DNA from: a virus
Length of the DNA: 42,170 bases
Direction: 5' to 3' (one strand)
Virus record (IMG/VR): IMGVR_UViG_3300009431_000040
Coordinates: 1-42,170 of that record
Shown here: positions 1 through 42,170 of the stretch, piece after piece
How the letters are laid out: every line of letters begins with the position of its first letter
How positions within the stretch are numbered: position 1 is the first letter of the stretch
The notes under the pieces: model-generated
Seen by the model: the letters and a program-made list of their open reading frames with translations, nothing else
What the model was told of the DNA's origin: nothing
Database searches by the model: none
Position numbers and translations under genes: made by a program

Positions 1-174
1 GTAAAAATCAGCACCCCCAGCGTGCGCCGATAAGGACTTGGCAAGCTGAAACTCGTCCGCTGCCAATGCCTGATCCGAAGCCTGTATTGCGTTCTCAATC
101 TCCCTCGGCATCGGATTGAAATCGACTGCCGAAAGCGATGTTACATTATCTTGCTGAATTGGTACTTGCTGCAT
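1..174 (-). CDS. Partial hypothetical protein at the window edge
   Basis: An open frame starts at ATG 174 behind GAGGATGTA and runs without a stop to the window edge, giving 58 residues. It begins MQQVPIQQDNV and contains a polar, Ala/Gln-rich stretch likely to be helical. It is the last visible gene of the minus-strand late operon, just downstream of a coiled-coil/TM protein. The visible part shows no family motif, so the function is unknown; the position after the tail-fibre genes suits a lysis or virion-accessory protein. Confidence 0.6.
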   Translation of the reverse strand, partial: MQQVPIQQDNVTSLSAVDFNPMPREIENAIQASDQALAADEFQLAKSLSAHAGGADFY

Positions 175-181
175 TACATCC

Positions 182-553
182 TCACATATTATGGAATAAA
201 GTTGCGCCGCCGCCACCCGCCATTAATAAAGCTACAATTTTTAAAATAAGCATGACAAGCTGATTTATATCTTTTGTTACCGATATATTTGTATTGTTTG
301 CCGTAACCGTTGGTTTCTGCAACTCTATACGACCGGTGGGTTCACCATCACGCAAAAGCTCCATTTTATCACCGAGTTGCTTATCAACCTCCCGTATCAA
401 TTGCGGCTCTTCCACTTTGCGGGAAAGCTCAGATTTAATGACCTTAACATCACCCTTCACTTCGCCCAAATCGACACTCATTGTCCCATATTGTCCTGAC
501 AAAGTATCCAGCTTATCGAATATTTTTTCTACTGTCTTTTCGCTCGGTGCCAT
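182..553 (-). CDS. Coiled-coil protein with C-terminal membrane segment (holin-like layout)
   Basis: This 123-residue protein starts at ATG 553, chosen because AAAGGGGGCGAT lies directly upstream; a TTG at 574 is the alternative. Residues about 5-75 are charged with heptad-like spacing (predicted coiled coil). A hydrophobic stretch near residues 95-118, rich in Leu, Ile, Val and Gly, looks like one membrane span. The layout resembles XhlA-type holin accessory proteins, and the place at the end of the tail operon is compatible with lysis. No family signature was recognised, so holin is only one option; a membrane-anchored virion or exclusion protein is another. Confidence 0.7.
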   Translation of the reverse strand: MAPSEKTVEKIFDKLDTLSGQYGTMSVDLGEVKGDVKVIKSELSRKVEEPQLIREVDKQLGDKMELLRDGEPTGRIELQKPTVTANNTNISVTKDINQLVMLILKIVALLMAGGGGATLFHNM

Positions 554-580
554 ATCGCCCCCTTTTGCCCCCAAATAAAA

Positions 581-859
581 TCAACTATCTATTCTTATAT
601 CTATACTTTTTTTAGTGGGCATAATAAAAAGTTTGATGGCGGCAGTGGCATTAATAGGCGCTTCCTGGACTACCAATGGAACACCGTCCCCAACTGTCCC
701 ATTAACCGGGTCCGCCCCTCCCCCCACTACCATCCTATAAGTTTGAAAACAGTCCTCGGATTCATCATATCCACGGACAACGCGCAAAATGCCATTCGTT
801 CCCGTAAAAACGAGCGTCCATACATCTTCGGAACAATTAATAATTTGTGGGTCTGCCAT
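581..859 (-). CDS. Hypothetical tail-region protein
   Basis: A 92-residue protein starting MADPQIINCSED. It is beta-rich by eye, with alternating hydrophobic residues and Gly-rich turns and no membrane segment. It sits 9 bases after the DUF4376-like gene in the fibre cluster, so it may be a small fibre, tip or decoration protein. No family recognised. Confidence 0.7.
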   Translation of the reverse strand: MADPQIINCSEDVWTLVFTGTNGILRVVRGYDESEDCFQTYRMVVGGGADPVNGTVGDGVPLVVQEAPINATAAIKLFIMPTKKSIDIRIDS

Positions 860-868
860 TTTTTTCTC

Positions 869-1453
869 CTATCTTGGGTCAACTATTGCGTTGACTTGCT
901 CTACTGTTATGGCCGCTCTTACCTCGTCGTCAAGCGGTGTTTCGGAATCTTTAACCGCCCGTTTAAAACCAAGCGCCGTCAAGAAAAATCCGTTTAACAT
1001 ATCAGCATCGGTAATCGAAAGCAGCCCATATTTATCTTTTGTTTGCCAGTTTACCGGGTAGGTCATTTGAGGCAAATCACGAATTACCCATAGTGCAAAT
1101 AAATTGAACTGAGTCTCGAACTCCATGCCATAAATAGTTCCACTTTCAGGGGGGTATTCATATCCTACCTGAACCAGTTGTGCAGTCCTTTCAGCCAATT
1201 CCGCGAACTTTGCTTTTTTTGCAAGTGCCAGCGCCGGGGCATGTGCTGCAACAACGCCATCGAGGGTCGTTTGGTCATCTTCGGATAACTCACCATCAAA
1301 AACAATAGAGCAGACATCGCCGCTTGTATTTATGCATTTTAAAACGGCACTGGTTATTTCGGCACCACCTATTTCCTTAGTCAATAAATTTGAGTCAACC
1401 ATATGATCTGGAAAATCGTTTTGTATTGAAAAGTCATAATTTTTGTCAGTCAT
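869..1453 (-). CDS. Tail-fibre-region protein, DUF4376-like
   Basis: A 194-residue protein. The middle (about 75-105) is an Ala/Lys-rich helix with ALAKKAKFAELAERTAQ, followed by a GVxYPPxSGTIYGMEFETQ-type segment, then a DADMLNGFFLTALGF segment and a charged end. This order of an AAxxR helix, a short beta segment and an L(T/N)xxD helix matches the DUF4376-type proteins found beside phage tail fibres. I infer a structural or assembly role at the fibre; the biochemical activity is unknown. Confidence 0.65.
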   Translation of the reverse strand: MTDKNYDFSIQNDFPDHMVDSNLLTKEIGGAEITSAVLKCINTSGDVCSIVFDGELSEDDQTTLDGVVAAHAPALALAKKAKFAELAERTAQLVQVGYEYPPESGTIYGMEFETQFNLFALWVIRDLPQMTYPVNWQTKDKYGLLSITDADMLNGFFLTALGFKRAVKDSETPLDDEVRAAITVEQVNAIVDPR

Positions 1454-1467
1454 TTTTCTTTCCTTTA

Positions 1468-1932
1468 TTATTTTATTTCTTCAATGAGCAAATTGGCATG
1501 TTGCGAATCTGGATCACTAGCCTTCTGAATAGCCGCTGTACCAGCCGCACCTATTGCCCATTCCACAACAACACTGTGAGGTCCGGCGGTTACATTGCCT
1601 TCCCATATTATACCACCATTAATAGGCATCCTAGCATTACCCACTTGAGCTGCCCCTGATACCACAGCGCCATCTACGCTAATCCGAAAATGTAAAGGTG
1701 CAAATACCGGTGGTGGACCGGTGGGTCTATATCTAGCACCTATTGTGAAAACGATCTTTAATTTGTTATTGCCAGTTGTTACGCTCTTCTTAAGTAAGGC
1801 TGCCCATGCGGGTAGAACAGACGTTGTTGTGACATCGGTTGTGACTTCGGAAAAAACAGATTGTAAAATACTGTGCCCAATGATTGGGCTGTTTCCAATT
1901 GCTGCTATTGCTGGTGAATTACCTAAAGTCAT
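1468..1932 (-). CDS. Hypothetical beta-rich virion protein
   Basis: A 154-residue protein. The first 60 residues are Ser/Thr/Val-rich. Residues about 60-150 alternate hydrophobic and polar residues, with GNVTAGPHSVVVEW near 115-128, as in jelly-roll or immunoglobulin-like fibre domains. It follows the long beta-rich fibre gene by 21 bases. I infer a head domain or auxiliary part of the tail fibre; no named family was recognised. Confidence 0.65.
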   Translation of the reverse strand: MTLGNSPAIAAIGNSPIIGHSILQSVFSEVTTDVTTTSVLPAWAALLKKSVTTGNNKLKIVFTIGARYRPTGPPPVFAPLHFRISVDGAVVSGAAQVGNARMPINGGIIWEGNVTAGPHSVVVEWAIGAAGTAAIQKASDPDSQHANLLIEEIK

Positions 1933-1953
1933 CTTGCAATCTCCTTTTATTGA

Positions 1954-3120
1954 TTATGGTACGACCTGGACGATCCCGGCGTTGTTCCAAAGTGCGCCCG
2001 ATACACCGGGATTAACCACCGGTAAATTCAAAAATATATTTGCCGACGGAATAATTGTAAAATTATTCGTCGTGAATTGCGTATCTCCTGGTGTCGTGAA
2101 CTGGACGTTATGATCAGGCCCCGGATCGCTGTTATAATAAAAACCACCGAATGAATTAAGCTTTATGTCGCCTGAGCCGCTAGAGTTCGTCTTTAAAGTG
2201 ATTTCACCGGACGCACCCCCCAAAGCTTCAATGTTTATTGCGCCTGATGAGCCGCTTGACGTTATTTCAACATCACCCGTAGGTCCAGAACCTTTTAGTC
2301 TTGCAATATCAGCTACAAGTTCGAGTTCAGATAACGCCTGAATTTTAACACCACCGGCTTGAGACCAGAGGTAAATTGAATCTAATCCGGTACCTAAATA
2401 TTCAAAAAGTTCAATTTGTCCCGCAGTATTTGTCTGGTTATGAAGTTGCAGTTCACCCGCGTTTGAATTATTATTGTAAACTTGAATATTGCCGTTCGTC
2501 CCTGAAGACTGTATTAAAACTTGTGCGACCGACCCATTTACATCCAGCGTGAATGTATCTGCATCCAGGTCCATAGTACCACCGGACGACAGATTAATAT
2601 CCTCAGTACCGCTTACATCAAAAGCGCCAACCCCTGAATTCGTTACAATAGCATTGCCAAGGTCATACGCACCTTGCAAAGAAACGCCTCCGGTAGTTTT
2701 TAACTCATTTAGTGCGCCAATAATGGAAACGGCTGTAAAGCTCGCGTCCAATGCGCCTTCGCCACTTTCGGCAAGTGGTATATTTCCCGATGCCGCTGCG
2801 GTATATTGATCGCCCAGATAAAATTCACCGCCCGCTGAATTAGCGGTTACATCGCCAGAACTAGCAGATAGGAGCAATGATTGTCCGACAATCTGATTTG
2901 CGTTTGCACCTGAAACTGAAATTCTGTCGGCTGTCAACTCCCCAACCTTAGCATTTTCATCCTTCACCAAAAACATATATGGATTACCATCATAATCCTT
3001 GTACCCAGCCGCCTTGATACCCAAGTCGGCATCCACCCCCGCCTCGATGGCAAATTGTCCGGGGTTAATCGCAGAAATTAAGTCGTTGATGCGTTGTACT
3101 CTTCTGATTTCGGTACCCAT
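1954..3120 (-). CDS. Tail fibre / shaft protein with repetitive beta structure
   Basis: A 388-residue protein. The N-terminus (1-75) is globular and may attach to the baseplate. Residues about 75-340 are dominated by short Gly/Ser/Thr/Asn-rich strands such as INLSSGGTMDLDADTFTL and GDVEITSSGSSGAINIEA, repeating roughly every 15-20 residues as in trimeric beta-helix or shaft segments. Cysteine is absent. It directly follows the gp48-like baseplate gene, where Mu-type phages carry the fibre, so it probably recognises the host. No depolymerase motif is visible. Confidence 0.75.
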   Translation of the reverse strand: MGTEIRRVQRINDLISAINPGQFAIEAGVDADLGIKAAGYKDYDGNPYMFLVKDENAKVGELTADRISVSGANANQIVGQSLLLSASSGDVTANSAGGEFYLGDQYTAAASGNIPLAESGEGALDASFTAVSIIGALNELKTTGGVSLQGAYDLGNAIVTNSGVGAFDVSGTEDINLSSGGTMDLDADTFTLDVNGSVAQVLIQSSGTNGNIQVYNNNSNAGELQLHNQTNTAGQIELFEYLGTGLDSIYLWSQAGGVKIQALSELELVADIARLKGSGPTGDVEITSSGSSGAINIEALGGASGEITLKTNSSGSGDIKLNSFGGFYYNSDPGPDHNVQFTTPGDTQFTTNNFTIIPSANIFLNLPVVNPGVSGALWNNAGIVQVVP

Positions 3121-3129
3121 AATTACCCC

Positions 3130-3843
3130 TTAAATGCTGTCCTGTATAATGTCAGTGGACGAAATGCTGTCCTGAATTATGTCTGTGCTTATAATAGAAT
3201 CCTGAATAATATCAGTATCCTCCACTATAAATATGGCGTTGCAATTTGCCGGTATAATGGCAAGTGCAAAATCCTGTAAAACATTGTAGTTATTGCTCCT
3301 GAACTCCCAGGGGAACGGCACTGGAAAAAGGTTCGGTTGAACCTCAGGGATGCTATCATCAAAGTCCATTTCAAACACGACTGTAAACCGTGCCTCGCGG
3401 TCGCCCGCCGGTCCTGGCGGGAATGAAACCCTGGGGTCCGGGTTCAAAATAAAATAATAACCCGGGTAAACGGTAACCACAAAGCCCAGCAATGAACAAA
3501 GCCATTCCAAATCTTCGGCCGTGCTAACACCCTCGGCCGAAAGTTTGGTGACAACATGCCGGCGACGTTCCTCCGCCGTGCCTATCGCTGGAAAATCATC
3601 ATCGGGTATGCCCGCCGCCTTCTCCCACTCAGTCAAAAATGTGGCGACCTTTGTGATTATGCGTCCGTCATTTGCATCGCTAAGGTTTTGCTCTAGGCGC
3701 CTAAATTCTTTGGACATACCTTTGAGCCACTTGAATATATTTTTACCAGGCAACCGCTTCGCCTTCATATGAGACCCGTCAATCTGGTAATCGGCCGTGA
3801 TGCGAGTGTGGTCATTGTCCGTTCTGGTAGGGAGAAATGGCAT
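3130..3843 (-). CDS. Mu gp48-like baseplate protein (DUF2313/YmfQ family)
   Basis: A 237-residue protein between the gp47-like protein and the fibre gene, the normal place of Mu gp48. The segment WLKGMSKEFRRLEQNLSD followed by LTEWEKAAGIPDD and the AEERRRHVVTKLSAEG region is typical of the DUF2313 family, whose members begin by placing a Phe/Trp-rich helix against the hub wedge. The last 40 residues are unusual: three tandem copies of DIIQDSI with short Ser/Thr linkers, encoded by a 30-bp DNA repeat. It overlaps the upstream stop by one base, implying coupled translation. Confidence 0.85.
   Translation of the reverse strand: MPFLPTRTDNDHTRITADYQIDGSHMKAKRLPGKNIFKWLKGMSKEFRRLEQNLSDANDGRIITKVATFLTEWEKAAGIPDDDFPAIGTAEERRRHVVTKLSAEGVSTAEDLEWLCSLLGFVVTVYPGYYFILNPDPRVSFPPGPAGDREARFTVVFEMDFDDSIPEVQPNLFPVPFPWEFRSNNYNVLQDFALAIIPANCNAIFIVEDTDIIQDSIISTDIIQDSISSTDIIQDSI
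3134..3223 (-). repeat. Three tandem 30-bp repeats in the gp48-like gene
   Basis: On the plus strand three 30-bp units start at 3134, 3164 and 3194. Units 1 and 2 share ATGCTGTCCTG; unit 3 is more diverged (ATAGAATCCTG). Each encodes about DIIQDSIxST at the protein C-terminus. The unit length is a multiple of three, so copy-number change would keep the frame. Confidence 0.85.
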
Positions 3844-5156
3844 TAATTATTCACCGTAATAGTTCCCTCTATTGCAATTTCGCCTTGTGCCACCGGCTCA
3901 TCAGCCACCGGCAAATCCAAGACAAAGGACTGTATTTTTTGCCCCTTCACAACATCGTACGTCTGAAATATCGAGCTTTTTAGTTTTTCAACCTGATTAT
4001 CCTCGCCCTCTTCCACCGAACCCCTGTAATATGTTTTGATGGTATCTTCCACAGCCTGACGCATCGACAGGCTGTCGGGAATAATAGCACTAACAGTCAC
4101 ATCAATCGGAACGCCGGTGGGTGCCTCAATATGCACATCGCTTTCCTCGGTGTTTGCTGGCGTAATAGCCAGCACCGCATCCAGGGCCGTTTGAACCTCG
4201 GAAGCCTCCGGTATGATGGTTTCGTCGTTATCCCGCACAAAATAGGCGGTCACGGCGCCCACAATTGGGGTTACCCGGTGGACCCATACCCGGGTATTTC
4301 CATTGATACCCCGTATTACTGATTCGATGCGGGCCGGGTTGAAGGGGGTTTGCGGGTTTTGCCACCGCTCAACAATGCGGTCCTGATAATCCTCGGTACT
4401 TTCATCGTCAATGCCGCCTTGGAGGCCCTCGTATTGAACAACGGCGGTATCATCCACCCCCGCGATGGGTGTTTGTACCGACATTTCTGTGCCGCCGTCC
4501 TGGTTTGTTCCGCTCCCCGATTCCGAGCAGATTACATCGCCCGACCCGTTGTTATAACTGGCGGTAATTGTTCCGGTGGCGGGTGAGACTATACCCAAGG
4601 GGACAGCGAATTGGATGCTTTTCAGCCCGGTTACTTCAATGTCATCCCATTGCTGGTTCCACTCGGCTTCATTTGCGCCGGCGATTGTAATGGATTGCCC
4701 GCTCCCCAGGTTGTGGTCATCATCAAACAGACAGACCGCCGTGGTTCCGCTGGCATTTAAATTCGCTATAGATTTAACCTGCGCCACAATGGTCACATCG
4801 TTGTCCACCGTGTATTCTAAAGAGCCTATTGTCCACACTTCGCCGGCGCTGATTATGCTGGCGGGCGTGCCGGTAAAGGATACAAGACCCTTTGCTGGCG
4901 TTGCCGTCAACGGTGTAAGGTTCTTCAAATCGGCCCATAATTGCAGGTATTCGTCGGTTGCCGTATCGGGGAAAGCCTGTTTCAACGTCTCCTTGAGCTG
5001 GAAATAGTAATCGTAAACACGGTTTCCAAGCCCAACAGGCACGGCTCTTATGAGGCTGTTACGGAGCCAGGGATTTGAATTGGAAAGTTCAGCCTTTACA
5101 TCCGACAGGATGCGCTGGATGACTTCGTTTGAATTATTTGGTAAAATTAGACCCAT
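3843..5156 (-). CDS. Baseplate wedge protein J / Mu gp47 family
   Basis: A 437-residue protein of the baseplate J-like family. Its N-terminal helix region contains DYYFQLKETLKQAFPDTATDEYL followed by LxPLTATPAKGLVSFTGT, and the GGIDDESTEDYQDRIVERWQNP segment near 240-270 is a hallmark of the family (a GG-xDxE-xxxRxR turn). C-terminally it has ITPANTEESDVHIEAPT and an alpha/beta wedge domain. In Mu this protein forms the wedge ring with gp46 and gp48. Here it lies in exactly that order, two bases after the gp46-like stop. Confidence 0.92.
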   Translation of the reverse strand: MGLILPNNSNEVIQRILSDVKAELSNSNPWLRNSLIRAVPVGLGNRVYDYYFQLKETLKQAFPDTATDEYLQLWADLKNLTPLTATPAKGLVSFTGTPASIISAGEVWTIGSLEYTVDNDVTIVAQVKSIANLNASGTTAVCLFDDDHNLGSGQSITIAGANEAEWNQQWDDIEVTGLKSIQFAVPLGIVSPATGTITASYNNGSGDVICSESGSGTNQDGGTEMSVQTPIAGVDDTAVVQYEGLQGGIDDESTEDYQDRIVERWQNPQTPFNPARIESVIRGINGNTRVWVHRVTPIVGAVTAYFVRDNDETIIPEASEVQTALDAVLAITPANTEESDVHIEAPTGVPIDVTVSAIIPDSLSMRQAVEDTIKTYYRGSVEEGEDNQVEKLKSSIFQTYDVVKGQKIQSFVLDLPVADEPVAQGEIAIEGTITVNN

Positions 5157-5157
5157 A

Positions 5158-5631
5158 TTAAATCCCCGTTAATTCCCACAGTCTGAAGTAAAGTTTATCA
5201 ATTTTCCCTGATTTACGCACTAAAGTAATCTCCAGCACCACGCCCTCGGCCGTCAACTTACTTGTAAGGCGCACCTCCCGCAAAAGGGAAGGCACGTACC
5301 AATTCAAAGAGTCACGAACAGTATCGGCGCACCCGTTTTTCTTTGTGAGGGTGTTCTTCGCCTGTTCGTAAAACCATAATTTAGACCCTATTTCGTAACC
5401 CACCTCGGCCGGTGTTTCGTTCCCAATCCATCCCCGCCGGCGCTCCGCAATCGGAACCTCGCCCTCGTTTGCCCGCTTTTCGGCGAGCACGTCCTGGGTC
5501 AGCGATGTGTCGAATCCATACGTCGCCACAAAATCACCATCATCGCCAATTTCAAAATCGTACACCTTGTCCACCGGGTTTTGTATTAGGGCAATGTCGA
5601 CTTTCACATCTGTATCGTTCGGGCTGGTCAT
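5158..5631 (-). CDS. Mu gp46-like baseplate protein
   Basis: A 157-residue protein starting at ATG 5631, chosen for the GAGGTGCGC immediately upstream. It has the gp46/gpW(P2)-like pattern: a short DIAL start, GDFVATYGFDTSLTQDVLAEKRANEGE, ERRRGWIGNE (the conserved GWWGD-like motif), then GSKLWFYEQAKNT. It contributes to the inner baseplate between the spike and the gp47 wedge. Position and neighbours agree with the Mu order 44-45-46-47-48. Confidence 0.9.
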   Translation of the reverse strand: MTSPNDTDVKVDIALIQNPVDKVYDFEIGDDGDFVATYGFDTSLTQDVLAEKRANEGEVPIAERRRGWIGNETPAEVGYEIGSKLWFYEQAKNTLTKKNGCADTVRDSLNWYVPSLLREVRLTSKLTAEGVVLEITLVRKSGKIDKLYFRLWELTGI

Positions 5632-5638
5632 GCGCACC

Positions 5639-6121
5639 TCATAAAATTGGTATATCTACAGGTGGGACCGCCGTGTTTTTGGCAAGCCCCCCCAGGTTGT
5701 TCGGGTGAATTGCCGTTGCAATAGCATCGGCCGAATCCTCCAGGTTTAGTTCCCCCGTTATATTTGCCGTACCCGCCGCTGCAACCGCCTCTTCTATTTC
5801 GCTCAGGCTCGGCGGGGCCGTTGCGCTTGCAAGCGGTGGCACAGTTATCCATATAGTCGCCGCCGATACTTCTACAACCCCCCAAAACGCCTCGATACCG
5901 TCTGCAATGGCTTTGGCGCTGTCCACGTTCGCCACCCCCGTCATCGCGCCCTTCAGGGCCGCTGTCGCCCCTGCGAGCGAACCTGGGGTAACTGTCGAAC
6001 CCGCCACCGTGGATTCGCTGAAATATTCTTCCCATGCCGCCGCAAAATTATCAATCCCGGCCGGCTCATTATCCACCGGTACCATGTTTTGCAGCTCGGT
6101 TGAAAGTGTGCTTTGCGACAT
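5639..6121 (-). CDS. Hypothetical protein between gp45- and gp46-like genes
   Basis: A 160-residue, Ala/Ser/Thr-rich acidic protein. ATG 6121 was chosen because AGGATGCC precedes it; ATG 6127 is possible. It has a helical N-terminus (STLSTELQNM) and repeated Ala-rich helices with almost no aromatic residues. Mu has no gene here, so it is an extra baseplate-region protein, perhaps an assembly factor or spike-associated protein. No family recognised. Confidence 0.7.
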   Translation of the reverse strand: MSQSTLSTELQNMVPVDNEPAGIDNFAAAWEEYFSESTVAGSTVTPGSLAGATAALKGAMTGVANVDSAKAIADGIEAFWGVVEVSAATIWITVPPLASATAPPSLSEIEEAVAAAGTANITGELNLEDSADAIATAIHPNNLGGLAKNTAVPPVDIPIL

Positions 6122-6128
6122 TGGCATC

Positions 6129-6674
6129 CTAAACCTTCACTTTCGGGTTGAAATAGTCCGGCGTCAATGGGTTGTACGGTGGCAACGCCGCCCCGCTGGG
6201 TCCGAACGCCGTCGAATGGGTATGCCCCTCGGCGTAATCCTTGAACTTATCGCCCCGCACGACCGGCTCCGTGCCATCCTGAAACGTCCAGCTTTCGCCG
6301 TCCGGCATAACCACCTCCACCGATGCATCCTCTTTGAACTTTACACAGGTTGTGGTCAGCAAATTACCCACCGCAAACTCGCCCTCTTTCAAATCGCGCA
6401 CCCGGTTTTCTGGAAAAAATGGGATGCCGATTGGGTTTTGCGATGAACCGCCCAGGGCAAACAAAAGGACCGAGCAATCTTTGGGGGCGTTTGCGCTGAC
6501 CCCGTACGGATAAACCATTGCCGCATTTATGACTTTCCCCTTGTACTCGATTTGAGAAATAGTATCCAACCCGTCGTCCTTGCTGGGGTTTGTGACCGCC
6601 GCGAGCTTTACAATATTCGCCAGCTTTTGCCGGAGGCCCTTGATGGCATCTATGCAATCCCTCAGTGTCATCAT
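6129..6674 (-). CDS. Baseplate spike protein, Mu gp45 / P2 gpV-like
   Basis: A 181-residue protein, about the length of Mu gp45. It contains a central OB-like region (KVINAAMVYPYGVSANAP), the SVLLFALGGSSQNPIGIPF segment typical of gp45, then an apical beta-rich tail with VVMPDGESWTF and HTHSTAFGPSG. HxH motifs at the tip of such spikes often bind iron. The start ATG 6674 overlaps the upstream TGA (ATGA), with GAGGGG seven bases before it. It likely forms the membrane-piercing trimeric spike. Confidence 0.88.
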   Translation of the reverse strand: MMTLRDCIDAIKGLRQKLANIVKLAAVTNPSKDDGLDTISQIEYKGKVINAAMVYPYGVSANAPKDCSVLLFALGGSSQNPIGIPFFPENRVRDLKEGEFAVGNLLTTTCVKFKEDASVEVVMPDGESWTFQDGTEPVVRGDKFKDYAEGHTHSTAFGPSGAALPPYNPLTPDYFNPKVKV

Positions 6675-7978
6675 AGGAATTCCCCCTCGTTGAAATTGGA
6701 GCCTATGACTGAAAATTGCTTCTGGGAATCGGTGGCAACGGCGTCCGCACTGTATGCGTCCGGTATTGTAAATGTCAGCTCCGCAACCTCCTCCGCATCC
6801 CCGGTTTTGGTCTTTCGGGATACAAGGGTGACGGATTTTATTAATAGGGTCGCATTTATGTCGGCAATTTCATCGACTACCGGTACCAGGTACCCCGCCT
6901 CCCAGGGTTCATCATCAGCAATCAGGTCAGCCGTCGAGCAGGAATACGCAATGGATTTAACCCTGGCGGTATTGCATTTCCATTTTGCCAGCCGCTCGCA
7001 CTCATCATCATCGCTCGGGTCCTCCGCCGTTTCCCACATTGCCCCGTCATCCACATCGGGGTCGGTGACGGTGCCACTGGTTTGAACCCTTTTTGTTGCG
7101 AATTTTTTTGTGGGCGCCGGGTTGCTGGTGCCCAGTGCGACAAGCAGATTAGTGAGCACGCGTTCTTGTTCACTGCCTTTTTCCATATGCTTCAGGAGCT
7201 GCTTTATGCCGTCAATGTCCTCCTGGTTTTGCAGCAACTGCTCATCCGGTTCTTCCGTTTTGGGTGGCGTGTAATTCTCGCCCTCCGCCGGGGGCGCCTC
7301 CGTGCGGGGTACCGATACATTAACCTGAGATACCACGTTGTATTCAGCCCGGCGGTCCGTGTCATCCGTGCGCCCTTTGCCCTTCAGGATATTGTTCAGC
7401 CCCTCAGGGTCGTTGAATAGCTGGCGAAGGGTTTTCTGATAAATGCGAGTGTTCGGCCGCACAATAATGACTTGACCCTGGCGGTTTTTGGTGATTAGAA
7501 CCTGGCGCTTTTCCGCAAGCTTGGTCCAGAATTCCCAAATAGTACAACCCGCATCCTCCGTCAGTACTTCCTTGCTGGTATAATCATCCAAATCGCCCAC
7601 AAGGTCGACCACATCAATATCAATATCGGTCGCCGCAAGCGTTTTTTCCATGACCTTTTTGAGTTGGATTGGGCCTTTTACGACAAAATTCGGGGGCAAA
7701 TCGGTCTTCAAAATCACCTTGAGGGCATCCCGGCCCTCAACGCTGACCTGATAACTTTCGGGGTCGTATTCCACATCCAGAATTTCAACCTTGCCCGGGA
7801 GCACGGTGAAGCCCTCGACCAGAACATCCATCTTTGCGCCCCTGGGTATTGGGAAGGCTTTTGCACGGTCCGCCGTACAATCGAATTTGAATTGGTTGCA
7901 CAACTGGTCCACGTTATCAGTCACAGATACGGAACTGAACCCGGTGAACTCCTTGTTGTTTACCAAAGCCGAAATCAT
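6671..7978 (-). CDS. Baseplate hub protein, Mu gpP(gp44)/P2 gpD-like
   Basis: A 435-residue protein with hub-type features: FTGFSSVSVTDNVDQLCNQF near the start, GAKMDVLVEG, and VEILDVEYDPESYQVSVEGRD. An insert rich in Pro, Glu and Gln (about 225-275) separates the halves, and the C-terminal part holds NTARVKSIAYSCSTA and LTFTIPDAYS. It forms the ring from which the spike hangs. It overlaps both neighbours by four bases and follows the gpN-like gene as in Mu. Four Cys residues are present but not as a clear metal site. Confidence 0.88.
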   Translation of the reverse strand: MISALVNNKEFTGFSSVSVTDNVDQLCNQFKFDCTADRAKAFPIPRGAKMDVLVEGFTVLPGKVEILDVEYDPESYQVSVEGRDALKVILKTDLPPNFVVKGPIQLKKVMEKTLAATDIDIDVVDLVGDLDDYTSKEVLTEDAGCTIWEFWTKLAEKRQVLITKNRQGQVIIVRPNTRIYQKTLRQLFNDPEGLNNILKGKGRTDDTDRRAEYNVVSQVNVSVPRTEAPPAEGENYTPPKTEEPDEQLLQNQEDIDGIKQLLKHMEKGSEQERVLTNLLVALGTSNPAPTKKFATKRVQTSGTVTDPDVDDGAMWETAEDPSDDDECERLAKWKCNTARVKSIAYSCSTADLIADDEPWEAGYLVPVVDEIADINATLLIKSVTLVSRKTKTGDAEEVAELTFTIPDAYSADAVATDSQKQFSVIGSNFNEGEFL

Positions 7979-9258
7979 ACAGACAACACCTTCACATCCC
8001 CTGATAGAACCATGTTATCGCTCAAATCATTCAGCGCCAGAATTTCCTCGGCCCGGGTGCTATCCCCGTAAAGCCGGTATGAAAGCACGCTTGCGGGCAC
8101 CGGTGCCACCGTAATTATCTCCACCCTGGCGACGACCAGTTTTTGCTGGTCAAAGTACTTAAGCGCCTCCGTTCGCAAATCCTTTATATCCTCGTACGCC
8201 TGGGAATAATCAGGTACCGGCACATCAAAATCGTAAATTTCAGCCTCCGGTGTCGGGGTCAGTTGTGACCGTAATTTTTCAAACTGCTCGTCCAGAACCA
8301 CAACGGTTTCATTTATTTCATCGACCGTCGTGTATGTGCCGGCCCCCGCCTGGGCGAAGGCCTCAATACCGAGGCCCGCTTGCATGAAGTTTTTCACTAT
8401 TTCGGCGTTTGTTTGGCGCTCCGCATCCTCGTTAGTAACTGGGTCGGGGGTGATGCGAAATGGACTGGTATCATTTATATCGTATTTACTCCCGTTGTCC
8501 CCAAAATTGAACAGTGTGCGACATGCCTTGAATTTGGAAAACACATCCGTCGTCAAGCCATCTATTCCAAATATTTGGTCGGCAACCCGGGCAAAACCCA
8601 GCAACGGGTTCGCCGCATAAAATGCCGCCTGTTCTTGCGCCGCTAGTGCCTGTCCTGTATATTCAGATGCCTTTGCTATATCGGAAGAAATTGGCGCCAT
8701 TTCTTTTTGTATGGAGCTGAACATGCTGTCAAAGCTGGATTTTGAACATTCCTTATTTTGTGGTGTATTGTTTTTGAATGCTTTTGCACTAGCATCCTGA
8801 AGCGACCGGTTTGCGGCGACCGAAAGCTCCTTTATTCTGGTCGGGTTCGCTTCCCTCGCCCCCGGCGTGAGAGGATTGTCGCCAGCTTGGTCAACGACAG
8901 AAAATGGTATCGAAAAATCGCACCTTCCAGTTTCCGCAAAATTCTCCGTGAACGTGTACACATTCGCGACAACCGTTGCGTTGCCCAGAAAAGGATGTAC
9001 CAATGTGCCAGGAGAATCGTCCTGTAAAGCCCGGCGCAATGCGTCTCTTTTTTCTTCATATTCATCACCGTCATTCGAGTGCGTGAACACCTTTAACGTG
9101 AACTCGGCCGGGAACGGGCCGAGGGGCTTTGACACACGGCGCCCGGTGTTTATGAAAAGATAGTTCGCCCGGGTAACCCCCTCTTTTGTGGTATGGTTTT
9201 CCATAAGGAACGGAACCCCTTTAAAGCTCCCGGGGCGTGCGTTTTGTAAGAAGCTCAT
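7975..9258 (-). CDS. DNA circularisation N-terminal domain protein, Mu gpN-like tail/baseplate protein
   Basis: A 427-residue protein. The N-terminal 150 residues carry the DNA_circ_N pattern: a short start with GSFKGVPFLMENHTTK, then GPFPAEFTLKVF, YEEKRDALRRAL and GTLVHPFLG. In Mu this is gpN, a distal tail protein linking the tube to the baseplate, despite the old name. The C-terminus, with LSYRLYGDSTRAEEILALND, resembles the LysM-like repeat of gpX/gp53-type proteins, which binds sheath or cell wall. It lies between tape measure and hub as in Mu. Confidence 0.88.
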   Translation of the reverse strand: MSFLQNARPGSFKGVPFLMENHTTKEGVTRANYLFINTGRRVSKPLGPFPAEFTLKVFTHSNDGDEYEEKRDALRRALQDDSPGTLVHPFLGNATVVANVYTFTENFAETGRCDFSIPFSVVDQAGDNPLTPGAREANPTRIKELSVAANRSLQDASAKAFKNNTPQNKECSKSSFDSMFSSIQKEMAPISSDIAKASEYTGQALAAQEQAAFYAANPLLGFARVADQIFGIDGLTTDVFSKFKACRTLFNFGDNGSKYDINDTSPFRITPDPVTNEDAERQTNAEIVKNFMQAGLGIEAFAQAGAGTYTTVDEINETVVVLDEQFEKLRSQLTPTPEAEIYDFDVPVPDYSQAYEDIKDLRTEALKYFDQQKLVVARVEIITVAPVPASVLSYRLYGDSTRAEEILALNDLSDNMVLSGDVKVLSV

Positions 9259-9259
9259 A

Positions 9260-11425
9260 TTACCTCACATTTTTTCCGGTGTTTACCGTTGTTAGGTCGT
9301 CCTGACCGGAAACTTTAACGCCCTCCACGACGCCGCCTTTGTCTTTGGTTTCCAGTGTAATCTTCAGTTCCCTCGGTTCCTCTTTGGTCACCGCCTTTTG
9401 CGCCCCGCCGCCCACAAGGTCCTTCCAGGCATGCCCGGCCGTCCGCCCTCCTTCAATCTCGCCGAATTCCTCCTGGGCCTGTTTTATGCGGTTAATCCGC
9501 ACATCCAGCTCCGCCATCGTTTCGGCGCCCGCCTGTAATGAGCGCTCGTAATCATCGCCCATTGTAATTTTCTCCCACAAACCCATCTGGTCATATTTGG
9601 TTTTTATCTGCCTTTTCTTCGTTTGCAACTGCTCTATTGTCATCTTGTCCATGTCGGTCGTTTTCAATTTAGCCGTTGCATTGCTCAAAGTGGTCACGAG
9701 GCGTTCTGCGTTGTTCAGGGCCGGCTTGATTACGCCATCCCATAAAGCCGTTCCGGCGGCATGCCCGACGGCAAACGCACCGGCGAGTAAGCCCATCTTT
9801 CCAGCTAGCCCCTTGATGCCACCCTTCATCAGACCGACTTTTGTAATGGGTGCATTCAGCGCCGCCCCGAAGTCTTGCGCCCCGGCGGCGCCGGAACCCA
9901 TTGTGCCGAGGAATGCCGAGAACCCAGCCTTGAGTTTAATTACCTTGCCGACCGCCGTAAACAGGAGGCCCATCTTGACGGTAAACGCCACAAGGGCAAG
10001 CCCGGCCTCGAACGTGCTGTCGTCCATATTGGTCAACCAGTTCAAAATCGGCTCCAGCTTGTCCATCAGGCGCTCCGCCACCGGCAACAACCGGTCGCCC
10101 ACACGTTGCGCAAACACCATCATCCGGGCCTTTGTGCGCTTCCATTTTTCGCCCTGGGCGTTGATGCCGTTCGTCACCTCATTGAAGGCGACTTCCATTT
10201 GCCCGGAGCGTTGTGTCATTTCCTGAAGCGCCTCGTTGTACTTGCCCGCACGCCCCTCCAGCAATGCCAGGGAAAGAACGAGGCCTTCCTTGCGACCCCC
10301 CAGGGCGGCGGCGAAGCCTTTTGTTCCCTCGGTATGCTTTTTCATCTGGCGGAGCCAATCCATCGTTCCCATTGTTTCCATCGCCTCGGCGGCGGTGCCG
10401 AAACTGGTACCGAGTTCCCGGTTTGTCTTTTTCACAACCGCCGCCATCTGAGGCGTCTCTTTGATGATACCGGTGTACAGGGCCGACATCTGGGTACTTA
10501 CTTCCGCAACGTTCCCGGTCACGCCCGCCGCCGCCGTCATGGTTGCGAACAACTGCTCTTGTGATACGCCGATTTGCTTCGCAAGCGGGGCGACCTTGCC
10601 CATTGTCGCCGCCATATCGGCGAACGGGGCCTTGATGGCGAGCTTGTTTGTGACAAACGCCAGGTCGGCAAGGTGTTCAGTCGCCGCCGCCGATTTGTCG
10701 CCGTATATTTCGGTCAGGCTGGTCAATAGGCCCAGCGTTTCCTCGGTGCTGGCGAGGCCGGCTTTGGAGGCCCGGGCAACAACATTCATCCGGCCCATTG
10801 TGTCGGCGCTATCCCCCCAGGCCGAAATCGCCGCATACGCCCCTTTAGAAAGGTCCTCGGTCGATATTCCTGTCTGAACGGAAAGGTCTTGTATCTCTGT
10901 TTTTAACTGTTTGACCCTGGCGGTTTGCCCCGGGATGAGGGTTGCGACCGCCGCCATATTTTCATTGAAATCCATCGCCATCTTCACCGATGCGGTTGCG
11001 GCGGCGACCATAGGCAATGTGAAGCGGGTTGTGATGGTGCGGCCGGCTCTGGACATGCCGGCGCCGACCATGCGCATCTTGTCGGCGTGTTCGCTGGCGG
11101 ATTTGTTCGCCTTCTTGGTAGATGTGGCGAGGTTGTCGTAACTCTTTGAGGCGCTCCTGGTAGAGCGTTCAACCCGGCGGGTCGCCCGGTTCACCTCGTT
11201 CAGCGATTTCAATAACCGTTGTTGCTCGGCGTGTATTTTTTCGGATGTGTTGTCCACCCCCTGTCCGGCAACGTTCAAACGGGTGTACGCCTTTGCGGCG
11301 ATTTTGATGCCCTTCGACATCTTGCGCATGGAAAGGTCTATTTTGTTCGCCGATTCCGTAACCTTTTTCGATACGGCCGAGAACTGGTCAATGGCTTTGA
11401 TATTGTAGGAAATAGTGAAGGACAT
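9260..11425 (-). CDS. Tail tape measure protein (TP901-type core)
   Basis: A 721-residue protein with a coiled-coil N-terminus, then the TP901 core (about residues 125-330) with MAMDFNENMAAVATLIPG, IQDLSVQTGISTEDL and GVTGNVAEVSTQMSALYTG. Hydrophobic segments follow near 465-490 and 530-560, as in tape measures that reach the host membrane. By the usual rule of about 0.15 nm per residue this predicts a tail near 100-110 nm. It follows the frameshifted chaperone gene and precedes the gpN-like gene, the canonical order. Confidence 0.93.
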   Translation of the reverse strand: MSFTISYNIKAIDQFSAVSKKVTESANKIDLSMRKMSKGIKIAAKAYTRLNVAGQGVDNTSEKIHAEQQRLLKSLNEVNRATRRVERSTRSASKSYDNLATSTKKANKSASEHADKMRMVGAGMSRAGRTITTRFTLPMVAAATASVKMAMDFNENMAAVATLIPGQTARVKQLKTEIQDLSVQTGISTEDLSKGAYAAISAWGDSADTMGRMNVVARASKAGLASTEETLGLLTSLTEIYGDKSAAATEHLADLAFVTNKLAIKAPFADMAATMGKVAPLAKQIGVSQEQLFATMTAAAGVTGNVAEVSTQMSALYTGIIKETPQMAAVVKKTNRELGTSFGTAAEAMETMGTMDWLRQMKKHTEGTKGFAAALGGRKEGLVLSLALLEGRAGKYNEALQEMTQRSGQMEVAFNEVTNGINAQGEKWKRTKARMMVFAQRVGDRLLPVAERLMDKLEPILNWLTNMDDSTFEAGLALVAFTVKMGLLFTAVGKVIKLKAGFSAFLGTMGSGAAGAQDFGAALNAPITKVGLMKGGIKGLAGKMGLLAGAFAVGHAAGTALWDGVIKPALNNAERLVTTLSNATAKLKTTDMDKMTIEQLQTKKRQIKTKYDQMGLWEKITMGDDYERSLQAGAETMAELDVRINRIKQAQEEFGEIEGGRTAGHAWKDLVGGGAQKAVTKEEPRELKITLETKDKGGVVEGVKVSGQDDLTTVNTGKNVR

Positions 11426-11449
11426 CGACGGCGACCTTTCGGGGGATGC

Positions 11450-12072
11450 CTATTCGCCCTCAATTTTTCCGATGGTGTCGTCCAAAGCGAAAAGCTCGGG
11501 CAAGGGCATCCGATGAGCGTCCTGATAACTGATTGCGCCCCGCATGTAGCGGCAAATCGCAATAATCAGTTCATCAATTTTCTGCCACCCCTCGATTTCT
11601 TCTAGTTCACGAGGGAGTTCAATAAAAAAGTGACCACATATTCGCCAAACATGCGCTCCATGTCATCGAAGGACAGCTTGTCGAACAGGTGCGCATTCAG
11701 CGTCTCCCCGTGTACCGAACCGCACCCGTCCACAATTATCTTCTGGAACAGGTTGTACACGGTTTCCATCGCATTTTCGTCCTCGATTTGGGCGAGGGCG
11801 AGGATGGTCATAAGTGTTTCACCCGTGAATTTTTCATCATCGCCGCCCTTTGCGGGTGCCGGCTTGCCACCTTTGTCATCCGGCGTTGCCCTGGCGGTGA
11901 TGTGTTTGTCGACGTGGTACGCACAAAAGTTCTTGATGCGTGCCACCTGGCTCCGGTGTTTGCTGGCGGGGGCCGTTAAGACCACAACCTCGCACTCCTG
12001 GGCCTCGCCCCGTATGTGGGCCTCGATTGGGTCGTTGAGCGAAACTTCAATTTGTTTTAATTGTTGTACCAT
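11450..12072 (-). CDS. Tail assembly chaperone, -1 frameshift long form (gpGT-like)
   Basis: At 11629-11623 the zero-frame codons are T TTT TTA, the canonical X XXY YYZ slippery site. A -1 slip lets translation continue from 11623 for 57 codons to the TAG at 11452-11450. The added tail begins IELPRELEEIEGWQKIDELI and ends IGKIEGE, giving about 207 residues. This second frame has no start codon of its own and ends 25 bases before the tape-measure start, exactly where a T domain is expected. In lambda the G/GT ratio controls tail assembly. I saw the slippery site and open frame directly; the slippage is inferred. Confidence 0.85.
11602..12072 (-). CDS. Tail assembly chaperone, short form (gpG-like)
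   Basis: A 156-residue protein made without frameshifting. It lies between the tail tube and tape-measure genes, where gpG-type chaperones that coat the tape measure are found. It is mostly helical, with MTILALAQIEDENAMETVYN and FDKLSFDDMERMFGEYV. Six codons before its TAG stop it carries the heptamer TTTTTTA in the correct phase (11629-11623), so a fraction of ribosomes should move to the -1 frame and make the longer product listed separately. Confidence 0.85.
   Translation of the reverse strand: MVQQLKQIEVSLNDPIEAHIRGEAQECEVVVLTAPASKHRSQVARIKNFCAYHVDKHITARATPDDKGGKPAPAKGGDDEKFTGETLMTILALAQIEDENAMETVYNLFQKIIVDGCGSVHGETLNAHLFDKLSFDDMERMFGEYVVTFLLNSLVN
11623..11629 (-). promoter_or_regulatory. 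Slippery heptamer TTTTTTA for -1 frameshift
   Basis: The minus strand reads TTTTTTA, in phase with codons TTT TTA of the short chaperone frame. The same heptamer is used by HIV-1 gag-pol. The overlapping -1 frame stays open for 57 codons. Confidence 0.85.
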
Positions 12073-12111
12073 TTAAAAATCCTTTGTCCGTTGAGTTGAA
12101 AAAAATGGTGA

Positions 12112-12510
12112 TTAGATGGGCTGGTCGCCGCACCATTCGAGCGACAACTTGCCATCGGCGGAAAGCTCGGCCTCGTAATTGTTGATGATGCTGGCGTTGT
12201 TGTACACCCGGCCGAAGTTTTTTCCGTCCGGTGTTTTGCCAGTTACCTCAACCACGTTGACGCCGGGTTTTTTCTTCCACCCCCGGGCAAGCTCAATCGC
12301 CTCGATGGTATTGGGCAAATCGAAAGAAACCTTGCCCATCTTCTCCTCGGCGTTGTCCGTGATAACCAGGTCGACATTCCCGCCGCCGGCGCTTTGGGTG
12401 CGCACGGTGGTCTCGCCCTCGCCCTCATCAATTTTGCATGTATTGGGCAATATGCCGACCGGATTGTTGTTTACGATTACAGACGGCTTTGAAAGTGCAA
12501 ATTTTGCCAT
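12112..12510 (-). CDS. Tail tube protein
   Basis: A 132-residue protein with the compact beta-rich build of tube subunits: NNNPVGILPNTCKIDEGEG, VITDNAEEKMGKVSFDLPNT, a GWKKKPGVNVVEVTG segment and an ending in LSLEWCGDQPI. It sits directly after the sheath gene and before the chaperones, as in Mu and P2 (gpM and FII). It probably stacks in hexamers inside the sheath to form the DNA channel. Confidence 0.85.
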   Translation of the reverse strand: MAKFALSKPSVIVNNNPVGILPNTCKIDEGEGETTVRTQSAGGGNVDLVITDNAEEKMGKVSFDLPNTIEAIELARGWKKKPGVNVVEVTGKTPDGKNFGRVYNNASIINNYEAELSADGKLSLEWCGDQPI

Positions 12511-12523
12511 GTCCGACTCCTAG

Positions 12524-14074
12524 TTAGTTCAGGCTGAAAGCGAGTTGCAAGTTCGCAACAATCGTTCTCAGTTGGGTTACTATTGGAACCTTCATGTTCA
12601 CGGTGACCCAGCCGGTGACCAGATCGACGGAAACATTTAGGTTTGCGATGAAGAAATTGCGGGCGTCCTCGCCATCCTGAACCAGCACGTACGGGTCTTT
12701 CCCTAAAATGCCGAAGTACCGGATGAACTTGGCACGGATGGAGGCCTCGTTGTTTATGTTGCGGTTCGGCACAAGGTCGCCCAGGGTCAGCCTCGATTGT
12801 GCGCAATCCTTTTTGATGTTGTTGAACATGTATTCCCGTGCCTGGGAAGATGTGTCAACGTAGTTCAGGAACTTGAAACTCGGGTCCTCGTTGCCACCCG
12901 AATCGGTCTTGTACGTGGTCGGTACCTCGCCGATTATGATGCCGTTGTTCGCCGTGTTATTGCCAATCACGAAACCGCCGGCCTCCACAATGTCCTCGAT
13001 GTCGCCATCCTCGAACCCAAAACCGACTTCCATGATGGGCAACGGCGGGAGGGGCGTGTTGAAGTATGGCAAGGATGCCAGGGCCGGCCCACCGGTGCCG
13101 TCATTGGGGCCTCCGGCGGCGTTCACGTATTGCGTGATGTTCGCACCGTCCGTCAACCTGAGCGCCCTTATGGCGCCGATTAGGGCGCTTCTAGCAAACA
13201 GGTTCTCAAACACGCTCGGCCCCTTGTAATCCGCCTCGTCCTCCGTTCCCTCGCACTGGTAGATGATGTTCTGCGAATTGAGGGCATCAAGTGCCGTCAC
13301 ATGGTTCGCTTTGGTATCCGCCAGGGTGACAATTCCCACCCCGTCCAAAACCCTGTTCCTCACGTTCCACCTGGGGTTCAGCAACGTTGTCAGGTTCGCA
13401 ACGCCGTACGAGCCGGGTTGCATGATTTGCTGATACCGGGTGTTCCCGATAATGGTTGAAAGTGTGGGCAAGGTGGGAACTCCAGCCCCGCCAGTCATCG
13501 CCGTGATGGTAACGCCGACGCCGGCAACGGCCCCGGATACGTACAACGGTGTCGAGTCTCCCTCGGTTCCATCGTGTCTGTATGTGGCGTTGACCTGGTT
13601 TGCAGTTACGCCATCCACCTCAACCTCACAAACGCATTTAGGCTTCAATACGTACGCCGCCTCAACTTTTGCCGCAATCGCATCCCCGGAATCCCCGGAA
13701 ACAACCGCAACGCTCACAACGCCGTTTCGACTGGAACCGACGCCGAATTCCAGTGTGCCGTTTTCCGTTGCCGGCCCTGTAATAAGGAACTCGCCGACAG
13801 ACGCGGCACCGGCCGGATCATCCAGCGCCACAAGGTCAATAGGGGTCAGGGGGTTGATTTCCCTAAACGCCGTAATGGCATCCTCAAGCATGCTCCCCTC
13901 GCCGGTCAATGCGGCGATCTGGTCGTCATCCACATCCCGGGTCAGCGCCCCGGCGACCGCCGAACCACCGGCAAGCTTTTGTCCGTGAAAAAGCGCTCTT
14001 TGCGCCGCATTTTGGGCCGCAACGTTTGCGCCGATTATATTGACGGTTGTGTCAGGCTGGCTAATTTGTGTCAT
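12524..14074 (-). CDS. Contractile tail sheath protein
   Basis: A 516-residue protein. Residues 1-120 and about 230-516 form the conserved sheath core, with PGSYGVANLTTLLNPRWNVRN, VTLADTKANHVTALDALN and the C-terminal FFIANLNVSVDLVTGWVTVNMKV handshake region. Residues about 105-215 look like a protruding beta-rich insert. Directly upstream of the tube gene, it defines the particle as a myovirus. Sheath subunits contract on baseplate triggering to drive the tube through the envelope. Confidence 0.9.
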   Translation of the reverse strand: MTQISQPDTTVNIIGANVAAQNAAQRALFHGQKLAGGSAVAGALTRDVDDDQIAALTGEGSMLEDAITAFREINPLTPIDLVALDDPAGAASVGEFLITGPATENGTLEFGVGSSRNGVVSVAVVSGDSGDAIAAKVEAAYVLKPKCVCEVEVDGVTANQVNATYRHDGTEGDSTPLYVSGAVAGVGVTITAMTGGAGVPTLPTLSTIIGNTRYQQIMQPGSYGVANLTTLLNPRWNVRNRVLDGVGIVTLADTKANHVTALDALNSQNIIYQCEGTEDEADYKGPSVFENLFARSALIGAIRALRLTDGANITQYVNAAGGPNDGTGGPALASLPYFNTPLPPLPIMEVGFGFEDGDIEDIVEAGGFVIGNNTANNGIIIGEVPTTYKTDSGGNEDPSFKFLNYVDTSSQAREYMFNNIKKDCAQSRLTLGDLVPNRNINNEASIRAKFIRYFGILGKDPYVLVQDGEDARNFFIANLNVSVDLVTGWVTVNMKVPIVTQLRTIVANLQLAFSLN

Positions 14075-14085
14075 TTAAAAATCTC

Positions 14086-15165
14086 CTATGAATTCTCGTC
14101 CAAATCGACCTCAGTGGATACGATTATTTCTCCATTATCGGTCATTATGTTTATATAATCAAACTTCAAATCACGCCAAGCGGAGGTCGGACTAGCAAGT
14201 AACGTGTCTGAATTTGCTATCTGTGCAACCTGGCTAAATTCGAAATTGTGTATGTAGTACGCCTTTTTGTACTCATGTTTACCATCGCCCTGGGGGTACA
14301 CGCCGGAATCCGCCTCGTGCGTGAAACCGGTGTCGAAGGTGGCGCCCAGGAGGCTACTATATAGGGCAGGTCGGGTATCCTCGTTCAAATCCCTGGCATA
14401 TCGGCCCGTAATTTTCTCTACCGGCGCAAAGGTGTACACACTGAACGGCGACATGAGCAACCCGTTCCAGGTGTTCGTTCCTCCCTGCTCCATATCCGCA
14501 TCGGTATTAACATAGCGGTCTTTGTTTATGTTCGTGTCGCCCAAAACAACAAACGCCCACATATCATCCGGCGGTTGCGCATCGTACGCCTCTATTATGC
14601 GCTCAACCTCACTGGCGCCACTGACACGGACGGCCGTGTGCAACCTGGTATTCGGCACATCAATCACCGGGGCGCCCCCTGAAAAATCCCAGGGTATTAC
14701 ATATGAAAAATTGTCGTCATCTATCCAGGCAATTTCAAATAGTCCATTAATACCTACCTCCCGGTCCTCCTTTAAAGTAAGGTCCCCCGGGGCCGGCACG
14801 GTGAGGCCCTTGACTGACAGGTCGTTGCGGCCCGGCACCGAAAGAAGCTCGTAATCGTTGTTCACCGCTGGCGTGCTGGCGGATTCGAGCCGTGCGGTTG
14901 ACTGGTACCCCTCCGTCAAGTCGTGCGGGTCCTGGGTTACCAGGAACGCCTCGGTGGCATCCCCCGACACCGTGTCGATGGGATTGGCGACCCTGGCGTG
15001 CGTAACGGTGAGCAGATGTTTGTTCGCCAGCCCGTGCGCCGTTTTGGTTACGGTGACCAGATTGCCGGCGATAACAATCGCTTCCGGTGCCACATACACC
15101 GAAAAAAGGTCGCTGAACCTGGGCAAATTCTCACGGAGATGCAGGATAATTTCTTTGGCTTGCAT
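14086..15165 (-). CDS. Uncharacterised tail/neck protein
   Basis: A 359-residue protein between the gp10/virion-morphogenesis-type gene and the sheath, where tail terminator or completion proteins usually lie. The start MQAKEIILHLRENLPRFSDLF resembles tail terminators, but the family is usually about 140-200 residues. Here a large beta-rich region (about 25-170), with AHGLANKHLLTVTHARV and a PGDLTLKEDREVGINGLFEI segment, seems inserted. I call it a candidate terminator with a large insertion; a completion or collar protein is the alternative. Confidence 0.65.
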   Translation of the reverse strand: MQAKEIILHLRENLPRFSDLFSVYVAPEAIVIAGNLVTVTKTAHGLANKHLLTVTHARVANPIDTVSGDATEAFLVTQDPHDLTEGYQSTARLESASTPAVNNDYELLSVPGRNDLSVKGLTVPAPGDLTLKEDREVGINGLFEIAWIDDDNFSYVIPWDFSGGAPVIDVPNTRLHTAVRVSGASEVERIIEAYDAQPPDDMWAFVVLGDTNINKDRYVNTDADMEQGGTNTWNGLLMSPFSVYTFAPVEKITGRYARDLNEDTRPALYSSLLGATFDTGFTHEADSGVYPQGDGKHEYKKAYYIHNFEFSQVAQIANSDTLLASPTSAWRDLKFDYINIMTDNGEIIVSTEVDLDENS

Positions 15166-15614
15166 TACGCCAGGCTCCTCAGTTCACGCTCAAGTTCCGT
15201 TCTAAACCAGTTCTTTATCTCTCCCCGGCGCTGGCTAATCGCCCGCAACAAATAACGCCGGCCTCCCAATTCGTGCTTCCGTGCGTACGGGGTGTTCGCC
15301 CCGAACGTGAGCAGATGCCCGAACTTAATTCTCGAATTTATGGATTTCGCAAGCGCACCGGTCAGGATTGCCGGGCTTTCGCCCTTCCTGCTCGCACGGT
15401 GCAACCGGCCCCGCTTGAGGCGCTTGCCACCCCGGCCCACATATACCAGGTACGTCCGGCCGTGTTTGGGTTTCTTCATGTCCTCAATTGCGGTTTTTTT
15501 CAAATCCTTTTTCATTTGGAGCATTGCGTTTTGGATGCCCCGGCGCACCTTTTGCGGCATGCGCTTGAGTTGCCGATATACAGCCTTGTTGTCCTTGCCC
15601 GGTCTGATGGTCAT
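15165..15614 (-). CDS. Head-tail / virion morphogenesis protein (HK97 gp10-like or P2 gpS-like)
   Basis: A 149-residue basic protein. ATG 15614 was chosen because it follows the upstream stop by one base; upstream in-frame starts at 15638 and 15737 would overlap the previous gene. The pattern is a helical N-terminus with VYRQLKRMPQKVRRGIQNAM, a basic RTYLVYVGRGGKRLKRGR loop and SPAILTGALAKSINSRI, then YARKHELGGRRYLLRA. The H-E-x-G-x-R-xxxxR order (YA..HE.G) is typical of tail completion proteins that join tail to head. Confidence 0.8.
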   Translation of the reverse strand: MTIRPGKDNKAVYRQLKRMPQKVRRGIQNAMLQMKKDLKKTAIEDMKKPKHGRTYLVYVGRGGKRLKRGRLHRASRKGESPAILTGALAKSINSRIKFGHLLTFGANTPYARKHELGGRRYLLRAISQRRGEIKNWFRTELERELRSLA

Positions 15615-15615
15615 T

Positions 15616-16002
15616 TTAGGCAAAGTTAGGCTCCTCATCCTTGTCGCCCCGGACGTTGCAATAACAGGCGTAAAATTCGTTCCGTTCGTCCAGGTTTTCG
15701 ACCAGTAAAATGTCGTAGTTTTCCGACCTGTATTCAATCCAGGCCTCGGCCGTCAGGCCCGCGAACCATCGTAAATAAAACACATGCGAAACCTCTACGT
15801 CTAGATTGGTCACATAGAATGTGTCACGCCCCTTTGTGGACTTGAGGCCGGCCCACACGGTTTTCGTGTTTGCAAAATCCTCACCGAAATCGACGGTTGT
15901 GGTCGGGGCCGCAATCGCACGGGATTTGATTTTGATACGTCGGTCCATGTCGCCGGCACATATACCTCGATGGTCGATGCGTATGGGTTTGCACCTGGGC
16001 AT
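15616..16002 (-). CDS. Head closure / head-tail joining protein
   Basis: A 128-residue protein with the SPP1 gp16-like pattern: AGDMDRRIKIKSRAI, then VWAGLKSTKGRDTFY, followed by strands ending in YDILLVENLDERNEFYACYC. Head closure proteins plug the connector after packaging. It lies between the connector and the gp10-like protein with one- to two-base gaps. The first 18 residues are basic and may be an extension. Confidence 0.85.
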   Translation of the reverse strand: MPRCKPIRIDHRGICAGDMDRRIKIKSRAIAAPTTTVDFGEDFANTKTVWAGLKSTKGRDTFYVTNLDVEVSHVFYLRWFAGLTAEAWIEYRSENYDILLVENLDERNEFYACYCNVRGDKDEEPNFA

Positions 16003-16003
16003 C

Positions 16004-16702
16004 CTACAACCCCTGTCGTAAATCGAAAATTCGGTGCTGGCTATAGATGAGCTTCGCCCCCGGTGGCAACGGGCAACCTATACACGCCGCTGCCGCACTC
16101 CCGGACCATGCGCCATCGCAATCGCCCCGATTTGCAAACATCGCCGAAACGTGCAACTTGAGCGCCTCCAGAATGTCGGCCGGCAAATTGGCATCCGTCC
16201 AGCCTGCCACAAAATCGAATTCTATGGCGTGTAAAACATCATCCGCATCGCTGGGCCAGGATTTACCCCGTGATGGAGCTACATAGGAAAAATCCGTCTC
16301 AGACGGAGTGAAGTAGTAGTCCGCCGCATCGATAGTTTCCGGCGTGTCTTGCACCTTGCGAGTGATGGATGTGATGGATACCAGGGGGGAGCGCCGTATT
16401 TCGTACGGCTGGTCCTGACCTATGTTGAGGCCTCTGTATAGGCCCCTGGGGTATCCGGCGCACGTCACGAAAAAATCGAGGTACGCCTTGAAATTTCCTT
16501 GCCAGAATACCCGCTTGGATACTTTCTCGCCCACATTTATCGCCGCCGCAATCAATGCGTCCATGTACGCAACAAACGTCGGCTCGCCCAGCAAATCAGG
16601 GTCCAGCTTTAAATGCTCAACCATTTGCGCCGCCGTTAAAGGCGCCGAACCGATACGTGCAATCAGCTTGTAATCATATATACTAGGTACCGGATATCCC
16701 AT
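16004..16702 (-). CDS. Head-tail connector protein (HK97 gp6-like)
   Basis: A 232-residue protein. APLTAAQMVEHLKLDPD near residue 20-35 matches the gp6-like start of helices, followed by FVAYMDALIAAAINVGEKVSKR, the SPLVSITSITRKVQD strand pair, and VAGWTDANLPADILEALKLHVSAMFANR, a strong family hallmark (F..G......P..ik.Ai..l...y..R). It forms the adaptor ring below the portal. Confidence 0.88.
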   Translation of the reverse strand: MGYPVPSIYDYKLIARIGSAPLTAAQMVEHLKLDPDLLGEPTFVAYMDALIAAAINVGEKVSKRVFWQGNFKAYLDFFVTCAGYPRGLYRGLNIGQDQPYEIRRSPLVSITSITRKVQDTPETIDAADYYFTPSETDFSYVAPSRGKSWPSDADDVLHAIEFDFVAGWTDANLPADILEALKLHVSAMFANRGDCDGAWSGSAAAACIGCPLPPGAKLIYSQHRIFDLRQGL

Positions 16703-16792
16703 TGTCGAACCTTGTTAAAATGAGGCACGGCACAGCGCATCAATACTTCGGTCAACGGACAAAGGATTTTTAAGGCCGTACCGTGCCAAAAC

Positions 16793-16819
16793 AAAAAAAG
16801 GTCGCCGATTAGACCGGCG
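16793..16819 (-). terminator. Probable intrinsic terminator after the head decoration gene
   Basis: On the minus strand CGCCG and CGGCG (16819-16815 and 16807-16803) pair around a seven-base loop that includes the stop codon of the upstream gene, then ACC and seven T follow. The stem is only 5 bp, so it may attenuate rather than stop transcription of the connector genes. Confidence 0.5.
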
Positions 16820-17147
16820 CCTCATGTGGCGTACCGAGTACAGCAACAATGGTATCGTCCGCCGGAGCATCAGTAACGGTAATGCGTACATACCGTTTTT
16901 TTCCTACATATCCGACCTTCCCGGTGCCGGCGGCGGTATACGCCGTCTCACCCAATACAAAATCGGCAGGCACCGCAACGGCGTCCGCTAATGCAGAATC
17001 ATCGCCGTGCTCAAGCGATAACGCGGTCGTGTCCTGTACGGGCAGAATGAAAGTCAGCGACTCGTATCCCTGAGTATCAACAATAGTGACACCGGATTCT
17101 ATAGTCGCATCTGGGTTAATTTTGGTAACTTGGTCTTTGTTTGCCAT
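16809..17147 (-). CDS. Probable head fibre/decoration protein
   Basis: A 112-residue protein directly after the capsid gene. It has IVDTQGYESLTFILPVQ, then HGDDSALADAVAVPADFVLG and KRYVRITVTDAP..DDTIVAVLGTP. This LxxxH.D.......vp.d...G and kRYvRl.vt pattern recurs in small proteins placed after phage capsid genes. I infer a virion surface role; the exact function is unknown. The separate hairpins on either side suggest it is transcribed in its own dose. Confidence 0.7.
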   Translation of the reverse strand: MANKDQVTKINPDATIESGVTIVDTQGYESLTFILPVQDTTALSLEHGDDSALADAVAVPADFVLGETAYTAAGTGKVGYVGKKRYVRITVTDAPADDTIVAVLGTPHEAPV

Positions 17148-17189
17148 CTTGTGACCTCTTTAAAAAAAATTTCTGTTTCTAGAACCGCA

Positions 17190-17208
17190 CCCCCGGGTAT
17201 GCCGGGGG
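17190..17208 (-). terminator. GC-rich hairpin after the major capsid gene
   Basis: CCCCCGG (17190-17196) and CCGGGGG (17202-17208) form a 7-bp stem around GTATG. On the minus strand an eight-T run follows about 20 bases later (17169-17162), too far for a classic terminator. It may protect or process the capsid mRNA. Confidence 0.45.
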
Positions 17209-17239
17209 GTACCGTTATCCACTTTTCAAACGATCCTAA

Positions 17240-18469
17240 TTAGACCGCGCACTTAAGTTCGATGCCCGCCTCTGCCAAAACTACCTGTCCACCTACCCAG
17301 CTCTCAACGCTGAACTCCACAAAGCCCCTCTTAATGTACGGGTTTCGAAGGAAGATTGCGTTAAAGGCGTCAACCACACAATACATTTTCATGAAATCGG
17401 CGTACACAACCGGAACCGCATCGGCGGCGATGTCCGGCATGTCGTTCATGATTACGTACGGGTCGCCGTTAATCTGGTTTGGCACAGCGGCTCCCACATT
17501 GCCGGCTTCCCAGATATAACGATCAGCACCGTCTTTTAAAGTGCGGATGAAAGCAAGGGTGCGCCTGTTTAATGCATACATTGGATTATAACCGTCTTTG
17601 AGCCTACCGGTAAGGGTAATAAGAGAGTCGAAATCGAAAGTAGTAGCATCGCCTGAATTAAGTTGTGGCAACCCGCCTTGTAAAAAGCCAGTAGGTTTTT
17701 TAACGCCGTTACCGTTTACAAACGCCTGTCCTTCAAGCAATTGACGCGCTTCCACAAAGTCGCCCGTAATTTCGGTCTCTAAATTCCAAAACGAGCCATT
17801 GAGGGCCGTGTTTGTGGCCTCGGTAACTACCATCATGGAATGTACGGGTATGCGAGGTTGGCGATAGGTGCTCTGTGAAAGCGTGCCATCCTCGCCCTCG
17901 CCTGTCCAGTATGCTTGCACAAGCGTCTCCCTCGCCGCCATCTCCATGGCAAGTGCATCAATGGTCTTTACCCTTGCAACTTGGCGCACCGGCGAAATTT
18001 CGGTGATGGGCTTGATGATTTGGTCATCATACGCATCCCGCATAAGAAAGCCGCCGTCCGGGTTACTGTCCGAACGCAGGTACTTCATCTCAAGGCCGGA
18101 TTTTTCCATCTGCTCCTCGGATTTGCCTTCGCAGAAAGCTCGCAAGGACTTGATTTCGGTTTCCAATGCAAGTGCTTTCTCGACGCCGGCGGTTGCTGGA
18201 ATCTGACCAAGCTTGGCAACTTTGGTTTCAAGTTCTTTGATGGCGTCTTCCTGGGCTTCAGCACTCTTGCGCTCCTCGGCTAATTTGCCAATAAGCTCCT
18301 GGTTTTTTGTCTCCATCTTGTCCAAGGCGTCGTTTGCTTTGGACATTTTTTCTTCAAGTTCGGCAATGCCACCCTCGAATTTTTGGGCTTTTTTCTCGAT
18401 TGCCTCATGGGCCTCACGCACGGCGTTAATCGCATCTGCGTATTCTTTGTTCTGTTTGTCGTCTGACAT
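17240..18469 (-). CDS. Major capsid protein, HK97 fold
   Basis: A 409-residue protein. Residues about 1-95 are a highly charged coiled coil (the delta domain, an internal scaffold normally removed by the protease). The mature part shows SDSNPDGGFLMRDAYDDQIIKPI, ISPVRQVARVKTID, QAYWTGEGEDGTLSQ and ARQLLEGQAFVNGNGVKKPTG, all close to the HK97 gp5 family. Cleavage probably occurs around residue 100-115. It lies ten bases after the prohead protease. Confidence 0.93.
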   Translation of the reverse strand: MSDDKQNKEYADAINAVREAHEAIEKKAQKFEGGIAELEEKMSKANDALDKMETKNQELIGKLAEERKSAEAQEDAIKELETKVAKLGQIPATAGVEKALALETEIKSLRAFCEGKSEEQMEKSGLEMKYLRSDSNPDGGFLMRDAYDDQIIKPITEISPVRQVARVKTIDALAMEMAARETLVQAYWTGEGEDGTLSQSTYRQPRIPVHSMMVVTEATNTALNGSFWNLETEITGDFVEARQLLEGQAFVNGNGVKKPTGFLQGGLPQLNSGDATTFDFDSLITLTGRLKDGYNPMYALNRRTLAFIRTLKDGADRYIWEAGNVGAAVPNQINGDPYVIMNDMPDIAADAVPVVYADFMKMYCVVDAFNAIFLRNPYIKRGFVEFSVESWVGGQVVLAEAGIELKCAV

Positions 18470-18478
18470 TGTTTTACC

Positions 18479-19183
18479 TCACAACGTTTTGATTTTGTTT
18501 GCAAATTGTTTAAGTTCACTTGCCAGCGCCGAAGTGTCCCTGGAAGTTGCCGAATCGCTCGGTTGCGCCTCCATAAAACGGCTTGCCAGATACACGACAC
18601 TTTTTTTAGAAAAGGCCCCTGATTCCCTCAGTAGCTTTTCAAAATCTCGCCTGGTCTTAACCTGTTCCACATCGCCGATGTCAAATTGCTTCATATCCGT
18701 AACCTGCGCAAGCTCGTTTACTGGTATATCTACCAATGACCCCTCAATCAGAGCCGCCTTTTTGATTATGCGCACCCCGTCGTCGTCGTACGTGAAATCC
18801 AGGGCTTTGAAACCGATGCTCATGGATTGCACGGAGCCGACTTTCATCTGGGGGATTACCCGGCCAGCAACGAGGCTGTCCGCTTTGGGCATCTTGCCCT
18901 TAACGAAAAGGCCCTTGTCGTCGTTTTTAATATCCTCAAATATGCCCACAACCTCCTTGAAGCTGTGTTGCCAGAGCAATTTAGGCCAGATTTTCTTCAG
19001 GGATTCATCAAAGCACCCTTTAATCAGGACATCATCATACCGGTCGATATTGCCCCAAGTGGCAAGGTATCCCTCAAAGTAAAAGTTATCCGAGTCTTCC
19101 TGTTTGGGAAGCGCCTTGTATTCAAATGGCCTGGAAAGAATTTCCGGTTTTTTTGGCTCTGTATCTGGTTTCCCTGTTTGCAT
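18479..19183 (-). CDS. Prohead protease, HK97 (U35) family
   Basis: A 234-residue serine protease that matures the capsid. ATG 19183 was chosen for GGAG six bases upstream. FEGYLATWGNIDRYDDVLIKG marks the N-terminal strand, WQHSF contains the catalytic His, and VGSVQSMSIGF contains the catalytic Ser, followed by LIEGSLVDIPVNELAQV. It lies directly before the capsid gene, and the charged C-terminal tail (about 165-234) may bind the scaffold domain. Confidence 0.92.
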   Translation of the reverse strand: MQTGKPDTEPKKPEILSRPFEYKALPKQEDSDNFYFEGYLATWGNIDRYDDVLIKGCFDESLKKIWPKLLWQHSFKEVVGIFEDIKNDDKGLFVKGKMPKADSLVAGRVIPQMKVGSVQSMSIGFKALDFTYDDDGVRIIKKAALIEGSLVDIPVNELAQVTDMKQFDIGDVEQVKTRRDFEKLLRESGAFSKKSVVYLASRFMEAQPSDSATSRDTSALASELKQFANKIKTL

Positions 19184-19281
19184 GGTTAACTCCATAATGT
19201 TCACGTTACGCTATCAGTATCGCAGATTTCAAGCCTTCCGACACGTAATGAGTACAGAGTGCTGTCAACTAACGTGTATGA

Positions 19282-20067
19282 TTAAATCAGCACGCCGAAG
19301 AAATACAGGGCAACACAACGGCAATTAACAAGGTTCCAGGGGGAGGCTCCCAAAGACCAGTCGCCCGGGTACATAAGAAATTCACCGCCCACGACAAAAG
19401 GGAGCTTTTCTGGTTGCCTCTGGAAGCGTGCGGCCTCATGCGCCGGGCGCACCTTTGTATCGTTGCGGGGTACCCACTCTTTCAGGGCCTCCAATTGCAC
19501 CGCCGCCGTCAGGCCCCCGGCGACGATATTCTGGGCCTGGCGCACGGTGGCGCCCTTTGAACCTTCGGATGCCTTCTGTGTCTCCGTCGCCGCAATGGTG
19601 TTCGCCCTGGGCAAGTTGTGGGTCTGGAGCTGTTCGTACGATGCCCGGGCGTCTCGGCCGGTGTCCTGCAATGCCTGGTTGATTTGCTTCTGGGATGTAC
19701 CCAAAATCTGGTCAACCGATTGGGCGACACTTTCGGCCGCAAACGCCAGCAACAAGCCGACCAGCTCTGGATGGTCGTCATCGATAGTAGGCTGGTCCGC
19801 CGCCCTCAATGCCTGGTTTATCTCCCGCATCACGAGGCGGTGAAACTTGCGGCCGGTTTTGTCGTAATGCTTAAAAAGGATATTGAATAGCTCGGGCCGA
19901 AACTCCTCCATGTTCAGGGTCAACCCGGTACTTTCAAACAGGTTCAAAAACCGCCGGTTCTGTTTGCCGAAGAAGCGCCGCATCCTGGCACGCAACTCGG
20001 CCTCCAGCCGTAATTTCATACGCAACTGCTTCGCCGCCCGGCGTTCCTTTTCCGCCTGGGTTGCCAT
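19282..20067 (-). CDS. Minor head protein, Mu gpF-like head morphogenesis protein
   Basis: A 261-residue protein. The N-terminus is very basic and helical. The C-terminal domain carries RNDTKVRPAHEAARFQ, then LPFVVGGEFLMYPGDW and GASPWNLVNCRCVALY, the R..H......P......PGD..(G)A....iNCRC signature of the family. It probably binds the portal and is injected or helps assembly. It follows the portal gene by three bases. The 98-base gap after it holds no clear ORF. Confidence 0.9.
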   Translation of the reverse strand: MATQAEKERRAAKQLRMKLRLEAELRARMRRFFGKQNRRFLNLFESTGLTLNMEEFRPELFNILFKHYDKTGRKFHRLVMREINQALRAADQPTIDDDHPELVGLLLAFAAESVAQSVDQILGTSQKQINQALQDTGRDARASYEQLQTHNLPRANTIAATETQKASEGSKGATVRQAQNIVAGGLTAAVQLEALKEWVPRNDTKVRPAHEAARFQRQPEKLPFVVGGEFLMYPGDWSLGASPWNLVNCRCVALYFFGVLI

Positions 20068-20070
20068 TAA

Positions 20071-21516
20071 TTAAGCCTGACAGAGGTCGTCTATTTGGGA
20101 TTTTGTGAAGCGGGGATTACCGGATTCGTCCATCGCCATTTCAAGGCCCCGGCGCAACTCGCTCAAACTTTTCGCCTCGCCCTCATTGGGTACCTCATCA
20201 TCTACCAGGGCCGGGATTTCGTTTGCGGGCCGCAATATGACATCGCCGCCGGCAACCGGTTTGAGGCCCAGGCCCACCCGCAACTCGTTGACGGTGCTGA
20301 CGCCTATTTCCTTTTGCGTTTTGATGTTGTCGATGCGCCTGGGGGCAAGCTCCGGTATCTGTGTCTCATCGTACCAAAGCTCGTAATCCTTCCAGTCACT
20401 TTCAAACCTGTACATCAGTGCGGATGTAAGTTGCCCGAGGATGAACCTGGCGACCGGCAATATAGCCTTGTCGTACTCGGCAACGGTTGAAGTCTCATAG
20501 TTGCTGTATGTTTGCGCACCCTGCTCGATGCTGGGCAATGGGATTTTGTATTGGCGGTAAATCGCCGTCCGGGTATTGAGCGACAGGGTTTTGTAATCCA
20601 TATCCCTGTTCGTGACGATATTTTCCTGGTACTTGACATTCTCGAACAACATGGGCCGGCCCGCATTCTCGGCGCCCACAAAATACAAGTCGATTTGGTC
20701 CTGCATCCGCTTGAACTGAGCATCTGTCAATGGATACTGATTGTCGTTTGTGCTGAACGTACCCCCAGGGCGGGCGCCCCTCTTGAGGAGAGATTTGTTG
20801 TGGCGCCCCGAATATATGTACTGCTCAATATCGTTGTACAGTGGTTTAGGTATCGGCGTGCCGTAAAAGTGCCGGGAACCCCGACGGGGGTTGAATGAGA
20901 ACACGGGCCATATTTCATTATCGTCAGACGCACGGAACCGCAACCGCCCGTCCACGTTGTCGCCCTTGTAAACGGCGTTCATGAATTCGCTTTGCATGTA
21001 AATCAGCGACATATCCCCCAGCCGGTTCGGCTCGATGCGGGAGTATTGCGGGTTCAGCACGTCCAGCGATGCGGGGGGTCGGGTTACGGGACCGAGGGAT
21101 TGGAGGAATGGGTTGCCGGTAATCAGGTACATTGAGGCAAGCTGGCACAGAAAATCCTCCTGGCTCATGCTGTCGTTCGGATATTGTAGCAACTTCAGGA
21201 ATTCATGTCTGGTAATTAGCTCACCCGTCGAAATTTTGCGCACAACAATCGGCAACTCCGCAAACCCCTCGGATATGCGCTGGATGGCATCCGCCAGGGG
21301 CGCACATCTTTCAAAATACTGGATGAGCACGGCAAACGATAAATCCCAATTGTCCGAATCCTGAAGGTGGGCGGCGAAGCTGGAGGCGCCGAGCGGGTTG
21401 CCGTAACTTTTTTCCTCCAGGGCCGGCGGGCGCCGGGGCGGGTCAACGTACCAATTTAATTCTTCTGTTGCTGGCGGGGAAACCAGTGATTTAGCAAAAT
21501 CAATAATTCCTGCCAT
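20071..21516 (-). CDS. Portal protein, HK97 family
   Basis: A 481-residue protein. Family features include YFERCAPLADAIQRISEGFAELPI (lead helix and strand), HEFLKLLQYPNDSMSQEDFL, a MYLITGNPFLQSLG segment, and KIPLPSIEQGAQTYSNYETS with AEYDKAILPVARFILGQL in the C-terminal half. It forms the dodecameric DNA gate and terminase dock. It overlaps the terminase stop by one base (TAATG), so the two are translationally coupled. Confidence 0.92.
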   Translation of the reverse strand: MAGIIDFAKSLVSPPATEELNWYVDPPRRPPALEEKSYGNPLGASSFAAHLQDSDNWDLSFAVLIQYFERCAPLADAIQRISEGFAELPIVVRKISTGELITRHEFLKLLQYPNDSMSQEDFLCQLASMYLITGNPFLQSLGPVTRPPASLDVLNPQYSRIEPNRLGDMSLIYMQSEFMNAVYKGDNVDGRLRFRASDDNEIWPVFSFNPRRGSRHFYGTPIPKPLYNDIEQYIYSGRHNKSLLKRGARPGGTFSTNDNQYPLTDAQFKRMQDQIDLYFVGAENAGRPMLFENVKYQENIVTNRDMDYKTLSLNTRTAIYRQYKIPLPSIEQGAQTYSNYETSTVAEYDKAILPVARFILGQLTSALMYRFESDWKDYELWYDETQIPELAPRRIDNIKTQKEIGVSTVNELRVGLGLKPVAGGDVILRPANEIPALVDDEVPNEGEAKSLSELRRGLEMAMDESGNPRFTKSQIDDLCQA

Positions 21517-22961
21517 TATAACATCCTAATTCTGGGTTCGGCCGGTTGTTTGATGACAAGTTCGTGCACGCCCCATACGAGCGCATCCATCCGGTTTGGT
21601 GAATTGGCTTGCCCGGGCTGGTAATCTGCCATCTCGTCCTCTAGTTCTTTTAAGCCATGCCCTACATGATGAACAAGGCCCTGCTCATAAAGCGTCGCCA
21701 CCGGCTCGGCACGCACGGCTTTCCCTTTAGTCGCTGTTACGAGCTTCGGATAAATATCACTTCGGTACGTGTTAATCGTGCTTTCTACCATATCACCCCC
21801 GAAGTTTTTCTCAGCTATGATTCTATCCGCTTTATAAAAATCATACAAGTCGCACGAGGCCTTCGCCCACTCTATGGGCTTGTAATTACCTGTCTTGTCA
21901 ATGAACACATACACATCACGGCTCAAGCGCCCTACAACTACAATTCCTGTATCGTCGGTGTTTTCACCCTTCGTACCCTGGGGATCTATTGCGACGACAA
22001 TGCGTTCCATCTTTTCGAAATCCATGTGCTCAACACGGTACTTGTTGAAATTCTGGCGCGTAAACAATGCGTTCGGGTTGTCAATTTCGTTCCAATTGCC
22101 ATCACAAAGTGCCTTGTAATCCGCCGCCGAAAGGTTTTCCAGACTTGCCCTATACCCCGGATCTTTTTCCAAGAGCTTTAGATTATCTTCAAGGTATCCG
22201 CGTACAAAGGTAAAGCTCTTTGTTTGAGATTTAGGGCCGAACCGTTCTTCCAGTTCCTCGGGTGTGTCCGCCCAAATGAACCGGTCATCCTTGTTCACAA
22301 AATACCTGATTACCCCGCTTCGCTCCGGTATGATGTACCCATCGTCCCCAATCCACCATTTAATCATTTCCTTAACCCAGGAACGAGGATCAGGGTTGCA
22401 CGTTGCCCGAATGTAACTGTCAATACCCGTTAGGGACCGATTGCGGCTCATTATGTACTGAAATTCCGCTTGCGAAAATTGGGTAACCTCGTCCAAGGAT
22501 ATGACGGGGCTTTGCAAGCCCTGCCAATAATCCGCAACCCGGGCGGCGTGCTGGCTATGCTTGAAGAATATCTGGGCGCCTGATGGAAATACGAACTTAG
22601 GTTTGTCGCCCTTGGTGTGCCGACCCCGAAACATGCCGAATAATTGCTTTGCCTCTTCCCACAACCCACCGGCGTCGAATATCTGGCTGTATGTCTTGCG
22701 CACAACAACCCCGGAATAGTTGGGTATATGTATCCATTTAAGATGGTCGAACAGCAACGACCATGATTTACCGGAGCCGGCCTCCCCGCCGTACAAACAA
22801 ATATCCGCTGGGCAGCTTTGAAACTGCTCTTGTCCGCCAGGTTGTGGCCACAATACAACTGTATCTTTGAAGGTGCTTTTGAAGTCGGATTTATGCTCGG
22901 CCGGTATTACGTGCGGGCTGGCTATTTTGCGCTCGGCGAGCCAGGCTTGCAACTGGTTCAT
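21516..22961 (-). CDS. terL: Terminase large subunit
   Basis: A 481-residue packaging motor. The ATPase half has Walker A GGEAGSGKS (about residues 58-66) and Walker B VISLDE (about 153-158). The nuclease half has RIVVAIDPQGTKGENTDDTG, an ADRIIAEKNFGGDMV segment and the late acidic SPNRMDALVWGVHEL, matching the RNase H-like nuclease. It lies upstream of portal as usual, but the gene before it is a histone-like protein rather than terS, which lies 12 kb away on the other strand. Confidence 0.95.
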   Translation of the reverse strand: MNQLQAWLAERKIASPHVIPAEHKSDFKSTFKDTVVLWPQPGGQEQFQSCPADICLYGGEAGSGKSWSLLFDHLKWIHIPNYSGVVVRKTYSQIFDAGGLWEEAKQLFGMFRGRHTKGDKPKFVFPSGAQIFFKHSQHAARVADYWQGLQSPVISLDEVTQFSQAEFQYIMSRNRSLTGIDSYIRATCNPDPRSWVKEMIKWWIGDDGYIIPERSGVIRYFVNKDDRFIWADTPEELEERFGPKSQTKSFTFVRGYLEDNLKLLEKDPGYRASLENLSAADYKALCDGNWNEIDNPNALFTRQNFNKYRVEHMDFEKMERIVVAIDPQGTKGENTDDTGIVVVGRLSRDVYVFIDKTGNYKPIEWAKASCDLYDFYKADRIIAEKNFGGDMVESTINTYRSDIYPKLVTATKGKAVRAEPVATLYEQGLVHHVGHGLKELEDEMADYQPGQANSPNRMDALVWGVHELVIKQPAEPRIRML

Positions 22962-22964
22962 CTG

Positions 22965-23345
22965 TTACTTTTTGGAGGCTTTTTTCTTAGTCACCACCTT
23001 CTTTTTGATAGCCTTTTTTTTCTTGGTAGCAACCTTCTTCTTCGCTTTGGGTGCTGGAGCCTTTGTTTTCGGCGCCGGGATAGGCACAGGTGCCGGTTCA
23101 TCAGGTTCGGCCGGAGGTTTGGGTGTCTTCGCCGGTGAGGGTGCTGGGGGCGCTATGGGGACGTCCTTGCGCAAAGCGTTCAATTTCGCAATTGCGGCCG
23201 AAAGCCTGTATGCCGCCGTCGCCGTATTATCAACAACCTTTGAGGCTCCCGCAACTTGTTCAATAACCCTATCCGCCACCTGGCACAATTTCTCCGCCAG
23301 TGCAACGCACTCATTTTTCGCAACTGTTTCCTTTTCGTTTCCCAT
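22965..23345 (-). CDS. Histone H1-like Lys/Ala/Pro-rich protein
   Basis: A 126-residue protein starting at ATG 23345 behind AAGGAG. Residues 1-60 are helical and acidic to neutral (ALAEKLCQVADRVIEQV). Residues about 62-95 are Pro/Ala-rich, and the tail (about 96-126) is almost wholly Lys, Ala, Val and Thr with KKK runs, as in H1/HC1-type DNA-binding tails. It sits three bases before terL in the usual terS place. DNA or RNA binding is inferred from composition only. Confidence 0.75.
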   Translation of the reverse strand: MGNEKETVAKNECVALAEKLCQVADRVIEQVAGASKVVDNTATAAYRLSAAIAKLNALRKDVPIAPPAPSPAKTPKPPAEPDEPAPVPIPAPKTKAPAPKAKKKVATKKKKAIKKKVVTKKKASKK

Positions 23346-23456
23346 GTCCAAATCTCCTTCGCAATATGTGCATTGAAATCGCAACAAGGCCCCGGACTAT
23401 TGCCCGCCGGAATTGGGGGTCGCCCGAGGCCTGGTAAATTTTAAACCCTTGCCGTA

Positions 23457-24014
23457 TTAAATTCCCCACCATTTGCACGCCCATTTAGTAACTTCGTCCG
23501 TCCTCCCCCCCTGCTTAGCAATACGGTCGATAATCAAAAGGTGTTTTCTGGTCACGGCGATGTCGGATTTGCGCACCTTGTAACTCCGCAACTTGTAAGC
23601 AATGGTTTTATAATCCGGTTTCATATCCAGGGCATAAGCCATCTCAACGTTCGCATGGAGGGCCTCGGCCTCATAATGGGAGCGCCGGGATTGGCTAAAA
23701 ACATATCTGAATATAAAGCGGGCTTTGTCCCGGCGCCATTGGCGGAAGTGGATGAGTTCGTGACAGATGGTAATTACCTGGTCACGCAAATCGGCCTCCG
23801 TGCCGGCACCGGGCTTGAAACTGAGCCATATGAGCCGGCCGATGGTTATGGACCAGCGGTCCAACCATTTATCCACTTTGGGGATGTCCATAGCATCAAC
23901 GGCCCATTTGATGATATTGTACACCGAACTACGTTTTGTGACCACTTTCACGCCGTATTTTTTCTTCGCCGCACCGAGGAACCGTTGAACGTTTGTTTTG
24001 GTTAATTTTTTCAT
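23457..24014 (-). CDS. Putative HExxH zinc metalloprotease
   Basis: A 185-residue basic protein with ITICHELIHFRQ near residues 81-92, an HExxH zinc motif (His85, Glu86, His89). The SHYEAEALHANVE segment near 112-124 supplies a candidate third ligand, as in gluzincin or SprT/WSS1-like peptidases. No signal peptide is visible, so it may act in the cytoplasm or leave by lysis. It overlaps the lipoprotein gene by four bases. Target unknown. Confidence 0.65.
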   Translation of the reverse strand: MKKLTKTNVQRFLGAAKKKYGVKVVTKRSSVYNIIKWAVDAMDIPKVDKWLDRWSITIGRLIWLSFKPGAGTEADLRDQVITICHELIHFRQWRRDKARFIFRYVFSQSRRSHYEAEALHANVEMAYALDMKPDYKTIAYKLRSYKVRKSDIAVTRKHLLIIDRIAKQGGRTDEVTKWACKWWGI

Positions 24015-24283
24015 GTGTCACTGTCTCCCTCCCACACGCATTCGGCGGCGGGTTCAGTGCCGGTATCGACCCCTGCATCCGTATCACCCTCTACACAAGT
24101 CCATACGCCCGGTTCTATTACGGCGCAATTTGTTACATCCTCCCACCGTTCATCGGCGTTGCAAACTTGCACCATGTCGCCTTGGCACCTTGTTTCATGT
24201 TTTACGCACTGAGCGCACCCTTCCAGCGCAATCAAAAACAGCACGGCGACAATTATTGCAATTGTATTAAGTAAATCTTTCAT
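24011..24283 (-). CDS. Small Cys-rich lipoprotein
   Basis: A 90-residue protein with a hydrophobic signal (about residues 6-20) and lipobox-like ALEGC, giving Cys23 as the likely lipidated residue. The mature part, HETRCQGDMVQVCNADERWEDVTNC, has the C..G..vq.C...g.W....C pattern frequent in deltaproteobacterial and myxobacterial surface proteins. A Thr/Asp-rich end follows (GDTDAGVDTG). Spanin, exclusion factor or host-derived cargo are all possible. It is coupled to both neighbours by overlapping stop/start codons. Confidence 0.7.
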   Translation of the reverse strand: MKDLLNTIAIIVAVLFLIALEGCAQCVKHETRCQGDMVQVCNADERWEDVTNCAVIEPGVWTCVEGDTDAGVDTGTEPAAECVWEGDSDT

Positions 24284-24567
24284 TATTTGTTGTTCTCCAT
24301 ATCTTTCGCCGTGAGCGCCAGGACGCCCATAAGGCGCCGTTCCTCACGGTCTATTTCGGCGGCGCTTTTAAGAGCCGAGTTCTGGGCGTCAAGCCAATTA
24401 TTCCAAGTTGATATTGTCATGCTGAGTTTTTCCAGCACGCCGGCGTCAGCCTGGTTTATTTGCAGGAGGGATTCAGTGCGCACGGTCACGGCATCGGCCC
24501 GCAAGGAGCGCAACGCACTCCGGGCCGTGTTTGTCAATACAGGTTTGTCAATACTGGCTTCAGTCAT
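24283..24567 (-). CDS. Hypothetical helical protein
   Basis: A 94-residue protein starting at ATG 24567 behind GAAAGGGAGACAA; ATG 24582 lies inside that signal. It is rich in Ala, Leu, Ser and Glu and predicted largely helical, with no membrane segment. It overlaps the lipoprotein start (TAATG). No family recognised. Confidence 0.7.
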   Translation of the reverse strand: MTEASIDKPVLTNTARSALRSLRADAVTVRTESLLQINQADAGVLEKLSMTISTWNNWLDAQNSALKSAAEIDREERRLMGVLALTAKDMENNK

Positions 24568-24658
24568 TTGTCTCCCTTTCATATTACTTTATACGAGTAA
24601 AAATATCAAATCAGCCCAAAGCGGGGTGGCGGACCACGAAAGGGAAAAACGAGTTGAC

Positions 24659-24674
24659 CAGCCCCGCCGGGCTG
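24659..24674. terminator. Hairpin CAGCCC-GGGCTG after the 66-residue gene
   Basis: CAGCCC and GGGCTG pair around a four-base loop immediately beyond the stop of the 24676-24876 gene. The T-rich tract lies on the plus-strand side (24675-24686), so it resembles a terminator for plus-strand transcription; for the minus strand the T run (GTTTTTCCC) is about 10 bases away. Function uncertain. The 24568-24675 gap holds no other feature. Confidence 0.4.
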
Positions 24675-24675
24675 T

Positions 24676-24876
24676 TTATTTTATTTCAATACCCAGGCGC
24701 TTCAACATAATGCGGGTTTTGAGCGATGCCATAAATACGGTAGACTGGTCGTGCGATACTTCCTGAATATACGCATTGTCATCGGCATTGTCTAACGCAT
24801 CCTTCATCAGCACGCCCTGATGTTCGCCGAGTGCCTCATGGATTATTTTGAGTTCGCCAGGTGTAAATTCTAGCAT
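24676..24876 (-). CDS. Hypothetical protein (66 aa)
   Basis: It starts at ATG 24876 behind GGAAGGGAACAACC, with MLEFTPGELKIIHEALGEH as a helical start and a central acidic loop. Its upstream region carries copy A of the repeated TTGCATTTTTAAAT motif about 55 bases before the start, so it may head its own transcript. No known family. Confidence 0.7.
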   Translation of the reverse strand: MLEFTPGELKIIHEALGEHQGVLMKDALDNADDNAYIQEVSHDQSTVFMASLKTRIMLKRLGIEIK

Positions 24877-24928
24877 GGTTGTTCCCTTCCGTTGATTTGT
24901 ACAGTAGCACAACCGGCGCACCGTATAC

Positions 24929-24943
24929 AATTTAAAAATGCAA
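24929..24943 (-). promoter_or_regulatory. Repeated control motif, copy A
   Basis: The minus strand reads TTGCATTTTTAAATT, flanked by TAAACA (weak -35) and TATACG (weak -10) with 16-base spacing. The same motif lies in three other places (30764, 33181, 33210). A 147-base gap (24877-25023) contains it together with an ACTCCA/TGGAGT inverted repeat; no ORF was seen there. Confidence 0.5.
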
Positions 24944-25023
24944 TGTTTAAGAATAATCGGGGTTAGCAACTCCAAATCCCTAAAACTGGAGTAATTGTTA
25001 TCTTACGGAGTCGCGCCGACACA

Positions 25024-25230
25024 TTATGAAATCCACAAATAACCGGCGGCGTCAATACTTACTTTTGTCGGGTTGTAAAAGTACTCACCATCGCGTTCTG
25101 ATCGATCACGGCGTTCTAAACCCCTAATAAATTCGGCCTTACCTACACGTAAATAAATCTGGGCGTGTGATACCCACACGTTTATTTTCCTTGCCCGTGC
25201 CACTAATTTGAGCATTTGTGTTCTATCCAT
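25024..25230 (-). CDS. Hypothetical protein (68 aa)
   Basis: A basic protein with MLKLVARARKINVWVSHAQIYLRVGKAEF, read as helix then strands, and a C-terminal GYLWIS strand. It overlaps the previous gene by eight bases. No motif identifies its role. Confidence 0.65.
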   Translation of the reverse strand: MDRTQMLKLVARARKINVWVSHAQIYLRVGKAEFIRGLERRDRSERDGEYFYNPTKVSIDAAGYLWIS

Positions 25231-25429
25231 GCGCCACCTCCCTCACGTCCTGATTCCAGGGTCTGGCGGTGATTGGGTAATGCCAGAGGCGCCCGCCGGT
25301 GATAATGTTTTTGGGGTATTTGTCAAAGTAGGCACGCTCCGCGTCGTCATACGCTTTGCCGGGGATGCGCCCCTTGCGTGCCAGGTCGCCGAGTTCGCAA
25401 ACCCGCTTCCAGTGGTCTTCTCTAGTCAT
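25223..25429 (-). CDS. Hypothetical protein (68 aa)
   Basis: It starts at ATG 25429 behind the repeated signal GAAAGGGAAAACC. The sequence is polar, with LGDLARKGRIPGKAYDDAERAYF as a probable helix and a Trp-containing end. No family recognised. It is part of a run of small genes after the 25.7 kb intergenic region. Confidence 0.65.
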   Translation of the reverse strand: MTREDHWKRVCELGDLARKGRIPGKAYDDAERAYFDKYPKNIITGGRLWHYPITARPWNQDVREVAHG

Positions 25430-25458
25430 GGTTTTCCCTTTCGTGTCTTATTATTTGC

Positions 25459-25689
25459 CTATCCTCTTTTTGCTTCCCGAGCTTTTTTTTCAGCCTCTCT
25501 AACCTTTTGTGCGGCAACGGCACGGCGAACACGGTGCTGAGTAGCCTGATTGCTTTTCTTAACAGCTTCCCAAACTTCCGAACCAGTGGCATTTTTAACA
25601 GCCTGGCGCCGTGCGGCCTCCTGGCGCCATTTGCTAGAAGCGGCCCTGCATTGTGAACATTTTTTTTCAGTTGTGCATGTTTCTTCCAT
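25459..25689 (-). CDS. Small basic zinc-binding-like protein (76 aa)
   Basis: Cys5, Cys11 and Cys14 (EETCTTEKKCSQC) lie at the start, followed by a long Ala/Arg/Lys-rich helix to the end, suggesting nucleic-acid binding. The start ATG 25689 follows CAAAGGGAAAATAAA. It is the first gene after a 213-base AT-rich intergenic region, so it may head a transcript. Confidence 0.65.
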   Translation of the reverse strand: MEETCTTEKKCSQCRAASSKWRQEAARRQAVKNATGSEVWEAVKKSNQATQHRVRRAVAAQKVREAEKKAREAKRG

Positions 25690-25732
25690 TTTATTTTCCC
25701 TTTGTTTGCGTTGTGTTGCGGTTCATACCTGT

Positions 25733-25738
25733 ATTATA
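25733..25738 (-). promoter_or_regulatory. Candidate -10 box TATAAT
   Basis: TATAAT occurs on the minus strand about 45 bases before the 25689 start, preceded by TTTGCA; no good -35 lies at 17 bases. The surrounding gap (25690-25902) also holds a 13-base dyad (CGCAATAATTGCG, 25831-25843) and two TTACCAGT boxes (25758-25770, 25902-25912). Confidence 0.35.
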
Positions 25739-25830
25739 TGCAAACGCTGTACCAATATTTTTACCAGTACAAAAGCTAATCAAATCAGGCTCTTACACGG
25801 TCGCACCGGAACACGTAATAACGCAAAACC

Positions 25831-25843
25831 CGCAATAATTGCG
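25831..25843. promoter_or_regulatory. 13-bp palindrome, possible operator
   Basis: CGCAATAATTGCG is a perfect dyad about its central base, in the intergenic stretch 25690-25902. It could bind a small repressor controlling the downstream gene run. Inference from symmetry only. Confidence 0.4.
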
Positions 25844-25902
25844 CACACTTATTCTGTAATCCAGCCTATCGTATTATAATGATTGTACTTTTTAGGATAT
25901 TA

Positions 25903-26487
25903 TTACCAGTGCAAAAAGTTGCAAGGCTCGCAAAAGATGCATAGTGTCAGACGCCCAGTTTCTTTTTCCTGGAGGGCCGTCTGGCAGTGGTCTTCCTTCT
26001 CAAAATCATCAAACCCCGCCAGTTCCAGGTCAAATTGCGCCGCCTCTAGGAACGCCTTGTTTGAAAGCTCCAAAGCGTTGTTAATGTGCGCCAGTTCTGC
26101 GATTTTGTTGTCGGCGAGCAGGTCTGCAATTTCAGCTTCTTCCGATGCGTAGTCCTGATAGTCGACCGGCACGCTTTCGCACCCCAGGGCCTTCGCCGCC
26201 TCAAGGCGTCCATGTCCTTTTACAACCAATTTTGAGCGGGTGGAAATGGTGATTGGCGCCCGCCACCCTTGCCCCTTGATGATTTTGGCAAGGAGTTCAA
26301 TCTGGTTTGGCGGGTGCTGGTTTGGATTTTTGGGGTTACCGGTGACCAGTTCCGTCAATACCGTGTCATTGTACGCACAATAAACCGGTATTTCGGTACC
26401 ATCTACACACTTGACGGCCGTTGATAATATTTCGTCCGGCTTTTCCAGCCCGGCCTCATCATTAATATTTGGTTGAGTATTGTCCAT
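25903..26487 (-). CDS. Orphan ParB-domain protein
   Basis: A 194-residue protein. The ParB/Srx-like core spans about residues 25-140: NQIELLAKIIKGQGWRAPI, then VVKGHGRLEAAKALGCESV (the G-H-x-R nucleotide-binding motif), and ASEEAEIADLLADNKIAEL. In phages this domain often precedes a DNA methylase, but here none follows. The end (residues about 165-194), with CIFCEPCNFLHW, is unlike the family and may be frameshifted. It overlaps the endolysin stop by 26 bases. Confidence 0.75.
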   Translation of the reverse strand: MDNTQPNINDEAGLEKPDEILSTAVKCVDGTEIPVYCAYNDTVLTELVTGNPKNPNQHPPNQIELLAKIIKGQGWRAPITISTRSKLVVKGHGRLEAAKALGCESVPVDYQDYASEEAEIADLLADNKIAELAHINNALELSNKAFLEAAQFDLELAGFDDFEKEDHCQTALQEKETGRLTLCIFCEPCNFLHW

Positions 26488-27313
26488 TCTTCCAAACACC
26501 GGGAACGCCCCGGCCCTCCTTCAGATGCCAGCCCTCGCCGCCATCCATTTCAGTCATCCCCAGCCGGTCGGCCCATGCCATCGCAACCCCTTTCCAGATT
26601 TCAGAACCGGGGTCGCCCCGCCTGGTTGCCGAGCTTTGCCGGTGGGCGTGTATGAAATTCCAGTGCAACTTCCTCTCGGCGAACCACCGGGCAAGATAGT
26701 CGAACAGCTTGTTCGCCGCCATATGCATCGCAATGTTGAAATAATGCGGCCCACCGCCGCCCCGCCAGAGCGTGTTCGTGCGGCCCCGGACGCCGTGAAA
26801 GTTGCCCTCGAACTCGATGCCGATTGTGGTTTTGGATAGGCCCTGGGCGTGCCAAATCATGTCGGTGAACTTGTTTACGAGGATGAGCTTGCCCTCTTGG
26901 GTGATGCCTATGTGGGCATTCAGCCGGCTCCACCCCCGGGGGTTGCTGGGCATCTCGCACCCGGTTTGATGCAACGTGACGCCGGTAATCTCCTTGAGCT
27001 TGCGCTTGCGGCCGTAATTTTTGGGCGGCGGGTGCGCCCCCCGTAAATCAACAAAATACCGGTCCAGCGTCTCCCCGGATGAATTATCTATGTATTCGAG
27101 CAACGAGCGCCAGGTAACCGGCCCGCAAATTCCATCTTGTAAAATGCCGAGCTTCTTCTGTACCTGGAAGACGGCCTCCTGGGTATCCTTCCCAAAAATG
27201 CCATCGTTCGGCCCGGTGTCACAACCGATGGAATCCCCCAGTTCTTGCAACCGGCGCACGGCTGGGCCGTGTTGCATAGGCCTCGTGAGTTTTAGTGTGC
27301 GGAATTCACTCAT
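26462..27313 (-). CDS. Endolysin: peptidoglycan-binding domain plus amidase
   Basis: A 283-residue two-domain lysis enzyme starting at ATG 27313. Residues about 12-75 form a PG_binding_1 repeat (RPMQHGPAVRRLQELGDSIG and DGIFGKDTQEAVFQVQKKLG). Residues about 105-240 form an Amidase_2 domain with GVTLHQTGCE (zinc His115), TIGIEFEGNF and IHAHRQSSATRRGDPG (His222 or His224, and Asp234). It cleaves the N-acetylmuramoyl-L-Ala bond. It has no signal peptide, so a holin is needed. Confidence 0.9.
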   Translation of the reverse strand: MSEFRTLKLTRPMQHGPAVRRLQELGDSIGCDTGPNDGIFGKDTQEAVFQVQKKLGILQDGICGPVTWRSLLEYIDNSSGETLDRYFVDLRGAHPPPKNYGRKRKLKEITGVTLHQTGCEMPSNPRGWSRLNAHIGITQEGKLILVNKFTDMIWHAQGLSKTTIGIEFEGNFHGVRGRTNTLWRGGGGPHYFNIAMHMAANKLFDYLARWFAERKLHWNFIHAHRQSSATRRGDPGSEIWKGVAMAWADRLGMTEMDGGEGWHLKEGRGVPGVWKNGQYSTKY

Positions 27314-27557
27314 CGTCACTGGCGTCCGGCTCGGGTGCCTGTTCCGGTGTCTCGTCCGGTGGTGCCGGTGGGTCAACCTCAGGGGCGCAAGAGGCCGCAA
27401 CCTCGTACACGTCGAACGTCTTTGTCTCTTTGTACTTTACGGTCACGCCGGACCCGAATGTGATTTCGGGTTTGTTGCCGGCACTCAATGCCCGGCGGGC
27501 ATATACAAGCGCCTGGTCGTGTGTCACGTTCTTACATTGGATTTTCAGGTCTTTCAT
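27306..27557 (-). CDS. Hypothetical protein with Pro/Glu-rich tail (83 aa)
   Basis: It starts at ATG 27557 behind CAGGAGAATAAA. Residues 1-55 appear beta-alpha, with VTHDQALVYARRALSAG. The last 25 are Pro, Glu, Ala and Asp. It overlaps the endolysin start by eight bases, so it is translated with it. Function unknown. Confidence 0.65.
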   Translation of the reverse strand: MKDLKIQCKNVTHDQALVYARRALSAGNKPEITFGSGVTVKYKETKTFDVYEVAASCAPEVDPPAPPDETPEQAPEPDASDDE

Positions 27558-27570
27558 TTTATTCTCCTGT

Positions 27571-28191
27571 TTATGCGGCGTCCTCGATAAGCGGGAGGTC
27601 GCCATACCATTTTCCATTCACTTTTATGGGCCGGGTGATGCGCATTTGCGCACGCCGGCGGGTGTATCCATTGCGGCGGGTGTTCTTGCGCCACTTGTAC
27701 AGTCCGACCGGACTGGATACTGATATCAGGGCGAGCCATGCCTTGCGCTTTGGATAACCGCATTGCCGGGCAACCTGGTACAAAAGCTCGTTCGCATATG
27801 CAAACGGGAGGCCGTGCGTGCTGAACAAGTAGTCATGTATCAGTACCGCAATGACCAGCCAGTCATCGTCGTTGTCGATAAAACTGCGAAACGCCCTGGG
27901 TACTGATGCAAGGTCGGTGATGAACCCGGGCAAAAACTCGAATTCCACATAGCTTCCATCGGAAAAATTGACGCATGCGTACACCCTTTTACAGAGTACC
28001 CGTATGTCTCCGGCATCCCCGAACCGGCGGAGGTGACTGTAGTCCGGCAACGATACAGCAAATTCATCCTCAAATTCATCGCATTGCAGGGCGTACGGTT
28101 GCGGGCGGCGCTCTATGTATTCAAAACGCTTGCGCCCCTGTACTTCCAGGCCCTCCACATTGGTAATCGCAAACGCTAAACCAGTTCCCAT
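27571..28191 (-). CDS. DUF1353 family protein
   Basis: A 206-residue protein. VEFEFLPGFITDLASVPRAF, then DNDDDWLVIAVLIHDYLFSTHG and FAYANELLYQVARQCG, match DUF1353, where P..f.tDlas.P and HDyL lines recur. Phage members often lie near lysis genes; the activity is unknown. The C-terminus is basic (KWRKNTRRNGYTRRR). It follows the zinc-ribbon gene with CGGAGACTGAA as signal. Confidence 0.8.
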   Translation of the reverse strand: MGTGLAFAITNVEGLEVQGRKRFEYIERRPQPYALQCDEFEDEFAVSLPDYSHLRRFGDAGDIRVLCKRVYACVNFSDGSYVEFEFLPGFITDLASVPRAFRSFIDNDDDWLVIAVLIHDYLFSTHGLPFAYANELLYQVARQCGYPKRKAWLALISVSSPVGLYKWRKNTRRNGYTRRRAQMRITRPIKVNGKWYGDLPLIEDAA

Positions 28192-28192
28192 T

Positions 28193-28405
28193 TCAGTCTC
28201 CGTCGCTGAATTCCTCTTTGTACCGAAAAAAATCGGCTATTACCCCAATAATATCTCGGGCGGTGATGCCGGGCAAGTTCAATGACACATTCAGACGCAT
28301 ATCCACAACGCCGCATTCAGGGCAAATCTTCGGCACCTTGTCCTCCGGTGGCTCATACCCGCACCCATTGCACGCAAACCAGGCCTCTATCGAAGGTCTG
28401 CTCAT
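28193..28405 (-). CDS. Small zinc-ribbon protein (70 aa)
   Basis: CNGCG (Cys12, Cys15) and CPECG (Cys28, Cys31) form a rubredoxin-like zinc ribbon; a helix (ITARDIIGVIADFFRYK) follows. It overlaps its upstream neighbour by four bases. Nucleic-acid or protein binding is likely; function unknown. Confidence 0.7.
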   Translation of the reverse strand: MSRPSIEAWFACNGCGYEPPEDKVPKICPECGVVDMRLNVSLNLPGITARDIIGVIADFFRYKEEFSDGD

Positions 28406-28626
28406 AGCCTCAAGCTCCTTACACGCCAGGGCCTTGAGGGGCCGACTGGCTCCGTATGGTACGGGTCATATCGGCCCTCCCGAATTTCGCGGTGTACGTG
28501 CGCCCGGGCATGCTCAATGTCCCACCGCATAATCCCGGCAAACATTTTGATGAAATTCTCGATGCAAAGGTAAACCGGGTACACATGCCGGCGGGCTTTC
28601 CTGTAGTGTGTCACTCCTCTACTCAC
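28402..28626 (-). CDS. Hypothetical protein (74 aa)
   Basis: The start is taken as GTG 28626, with AAGGA six bases upstream and a three-base overlap with the previous stop; an ATG at 28659 would overlap by 41 bases. It is basic, with a central IENFIKMFAGIMRWDIEHARAHV segment that looks helical and a Pro-rich end. No family recognised. Confidence 0.55.
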   Translation of the reverse strand: MSRGVTHYRKARRHVYPVYLCIENFIKMFAGIMRWDIEHARAHVHREIREGRYDPYHTEPVGPSRPWRVRSLRL

Positions 28627-28906
28627 GCTTATTCCTTCTTTCGTACGGGGGTTCAACATTGTAAAATTCAGCAAATTGCGCATTGATGTATTCAACTGTA
28701 TGCCCATTCGTCAGGGTTATTGCGACACGGTGAGGCGCCCCCCGCTGGTCATCGACAAAAATGCTTTGCACCGGGCGCCACCCCAGGGCATCCGGTACCA
28801 GTTCCAGCACCCAATCCGGCAACCGTTCATCCATGTGGTGAAAGTGGAAGGTCTCCTCGCCCACCCCGACCACAACGGCGATTATTTCCCTTTTTCTAAT
28901 TACCAC
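28619..28906 (-). CDS. Hypothetical protein (95 aa)
   Basis: The start is taken as GTG 28906 because GGAGG lies six bases upstream; the frame stays open to TTG 28921. The sequence alternates strands (IIAVVVGVGEETFHFHH, RVAITLTNGHTVEYINA) and looks beta-rich. No family recognised. Confidence 0.55.
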   Translation of the reverse strand: MVIRKREIIAVVVGVGEETFHFHHMDERLPDWVLELVPDALGWRPVQSIFVDDQRGAPHRVAITLTNGHTVEYINAQFAEFYNVEPPYERRNKRE

Positions 28907-29153
28907 TTGCACCCTCCACAACCGCCGCCGCCTTTTTCTTCAGTTCTTGCACGGACCAGGGTTCAATAACGAGCCGGTCATTGGGGCCGGCGTCCTTTGT
29001 CATAAAATGTACCATGTCGGCGAGTGAGTGAGCGGTCTGGGATATATGAAAGTCCAGCCCGTACTTCTTGCGTGCCTGGGGGGTTAGCATAACACCCCGC
29101 GAGGCACCCTTGACGGGCCGCACAATGTACCCTTTCACTTCGGAGCATGTCAT
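28896..29153 (-). CDS. C-terminal part of a split LexA-like HTH protein
   Basis: An 85-residue frame. MTCSEVKGYIVRPVKGASRG closely resembles the wing of the LexA winged helix (LE.KGYI.R...rsRai.l), which should follow directly after the recognition helix. That helix is encoded in another frame just upstream (see the gene at 28978-29286). The remainder is helical and carries no S24 peptidase motif. Either this half is translated alone from ATG 29153, or the gene is broken by a one-base shift near 29141-29146. Confidence 0.5.
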   Translation of the reverse strand: MTCSEVKGYIVRPVKGASRGVMLTPQARKKYGLDFHISQTAHSLADMVHFMTKDAGPNDRLVIEPWSVQELKKKAAAVVEGASGN

Positions 29154-29286
29154 TTATCGCGTTCGTCTGTCTTACACCCAATTGGGCGCACATCTGGCGG
29201 ATTGTTGGCGACTGTAATTGCTCGACAATGTGCTCCACTATGTATTCCAGAAGTTCAGCCTGGCGGGGTGATAGCCTGTTCAGCAT
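28978..29286 (-). CDS. N-terminal part of a split LexA-like HTH protein
   Basis: It starts at ATG 29286 behind GGAGGGAAAA. MLNRLSPRQAELLEYIVEHI, then SPTIRQMCAQLGVRQTNAIN, match the LexA DNA-binding domain: L..rQ...l..I..... and PT.reia..lG......v. After NAINDML the frame becomes unrelated sequence (from RSERVHC on), while the missing wing lies in the +1 frame. As written it encodes 102 residues. A +1 ribosomal shift or a lost frame would restore a wHTH protein of about 130 residues. Confidence 0.55.
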   Translation of the reverse strand: MLNRLSPRQAELLEYIVEHIVEQLQSPTIRQMCAQLGVRQTNAINDMLRSERVHCAARQGCLAGCYANPPGTQEVRAGLSYIPDRSLTRRHGTFYDKGRRPQ

Positions 29287-29572
29287 TTTTCCCTCCGGTT
29301 CCATGTTTTTCCTGATACGCTTTGTGCCACTTTTTTAAACAGGCTGGGCAGAGCCGAGCCTTGCGGCCCTTGCGGGCATTCACAACCGTTTTCTTTTGCA
29401 AGGGCATCCCACGCTCCCGGGCCTTTTTAATTGCCTTCTCCTGGGCCAGTTGTTTTTCGTCTGGCTTGCGTTGCCACTTGTCCAACGGCAACGGGTACAA
29501 CAACAACGGGTCGCAGTCGTTGCCGCACTCGGTGCAAGACTGGTCAATCTTTTTGCGTTTCTTTTTGCTCAT
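29255..29572 (-). CDS. Basic zinc-binding protein (105 aa)
   Basis: Cys13, Cys16 and Cys20 (CTECGNDC) near the start and CPAC (Cys75, Cys78) near the end may bind one zinc; the stretch between is Lys/Arg-rich and helical. It overlaps both neighbours. Probable nucleic-acid binding; no family recognised. Confidence 0.65.
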   Translation of the reverse strand: MSKKKRKKIDQSCTECGNDCDPLLLYPLPLDKWQRKPDEKQLAQEKAIKKARERGMPLQKKTVVNARKGRKARLCPACLKKWHKAYQEKHGTGGKNAEQAITPPG

Positions 29573-29991
29573 TCTCTCCCCAATAATGCGAACAACAACC
29601 GGCGCCAGTACCCCCGGCGGTTGATGGTGTTCTCAAGTTTAAAAATCAGCGCCCCGTCCTGGGCATCGTACGCATCCAGCATTGTTTTCGCATCCAGCAT
29701 CAGGATGCGGTATTTCTTCATTTCGAGTTCGGTGGCGACCAGGGCGGCGTTCAGTTTGTCGTTCTGGGCCTCCAGCTTGTTTGCGGACGCCCTGAGCACC
29801 TTATTGTCGGCGGTGCGCAAATGCAATAATTCCTCAATAGGAGCAACATCTTTGGTCATACAGACCCACCCCTTGCGGGATGCGGATAGTTTGCCCCCCT
29901 TGTTGACCGTGTACCTGGTAACCTTTTGTCGGCGCCCGGCGGCGAGTTTTTCCTTGAACGACTTTTTGGGCTTTGCCGTTTTCTTGGTCAT
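29569..29991 (-). CDS. Coiled-coil protein with basic ends (140 aa)
   Basis: Residues 1-45 are Lys/Arg-rich, about 55-115 form heptads (TADNKVLRASANKLEAQNDK), and the end has RRGYWRRLLFALLG, amphipathic and possibly membrane-touching. It is coupled to both neighbours by four-base overlaps. Function unknown. Confidence 0.65.
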   Translation of the reverse strand: MTKKTAKPKKSFKEKLAAGRRQKVTRYTVNKGGKLSASRKGWVCMTKDVAPIEELLHLRTADNKVLRASANKLEAQNDKLNAALVATELEMKKYRILMLDAKTMLDAYDAQDGALIFKLENTINRRGYWRRLLFALLGRE

Positions 29992-30281
29992 TGCTGTTTT
30001 ACCCTCTTGTTCAGGTCCGCAATTTCGGCCCGCAACCGGTTTCCCTCGGTCTCCAGTTCCTCAATCCGCATGCGCTGGTCAACATCACGCTTTGAAAGGT
30101 CGGCGTTCACCTGGCACAAATCATCGTACTTGTGCTCAAGCTGTTTGACCTCGGCGCCCTTGCACAACCGCACCTCGTCCCGTGTCCAGTATTCCCGGCC
30201 TTCGATTGTATCGCCCGGCCCCTTGTTGACCTCCAGGGCGACCGCATCGGTTTTGAGTACCCATCTTTTAATTTTCACCAT
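29988..30281 (-). CDS. Coiled-coil protein (97 aa)
   Basis: An N-terminal beta-like part (WVLKTDAVALEVNKGPGD) is followed from about residue 40 by a heptad-rich coil (VKQLEHKYDDLCQVNADLSK to the end). The next gene also encodes a coil, so the two may form a heteromer. No family recognised. Confidence 0.65.
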   Translation of the reverse strand: MVKIKRWVLKTDAVALEVNKGPGDTIEGREYWTRDEVRLCKGAEVKQLEHKYDDLCQVNADLSKRDVDQRMRIEELETEGNRLRAEIADLNKRVKQQ

Positions 30282-30516
30282 CTTTGCCCTCCAGTTGCGC
30301 CAGGCGCTCGTCCAGCTTCAGAAACAGGTGGAGCATCATCTGGCGCTCGGTATGTACGGCGAACGCCGTAATCCTTGCGGCGGTTGTCAGTAATTGCCGG
30401 ATTGCGGGGGTGCTGTCTCGGGGTATGAGGTGTTCGTACAGCCGGCCCACCGCAAACAGGTCCATTTCTTTGAACTCCTTTACTATTTCGGCAACGGATT
30501 TATCCTTGAGCGCCAC
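30268..30516 (-). CDS. Hypothetical helical protein (82 aa)
   Basis: GTG 30516 is preferred because AAAGGAGG lies six bases upstream and the overlap with the preceding gene is then only 17 bases. It is helical, with SVAEIVKEFKEMDLFAVGRL and a C-terminal LFLKLDERLAQLEG. No family recognised. Confidence 0.55.
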   Translation of the reverse strand: MALKDKSVAEIVKEFKEMDLFAVGRLYEHLIPRDSTPAIRQLLTTAARITAFAVHTERQMMLHLFLKLDERLAQLEGKDGEN

Positions 30517-30748
30517 CCTGGGCCTCCTTTGCAATAAGGGATTCGGCTGGTATTTCCCGGCCGGACATTGCACTGAGCGTCATTGCGAGGCCCTGGAGTT
30601 GCTCCTGGCGCCAGATGCCCCGCTTGCACCGGCGCCAGTAGGTCGGATATGTGATACCCTGGCGGGATGCCAGGGCCTTTTCTGTGCGGTCTTCCGGTTG
30701 CGGGAGTTCCGAAAGTATGGATTTGATGTATGGGCGGTTGATGAACAT
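30500..30748 (-). CDS. HTH regulator, Cro/CI-like
   Basis: An 82-residue protein with a helix-turn-helix-like core: EKALASRQGITYPTYWRRCK then GIWRQEQLQGLAMTLSAMSG. The A...G.s..tywr.k.G...e.l..la pattern is typical of small phage repressors. No Shine-Dalgarno precedes ATG 30748, which lies six bases after a CACTAT -10-like box, so the mRNA may be leaderless; ATG 30766 is an alternative. Copy B of the repeated 15-bp motif overlaps its 5 prime end, suggesting self-regulation. Confidence 0.6.
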   Translation of the reverse strand: MFINRPYIKSILSELPQPEDRTEKALASRQGITYPTYWRRCKRGIWRQEQLQGLAMTLSAMSGREIPAESLIAKEAQGGAQG

Positions 30749-30763
30749 GCGGCGATAGTGACA

Positions 30764-30778
30764 CATTTAAAAACGCAA
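30764..30778 (-). promoter_or_regulatory. Repeated control motif, copy B
   Basis: The minus strand reads TTGCGTTTTTAAATG and overlaps the 5 prime end of the HTH regulator. Just upstream the 15 bases ATTAAACTTTTTAAT also occur in the terS promoter region at 35070-35084. Confidence 0.55.
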
Positions 30779-30798
30779 TGCAATAAAAATTAAAAAGT

Positions 30799-31908
30799 TT
30801 AATATGCGGCGGGTGTACGGTCCATCTTTTCGGCTATGGGTGAGTAGCTGGCGAAAACGTTGCCAGCTCCCACCGCGCAACCGATGGCGGTCATAAAATC
30901 AACCTCGCAGTCGTATTCATGAATTACACCATCGCGGAATAGCCGAAGGTCATCCTGTACCAAATCCATGCAATTTATCACCAAATTGCCCAAGTCCCGC
31001 CGTATTTGTTCATCTTTTGAACTTGCGTACCCAAGCAAATCAAGGTCAAGAATGGTTTGCCGGAAGCGGCCCTGGTAACCGGTCTCCAGATTGTGCTCAT
31101 ATTTATTGGGAAGTATTTGGTGTGGCACAATTGGCGACATTGGCCCGTTGCCGTGCCGTGTCTGGTATGCCCGGGTCACCATCCAAATTTGGTCAATTGT
31201 AACTGGGATGTTCTGGGTGCCGGTATTTGATGGGGTCACATGTGGGAAAAAACCGTGGTTCTGGTCCAACAAAAGCCCCTGGGAGCCTTCGAAAATCACC
31301 GTTTGCGCTTGGTACATTATGTCGTTTTCATGCCTCACGCTCACGTTTTTGGATTTTACTATGCGCCCGCACATTTCCAAGAATTCATCAATCCAATTGA
31401 ACGGGATCGCGCCGGCGCGATCCTCCAATAATCTCAACTTGTGGCGCAATGCTGATGGGTAATACAAGTCGCCAAACCGCAACCGGAAGCCATCCTGTTC
31501 CCGGCGCACCGTTTCAAATATGCCCACCCCGCACGAGCCGTCGCCCATTGTGTCGGCGTTTTGGTGGTTCAACCATATTTCGACCGGGGTTGTTACTGGG
31601 CAATCAGGGTTCACAAATATGTAAGGATTCACCCCCTTCTTCTTTAGCACCGCCAGCTCATTCATGATGGCCACTGGGGAAACAATCACGTACTTCGTCA
31701 ACTGGGTAGAGGCACCCCGAAAGGTGCCACTCCCAAAACTTGAAAAAACATGTTCACGGCCGTCAGCCATAACAACGTGATGCCCGGCTTGGTGCCCACC
31801 CGAAAAGCGCACTACAACCGGGGCCTCGGCGTCCTGGCACAACATGTCAACTACATGCCCTTTGCCCTCGTCGCCGAAGCCCATGCCTATCACGGCGTGA
31901 ACGTTCAC
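30799..31908 (-). CDS. Adenylosuccinate synthetase-like enzyme (PurA/PurZ type)
   Basis: A 369-residue enzyme, shorter than cellular PurA (about 430). IGMGFGDEGKG carries the GDEGKG loop with Asp13 in the same position as the E. coli catalytic residue. RFSGGHQAGH supplies the second catalytic His (His43), and VTTPVE with HG/GDGSCGVG-type DGSCGVGIFETVRR replaces the PurA IGTT region. The GSGTFRG and CPVTTP patterns recall phage PurZ, which makes 2-aminoadenylosuccinate from dGMP for Z-DNA. PurZ members I know of usually lack this Asp, so substrate (IMP or dGMP) is open. It overlaps the vWA stop by four bases. Confidence 0.8.
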   Translation of the reverse strand: MNVHAVIGMGFGDEGKGHVVDMLCQDAEAPVVVRFSGGHQAGHHVVMADGREHVFSSFGSGTFRGASTQLTKYVIVSPVAIMNELAVLKKKGVNPYIFVNPDCPVTTPVEIWLNHQNADTMGDGSCGVGIFETVRREQDGFRLRFGDLYYPSALRHKLRLLEDRAGAIPFNWIDEFLEMCGRIVKSKNVSVRHENDIMYQAQTVIFEGSQGLLLDQNHGFFPHVTPSNTGTQNIPVTIDQIWMVTRAYQTRHGNGPMSPIVPHQILPNKYEHNLETGYQGRFRQTILDLDLLGYASSKDEQIRRDLGNLVINCMDLVQDDLRLFRDGVIHEYDCEVDFMTAIGCAVGAGNVFASYSPIAEKMDRTPAAY

Positions 31909-32798
31909 AGCATTTCCTCTTCTTCGTCCTTGGTTTGCTGGGCTTGGGTAGTTTGGGGTTGCGGTTCATCACTTGTGGCTGTTGCGGGGGCCGTTGCGGC
32001 GCTGTAATTGCGTGTTATTGCCTCCTTGATTACCCGGGCAACATCTTTCCCGTTTTCAGCAATCAGAAGGTTATCCCCCAGCATTTCTCGCCAGGCTGGC
32101 TCTGGCTTGTACATCTGGGCGCCGTATGTACCCTGAATATGCACGTGAAAAACGTGGTAGGATTTGCGAGCCAGTTCAAGCAATTCGGCCGCACTGTAAT
32201 CCACAAACTCACCGTCGCCCATAATGCCTTTCAGGGTCAGTTTTCCGATGTTGGGATGGAGCGGTTCATCGCCCACTGTAAAGATGAAGCCCTTTTGCCC
32301 GCGCTTCTCCATACAGTCGATTGATGTGTGTTTTGCGGCAAAGTACCAAGCGAGGTGATAACTTTCACCGGCATTGCCACCGCCCGCGCCTTCAAGGAAA
32401 ACAGCCTTGAGCCACTTATCCAGGAGTTCATCGCTGGATTCAAATTGCCCAATCTGGAGGGGCGCACGGTCGGTCATGTGGTCACCGATGCCCATGAACA
32501 AAACCTGGGGGTCGGCCATGCCGTGCTCAATTATGTTGCCCATAATGTGCGGCAAACCGTCCTTGAGCAGCTCGTGCGGGATGCGGCCCATGGAGCCAGT
32601 CACATCCAGCGCCAGTACAATTGCAACCGAAGCGGGGTGTTCCTCGCTGTCCCTAGCTTCCCTCACGCGAACGCCCCGGGGGTCCATTTCGGTGTTCAAC
32701 GAGCGCTGGGTGAAAATTTCCTCCTTGGTTTTGCTATGGTAACCAAGCGAGGCGGCCCTGGTAACATGGTTGTGGGTTGAGTATGAACCGCCGCCCAT
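31905..32798 (-). CDS. Von Willebrand factor A domain protein
   Basis: A 297-residue protein. IVLALDVTGSMG gives the MIDAS motif (Asp65, Thr67, Ser69), and FIFTVGDEPLHP supplies the later Asp177. Residues about 125-150 carry a Gly/Ala-rich MIDAS-side loop (GAGGGNAGESYH). The last 30 residues are Pro/Gln/Thr then acidic. No signal peptide or TM, so it is cytoplasmic. It is coupled one-base with a coiled-coil gene upstream and four-base with the PurA/PurZ-like gene downstream. No MoxR ATPase is near. Role unknown. Confidence 0.8.
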   Translation of the reverse strand: MGGGSYSTHNHVTRAASLGYHSKTKEEIFTQRSLNTEMDPRGVRVREARDSEEHPASVAIVLALDVTGSMGRIPHELLKDGLPHIMGNIIEHGMADPQVLFMGIGDHMTDRAPLQIGQFESSDELLDKWLKAVFLEGAGGGNAGESYHLAWYFAAKHTSIDCMEKRGQKGFIFTVGDEPLHPNIGKLTLKGIMGDGEFVDYSAAELLELARKSYHVFHVHIQGTYGAQMYKPEPAWREMLGDNLLIAENGKDVARVIKEAITRNYSAATAPATATSDEPQPQTTQAQQTKDEEEEML

Positions 32799-33142
32799 TA
32801 CTCACCCCCGAAAAGGTATTCGTACCTTTTGCGGGCTTCGGTGAGCCTGATATTGGTGTTGCGGATTTTTACGCTCAGCTCGATGTCCTTTTTTACAAAT
32901 TCCTCGGAATCGAAATCGCTGGCGAGCTTGAGGCTTTGTGCATTTTCCGGGGATAGGTCGAGCATGTTTTCCTGGTCACGCTTCATGCGCTTCACCTTTA
33001 CCTCAAGGTCTTCGATGTTCCGCTTGTAAAGCAGCTCGGTATCCTCGGAAATCGCATCCGCCCGGTCTTTGCGAATTTGCCGGTTGTTGCGTTGCAACGA
33101 TTCAACAAACGCACCCTTTTTTACTTCATTTTCCTGTTCCAT
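32798..33142 (-). CDS. Coiled-coil protein coupled to the vWA gene (114 aa)
   Basis: It starts at ATG 33142 behind GGGAGGGAATA. Almost the whole protein is charged helix, with LYKRNIEDLEVKVKRMKRDQ. Its stop overlaps the vWA start, suggesting a physical or stoichiometric partnership. It lies about 30 bases after a TATTAT -10 and the repeated motif, so it may begin the vWA/PurA-like transcript. Confidence 0.7.
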   Translation of the reverse strand: MEQENEVKKGAFVESLQRNNRQIRKDRADAISEDTELLYKRNIEDLEVKVKRMKRDQENMLDLSPENAQSLKLASDFDSEEFVKKDIELSVKIRNTNIRLTEARKRYEYLFGGE

Positions 33143-33172
33143 TATTCCCTCCCTGGGTTGTGGTTTTGAGCG

Positions 33173-33201
33173 ATAATACACATTTAAAAATGCAATGTAC
33201 A
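33173..33201 (-). promoter_or_regulatory. Promoter of the coil-vWA-PurA-like operon with motif copy C1
   Basis: TGTACA (33201-33196) and TATTAT (33178-33173) are 17 bases apart. The spacer is TTGCATTTTTAAATGTG, containing copy C1 of the repeated motif (33181-33195). A second copy, TTGCGTTTTTTAATG, lies 15 bases further upstream (33210-33224). Confidence 0.55.
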
Positions 33202-33209
33202 GAACAAAA

Positions 33210-33224
33210 CATTAAAAAACGCAA
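33210..33224 (-). promoter_or_regulatory. Repeated control motif, copy C2
   Basis: TTGCGTTTTTTAATG on the minus strand, directly after the stop of a 39-residue gene and upstream of the promoter at 33173-33201. It could be a second operator site. Confidence 0.45.
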
Positions 33225-33344
33225 TTACCCCTTTTTGAATGTGCCGGCCTCTTTTTCAGCCCCGCAACCAGAGCACCGGCCCCGCTCCGTGGCTAGTTGT
33301 TCCATCAGCACCCGCTCGCGCTCTGTTGGGGATATGACTGTCAT
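33225..33344 (-). CDS. Tiny zinc-binding-like protein (39 aa)
   Basis: MTVISPTERERVLMEQ opens a 39-codon frame from ATG 33344, overlapping the upstream TGA by ATGA. It contains RCSGCGAEKEAG (Cys24, Cys27), half of a zinc site; dimerisation could complete it. Too short for a family call, but the coupled start supports translation. Confidence 0.5.
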   Translation of the reverse strand: MTVISPTERERVLMEQLATERGRCSGCGAEKEAGTFKKG

Positions 33345-33580
33345 GACTCACCGTCCAATCCTAACAGGTAGGCTAGTCTGGTTTTTTCTCTTTCTACGCC
33401 AAACCGAAATGACGCAAGCAAAGCATGATAGACCGTATCCGAAATTTCAATTGGTGATTCATCGCCGTAGGATTCCTGCCCCTTTGCTGGCTTCATGCTC
33501 AAAAAATATTTGTTGCCGTCTGTATTGAAGGCCCTGTAAATGAGCGTATCAGTCTTGAATTCAAATTGTCTCAATGACAT
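33341..33580 (-). CDS. Hypothetical protein (79 aa)
   Basis: A protein with mixed strands and a C-terminal helix; VYHALLASFRFGVEREKTRL is the likely helix. ATG 33580 lies one base beyond a TAA in the neighbouring frame (TAATG), a coupling pattern that favours the alternative reading of the previous gene. No family recognised. Confidence 0.65.
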   Translation of the reverse strand: MSLRQFEFKTDTLIYRAFNTDGNKYFLSMKPAKGQESYGDESPIEISDTVYHALLASFRFGVEREKTRLAYLLGLDGES

Positions 33581-33583
33581 TAC

Positions 33584-33772
33584 TTACCGTCCAGTTCTTT
33601 CAGTATGGCGTTGGTTTCGTTTGCCCCGATTCAGAATATAAGACTCCATTTCCCACATAAACTTTGAAGTAGGATAGATTCCATGCTTATCTGGGTTATC
33701 CAGCATGTTTGACATTAATTCACAAATCTTAGTCCTGACTTCCTCGTCTCTTACTTCTGTGTAGTCAACCAT
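33584..33772 (-). CDS. Hypothetical protein, probably frameshifted at its end (62 aa as written)
   Basis: MVDYTEVRDEEVRTKICELM begins a helical protein. After ILNR the frame gives GKRNQRHTERTGR, but the +1 frame reads ANETNAILKELDGK and ends in TAA at 33582-33580 overlapping the next start. That end resembles CAILAELETTKEK of the preceding gene. A single extra G in the GGGG run near 33636 would explain it. I treat the written C-terminus as doubtful. Confidence 0.55.
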   Translation of the reverse strand: MVDYTEVRDEEVRTKICELMSNMLDNPDKHGIYPTSKFMWEMESYILNRGKRNQRHTERTGR

Positions 33773-33774
33773 TT

Positions 33775-34155
33775 TTACTTCTCCTTTGTTGTTTCAAGTT
33801 CTGCCAGTATGGCGCAAACCTTTTTATAAAGGACAGATTTTGTCTCTATGGCGTGCAATGTCGGCTCGTGGTCCTTCCATGATTCCACATTGTCTCTGAC
33901 CTTGCGGCAAACCCACCCCAGCTCATCCATCAACTCGGCAATCCTGGCGTCCTTGCCGTTTGTGTTTGGGTGCAACCATTCCGCATGAGCATCGGTGAAC
34001 TCAATCCATTCGGCGGTTCCGGCCGTGCGGTGGTCGCCGGCATGCCCGACCAGTAAACAGCACCGGCCCCCGTCGCCCTCTGCATCCCTGGGGTAATAGG
34101 CCCGACATTTCAATTTGGGTTTCTTGCCGTACTTGTTTTTCAGCCTTTTATTCAT
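33775..34155 (-). CDS. Hypothetical Cys/His protein (126 aa)
   Basis: Cys17, Cys32, Cys33, His38 and His42 lie in the order C..C..GH.GDHR, a pattern seen in small phage proteins of unknown role. The second half is helical, with IAELMDELGWVCRKVRDN. Gaps of two to three bases to both neighbours. Metal binding is inferred. Confidence 0.65.
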   Translation of the reverse strand: MNKRLKNKYGKKPKLKCRAYYPRDAEGDGGRCCLLVGHAGDHRTAGTAEWIEFTDAHAEWLHPNTNGKDARIAELMDELGWVCRKVRDNVESWKDHEPTLHAIETKSVLYKKVCAILAELETTKEK

Positions 34156-34158
34156 TGC

Positions 34159-34407
34159 CTACTCCAAAATCGCCGGGCTGTTATGCCCGCAAACAAAGTG
34201 AACCTGGGCTTGCACGGCACCTTCCTCGTCCGGCCCGACCGGTATATTTTCAGCATCAATGTAAATTCCCGCAATGGGAACAGGGGGGTGAGGGTCACGG
34301 CGGCGGCGTTGCCCGCATTCGTGACACGGCGCCCAGGTTTGCCCGTCTTTCCTGTACAGGTTTTTCGGATGCTCGGCCGGGTACGGCCCAATTATTTTGA
34401 CTTTCAT
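34159..34407 (-). CDS. Hypothetical Cys-containing protein (82 aa)
   Basis: CHECG (Cys28, Cys31) and a later CGHNS (Cys73, His75) could form one zinc site. The start overlaps the upstream stop by four bases. No family recognised. Confidence 0.65.
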   Translation of the reverse strand: MKVKIIGPYPAEHPKNLYRKDGQTWAPCHECGQRRRRDPHPPVPIAGIYIDAENIPVGPDEEGAVQAQVHFVCGHNSPAILE

Positions 34408-34880
34408 TGAGGCCCACCTTGCCGCACATATTGCACGGTATTATCTTCGCCATCGGGTTCGGTGGCATTGCGCCGGTCGGCCTCTGTCTGGGCCTCTTCC
34501 CTGGTTGCAAAAATGCGGTCAAGCGTGTGGATTGTGCCGGTGCCGATGCCGGTTTCATCTGCCATATAGCTCTCCCTCCTTTCATTTTGTGGCATGTAGT
34601 TATCGAAAGTTTCCTCCCCAGGGCGCCCACGACTTTCCGTGTGTTCAATGGTAATCTTACCAATTGTCAAAGGTTCTTCTTCCACCCCCCAAGAATAAGA
34701 AACGTGTTTATCGTATCCGCCCCTCCCGTTGCAATACCCACAAACCCCCTTTTCGGCGCCCGACTTTGTGTAAACCTTCCCGTCACCCTCGCACGATTCA
34801 CATTCCGTGAATTTAGTCTGGCGCATGCTCCGTATAGCGAAAACACGGTCGCCGATGTCAAATTTGGATTCAAATTTCAT
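34404..34880 (-). CDS. DnaJ-type zinc-finger-like protein (158 aa)
   Basis: CESCEGDG (Cys27, Cys30) and CGYCNGRG (Cys47, Cys50) are two halves of a DnaJ central zinc site (CxxCxGxG). Elsewhere it is polar with a helical centre, RIFATREEAQTEADRRN. ATG 34880 follows AACGAAAGGGAAACCC. It is the first protein gene after the tRNA-like gene. Chaperone activity is not implied; this finger also occurs alone in phage proteins. Confidence 0.7.
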   Translation of the reverse strand: MKFESKFDIGDRVFAIRSMRQTKFTECESCEGDGKVYTKSGAEKGVCGYCNGRGGYDKHVSYSWGVEEEPLTIGKITIEHTESRGRPGEETFDNYMPQNERRESYMADETGIGTGTIHTLDRIFATREEAQTEADRRNATEPDGEDNTVQYVRQGGPQ

Positions 34881-34907
34881 GGGTTTCCCTTTCGTTAAAT
34901 TTTGCGG

Positions 34908-35026
34908 GGAGCGATGCAGGAATCGAACCTACGAGGTACACCCTCCGCCGTGCCGTGTACCAGGCCCACCCGGCAAGGTTCTAGAATTGCCGGGCAAGGT
35001 GCGTTTACCACTCCGCCAATCGCTCC
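34908..35026 (-). tRNA. tRNA-like gene, class II, anticodon uncertain
   Basis: The ends GGAGCGAT and ATCGCTCC pair over 8 bp. The T arm is perfect: GTAGG, TTCGATT, CCTGC. A D arm GCG..GAGTGGTAAA..CGC and a long variable arm GGTACAC..GTGTACC (7 bp) are clear. The anticodon region is unusual: CCCGGCAA and TTGCCGGG form an 8-bp stem with a ten-base loop TTCTAGAACC, six bases after the D arm. A T-preceded triplet in that loop is CTA (amber); TCT is another option. The total of 119 bases is long. No 3 prime CCA is encoded. It may be a suppressor, a decayed tRNA, or tRNA-derived. Confidence 0.55.
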
Positions 35027-35028
35027 AA

Positions 35029-35055
35029 TTTACTAGTGTGCATATTTTTACTAGT
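35029..35055. repeat. Two TTTACTAGT boxes 18 bp apart
   Basis: TTTACTAGT occurs at 35029-35037 and 35047-35055, between the tRNA-like gene and the terS promoter. The second is part of a TTTACT..AGTAAA inverted repeat ending at 35068. Related TTTACCAGT boxes occur in the 25.7-25.9 kb intergenic stretch. Possible operator or activator sites for the divergent transcripts. Confidence 0.45.
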
Positions 35056-35057
35056 AT

Positions 35058-35085
35058 TTGCAAGTAAAAAATTAAACTTTTTAAT
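35058..35085 (+). promoter_or_regulatory. Candidate plus-strand promoter of terS
   Basis: TTGCAA (35058-35063) and TTTAAT (35080-35085) are 16 bases apart on the plus strand. The start of terS is 37 bases downstream. A small GTTGC/GCAAC hairpin (35086-35099) lies in the leader. Confidence 0.5.
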
Positions 35086-35121
35086 GTTGCCCCGGCAACG
35101 TTGTGGGAATACAATAAAGGA

Positions 35122-35712
35122 ATGACTGACACAAAATACACAGAACGCATTGAAAAACTCCGCAAGGCCCTATCAACCCAGGAACTCGACTTTGTGGACA
35201 AACATCTGGCGGGGGTGCCGGCGGACCTGGCGTACCAGGAGGCGGGCCTGGGGGTATTGCCTGACCCTATTGGCGCCGGGCAACTACTGGCGGCGCCGGC
35301 CGTTAAAATGTACATCGATGCGATGCAACGGGAAATCGCCGAGCGTAGCTCGTTGACCCTTGAAAAAATTGATGAACGCCTGACGGACCTGGCAACCGCA
35401 AACATCATCGATATGGTTGAAATTGGCGAAGATTACACGGACGACAACAACAACCCCCGCACGCCCATCACCCTCAAAGACCCTATGAGCCTCACCCCGG
35501 GGCAACGGGCCGCAATTGTGGGCCTCAAAACCGTTCCCGGTGGCATGGAAATCAAAATAGCCGACCCAATAAAGGCCCTGGAACTCCTTGCCAAGCGACG
35601 GGGGGGCTTCACCGAGCAGATTGATGTCAACCTGACCGGCAACGTGAGCATATTCGCAAATGTCGGCGACAATCAAAGGGGTCCGGCCGAGCCTGATGAT
35701 ACCGACGATTGA
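35122..35712 (+). CDS. terS: Terminase small subunit (Terminase_2 type)
   Basis: A 196-residue protein on the opposite strand to everything else. LSTQELDFVDKHLAGVPADL then AYQEAG resemble the helix-turn-helix of Terminase_2 (Lt..q..Fv..yl.g....AA..AG). Residues about 70-110 form the oligomer core (SLTLEKIDERLTDLATANII) and PIKALELLAKRRG matches the usual C-terminal K-ALe-LGK-L line. It recognises the packaging site for TerL. ATG 35122 has AAAGG only one base upstream; an in-frame TTG 35101 is less likely. Its gene lies about 12 kb from terL and stands alone. Confidence 0.8.
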   Translation: MTDTKYTERIEKLRKALSTQELDFVDKHLAGVPADLAYQEAGLGVLPDPIGAGQLLAAPAVKMYIDAMQREIAERSSLTLEKIDERLTDLATANIIDMVEIGEDYTDDNNNPRTPITLKDPMSLTPGQRAAIVGLKTVPGGMEIKIADPIKALELLAKRRGGFTEQIDVNLTGNVSIFANVGDNQRGPAEPDDTDD

Positions 35713-35737
35713 TTTTTTACTTGTTTCAATTTAATGA

Positions 35738-36613
35738 CTAATCTTTTACAAGTGCCAGCCCGCAAAAGTGGCGTACTCCATTCCGGCTCCGCGTGTACGG
35801 GATGCCCCTTGAGCGCATCTCCTGGACAAAATCGGCCCTACCCAGGCGCATCGGGCTATTTTGTGACCATGCTATATATTTATTTATAACATGCGCGGCC
35901 GGTACCCGAACGCTATTTGTATCAAGTACAACACAACAATCATTCAGGAAGTTGCCCACTTGGTCCACCGTACGGAAGTAATCCCTTGTCGCATCCTGGC
36001 AATTCACCGGTATTTCAAACCGACCCCGCCGTATTACCGTTTGCAACCCTTCCAGCGCCCGGTTCAGTATTCCTGAGAGTTCCTGCTCCATAATGCGGTC
36101 AAACAGGTGGGCCGGGGGTGCATCTATAGAAGGGCGCCCAAAGAAGGGGATTACCATTGTGCGGGCGAGTTGCTTATCCGTGTGTACACGGGCCGGCGGT
36201 TGTTCAACGAAAAGGAGGTTATCCGGGTCCTCCTCGCCCCCCAATAATGCGCCCACCGTTTTCAGGGCCTCGTATTTGCCGGATTGTTTGTCGCCGTACA
36301 GCACCCATTGAAACCGAAGCACGCGAGAAGGGAGCAACATGTAACCGAGGAATTCATAGAAGTGGCGCCGCATATCCACCGGGTCGGATGCCAGCCTGAA
36401 CATTTCATCCAGGGCCGCATCGTACTCCGGGCATTTTGCCGCCGAATCGTATTTGGGTTTGTGCCAATACCGAACCAGGTTGCGCTCCTGGGTAAAACTA
36501 CCATCGGTAAGTCGGAATATCAGCCGGGCATCCCGAGTCAAAACGGCGTACGTGTTGATGGATACCTTGAAAAAACCCGGCGGAGGGCGGTGTTTAGAAA
36601 TTGAACGTGCCAT
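35738..36613 (-). CDS. Degenerate D5/P4-type primase-helicase fragment
   Basis: A 291-residue protein. YDSAAKCPEYDAALDEMF and FYEFLGYMLLP match the D5_N region, followed by VLYGDKQSGKYEALKTVGALLGG, where the SF3 Walker A should read GxxxxGK(S/T) but has Tyr114. The following 60-80 residues with Walker B and sensor motifs seem deleted: RTMVIPF, equivalent to the arginine-finger region, comes soon after. The C-terminal ELSGILNRALEGLQTVIRRG and NDCCVVLDTNSVR are typical of D5. No primase half is present. Active unwinding seems unlikely; it could still bind DNA. Confidence 0.75.
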   Translation of the reverse strand: MARSISKHRPPPGFFKVSINTYAVLTRDARLIFRLTDGSFTQERNLVRYWHKPKYDSAAKCPEYDAALDEMFRLASDPVDMRRHFYEFLGYMLLPSRVLRFQWVLYGDKQSGKYEALKTVGALLGGEEDPDNLLFVEQPPARVHTDKQLARTMVIPFFGRPSIDAPPAHLFDRIMEQELSGILNRALEGLQTVIRRGRFEIPVNCQDATRDYFRTVDQVGNFLNDCCVVLDTNSVRVPAAHVINKYIAWSQNSPMRLGRADFVQEMRSRGIPYTRSRNGVRHFCGLALVKD

Positions 36614-36788
36614 ATTGAAGGATGAGGTACATTGAGGTGATATACATGAGGGCCATTATAGCGAGGGTTGCCGTGTACGCCACATCAAAAGGGCTTATCC
36701 CAAACCCGAGGTCATCATGCGCCACAATCACAAGGAGCAAAAGAGGCAAGAGACAGACCAAGAGCGCCGTCATGACAAATATCTTCAT
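36594..36788 (-). CDS. Small two-TM membrane protein, holin candidate (64 aa)
   Basis: Two hydrophobic spans (about residues 4-23 and 36-57) separated by a short acidic-polar turn (AHDDLGFGISPFD). Start ATG 36788 overlaps the upstream stop (ATGA). It lies two genes after a lytic transglycosylase, which is compatible with a class II holin, but the endolysin is 9 kb away. Any small membrane function remains possible. Confidence 0.6.
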   Translation of the reverse strand: MKIFVMTALLVCLLPLLLLVIVAHDDLGFGISPFDVAYTATLAIMALMYITSMYLILQYGTFNF

Positions 36789-37075
36789 TTGGGTAGCCTC
36801 TCCCATGTGCCATCCCCAGCGTCCACGCACCGCTCAACAAACGTGTCGGCGTCCACCTCCTTCATACTTTTGTCCACGTACGCGAAATAATACAAGTACC
36901 CCTTTGCATCGACCGCGATGTATTTGGCGTGTGGGTTTAGGCCCTTGGGATATGGAACGTCCTTCGCAGGGCTGTATCCGGTGCCGTGCCACCTGCAAGT
37001 CGATTGCTTGGCAACCTTTTCCAACATGTGGTAAAGTGCCGGGGTTTCTGCTTTAGTGCAAAACTTGTCCTTCAT
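36785..37075 (-). CDS. Hypothetical protein (96 aa)
   Basis: A protein with alternating strands and Cys at 6, 27 and 83, containing KYIAVDAKGYLYYFAYVDK. It is coupled to the transglycosylase by a four-base overlap and to the two-TM gene at its end. No family recognised. Confidence 0.65.
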   Translation of the reverse strand: MKDKFCTKAETPALYHMLEKVAKQSTCRWHGTGYSPAKDVPYPKGLNPHAKYIAVDAKGYLYYFAYVDKSMKEVDADTFVERCVDAGDGTWERLPK

Positions 37076-37785
37076 ATGCTCCCAAACCTTTCTGTGAGTT
37101 TTCTTTGCAGGTTCCGCCGTATGCGGTGGGCCTTGCGGCGGTCGTATTCAATGGTCGTACAGCGCCCGGATATGTACCCAAACAGTCCGCCATCCAAATC
37201 GCCGCACCATTTGCGGCCCTTGTCGAGCCAGCACGCCCCGCAACTGATTTGTTCCCAGGGTGTATTCATTTCGCCACAATATTCGGCGCATGCCTTGCGG
37301 CCCTGGGGGTGTACCTGCATTATTCCATGAGCACGCCCGCCGTCGCCAATCTGGGTCATATCAAAAATTGATTCCCGGTACCCAATACCCACAAGGAGCC
37401 AGGGGTCAATATCAAACTCAGCCCCGGCACGGATGAAGGCGTTTGCCAGCCGGTACCGGTACGCCACATCGTCGGCTATTACCTTGTGCTGATATACCTT
37501 GAGGATTTTCTCCTTGCGGTCCAGGGCAGGAGTCACGAGCCACAATATGCCATCGGTAACCCTGTCCTCCGGTTCGTATTTGTGGATATTGGGCGTGCAA
37601 CCATACACCTCCGGCTCCCAATACCCCTCCGGTGTTACTAGCGCCGGCTCCCCCTGCTCGGCGTTTGCCGGTTGCCCCGAGGAAAACATCCAAAGCATAA
37701 ACACGAGCCATGCAACAAAGGCACACATCACGATGATACCTTTGCGGCGCGATGCCCGTTTTTCAAATTCAAGTGGTTCAATCAT
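37072..37785 (-). CDS. Membrane-anchored lytic transglycosylase (SLT-like)
   Basis: A 237-residue enzyme starting at ATG 37785 with GGAG seven bases upstream. Residues about 17-35 form a TM or signal anchor. The catalytic region has FDIDPWLLVGIGYRESIFD with Glu138 in the YRES motif, followed by GDGGRAHGIMQVHPQG (the GLMQ-like motif). It cuts the glycan between MurNAc and GlcNAc, making 1,6-anhydroMurNAc. Five Cys in the region TP..C..KYCGE..CGACW may form disulphides, suiting the periplasm. It may aid DNA entry or lysis. Confidence 0.85.
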   Translation of the reverse strand: MIEPLEFEKRASRRKGIIVMCAFVAWLVFMLWMFSSGQPANAEQGEPALVTPEGYWEPEVYGCTPNIHKYEPEDRVTDGILWLVTPALDRKEKILKVYQHKVIADDVAYRYRLANAFIRAGAEFDIDPWLLVGIGYRESIFDMTQIGDGGRAHGIMQVHPQGRKACAEYCGEMNTPWEQISCGACWLDKGRKWCGDLDGGLFGYISGRCTTIEYDRRKAHRIRRNLQRKLTERFGSI

Positions 37786-37861
37786 AATTAAACTCCAAGC
37801 CTTCGCCCGGTTGACCCTGGGCAATTATAGCACAGTGTCCCAGGTTATTCAGCACACACAC

Positions 37862-38353
37862 TCAGTCGGAATACACGTTAAGTATCAAATTTGAAACAGC
37901 GAGCCGCAACTTCAGAAGCTCGGCCCCGTATTCGTTGCACCGCTGGAGGTTGTCGGCGGCGAGCTGGGTTTGTTCTTTGGCGTGCACCCGGGTGTCGTAC
38001 AATTCCTCGTTCAGCTTGTCGATGTGGGCCTCCTGCTCCTTCATGGTTTGCGATTGGGAGGCAAGGGTGCCCTCGGCGGCGTTACAAACACCCTCCAGGA
38101 TGGCAATGTACTCGCGCAAGTCGGCTTTTTTCATGGCGAGCAGTTCTTTTTCGGTGACCCCGGTACCCCTTGCGGCGCCCAGCTTTTCGGCCCCGGCGGT
38201 TGCAAGCTCGGGGTAATCCGGGTTTGTGCAATACATGGGCGCCCCGCATTTTTCACAGTCAACCGGCTCGGGTTGTGTTGCGGCGCCAATACTGTAAACG
38301 AAGCTACATTTTTCGCACGCAAAGTCGTACTTTTTGACAATTTTGTCAGACAT
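37862..38353 (-). CDS. Zinc-ribbon plus coiled-coil protein (163 aa)
   Basis: CEKCS (Cys13, Cys16) and CEKCG (Cys33, Cys36) form an N-terminal zinc ribbon. From about residue 65 it is a long charged helix (EYIAILEGVCNAAEGTLASQ, then KLNEELYDTRVHAKEQ), likely a coiled coil. ATG 38353 follows AACGAAAGGGAATAAAA. Possible DNA or RNA binding; no family. Confidence 0.7.
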   Translation of the reverse strand: MSDKIVKKYDFACEKCSFVYSIGAATQPEPVDCEKCGAPMYCTNPDYPELATAGAEKLGAARGTGVTEKELLAMKKADLREYIAILEGVCNAAEGTLASQSQTMKEQEAHIDKLNEELYDTRVHAKEQTQLAADNLQRCNEYGAELLKLRLAVSNLILNVYSD

Positions 38354-38355
38354 TT

Positions 38356-38673
38356 TTATTCCCTTTCGTTTTTCTTTTGTCTGTGAATTTGAGCATGATG
38401 CTCCGGGCATACCCATATTACTTCCAAAGGCTTTATATAATCCTCATGGTGTGCATGTACATTTACAACTTCCCCACATATTACACATGGTTCTTTTTTC
38501 ATTCTACCATAGCGTATCGCACTATTAAGAATGTCACGCGCCTTTGCTTTTTCGAGGTGTTTGGTGCGTGTGCGTTTAGATATTTCGGCCGCTGCTTTAG
38601 GATTTTGTTGCCTCCATAGTCGGTTATATGCTGCAACTTTTTTTTTATTTTTTTCGCTTCCATTTCGCTCCAT
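38356..38673 (-). CDS. HNH-like nuclease-fold protein, possibly the second half of a split gene (105 aa)
   Basis: Cys63 and Cys66 (CVICG), His73, His75 and His76 (VHAHHEDY), Cys89 and His92/His93 form the usual HNH-type zinc/metal site of short phage nucleases (C..C...AHHeDY.kPLevi.lC..HH..IH). The first 50 residues are Lys/Arg/Ala-rich helix. It starts in a run of A bases (7A-T-9A) inside the upstream ORF, in the +1 frame, so the two may be one broken gene. See the neighbouring entry. Confidence 0.6.
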   Translation of the reverse strand: MERNGSEKNKKKVAAYNRLWRQQNPKAAAEISKRTRTKHLEKAKARDILNSAIRYGRMKKEPCVICGEVVNVHAHHEDYIKPLEVIWVCPEHHAQIHRQKKNERE

Positions 38674-38848
38674 TCTCGTTGTGTTTTTTTTTATTTTTTT
38701 TGCGCCATTCCCTATGGTATTCGACTATGCATTGCTTGCACTGATTTATTCTGCCGTCTTTTTTCATCCCCTTGTTTCTGCTAAAAAGCTCAACATTTTT
38801 TGTCTCCCCACACTTTGTACATTTTTTTACTTGTCTTTCCATCTCCAC
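38645..38848 (-). CDS. Zinc-finger N-terminal half of an HNH-type gene (67 aa)
   Basis: CTKCG (Cys10, Cys13) and CKQC (Cys37, Cys40) flank KNVELFSRNKGMKKDGR, the common N-terminal finger of phage HNH proteins (CtkCgetK....F.......G....C..C). It ends in Lys-rich repeats read from A-runs. Deleting one A at about 38649 would fuse it in frame with the gene at 38356-38673. GAGGTGG lies five bases before ATG 38848. Confidence 0.6.
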   Translation of the reverse strand: MEMERQVKKCTKCGETKNVELFSRNKGMKKDGRINQCKQCIVEYHREWRKKNKKKHNENGAKWKRKK

Positions 38849-39000
38849 CTCGATTTATTGCTTCCACCGGGTCTTCGGGACATATTTTTGCCATACAGTC
38901 GGCAAGCCTTGTTCGGGCAAACCGGCACCGGCTCATCCTCCCACTGGTCGGCAACCTTGAACCAGCACGACACGCAAATGTAATCAACCCACTTAGGCAT
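38827..39000 (-). CDS. Small zinc-ribbon protein (57 aa)
   Basis: CVSC (Cys9, Cys12) and CPNKAC (Cys28, Cys33) suggest one zinc. The C-terminus is basic with SNKSRWRWKDK. Start ATG 39000 overlaps the upstream TGA by one base. Function unknown. Confidence 0.65.
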   Translation of the reverse strand: MPKWVDYICVSCWFKVADQWEDEPVPVCPNKACRLYGKNMSRRPGGSNKSRWRWKDK

Positions 39001-39374
39001 CAATACACCTCCGCCCCGGATTTTTTTAACAACCATTTGCCCATGTGCCAGGCCCGCAACTGGAACCATATTACCCACCGCCGGGGCCGCTTCCGCCCCG
39101 CCTTCATGCCCCGGGTGTCGGCATACACCCCAGGGCCGGCAAGGGCCGCAAAGAACTGACAGTGTGCGGGGATGCGGTGCTGTATAGTACGCACCTCAAC
39201 ACGGATTTCCGCATTGCCGTACGGCCGGCGGTGGTCGCCTCGTATTTTGGCGAGCAGATAATCCCGGACCTGGGCCTCGCTCTTGCCTCGCAACTCATCA
39301 GGTTCAACCCCCAAATAGTCGGCCCATTCTTCAAGCATTGCCCCCTTGGACAATTCCATAAAAATATGTCCCAT
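39000..39374 (-). CDS. Hypothetical protein (124 aa)
   Basis: It starts at ATG 39374, one base into the upstream TAA (TAATG). The N-terminus is helical (SKGAMLEEWADYLGVEPDEL), the rest basic with AGRKRPRRWVIWFQLRAWHM. Perhaps nucleic-acid binding; no family recognised. Confidence 0.6.
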   Translation of the reverse strand: MGHIFMELSKGAMLEEWADYLGVEPDELRGKSEAQVRDYLLAKIRGDHRRPYGNAEIRVEVRTIQHRIPAHCQFFAALAGPGVYADTRGMKAGRKRPRRWVIWFQLRAWHMGKWLLKKSGAEVY

Positions 39375-39727
39375 TATTCGGACTCTAAACAATGGGCCTC
39401 GTACAAATCCCATTCACATACGCAAATTGAAGGTTCGCACCCGAAATCCCTATAACAGGCTACTATATAGTCCGCAACAAGTGCACATTCCGGGCTTCTA
39501 GTGTCCGTATCGGTTTCGCCACCGGTGTCCGATTCCGTATCGGCCGGTCGCTCAGTGTCAACATCCGTGTCCGTATCTGCTCGGGTATCAATATCCGTGT
39601 CGGTACCAATCAAAACGATACTATCCGTATCAAAAAAACACACGCCCCCGGTATCCCCATCAGCACATTCGCACGGTTCGGTTCCGCAACCGACACCAAC
39701 TAAAAACAAAACAAGCAAATATTTCAT
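39374..39727 (-). CDS. Asp/Thr-repeat lipoprotein (117 aa)
   Basis: MKYLLVLFLVGVGC is a short lipoprotein signal with Cys14 as the modification site. Residues about 40-75 are mostly Asp and Thr (TDTDIDTRADTDTD and similar). The end has six Cys with the spacing C.....C..E..IC.C. Such DTDTD linkers are frequent in secreted proteins of Myxococcota/deltaproteobacteria. Surface exposure after lipidation is inferred; possible superinfection exclusion, adhesion or host-mimic role. Confidence 0.7.
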   Translation of the reverse strand: MKYLLVLFLVGVGCGTEPCECADGDTGGVCFFDTDSIVLIGTDTDIDTRADTDTDVDTERPADTESDTGGETDTDTRSPECALVADYIVACYRDFGCEPSICVCEWDLYEAHCLESE

Positions 39728-40363
39728 TTAATTATCCCCTTTGCCATCATGGTCCTTACAGATTTCCTCGATGGGGTGCATCGCCTTTTCAACTAGGGAG
39801 GCAATGTATTCGGGGTCCACCGGCTCGCTTTCACCAAGCTCAGGCCCCGGTAATGCCCTTGATGGTGGCGCTGGCAACTCGGGCGCCCGGGCCTCAAGCA
39901 CCTTGTGAACGCTGGGGAGCATACTGCGCTCGGTGTGGCGCCGTTTTACCAGGTCATCGAACGCCTTTTTGAATTGCGCCCTGTCCGCCGCTGTGTTGTT
40001 GCTAACCTTCAGGTCGTGTGTCGTACCCACTTTTTTCAATGCGGCCCGCTCAAGGGGCGTCAGGCACACGTCGCGCCCTTGTAGGAGTTGAAGCACACGC
40101 CCCCAGGCATCAGAGGCACTGGGCGGGTCAATTTCACCATGCGTCATATTCACAACCATGGTTCGGAAAATGCCAATGTTCGGCGGGTGCGGCCGGGCCT
40201 CCGATACTAATTGCATCGCCGCACTCAGAACAACCTCGGGGTCAAAGCCCTCCAGGAGGTGCTCCCACACGTTGCGCCGCTGTTCGGATAGCTTGAAGCG
40301 GTCCGGGTATTCCTCATTGAAAAGTTTCATCACCCTAAGTACAACGCCTTTTGATTTATCCAT
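39728..40363 (-). CDS. Putative helicase loader / G39P-like replication protein (211 aa)
   Basis: ATG 40363 follows GAAAGGGAAACAG. Residues about 8-70, LRVMKLFNEEYPDRFKLSEQ, WEHLLEGFDPEVVLSAAMQL and RPHPPNIGIFRTMV, resemble the N-terminal domain of SPP1 G39P-type helicase loaders (lk.l...yp.....w.. .l.dydye.v..al......PP.iaei). The long middle (about 70-165) is helical, with an acidic end. It follows the initiator-like gene with an eight-base overlap, so a role in loading the host helicase is probable. Confidence 0.65.
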   Translation of the reverse strand: MDKSKGVVLRVMKLFNEEYPDRFKLSEQRRNVWEHLLEGFDPEVVLSAAMQLVSEARPHPPNIGIFRTMVVNMTHGEIDPPSASDAWGRVLQLLQGRDVCLTPLERAALKKVGTTHDLKVSNNTAADRAQFKKAFDDLVKRRHTERSMLPSVHKVLEARAPELPAPPSRALPGPELGESEPVDPEYIASLVEKAMHPIEEICKDHDGKGDN

Positions 40364-41174
40364 CTGTTTCCCTTTCGTTTTCCTCCTGCTCCCATTGGTC
40401 AAGGAGGGTTCTATTACTTTCGTATGTGCCACCCCGGCCGCCCCGGGGGCCGCTGTTTTGCGTACGTTCCATCCACCCCGTCAGAAACTTGGGGATGCCC
40501 CGGGCCGTTTTGCGCCTGGTAGGATTTGCATCCTCCCAAATACCGGCACGCTGTATTTCCTGAACAACATCAACCCCAGCATAAACAGGAGAGGCCAGAT
40601 TATGGATGAGCTTCAACACTGTATCCGCATACAGTTGCTCAATCCTGCCCCCAAACCTGGCAACCAATGCCGTCGCAATCGCTTGCTCATGGGTACCAAG
40701 TGACGAACCCGCAAGGGTATCGGCACTAAAAAAGGTTAATTCTTTTTTCTTACCATTCTTACCGTTCTTGTTTATAGTGGCCAGAGGTTGTGGCTTTATT
40801 GTAGCTTCTGAGTCGGCATTCGTCGGCTTTTCGTAGTTCGCGGGGTTCTGATAATGGTCATAATTACAGATGGTTACCACTATGCCCCTTGTAGTTTTCA
40901 CTGTAGTTACCATCTCGGCTTTCCTGAGCCACTTCATCGAGTTTTCGCACTGATGCTTTTTGTAGGACATTTTCCTGTATCCCACATACCAAGCAAGCCC
41001 ATTTTGAATATCCTTGTAAGTCCGCACACATTGGCCCCTTTTGCATGTGCCATTATCCGAATGATTCGCCTCCTTAAGTAGCCAATCCCATATTTCACGA
41101 ACGTGCGGCGGTGCGTGTGCAATTGCGCTGTCTTGGATACAGCGGGCCTTGATGTAATACCCACCATTAATCAA
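40356..41174 (-). CDS. Replication initiator-like protein
   Basis: A 272-residue protein. [20 protein letters not shown] then [16 protein letters not shown] match the wHTH start of phage replisome organisers. [15 protein letters not shown] and [20 protein letters not shown] continue the winged helix, ending with YDHYQNP. A charged linker with [15 protein letters not shown] precedes a second helical domain (about 165-245). It should bind the origin; no iteron set was obvious in it. Its end overlaps the helicase-loader candidate. Confidence 0.75.
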
Positions 41175-41373
41175 CGGAAACCCCCTTTTTGCTATTGCAG
41201 CTCCGGCATAATATTTGGAGGTTTTCTATTTCATCAGTGCCACCTTTAGACACTGGATGAATATGGTCAATGGTAAGGTTTTTTTCGGCGCCACATGGTT
41301 CACCATTTGTACCGTTTAATATGTCTCCGCCGCATGCATCACAAAATGTGTCAGCAGACGCATAATCGGTCAT
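41167..41373 (-). CDS. HNH endonuclease (68 aa)
   Basis: A complete minimal HNH fold: CDACG (Cys11, Cys14), then [20 protein letters not shown] with Asp36, His37, His39 and Asn51, and CRSCN (Cys56, Cys59) with Asn60. It could be a homing or packaging-type nicking enzyme. It overlaps the initiator by eight bases. It looks intact, unlike the HNH-type pair at 38.4-38.8 kb. Confidence 0.85.
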
Positions 41374-41375
41374 GG

Positions 41376-41585
41376 TTACCCCCCCAGCGGTTCGAAGTTT
41401 TCAGCCGGTTCGTATTGTACCGGCGTACCTTCTTCCTCCATAGCCTTCATGTGGTCAAGGTGTAACGCTCGCAAATATTCGGAAACGGTGCGGTGTTCGG
41501 CATGCGCCGCCGCCTCCACCTGGTAGAATTCGTCCTTGGATAACCGCACGGCTTTTGAGTAATTACGGGTGATTTTTCTTGGCAT
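41376..41585 (-). CDS. Small RHH-like regulator (69 aa)
   Basis: ATG 41585 follows [33 protein letters not shown] then [16 protein letters not shown] give the strand-helix-helix layout of ribbon-helix-helix or mobilisation-type regulators (vrls..e...i...A...g.t.seylR....). A promoter with an overlapping dyad sits just upstream, consistent with autoregulation. The acidic C-terminus is flexible. Confidence 0.65.
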
Positions 41586-41601
41586 GGTCTTTCCCTTTTG
41601 T

Positions 41602-41631
41602 TGTATACGGTTTAATTGTGTAGCACACAAT
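41602..41631 (-). promoter_or_regulatory. Promoter overlapped by a dyad, upstream of the RHH-like gene
   Basis: TTGTGT (41630-41625) and TATACA (41607-41602) lie 17 bases apart on the minus strand. A perfect dyad, ATTGTGT AGC ACACAAT (41615-41631), covers the -35 box and spacer, a usual arrangement for repression. The regulator starts 17 bases after the -10 box. Confidence 0.55.
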
Positions 41632-41689
41632 CAAGCGGGGAGCAACAACTGTTCGCCCAAAACCGCATTTTTTTGCGCTTCACTTTTAA

Positions 41690-41881
41690 TCATCCCTCGC
41701 CTCCTCTTTGCACAATCTTGTCAAACTCGGCCCGCCGTTTGTTCTGGTTCGCCAGCGCCTCGGATATTTTTTTACCCAGGCGCTTGTCGTCCGTGCCGGT
41801 CAGATACCCCAGCAACCAATTCAGGAACAACCGGTAATCGAGGTCGGTGCGTTCAAATAGGGCCTTCAGTTTATTTTCCAT
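41690..41881 (-). CDS. Hypothetical protein (63 aa)
   Basis: It starts at ATG 41881 and overlaps the upstream stop by 11 bases. It is helical, with LFERTDLDYRLFLNWLLGYL and a basic C-terminus. It could bind DNA or be a small regulator; no family recognised. The gap 41632-41689 has no feature. Confidence 0.6.
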   Translation of the reverse strand: MENKLKALFERTDLDYRLFLNWLLGYLTGTDDKRLGKKISEALANQNKRRAEFDKIVQRGGEG

Positions 41882-42098
41882 TTTCGTCCGCCTTTCTTGG
41901 TTGCCAGTTCTGCAAAATGCGCTTTGCCGCCCCGTGGATTTCCCAATACTTGCTAGTAAATGGATATACGCGCTTCTCGCCAGCCACAAAATTCGCCAAT
42001 AGTGCCGCATCTTTTTTGAGCGCCTTGTCAATATCTCGGTACAGTGTACACTCATTTATTGTGTGACCCCTGCTCCCGCATTGTATGCATTCATGCAT
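41871..42098 (-). CDS. Zinc-knuckle protein (75 aa)
   Basis: Cys4, Cys7, His12 and Cys17 form a CX2CX4HX4C knuckle (CIQCGSRGHTINEC), as in retroviral nucleocapsid and some phage proteins that bind single-stranded nucleic acid. The rest is helical with a basic end. ATG 42098 follows AAGAGGTGAAC. It is the first complete gene at this end. Confidence 0.7.
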   Translation of the reverse strand: MHECIQCGSRGHTINECTLYRDIDKALKKDAALLANFVAGEKRVYPFTSKYWEIHGAAKRILQNWQPRKADENGK

Positions 42099-42130
42099 TG
42101 TTCACCTCTTGTAGCAACATGTTTGATCAC

Positions 42131-42170
42131 TCATCCTCTGCCCTTTCTGCCCTTCATGACGACCCCGACC
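42131..42170 (-). CDS. Partial C-terminus of an upstream gene
   Basis: A frame entering from the window edge reads VGVVMKGRKGRG and stops at TGA 42133-42131. A basic tail; nothing more can be said. The 32 bases to the next start contain only its ribosome-binding site. Confidence 0.3.
   Translation of the reverse strand, partial: VGVVMKGRKGRG

Follow-up and report, generated by a model that had tools for sequence, protein, structure and literature searches.

What a virus does with a gene for an adenylosuccinate synthetase (AdSS)-like protein depends on the family to which the protein belongs: it may be a PurA of ordinary adenine synthesis, a PurZ or PurZ0 of the pathway leading to 2-aminoadenine-containing Z-DNA, or neither. 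This question is raised by a minus-strand gene of the IMG/VR record IMGVR_UViG_3300009431_000040, whose 42,170 bases make up the entire window analysed here and whose completeness as a genome is not assured. The original prediction described the gene as coding for a phage AdSS-like enzyme, possibly of a type intermediate between PurA and PurZ. The open reading frame (30799-31908, minus strand, 369 aa) was confirmed, as were the motifs GDEGKG (residues 12-17), GHQAGH, GSGTFRG, CPVTTP and DGSCGVG. The protein matches Pfam PF00709 (E=1e-44) and PHROG phrog_1211 (E=5e-60), its AlphaFold2 model has a mean pLDDT of 95.3 and its Foldseek matches are AdSS structures. The assignment to the AdSS enzymes was thus correct, and the open reading frame is a genuine AdSS homologue, not a chance one. 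Because the record encodes head proteins (HK97-type capsid and portal, terminase), a sheath, a tape measure and a baseplate of Mu-type tail/baseplate organisation, and a DnaD-like loader, its gene content identifies it as a myovirus, apparently without a recognisable DNA polymerase of its own. The features of the locus are collected in Table 1.

Table 1. Coordinates of the AdSS-paralogue gene, its diagnostic motifs, its partner genes and the flanking elements in the window.
Feature	Position	Strand	Evidence or conservation
AdSS-paralogue gene (PurA-like), 369 aa, GTG start	30799..31908	-	PF00709, phrog_1211, AlphaFold2, Foldseek
GDEGKG loop with Asp13 and Lys16	31858..31875	-	159/159; PurZ and PurZ0 have Ser at 13
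GGHQAGH: catalytic His retained, Gln in place of Asn38	31780..31800	-	His 159/159, Gln 156/159
TRHG: His in place of E. coli Val273, a ribose contact	31150..31161	-	His 158/159
YQGRFR: remodelled aspartate-binding loop (TTGRRRR in E. coli)	31060..31077	-	residue replacements
VWA/MIDAS partner protein, 297 aa	31905..32798	-	phrog_2971, conserved MIDAS residues, model
114-aa charged, predicted coiled-coil protein	32798..33142	-	profile match to bacterial operon homologues
Conserved element TTGCATTTTTAAATGTGTATTATCGC, promoter candidate, upstream of the trio	33170..33195	-	near-identical copy downstream
Second copy of the element, TTGCGTTTTTAAATGTGTCACTATCGC, just downstream of the trio and ahead of the next gene	30752..30778	-	

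The placement of the protein was addressed by phylogeny, curated profiles and fold comparison. In a maximum-likelihood tree, a 100/100 branch split 31 phage and 25 bacterial proteins of the module described below from cellular PurA, archaeal PurA, PurZ and PurZ0, the archaeal reference being a partial sequence from a printed alignment, so that its exact position is approximate. Clustering inside cellular PurA was looked for in this tree and not seen, and the same separation does not support an intermediate between PurA and PurZ, since the family lies outside both. The AdSS paralogue scored 52.8 bits with the NCBIfam PurZ model (cut-off 300) and remained below the cut-offs of the PurA models TIGR00184 (111.6 versus 395.55 bits) and NF002223 (132.6 versus 402 bits). 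The resemblance to PurZ that had been read from the last four motifs did not hold either, because the protein is nearer to bacterial PurA both by profile comparison (200 bits versus 43 bits for PurZ) and by fold (TM 0.78-0.81 between the AlphaFold2 model and bacterial PurA, 0.65-0.67 for PurZ/PurZ0); the four motifs are signatures of another family, PurZ reading FGSTGKG...NAGHT. On sequence grounds, the AdSS paralogue represents a distinct family that spans phages and bacteria and is outside PurA, PurZ and PurZ0. A canonical PurA above the curated cut-off was also found in 15 of 16 bacterial genomes carrying the module, and the AdSS paralogue is therefore not their housekeeping copy. Housekeeping PurA was rejected on the curated cut-offs, the pocket residues and this second PurA in the same genomes.

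It is barely conceivable that the gene encodes an enzyme of the PurZ or PurZ0 type, which would turn dGMP into 2-aminoadenylosuccinate for Z-DNA. Such an enzyme would be in keeping with the superfamily, the phage origin and the RefSeq/PHROG label '2-aminooxy adenylosuccinate synthetase', but the clade is different and the protein carries Asp13 where phage PurZ has Ser in 147 of 147 sequences (PMC12884076). These 147 are the only phage sequences in the PurZ group among 481 phage AdSS homologues found in that study (PMC12884076), and the VWA-linked AdSS family is therefore probably among the remainder. The label itself (phrog_1211) covers true PurZ as well as the separate clade described here. 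Two entries of the phage collection look bacterial: AFYI01000007, a Salmonella contig with a housekeeping purA, resembles a bacterial chromosome, and so does OR844989, entered as 'Staphylococcus phage', a contig of 283 kb that carries no annotation and has a PurA-like match. Partner genes of the Z pathway also argue against PurZ. The absence of DatZ-, MazG- and PolA-type partners noted in the original prediction was borne out, as no DatZ-, MazG-, PolA- or Dut-type gene was found with Pfam in 66 minus-strand open reading frames or with PHROG in the larger ones, and DatZ, MazZ, DutZ and DpoZ were all missing from the 42-kb record, possibly an incomplete genome. A YfbR/DatZ-like family protein was present in just 2 of 29 related phage records that carry the module. 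PurZ and PurZ0 were rejected on residue 13, the tree, the profile scores and these absent partners. The expectation that the enzyme is not a standard PurZ is supported by the retained Asp13, the 100/100 separation and the score below the PurZ cut-off; the protein is almost certainly not a PurZ, and the gene gives no evidence for Z-DNA.

AdSS enzymes work in two steps, in which GTP phosphorylates the C6 oxygen of the purine and an amine then displaces the phosphate. The residues serving this reaction were compared, in E. coli numbering, between 159 family members and 14 cellular PurA, 4 PurZ and 2 PurZ0 proteins. Asp13, Lys16 and His41 (residue 43 of the window's own protein) are each present in 159/159 members, in agreement with the Asp13 noticed beforehand in the window, and Gln224 (158/159), Thr239 (155/159) and Asp333 (151/159) are nearly as constant. 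Invariance of the first three residues despite deep divergence favours retained catalysis and makes it very improbable that a catalytically retired AdSS fold serves as a purine-nucleotide sensor or a scaffold for the VWA protein, a role with which the diverged substrate pockets would agree. Changes in the pockets are extensive. Position 38, Asn in all PurA and PurZ references, is Gln in 156/159 members, Thr129 is replaced by Cys or Val in 154/159 and Arg143 is not conserved; in PurA these three residues contact the 5'-phosphate of IMP, and Thr301 and Arg305 contact aspartate. Within the aspartate loop, T301 became Gln (157/159), R303 is lost by a one-residue deletion (159/159) and R305 became Phe or Leu (153/159), the exact pairings being less sure than the overall change because the numbering crosses this one-residue gap. 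The Val at position 273 of all 14 PurA, 4 PurZ and 2 PurZ0 proteins is His in the family. All seven residues (N38, T129, R143, V273, T301, R303 and R305), which are replaced or lost in the family, are kept in all 14 cellular PurA. In PurA, Arg303 contacts the 2'-OH of IMP as well as aspartate, and the position of Val273 is near the ribose (PMC8342488). With the core kept and the pockets changed, the two-step reaction most likely still proceeds, though not in the usual IMP plus aspartate mode, and the alignment makes it fairly likely that the AdSS paralogue uses altered substrates. With Asp13 retained, dGMP or another 2-amino purine is a less probable substrate.

These residues also bear on the simplest metabolic explanation, namely that the protein is an auxiliary enzyme performing the plain PurA reaction (IMP, aspartate and GTP to adenylosuccinate) to raise AMP during infection, with the VWA protein as a stabiliser. 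The full AdSS fold and a catalytic core that includes both Asp13 and Asp333, the latter of GTP type, are what such an enzyme would need, and host PurB would make a phage lyase needless, in line with the finding that an adenylosuccinate lyase (Lyase_1) encoded next to the module, a candidate that was considered and rejected, occurred in none of 29 long phage records. However, the aspartate, phosphate and ribose contacts shared by all 14 PurA are lost in nearly all of the 159 members, and the bacterial carriers own a PurA already and have the module linked to NrtR. This explanation is, on balance, unlikely.

The most telling feature of the locus is the partner VWA gene, which the original prediction overlooked. 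The stop codon of this gene overlaps the GTG start of the AdSS-paralogue gene, and its product matches phrog_2971 (E=2e-39). The VWA residues D65-x-T67-x-S69, D106, G140, E145 and G176-D177 are invariant across 70 homologues, and the model (pLDDT 92.7) has integrin I-like/VWA domains as top Foldseek matches. Further upstream, the stop of the coiled-coil gene overlaps the VWA start (TAATG), and the coiled-coil protein of the window scores 157.8 bits against a profile of bacterial homologues that occupy the corresponding place in their operons. The order is thus coiled-coil, VWA and, last, AdSS paralogue, with overlapping stops and starts and translational coupling. On the minus strand, the near-identical elements flanking the trio read TTGCRTTTTTAAATGTGT...ATCGC. 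Within this longer element, the 13-bp sequence TTTTTAAATGTGT has exact matches only before and just after the trio, which suggests that the elements are phage promoters bounding a single transcription unit. The module that we propose is defined by an adjoining MIDAS-bearing VWA gene and, upstream, a gene for either a coiled-coil or a J-domain/kinase-like protein; the window (30799-33142) has the VWA gene and the coiled-coil form.

Searching viral contigs with the single protein gave no match, and relatives were then found by profile searches. With the AdSS-paralogue profile, a VWA gene was near the AdSS paralogue in 78 of 80 viral contigs, the other two being cut by contig ends; in phage loci it is nearly always directly upstream on the same strand. 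From the VWA side, 77 further loci were retrieved, of which 74 contain the AdSS paralogue and three are truncated. The VWA profile also matches bacterial chromosomes of several phyla, where 78 of the 80 best loci contain the AdSS paralogue. The AdSS paralogue and the VWA query retrieved almost the same set of phages, the records numbering, respectively, 189 and 188 for Mycobacterium, 10 and 10 for Rhizobium, and 6 and 6 for Vibrio. In independently drawn samples, the two genes occurred in the identical 13 of 150 Flavobacterium genomes and the identical 3 of 200 genomes from the order that includes Massilia, and none of the genomes searched had only one of them. In the sampled genomes, neither gene is acquired or lost without the other, the patchy presence of the pair pointing to an accessory, mobile unit, and there is hardly any doubt that the AdSS paralogue belongs to an obligate VWA module. 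The third member varies. A coiled-coil protein is the upstream partner in 68 phage and 44 bacterial loci, and a J-domain/kinase-like protein (kinase-like by Pfam on LinStu gp257, J-domain by the HPD motif that its sequence shows) in 22 phage and 29 bacterial loci; the two were found together in none of 185 loci. Examples of the replacement of the coiled-coil protein by a J-domain plus kinase-like protein are L003 (2601-3674) and, among bacteria, L237 (3490-4539), whose protein lacks usual kinase catalytic motifs evident by eye and may be a pseudokinase. A known anti-phage defence system was rejected, as ten module proteins gave no match to PADLOC models at E 0.01.

The surroundings of the bacterial modules point to a physiological context. 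Of 80 bacterial loci, 40 have a full-length NrtR-type Nudix regulator (NrtR_WHD plus NUDIX) no more than ~9 kb away, and in 39 of these the distance does not exceed 4.5 kb; the regulator gene usually adjoins the J-domain gene, and the loci come from Bacteroidota, Pseudomonadota and Actinomycetota. NrtR regulators have been reported to sense ADP-ribose (PMC9503650). Pfam confirmed KptA/Tpt1, ADP-ribosylglycohydrolase, NADAR and NAMPT in Flavobacterium and Chryseobacterium loci, in which macro, Sir2 and PRPP synthetase were also read in the sequence; the KptA, ADP-ribosylglycohydrolase and Sir2 neighbours come mostly from related flavobacteria. Loci L179-L198 of these two genera hold dense NAD/ADP-ribose clusters in variable order around the module, including the unassigned clusters c8 and c13. 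A link of the module to ADP-ribose/NAD is likely in bacteria. Such neighbours are rare in phage loci, and NAMPT, present in 5 of 29 long phage records, is no more frequent than the published rate of 22-33% in larger phages (PMC9503650), so that an enrichment of NAD genes in phages was not borne out. A Pfam scan of 66 minus-strand open reading frames of the window found neither NAMPT nor other NAD/ADP-ribose genes. With so weak a link, the role in phages is one that we infer, and the chances that the association extends to them are about even. In one Vibrio phage locus (L004), the module is flanked by NADAR and an Rv2179c-like 3'-5' exoribonuclease (3465-4115; 7107-7751).

These observations are best explained by an enzyme in a VWA-assisted module that applies AdSS chemistry to substrates different from IMP and aspartate, or to substrates held in another way, a reading that we consider reasonably probable; the module itself is probably linked to ADP-ribose/NAD. 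The AdSS paralogue would supply the enzymatic activity of a module of three genes, the other two encoding the VWA protein and the coiled-coil (or J-domain/kinase-like) protein. As in AdSS chemistry, GTP would phosphorylate the C6 oxygen of a 6-oxopurine and an amine would then displace the phosphate, the 6-oxopurine being of the hypoxanthine rather than the guanine type because Asp13 is kept; the substrate pair would differ from free IMP plus aspartate or be differently bound. The VWA protein could act as an adaptor that depends on Mg2+ and recruits the target or controls its access, whereas the coiled-coil and J-domain proteins could serve as interchangeable factors for assembly or recruitment. 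ADP-ribose/NAD signals acting via NrtR probably turn on the bacterial module, which would work among ADP-ribose-processing enzymes. For phages it would be a portable unit, whose use may be the repair of adenine/NAD-type nucleotides during conflicts. A different target would be involved if the enzyme were a macromolecule-modifying purine ligase that joins an amine of a VWA-held protein or nucleic acid to the C6 position of an activated nucleotide of the hypoxanthine type, or that works on hypoxanthine within ADP-ribosylated or RNA substrates. This is quite unlikely, even with an obligate VWA partner of peptide-binding type, a rebuilt aspartate loop and phosphate site, and the bacterial ADP-ribose neighbourhood all pointing towards it. 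Returning to altered AdSS chemistry in a VWA-assisted module, a fuller reading, which we put forward tentatively and hold to be possible rather than probable, is that of an undescribed mobile nucleotide/ADP-ribose conflict or repair system of phages and bacteria, in which the VWA protein hands the target to a GTP-dependent ligase of AdSS type. This ligase would not use free IMP, and would use aspartate either not at all or not exclusively. It could, for example, re-aminate hypoxanthine-type NAD/ADP-ribose derivatives or attach a purine to a macromolecule.

An important consequence concerns annotation. Hundreds of phage genes named 'PurA-like' or '2-aminooxy adenylosuccinate synthetase', with >180 mycobacteriophage records among them, are probably mis-filed beside the Z-DNA pathway and belong to a two- or three-gene unit that is also chromosomal in bacteria under an ADP-ribose-type regulator. 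This gives a direct answer on which phages have Z-DNA: not the carriers of this module. Should the changes in the pockets reflect new substrates, a new reaction would be added to a classic family of purine enzymes. The open-access literature, to which the search was confined (subscription papers were outside its scope), holds no description of the module and nothing linking AdSS/PurA with vWA, with NrtR, or with NAD+ plus ADP-ribose plus phage defence; the VWA-AdSS-paralogue module is apparently undescribed.

Among known systems, bacterial PurA (for example E. coli, PDB 1ade) shares with the AdSS paralogue the fold (TM 0.77-0.81) and Asp13, Lys16, His41, Gln224, Thr239 and Asp333, whereas the paralogue forms a separate clade, has replaced pockets and a shorter C-terminus and is always accompanied by the VWA partner. 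Phage PurZ and PurZ0 share the superfamily, the occurrence in phages and a length of about 340-410 aa; in contrast to them, the AdSS paralogue keeps Asp13, lies in a different clade and comes without Z-pathway partners. The 'PurA-like adenylosuccinate synthetase' of Bxz1-type mycobacteriophages (phrog_1211; LinStu gp260) is the same module and family at ~35% identity, with gp258 as the VWA protein and gp257 as the kinase, but the J-domain/kinase-type partner replaces the coiled-coil protein of the window. Finally, the ADP-ribosylglycohydrolase-centred systems (Iyer et al. 2022, PMC9503650), described in a text that does not mention adenylosuccinate synthetase or PurA, share the NrtR-type regulator, the ADP-ribose-processing enzymes and a vWA protein, such proteins having been noted there as peptide-binding chaperones. 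Here, in contrast, the constant partner of the VWA gene is the AdSS paralogue and the ADP-ribosylglycohydrolase is optional.
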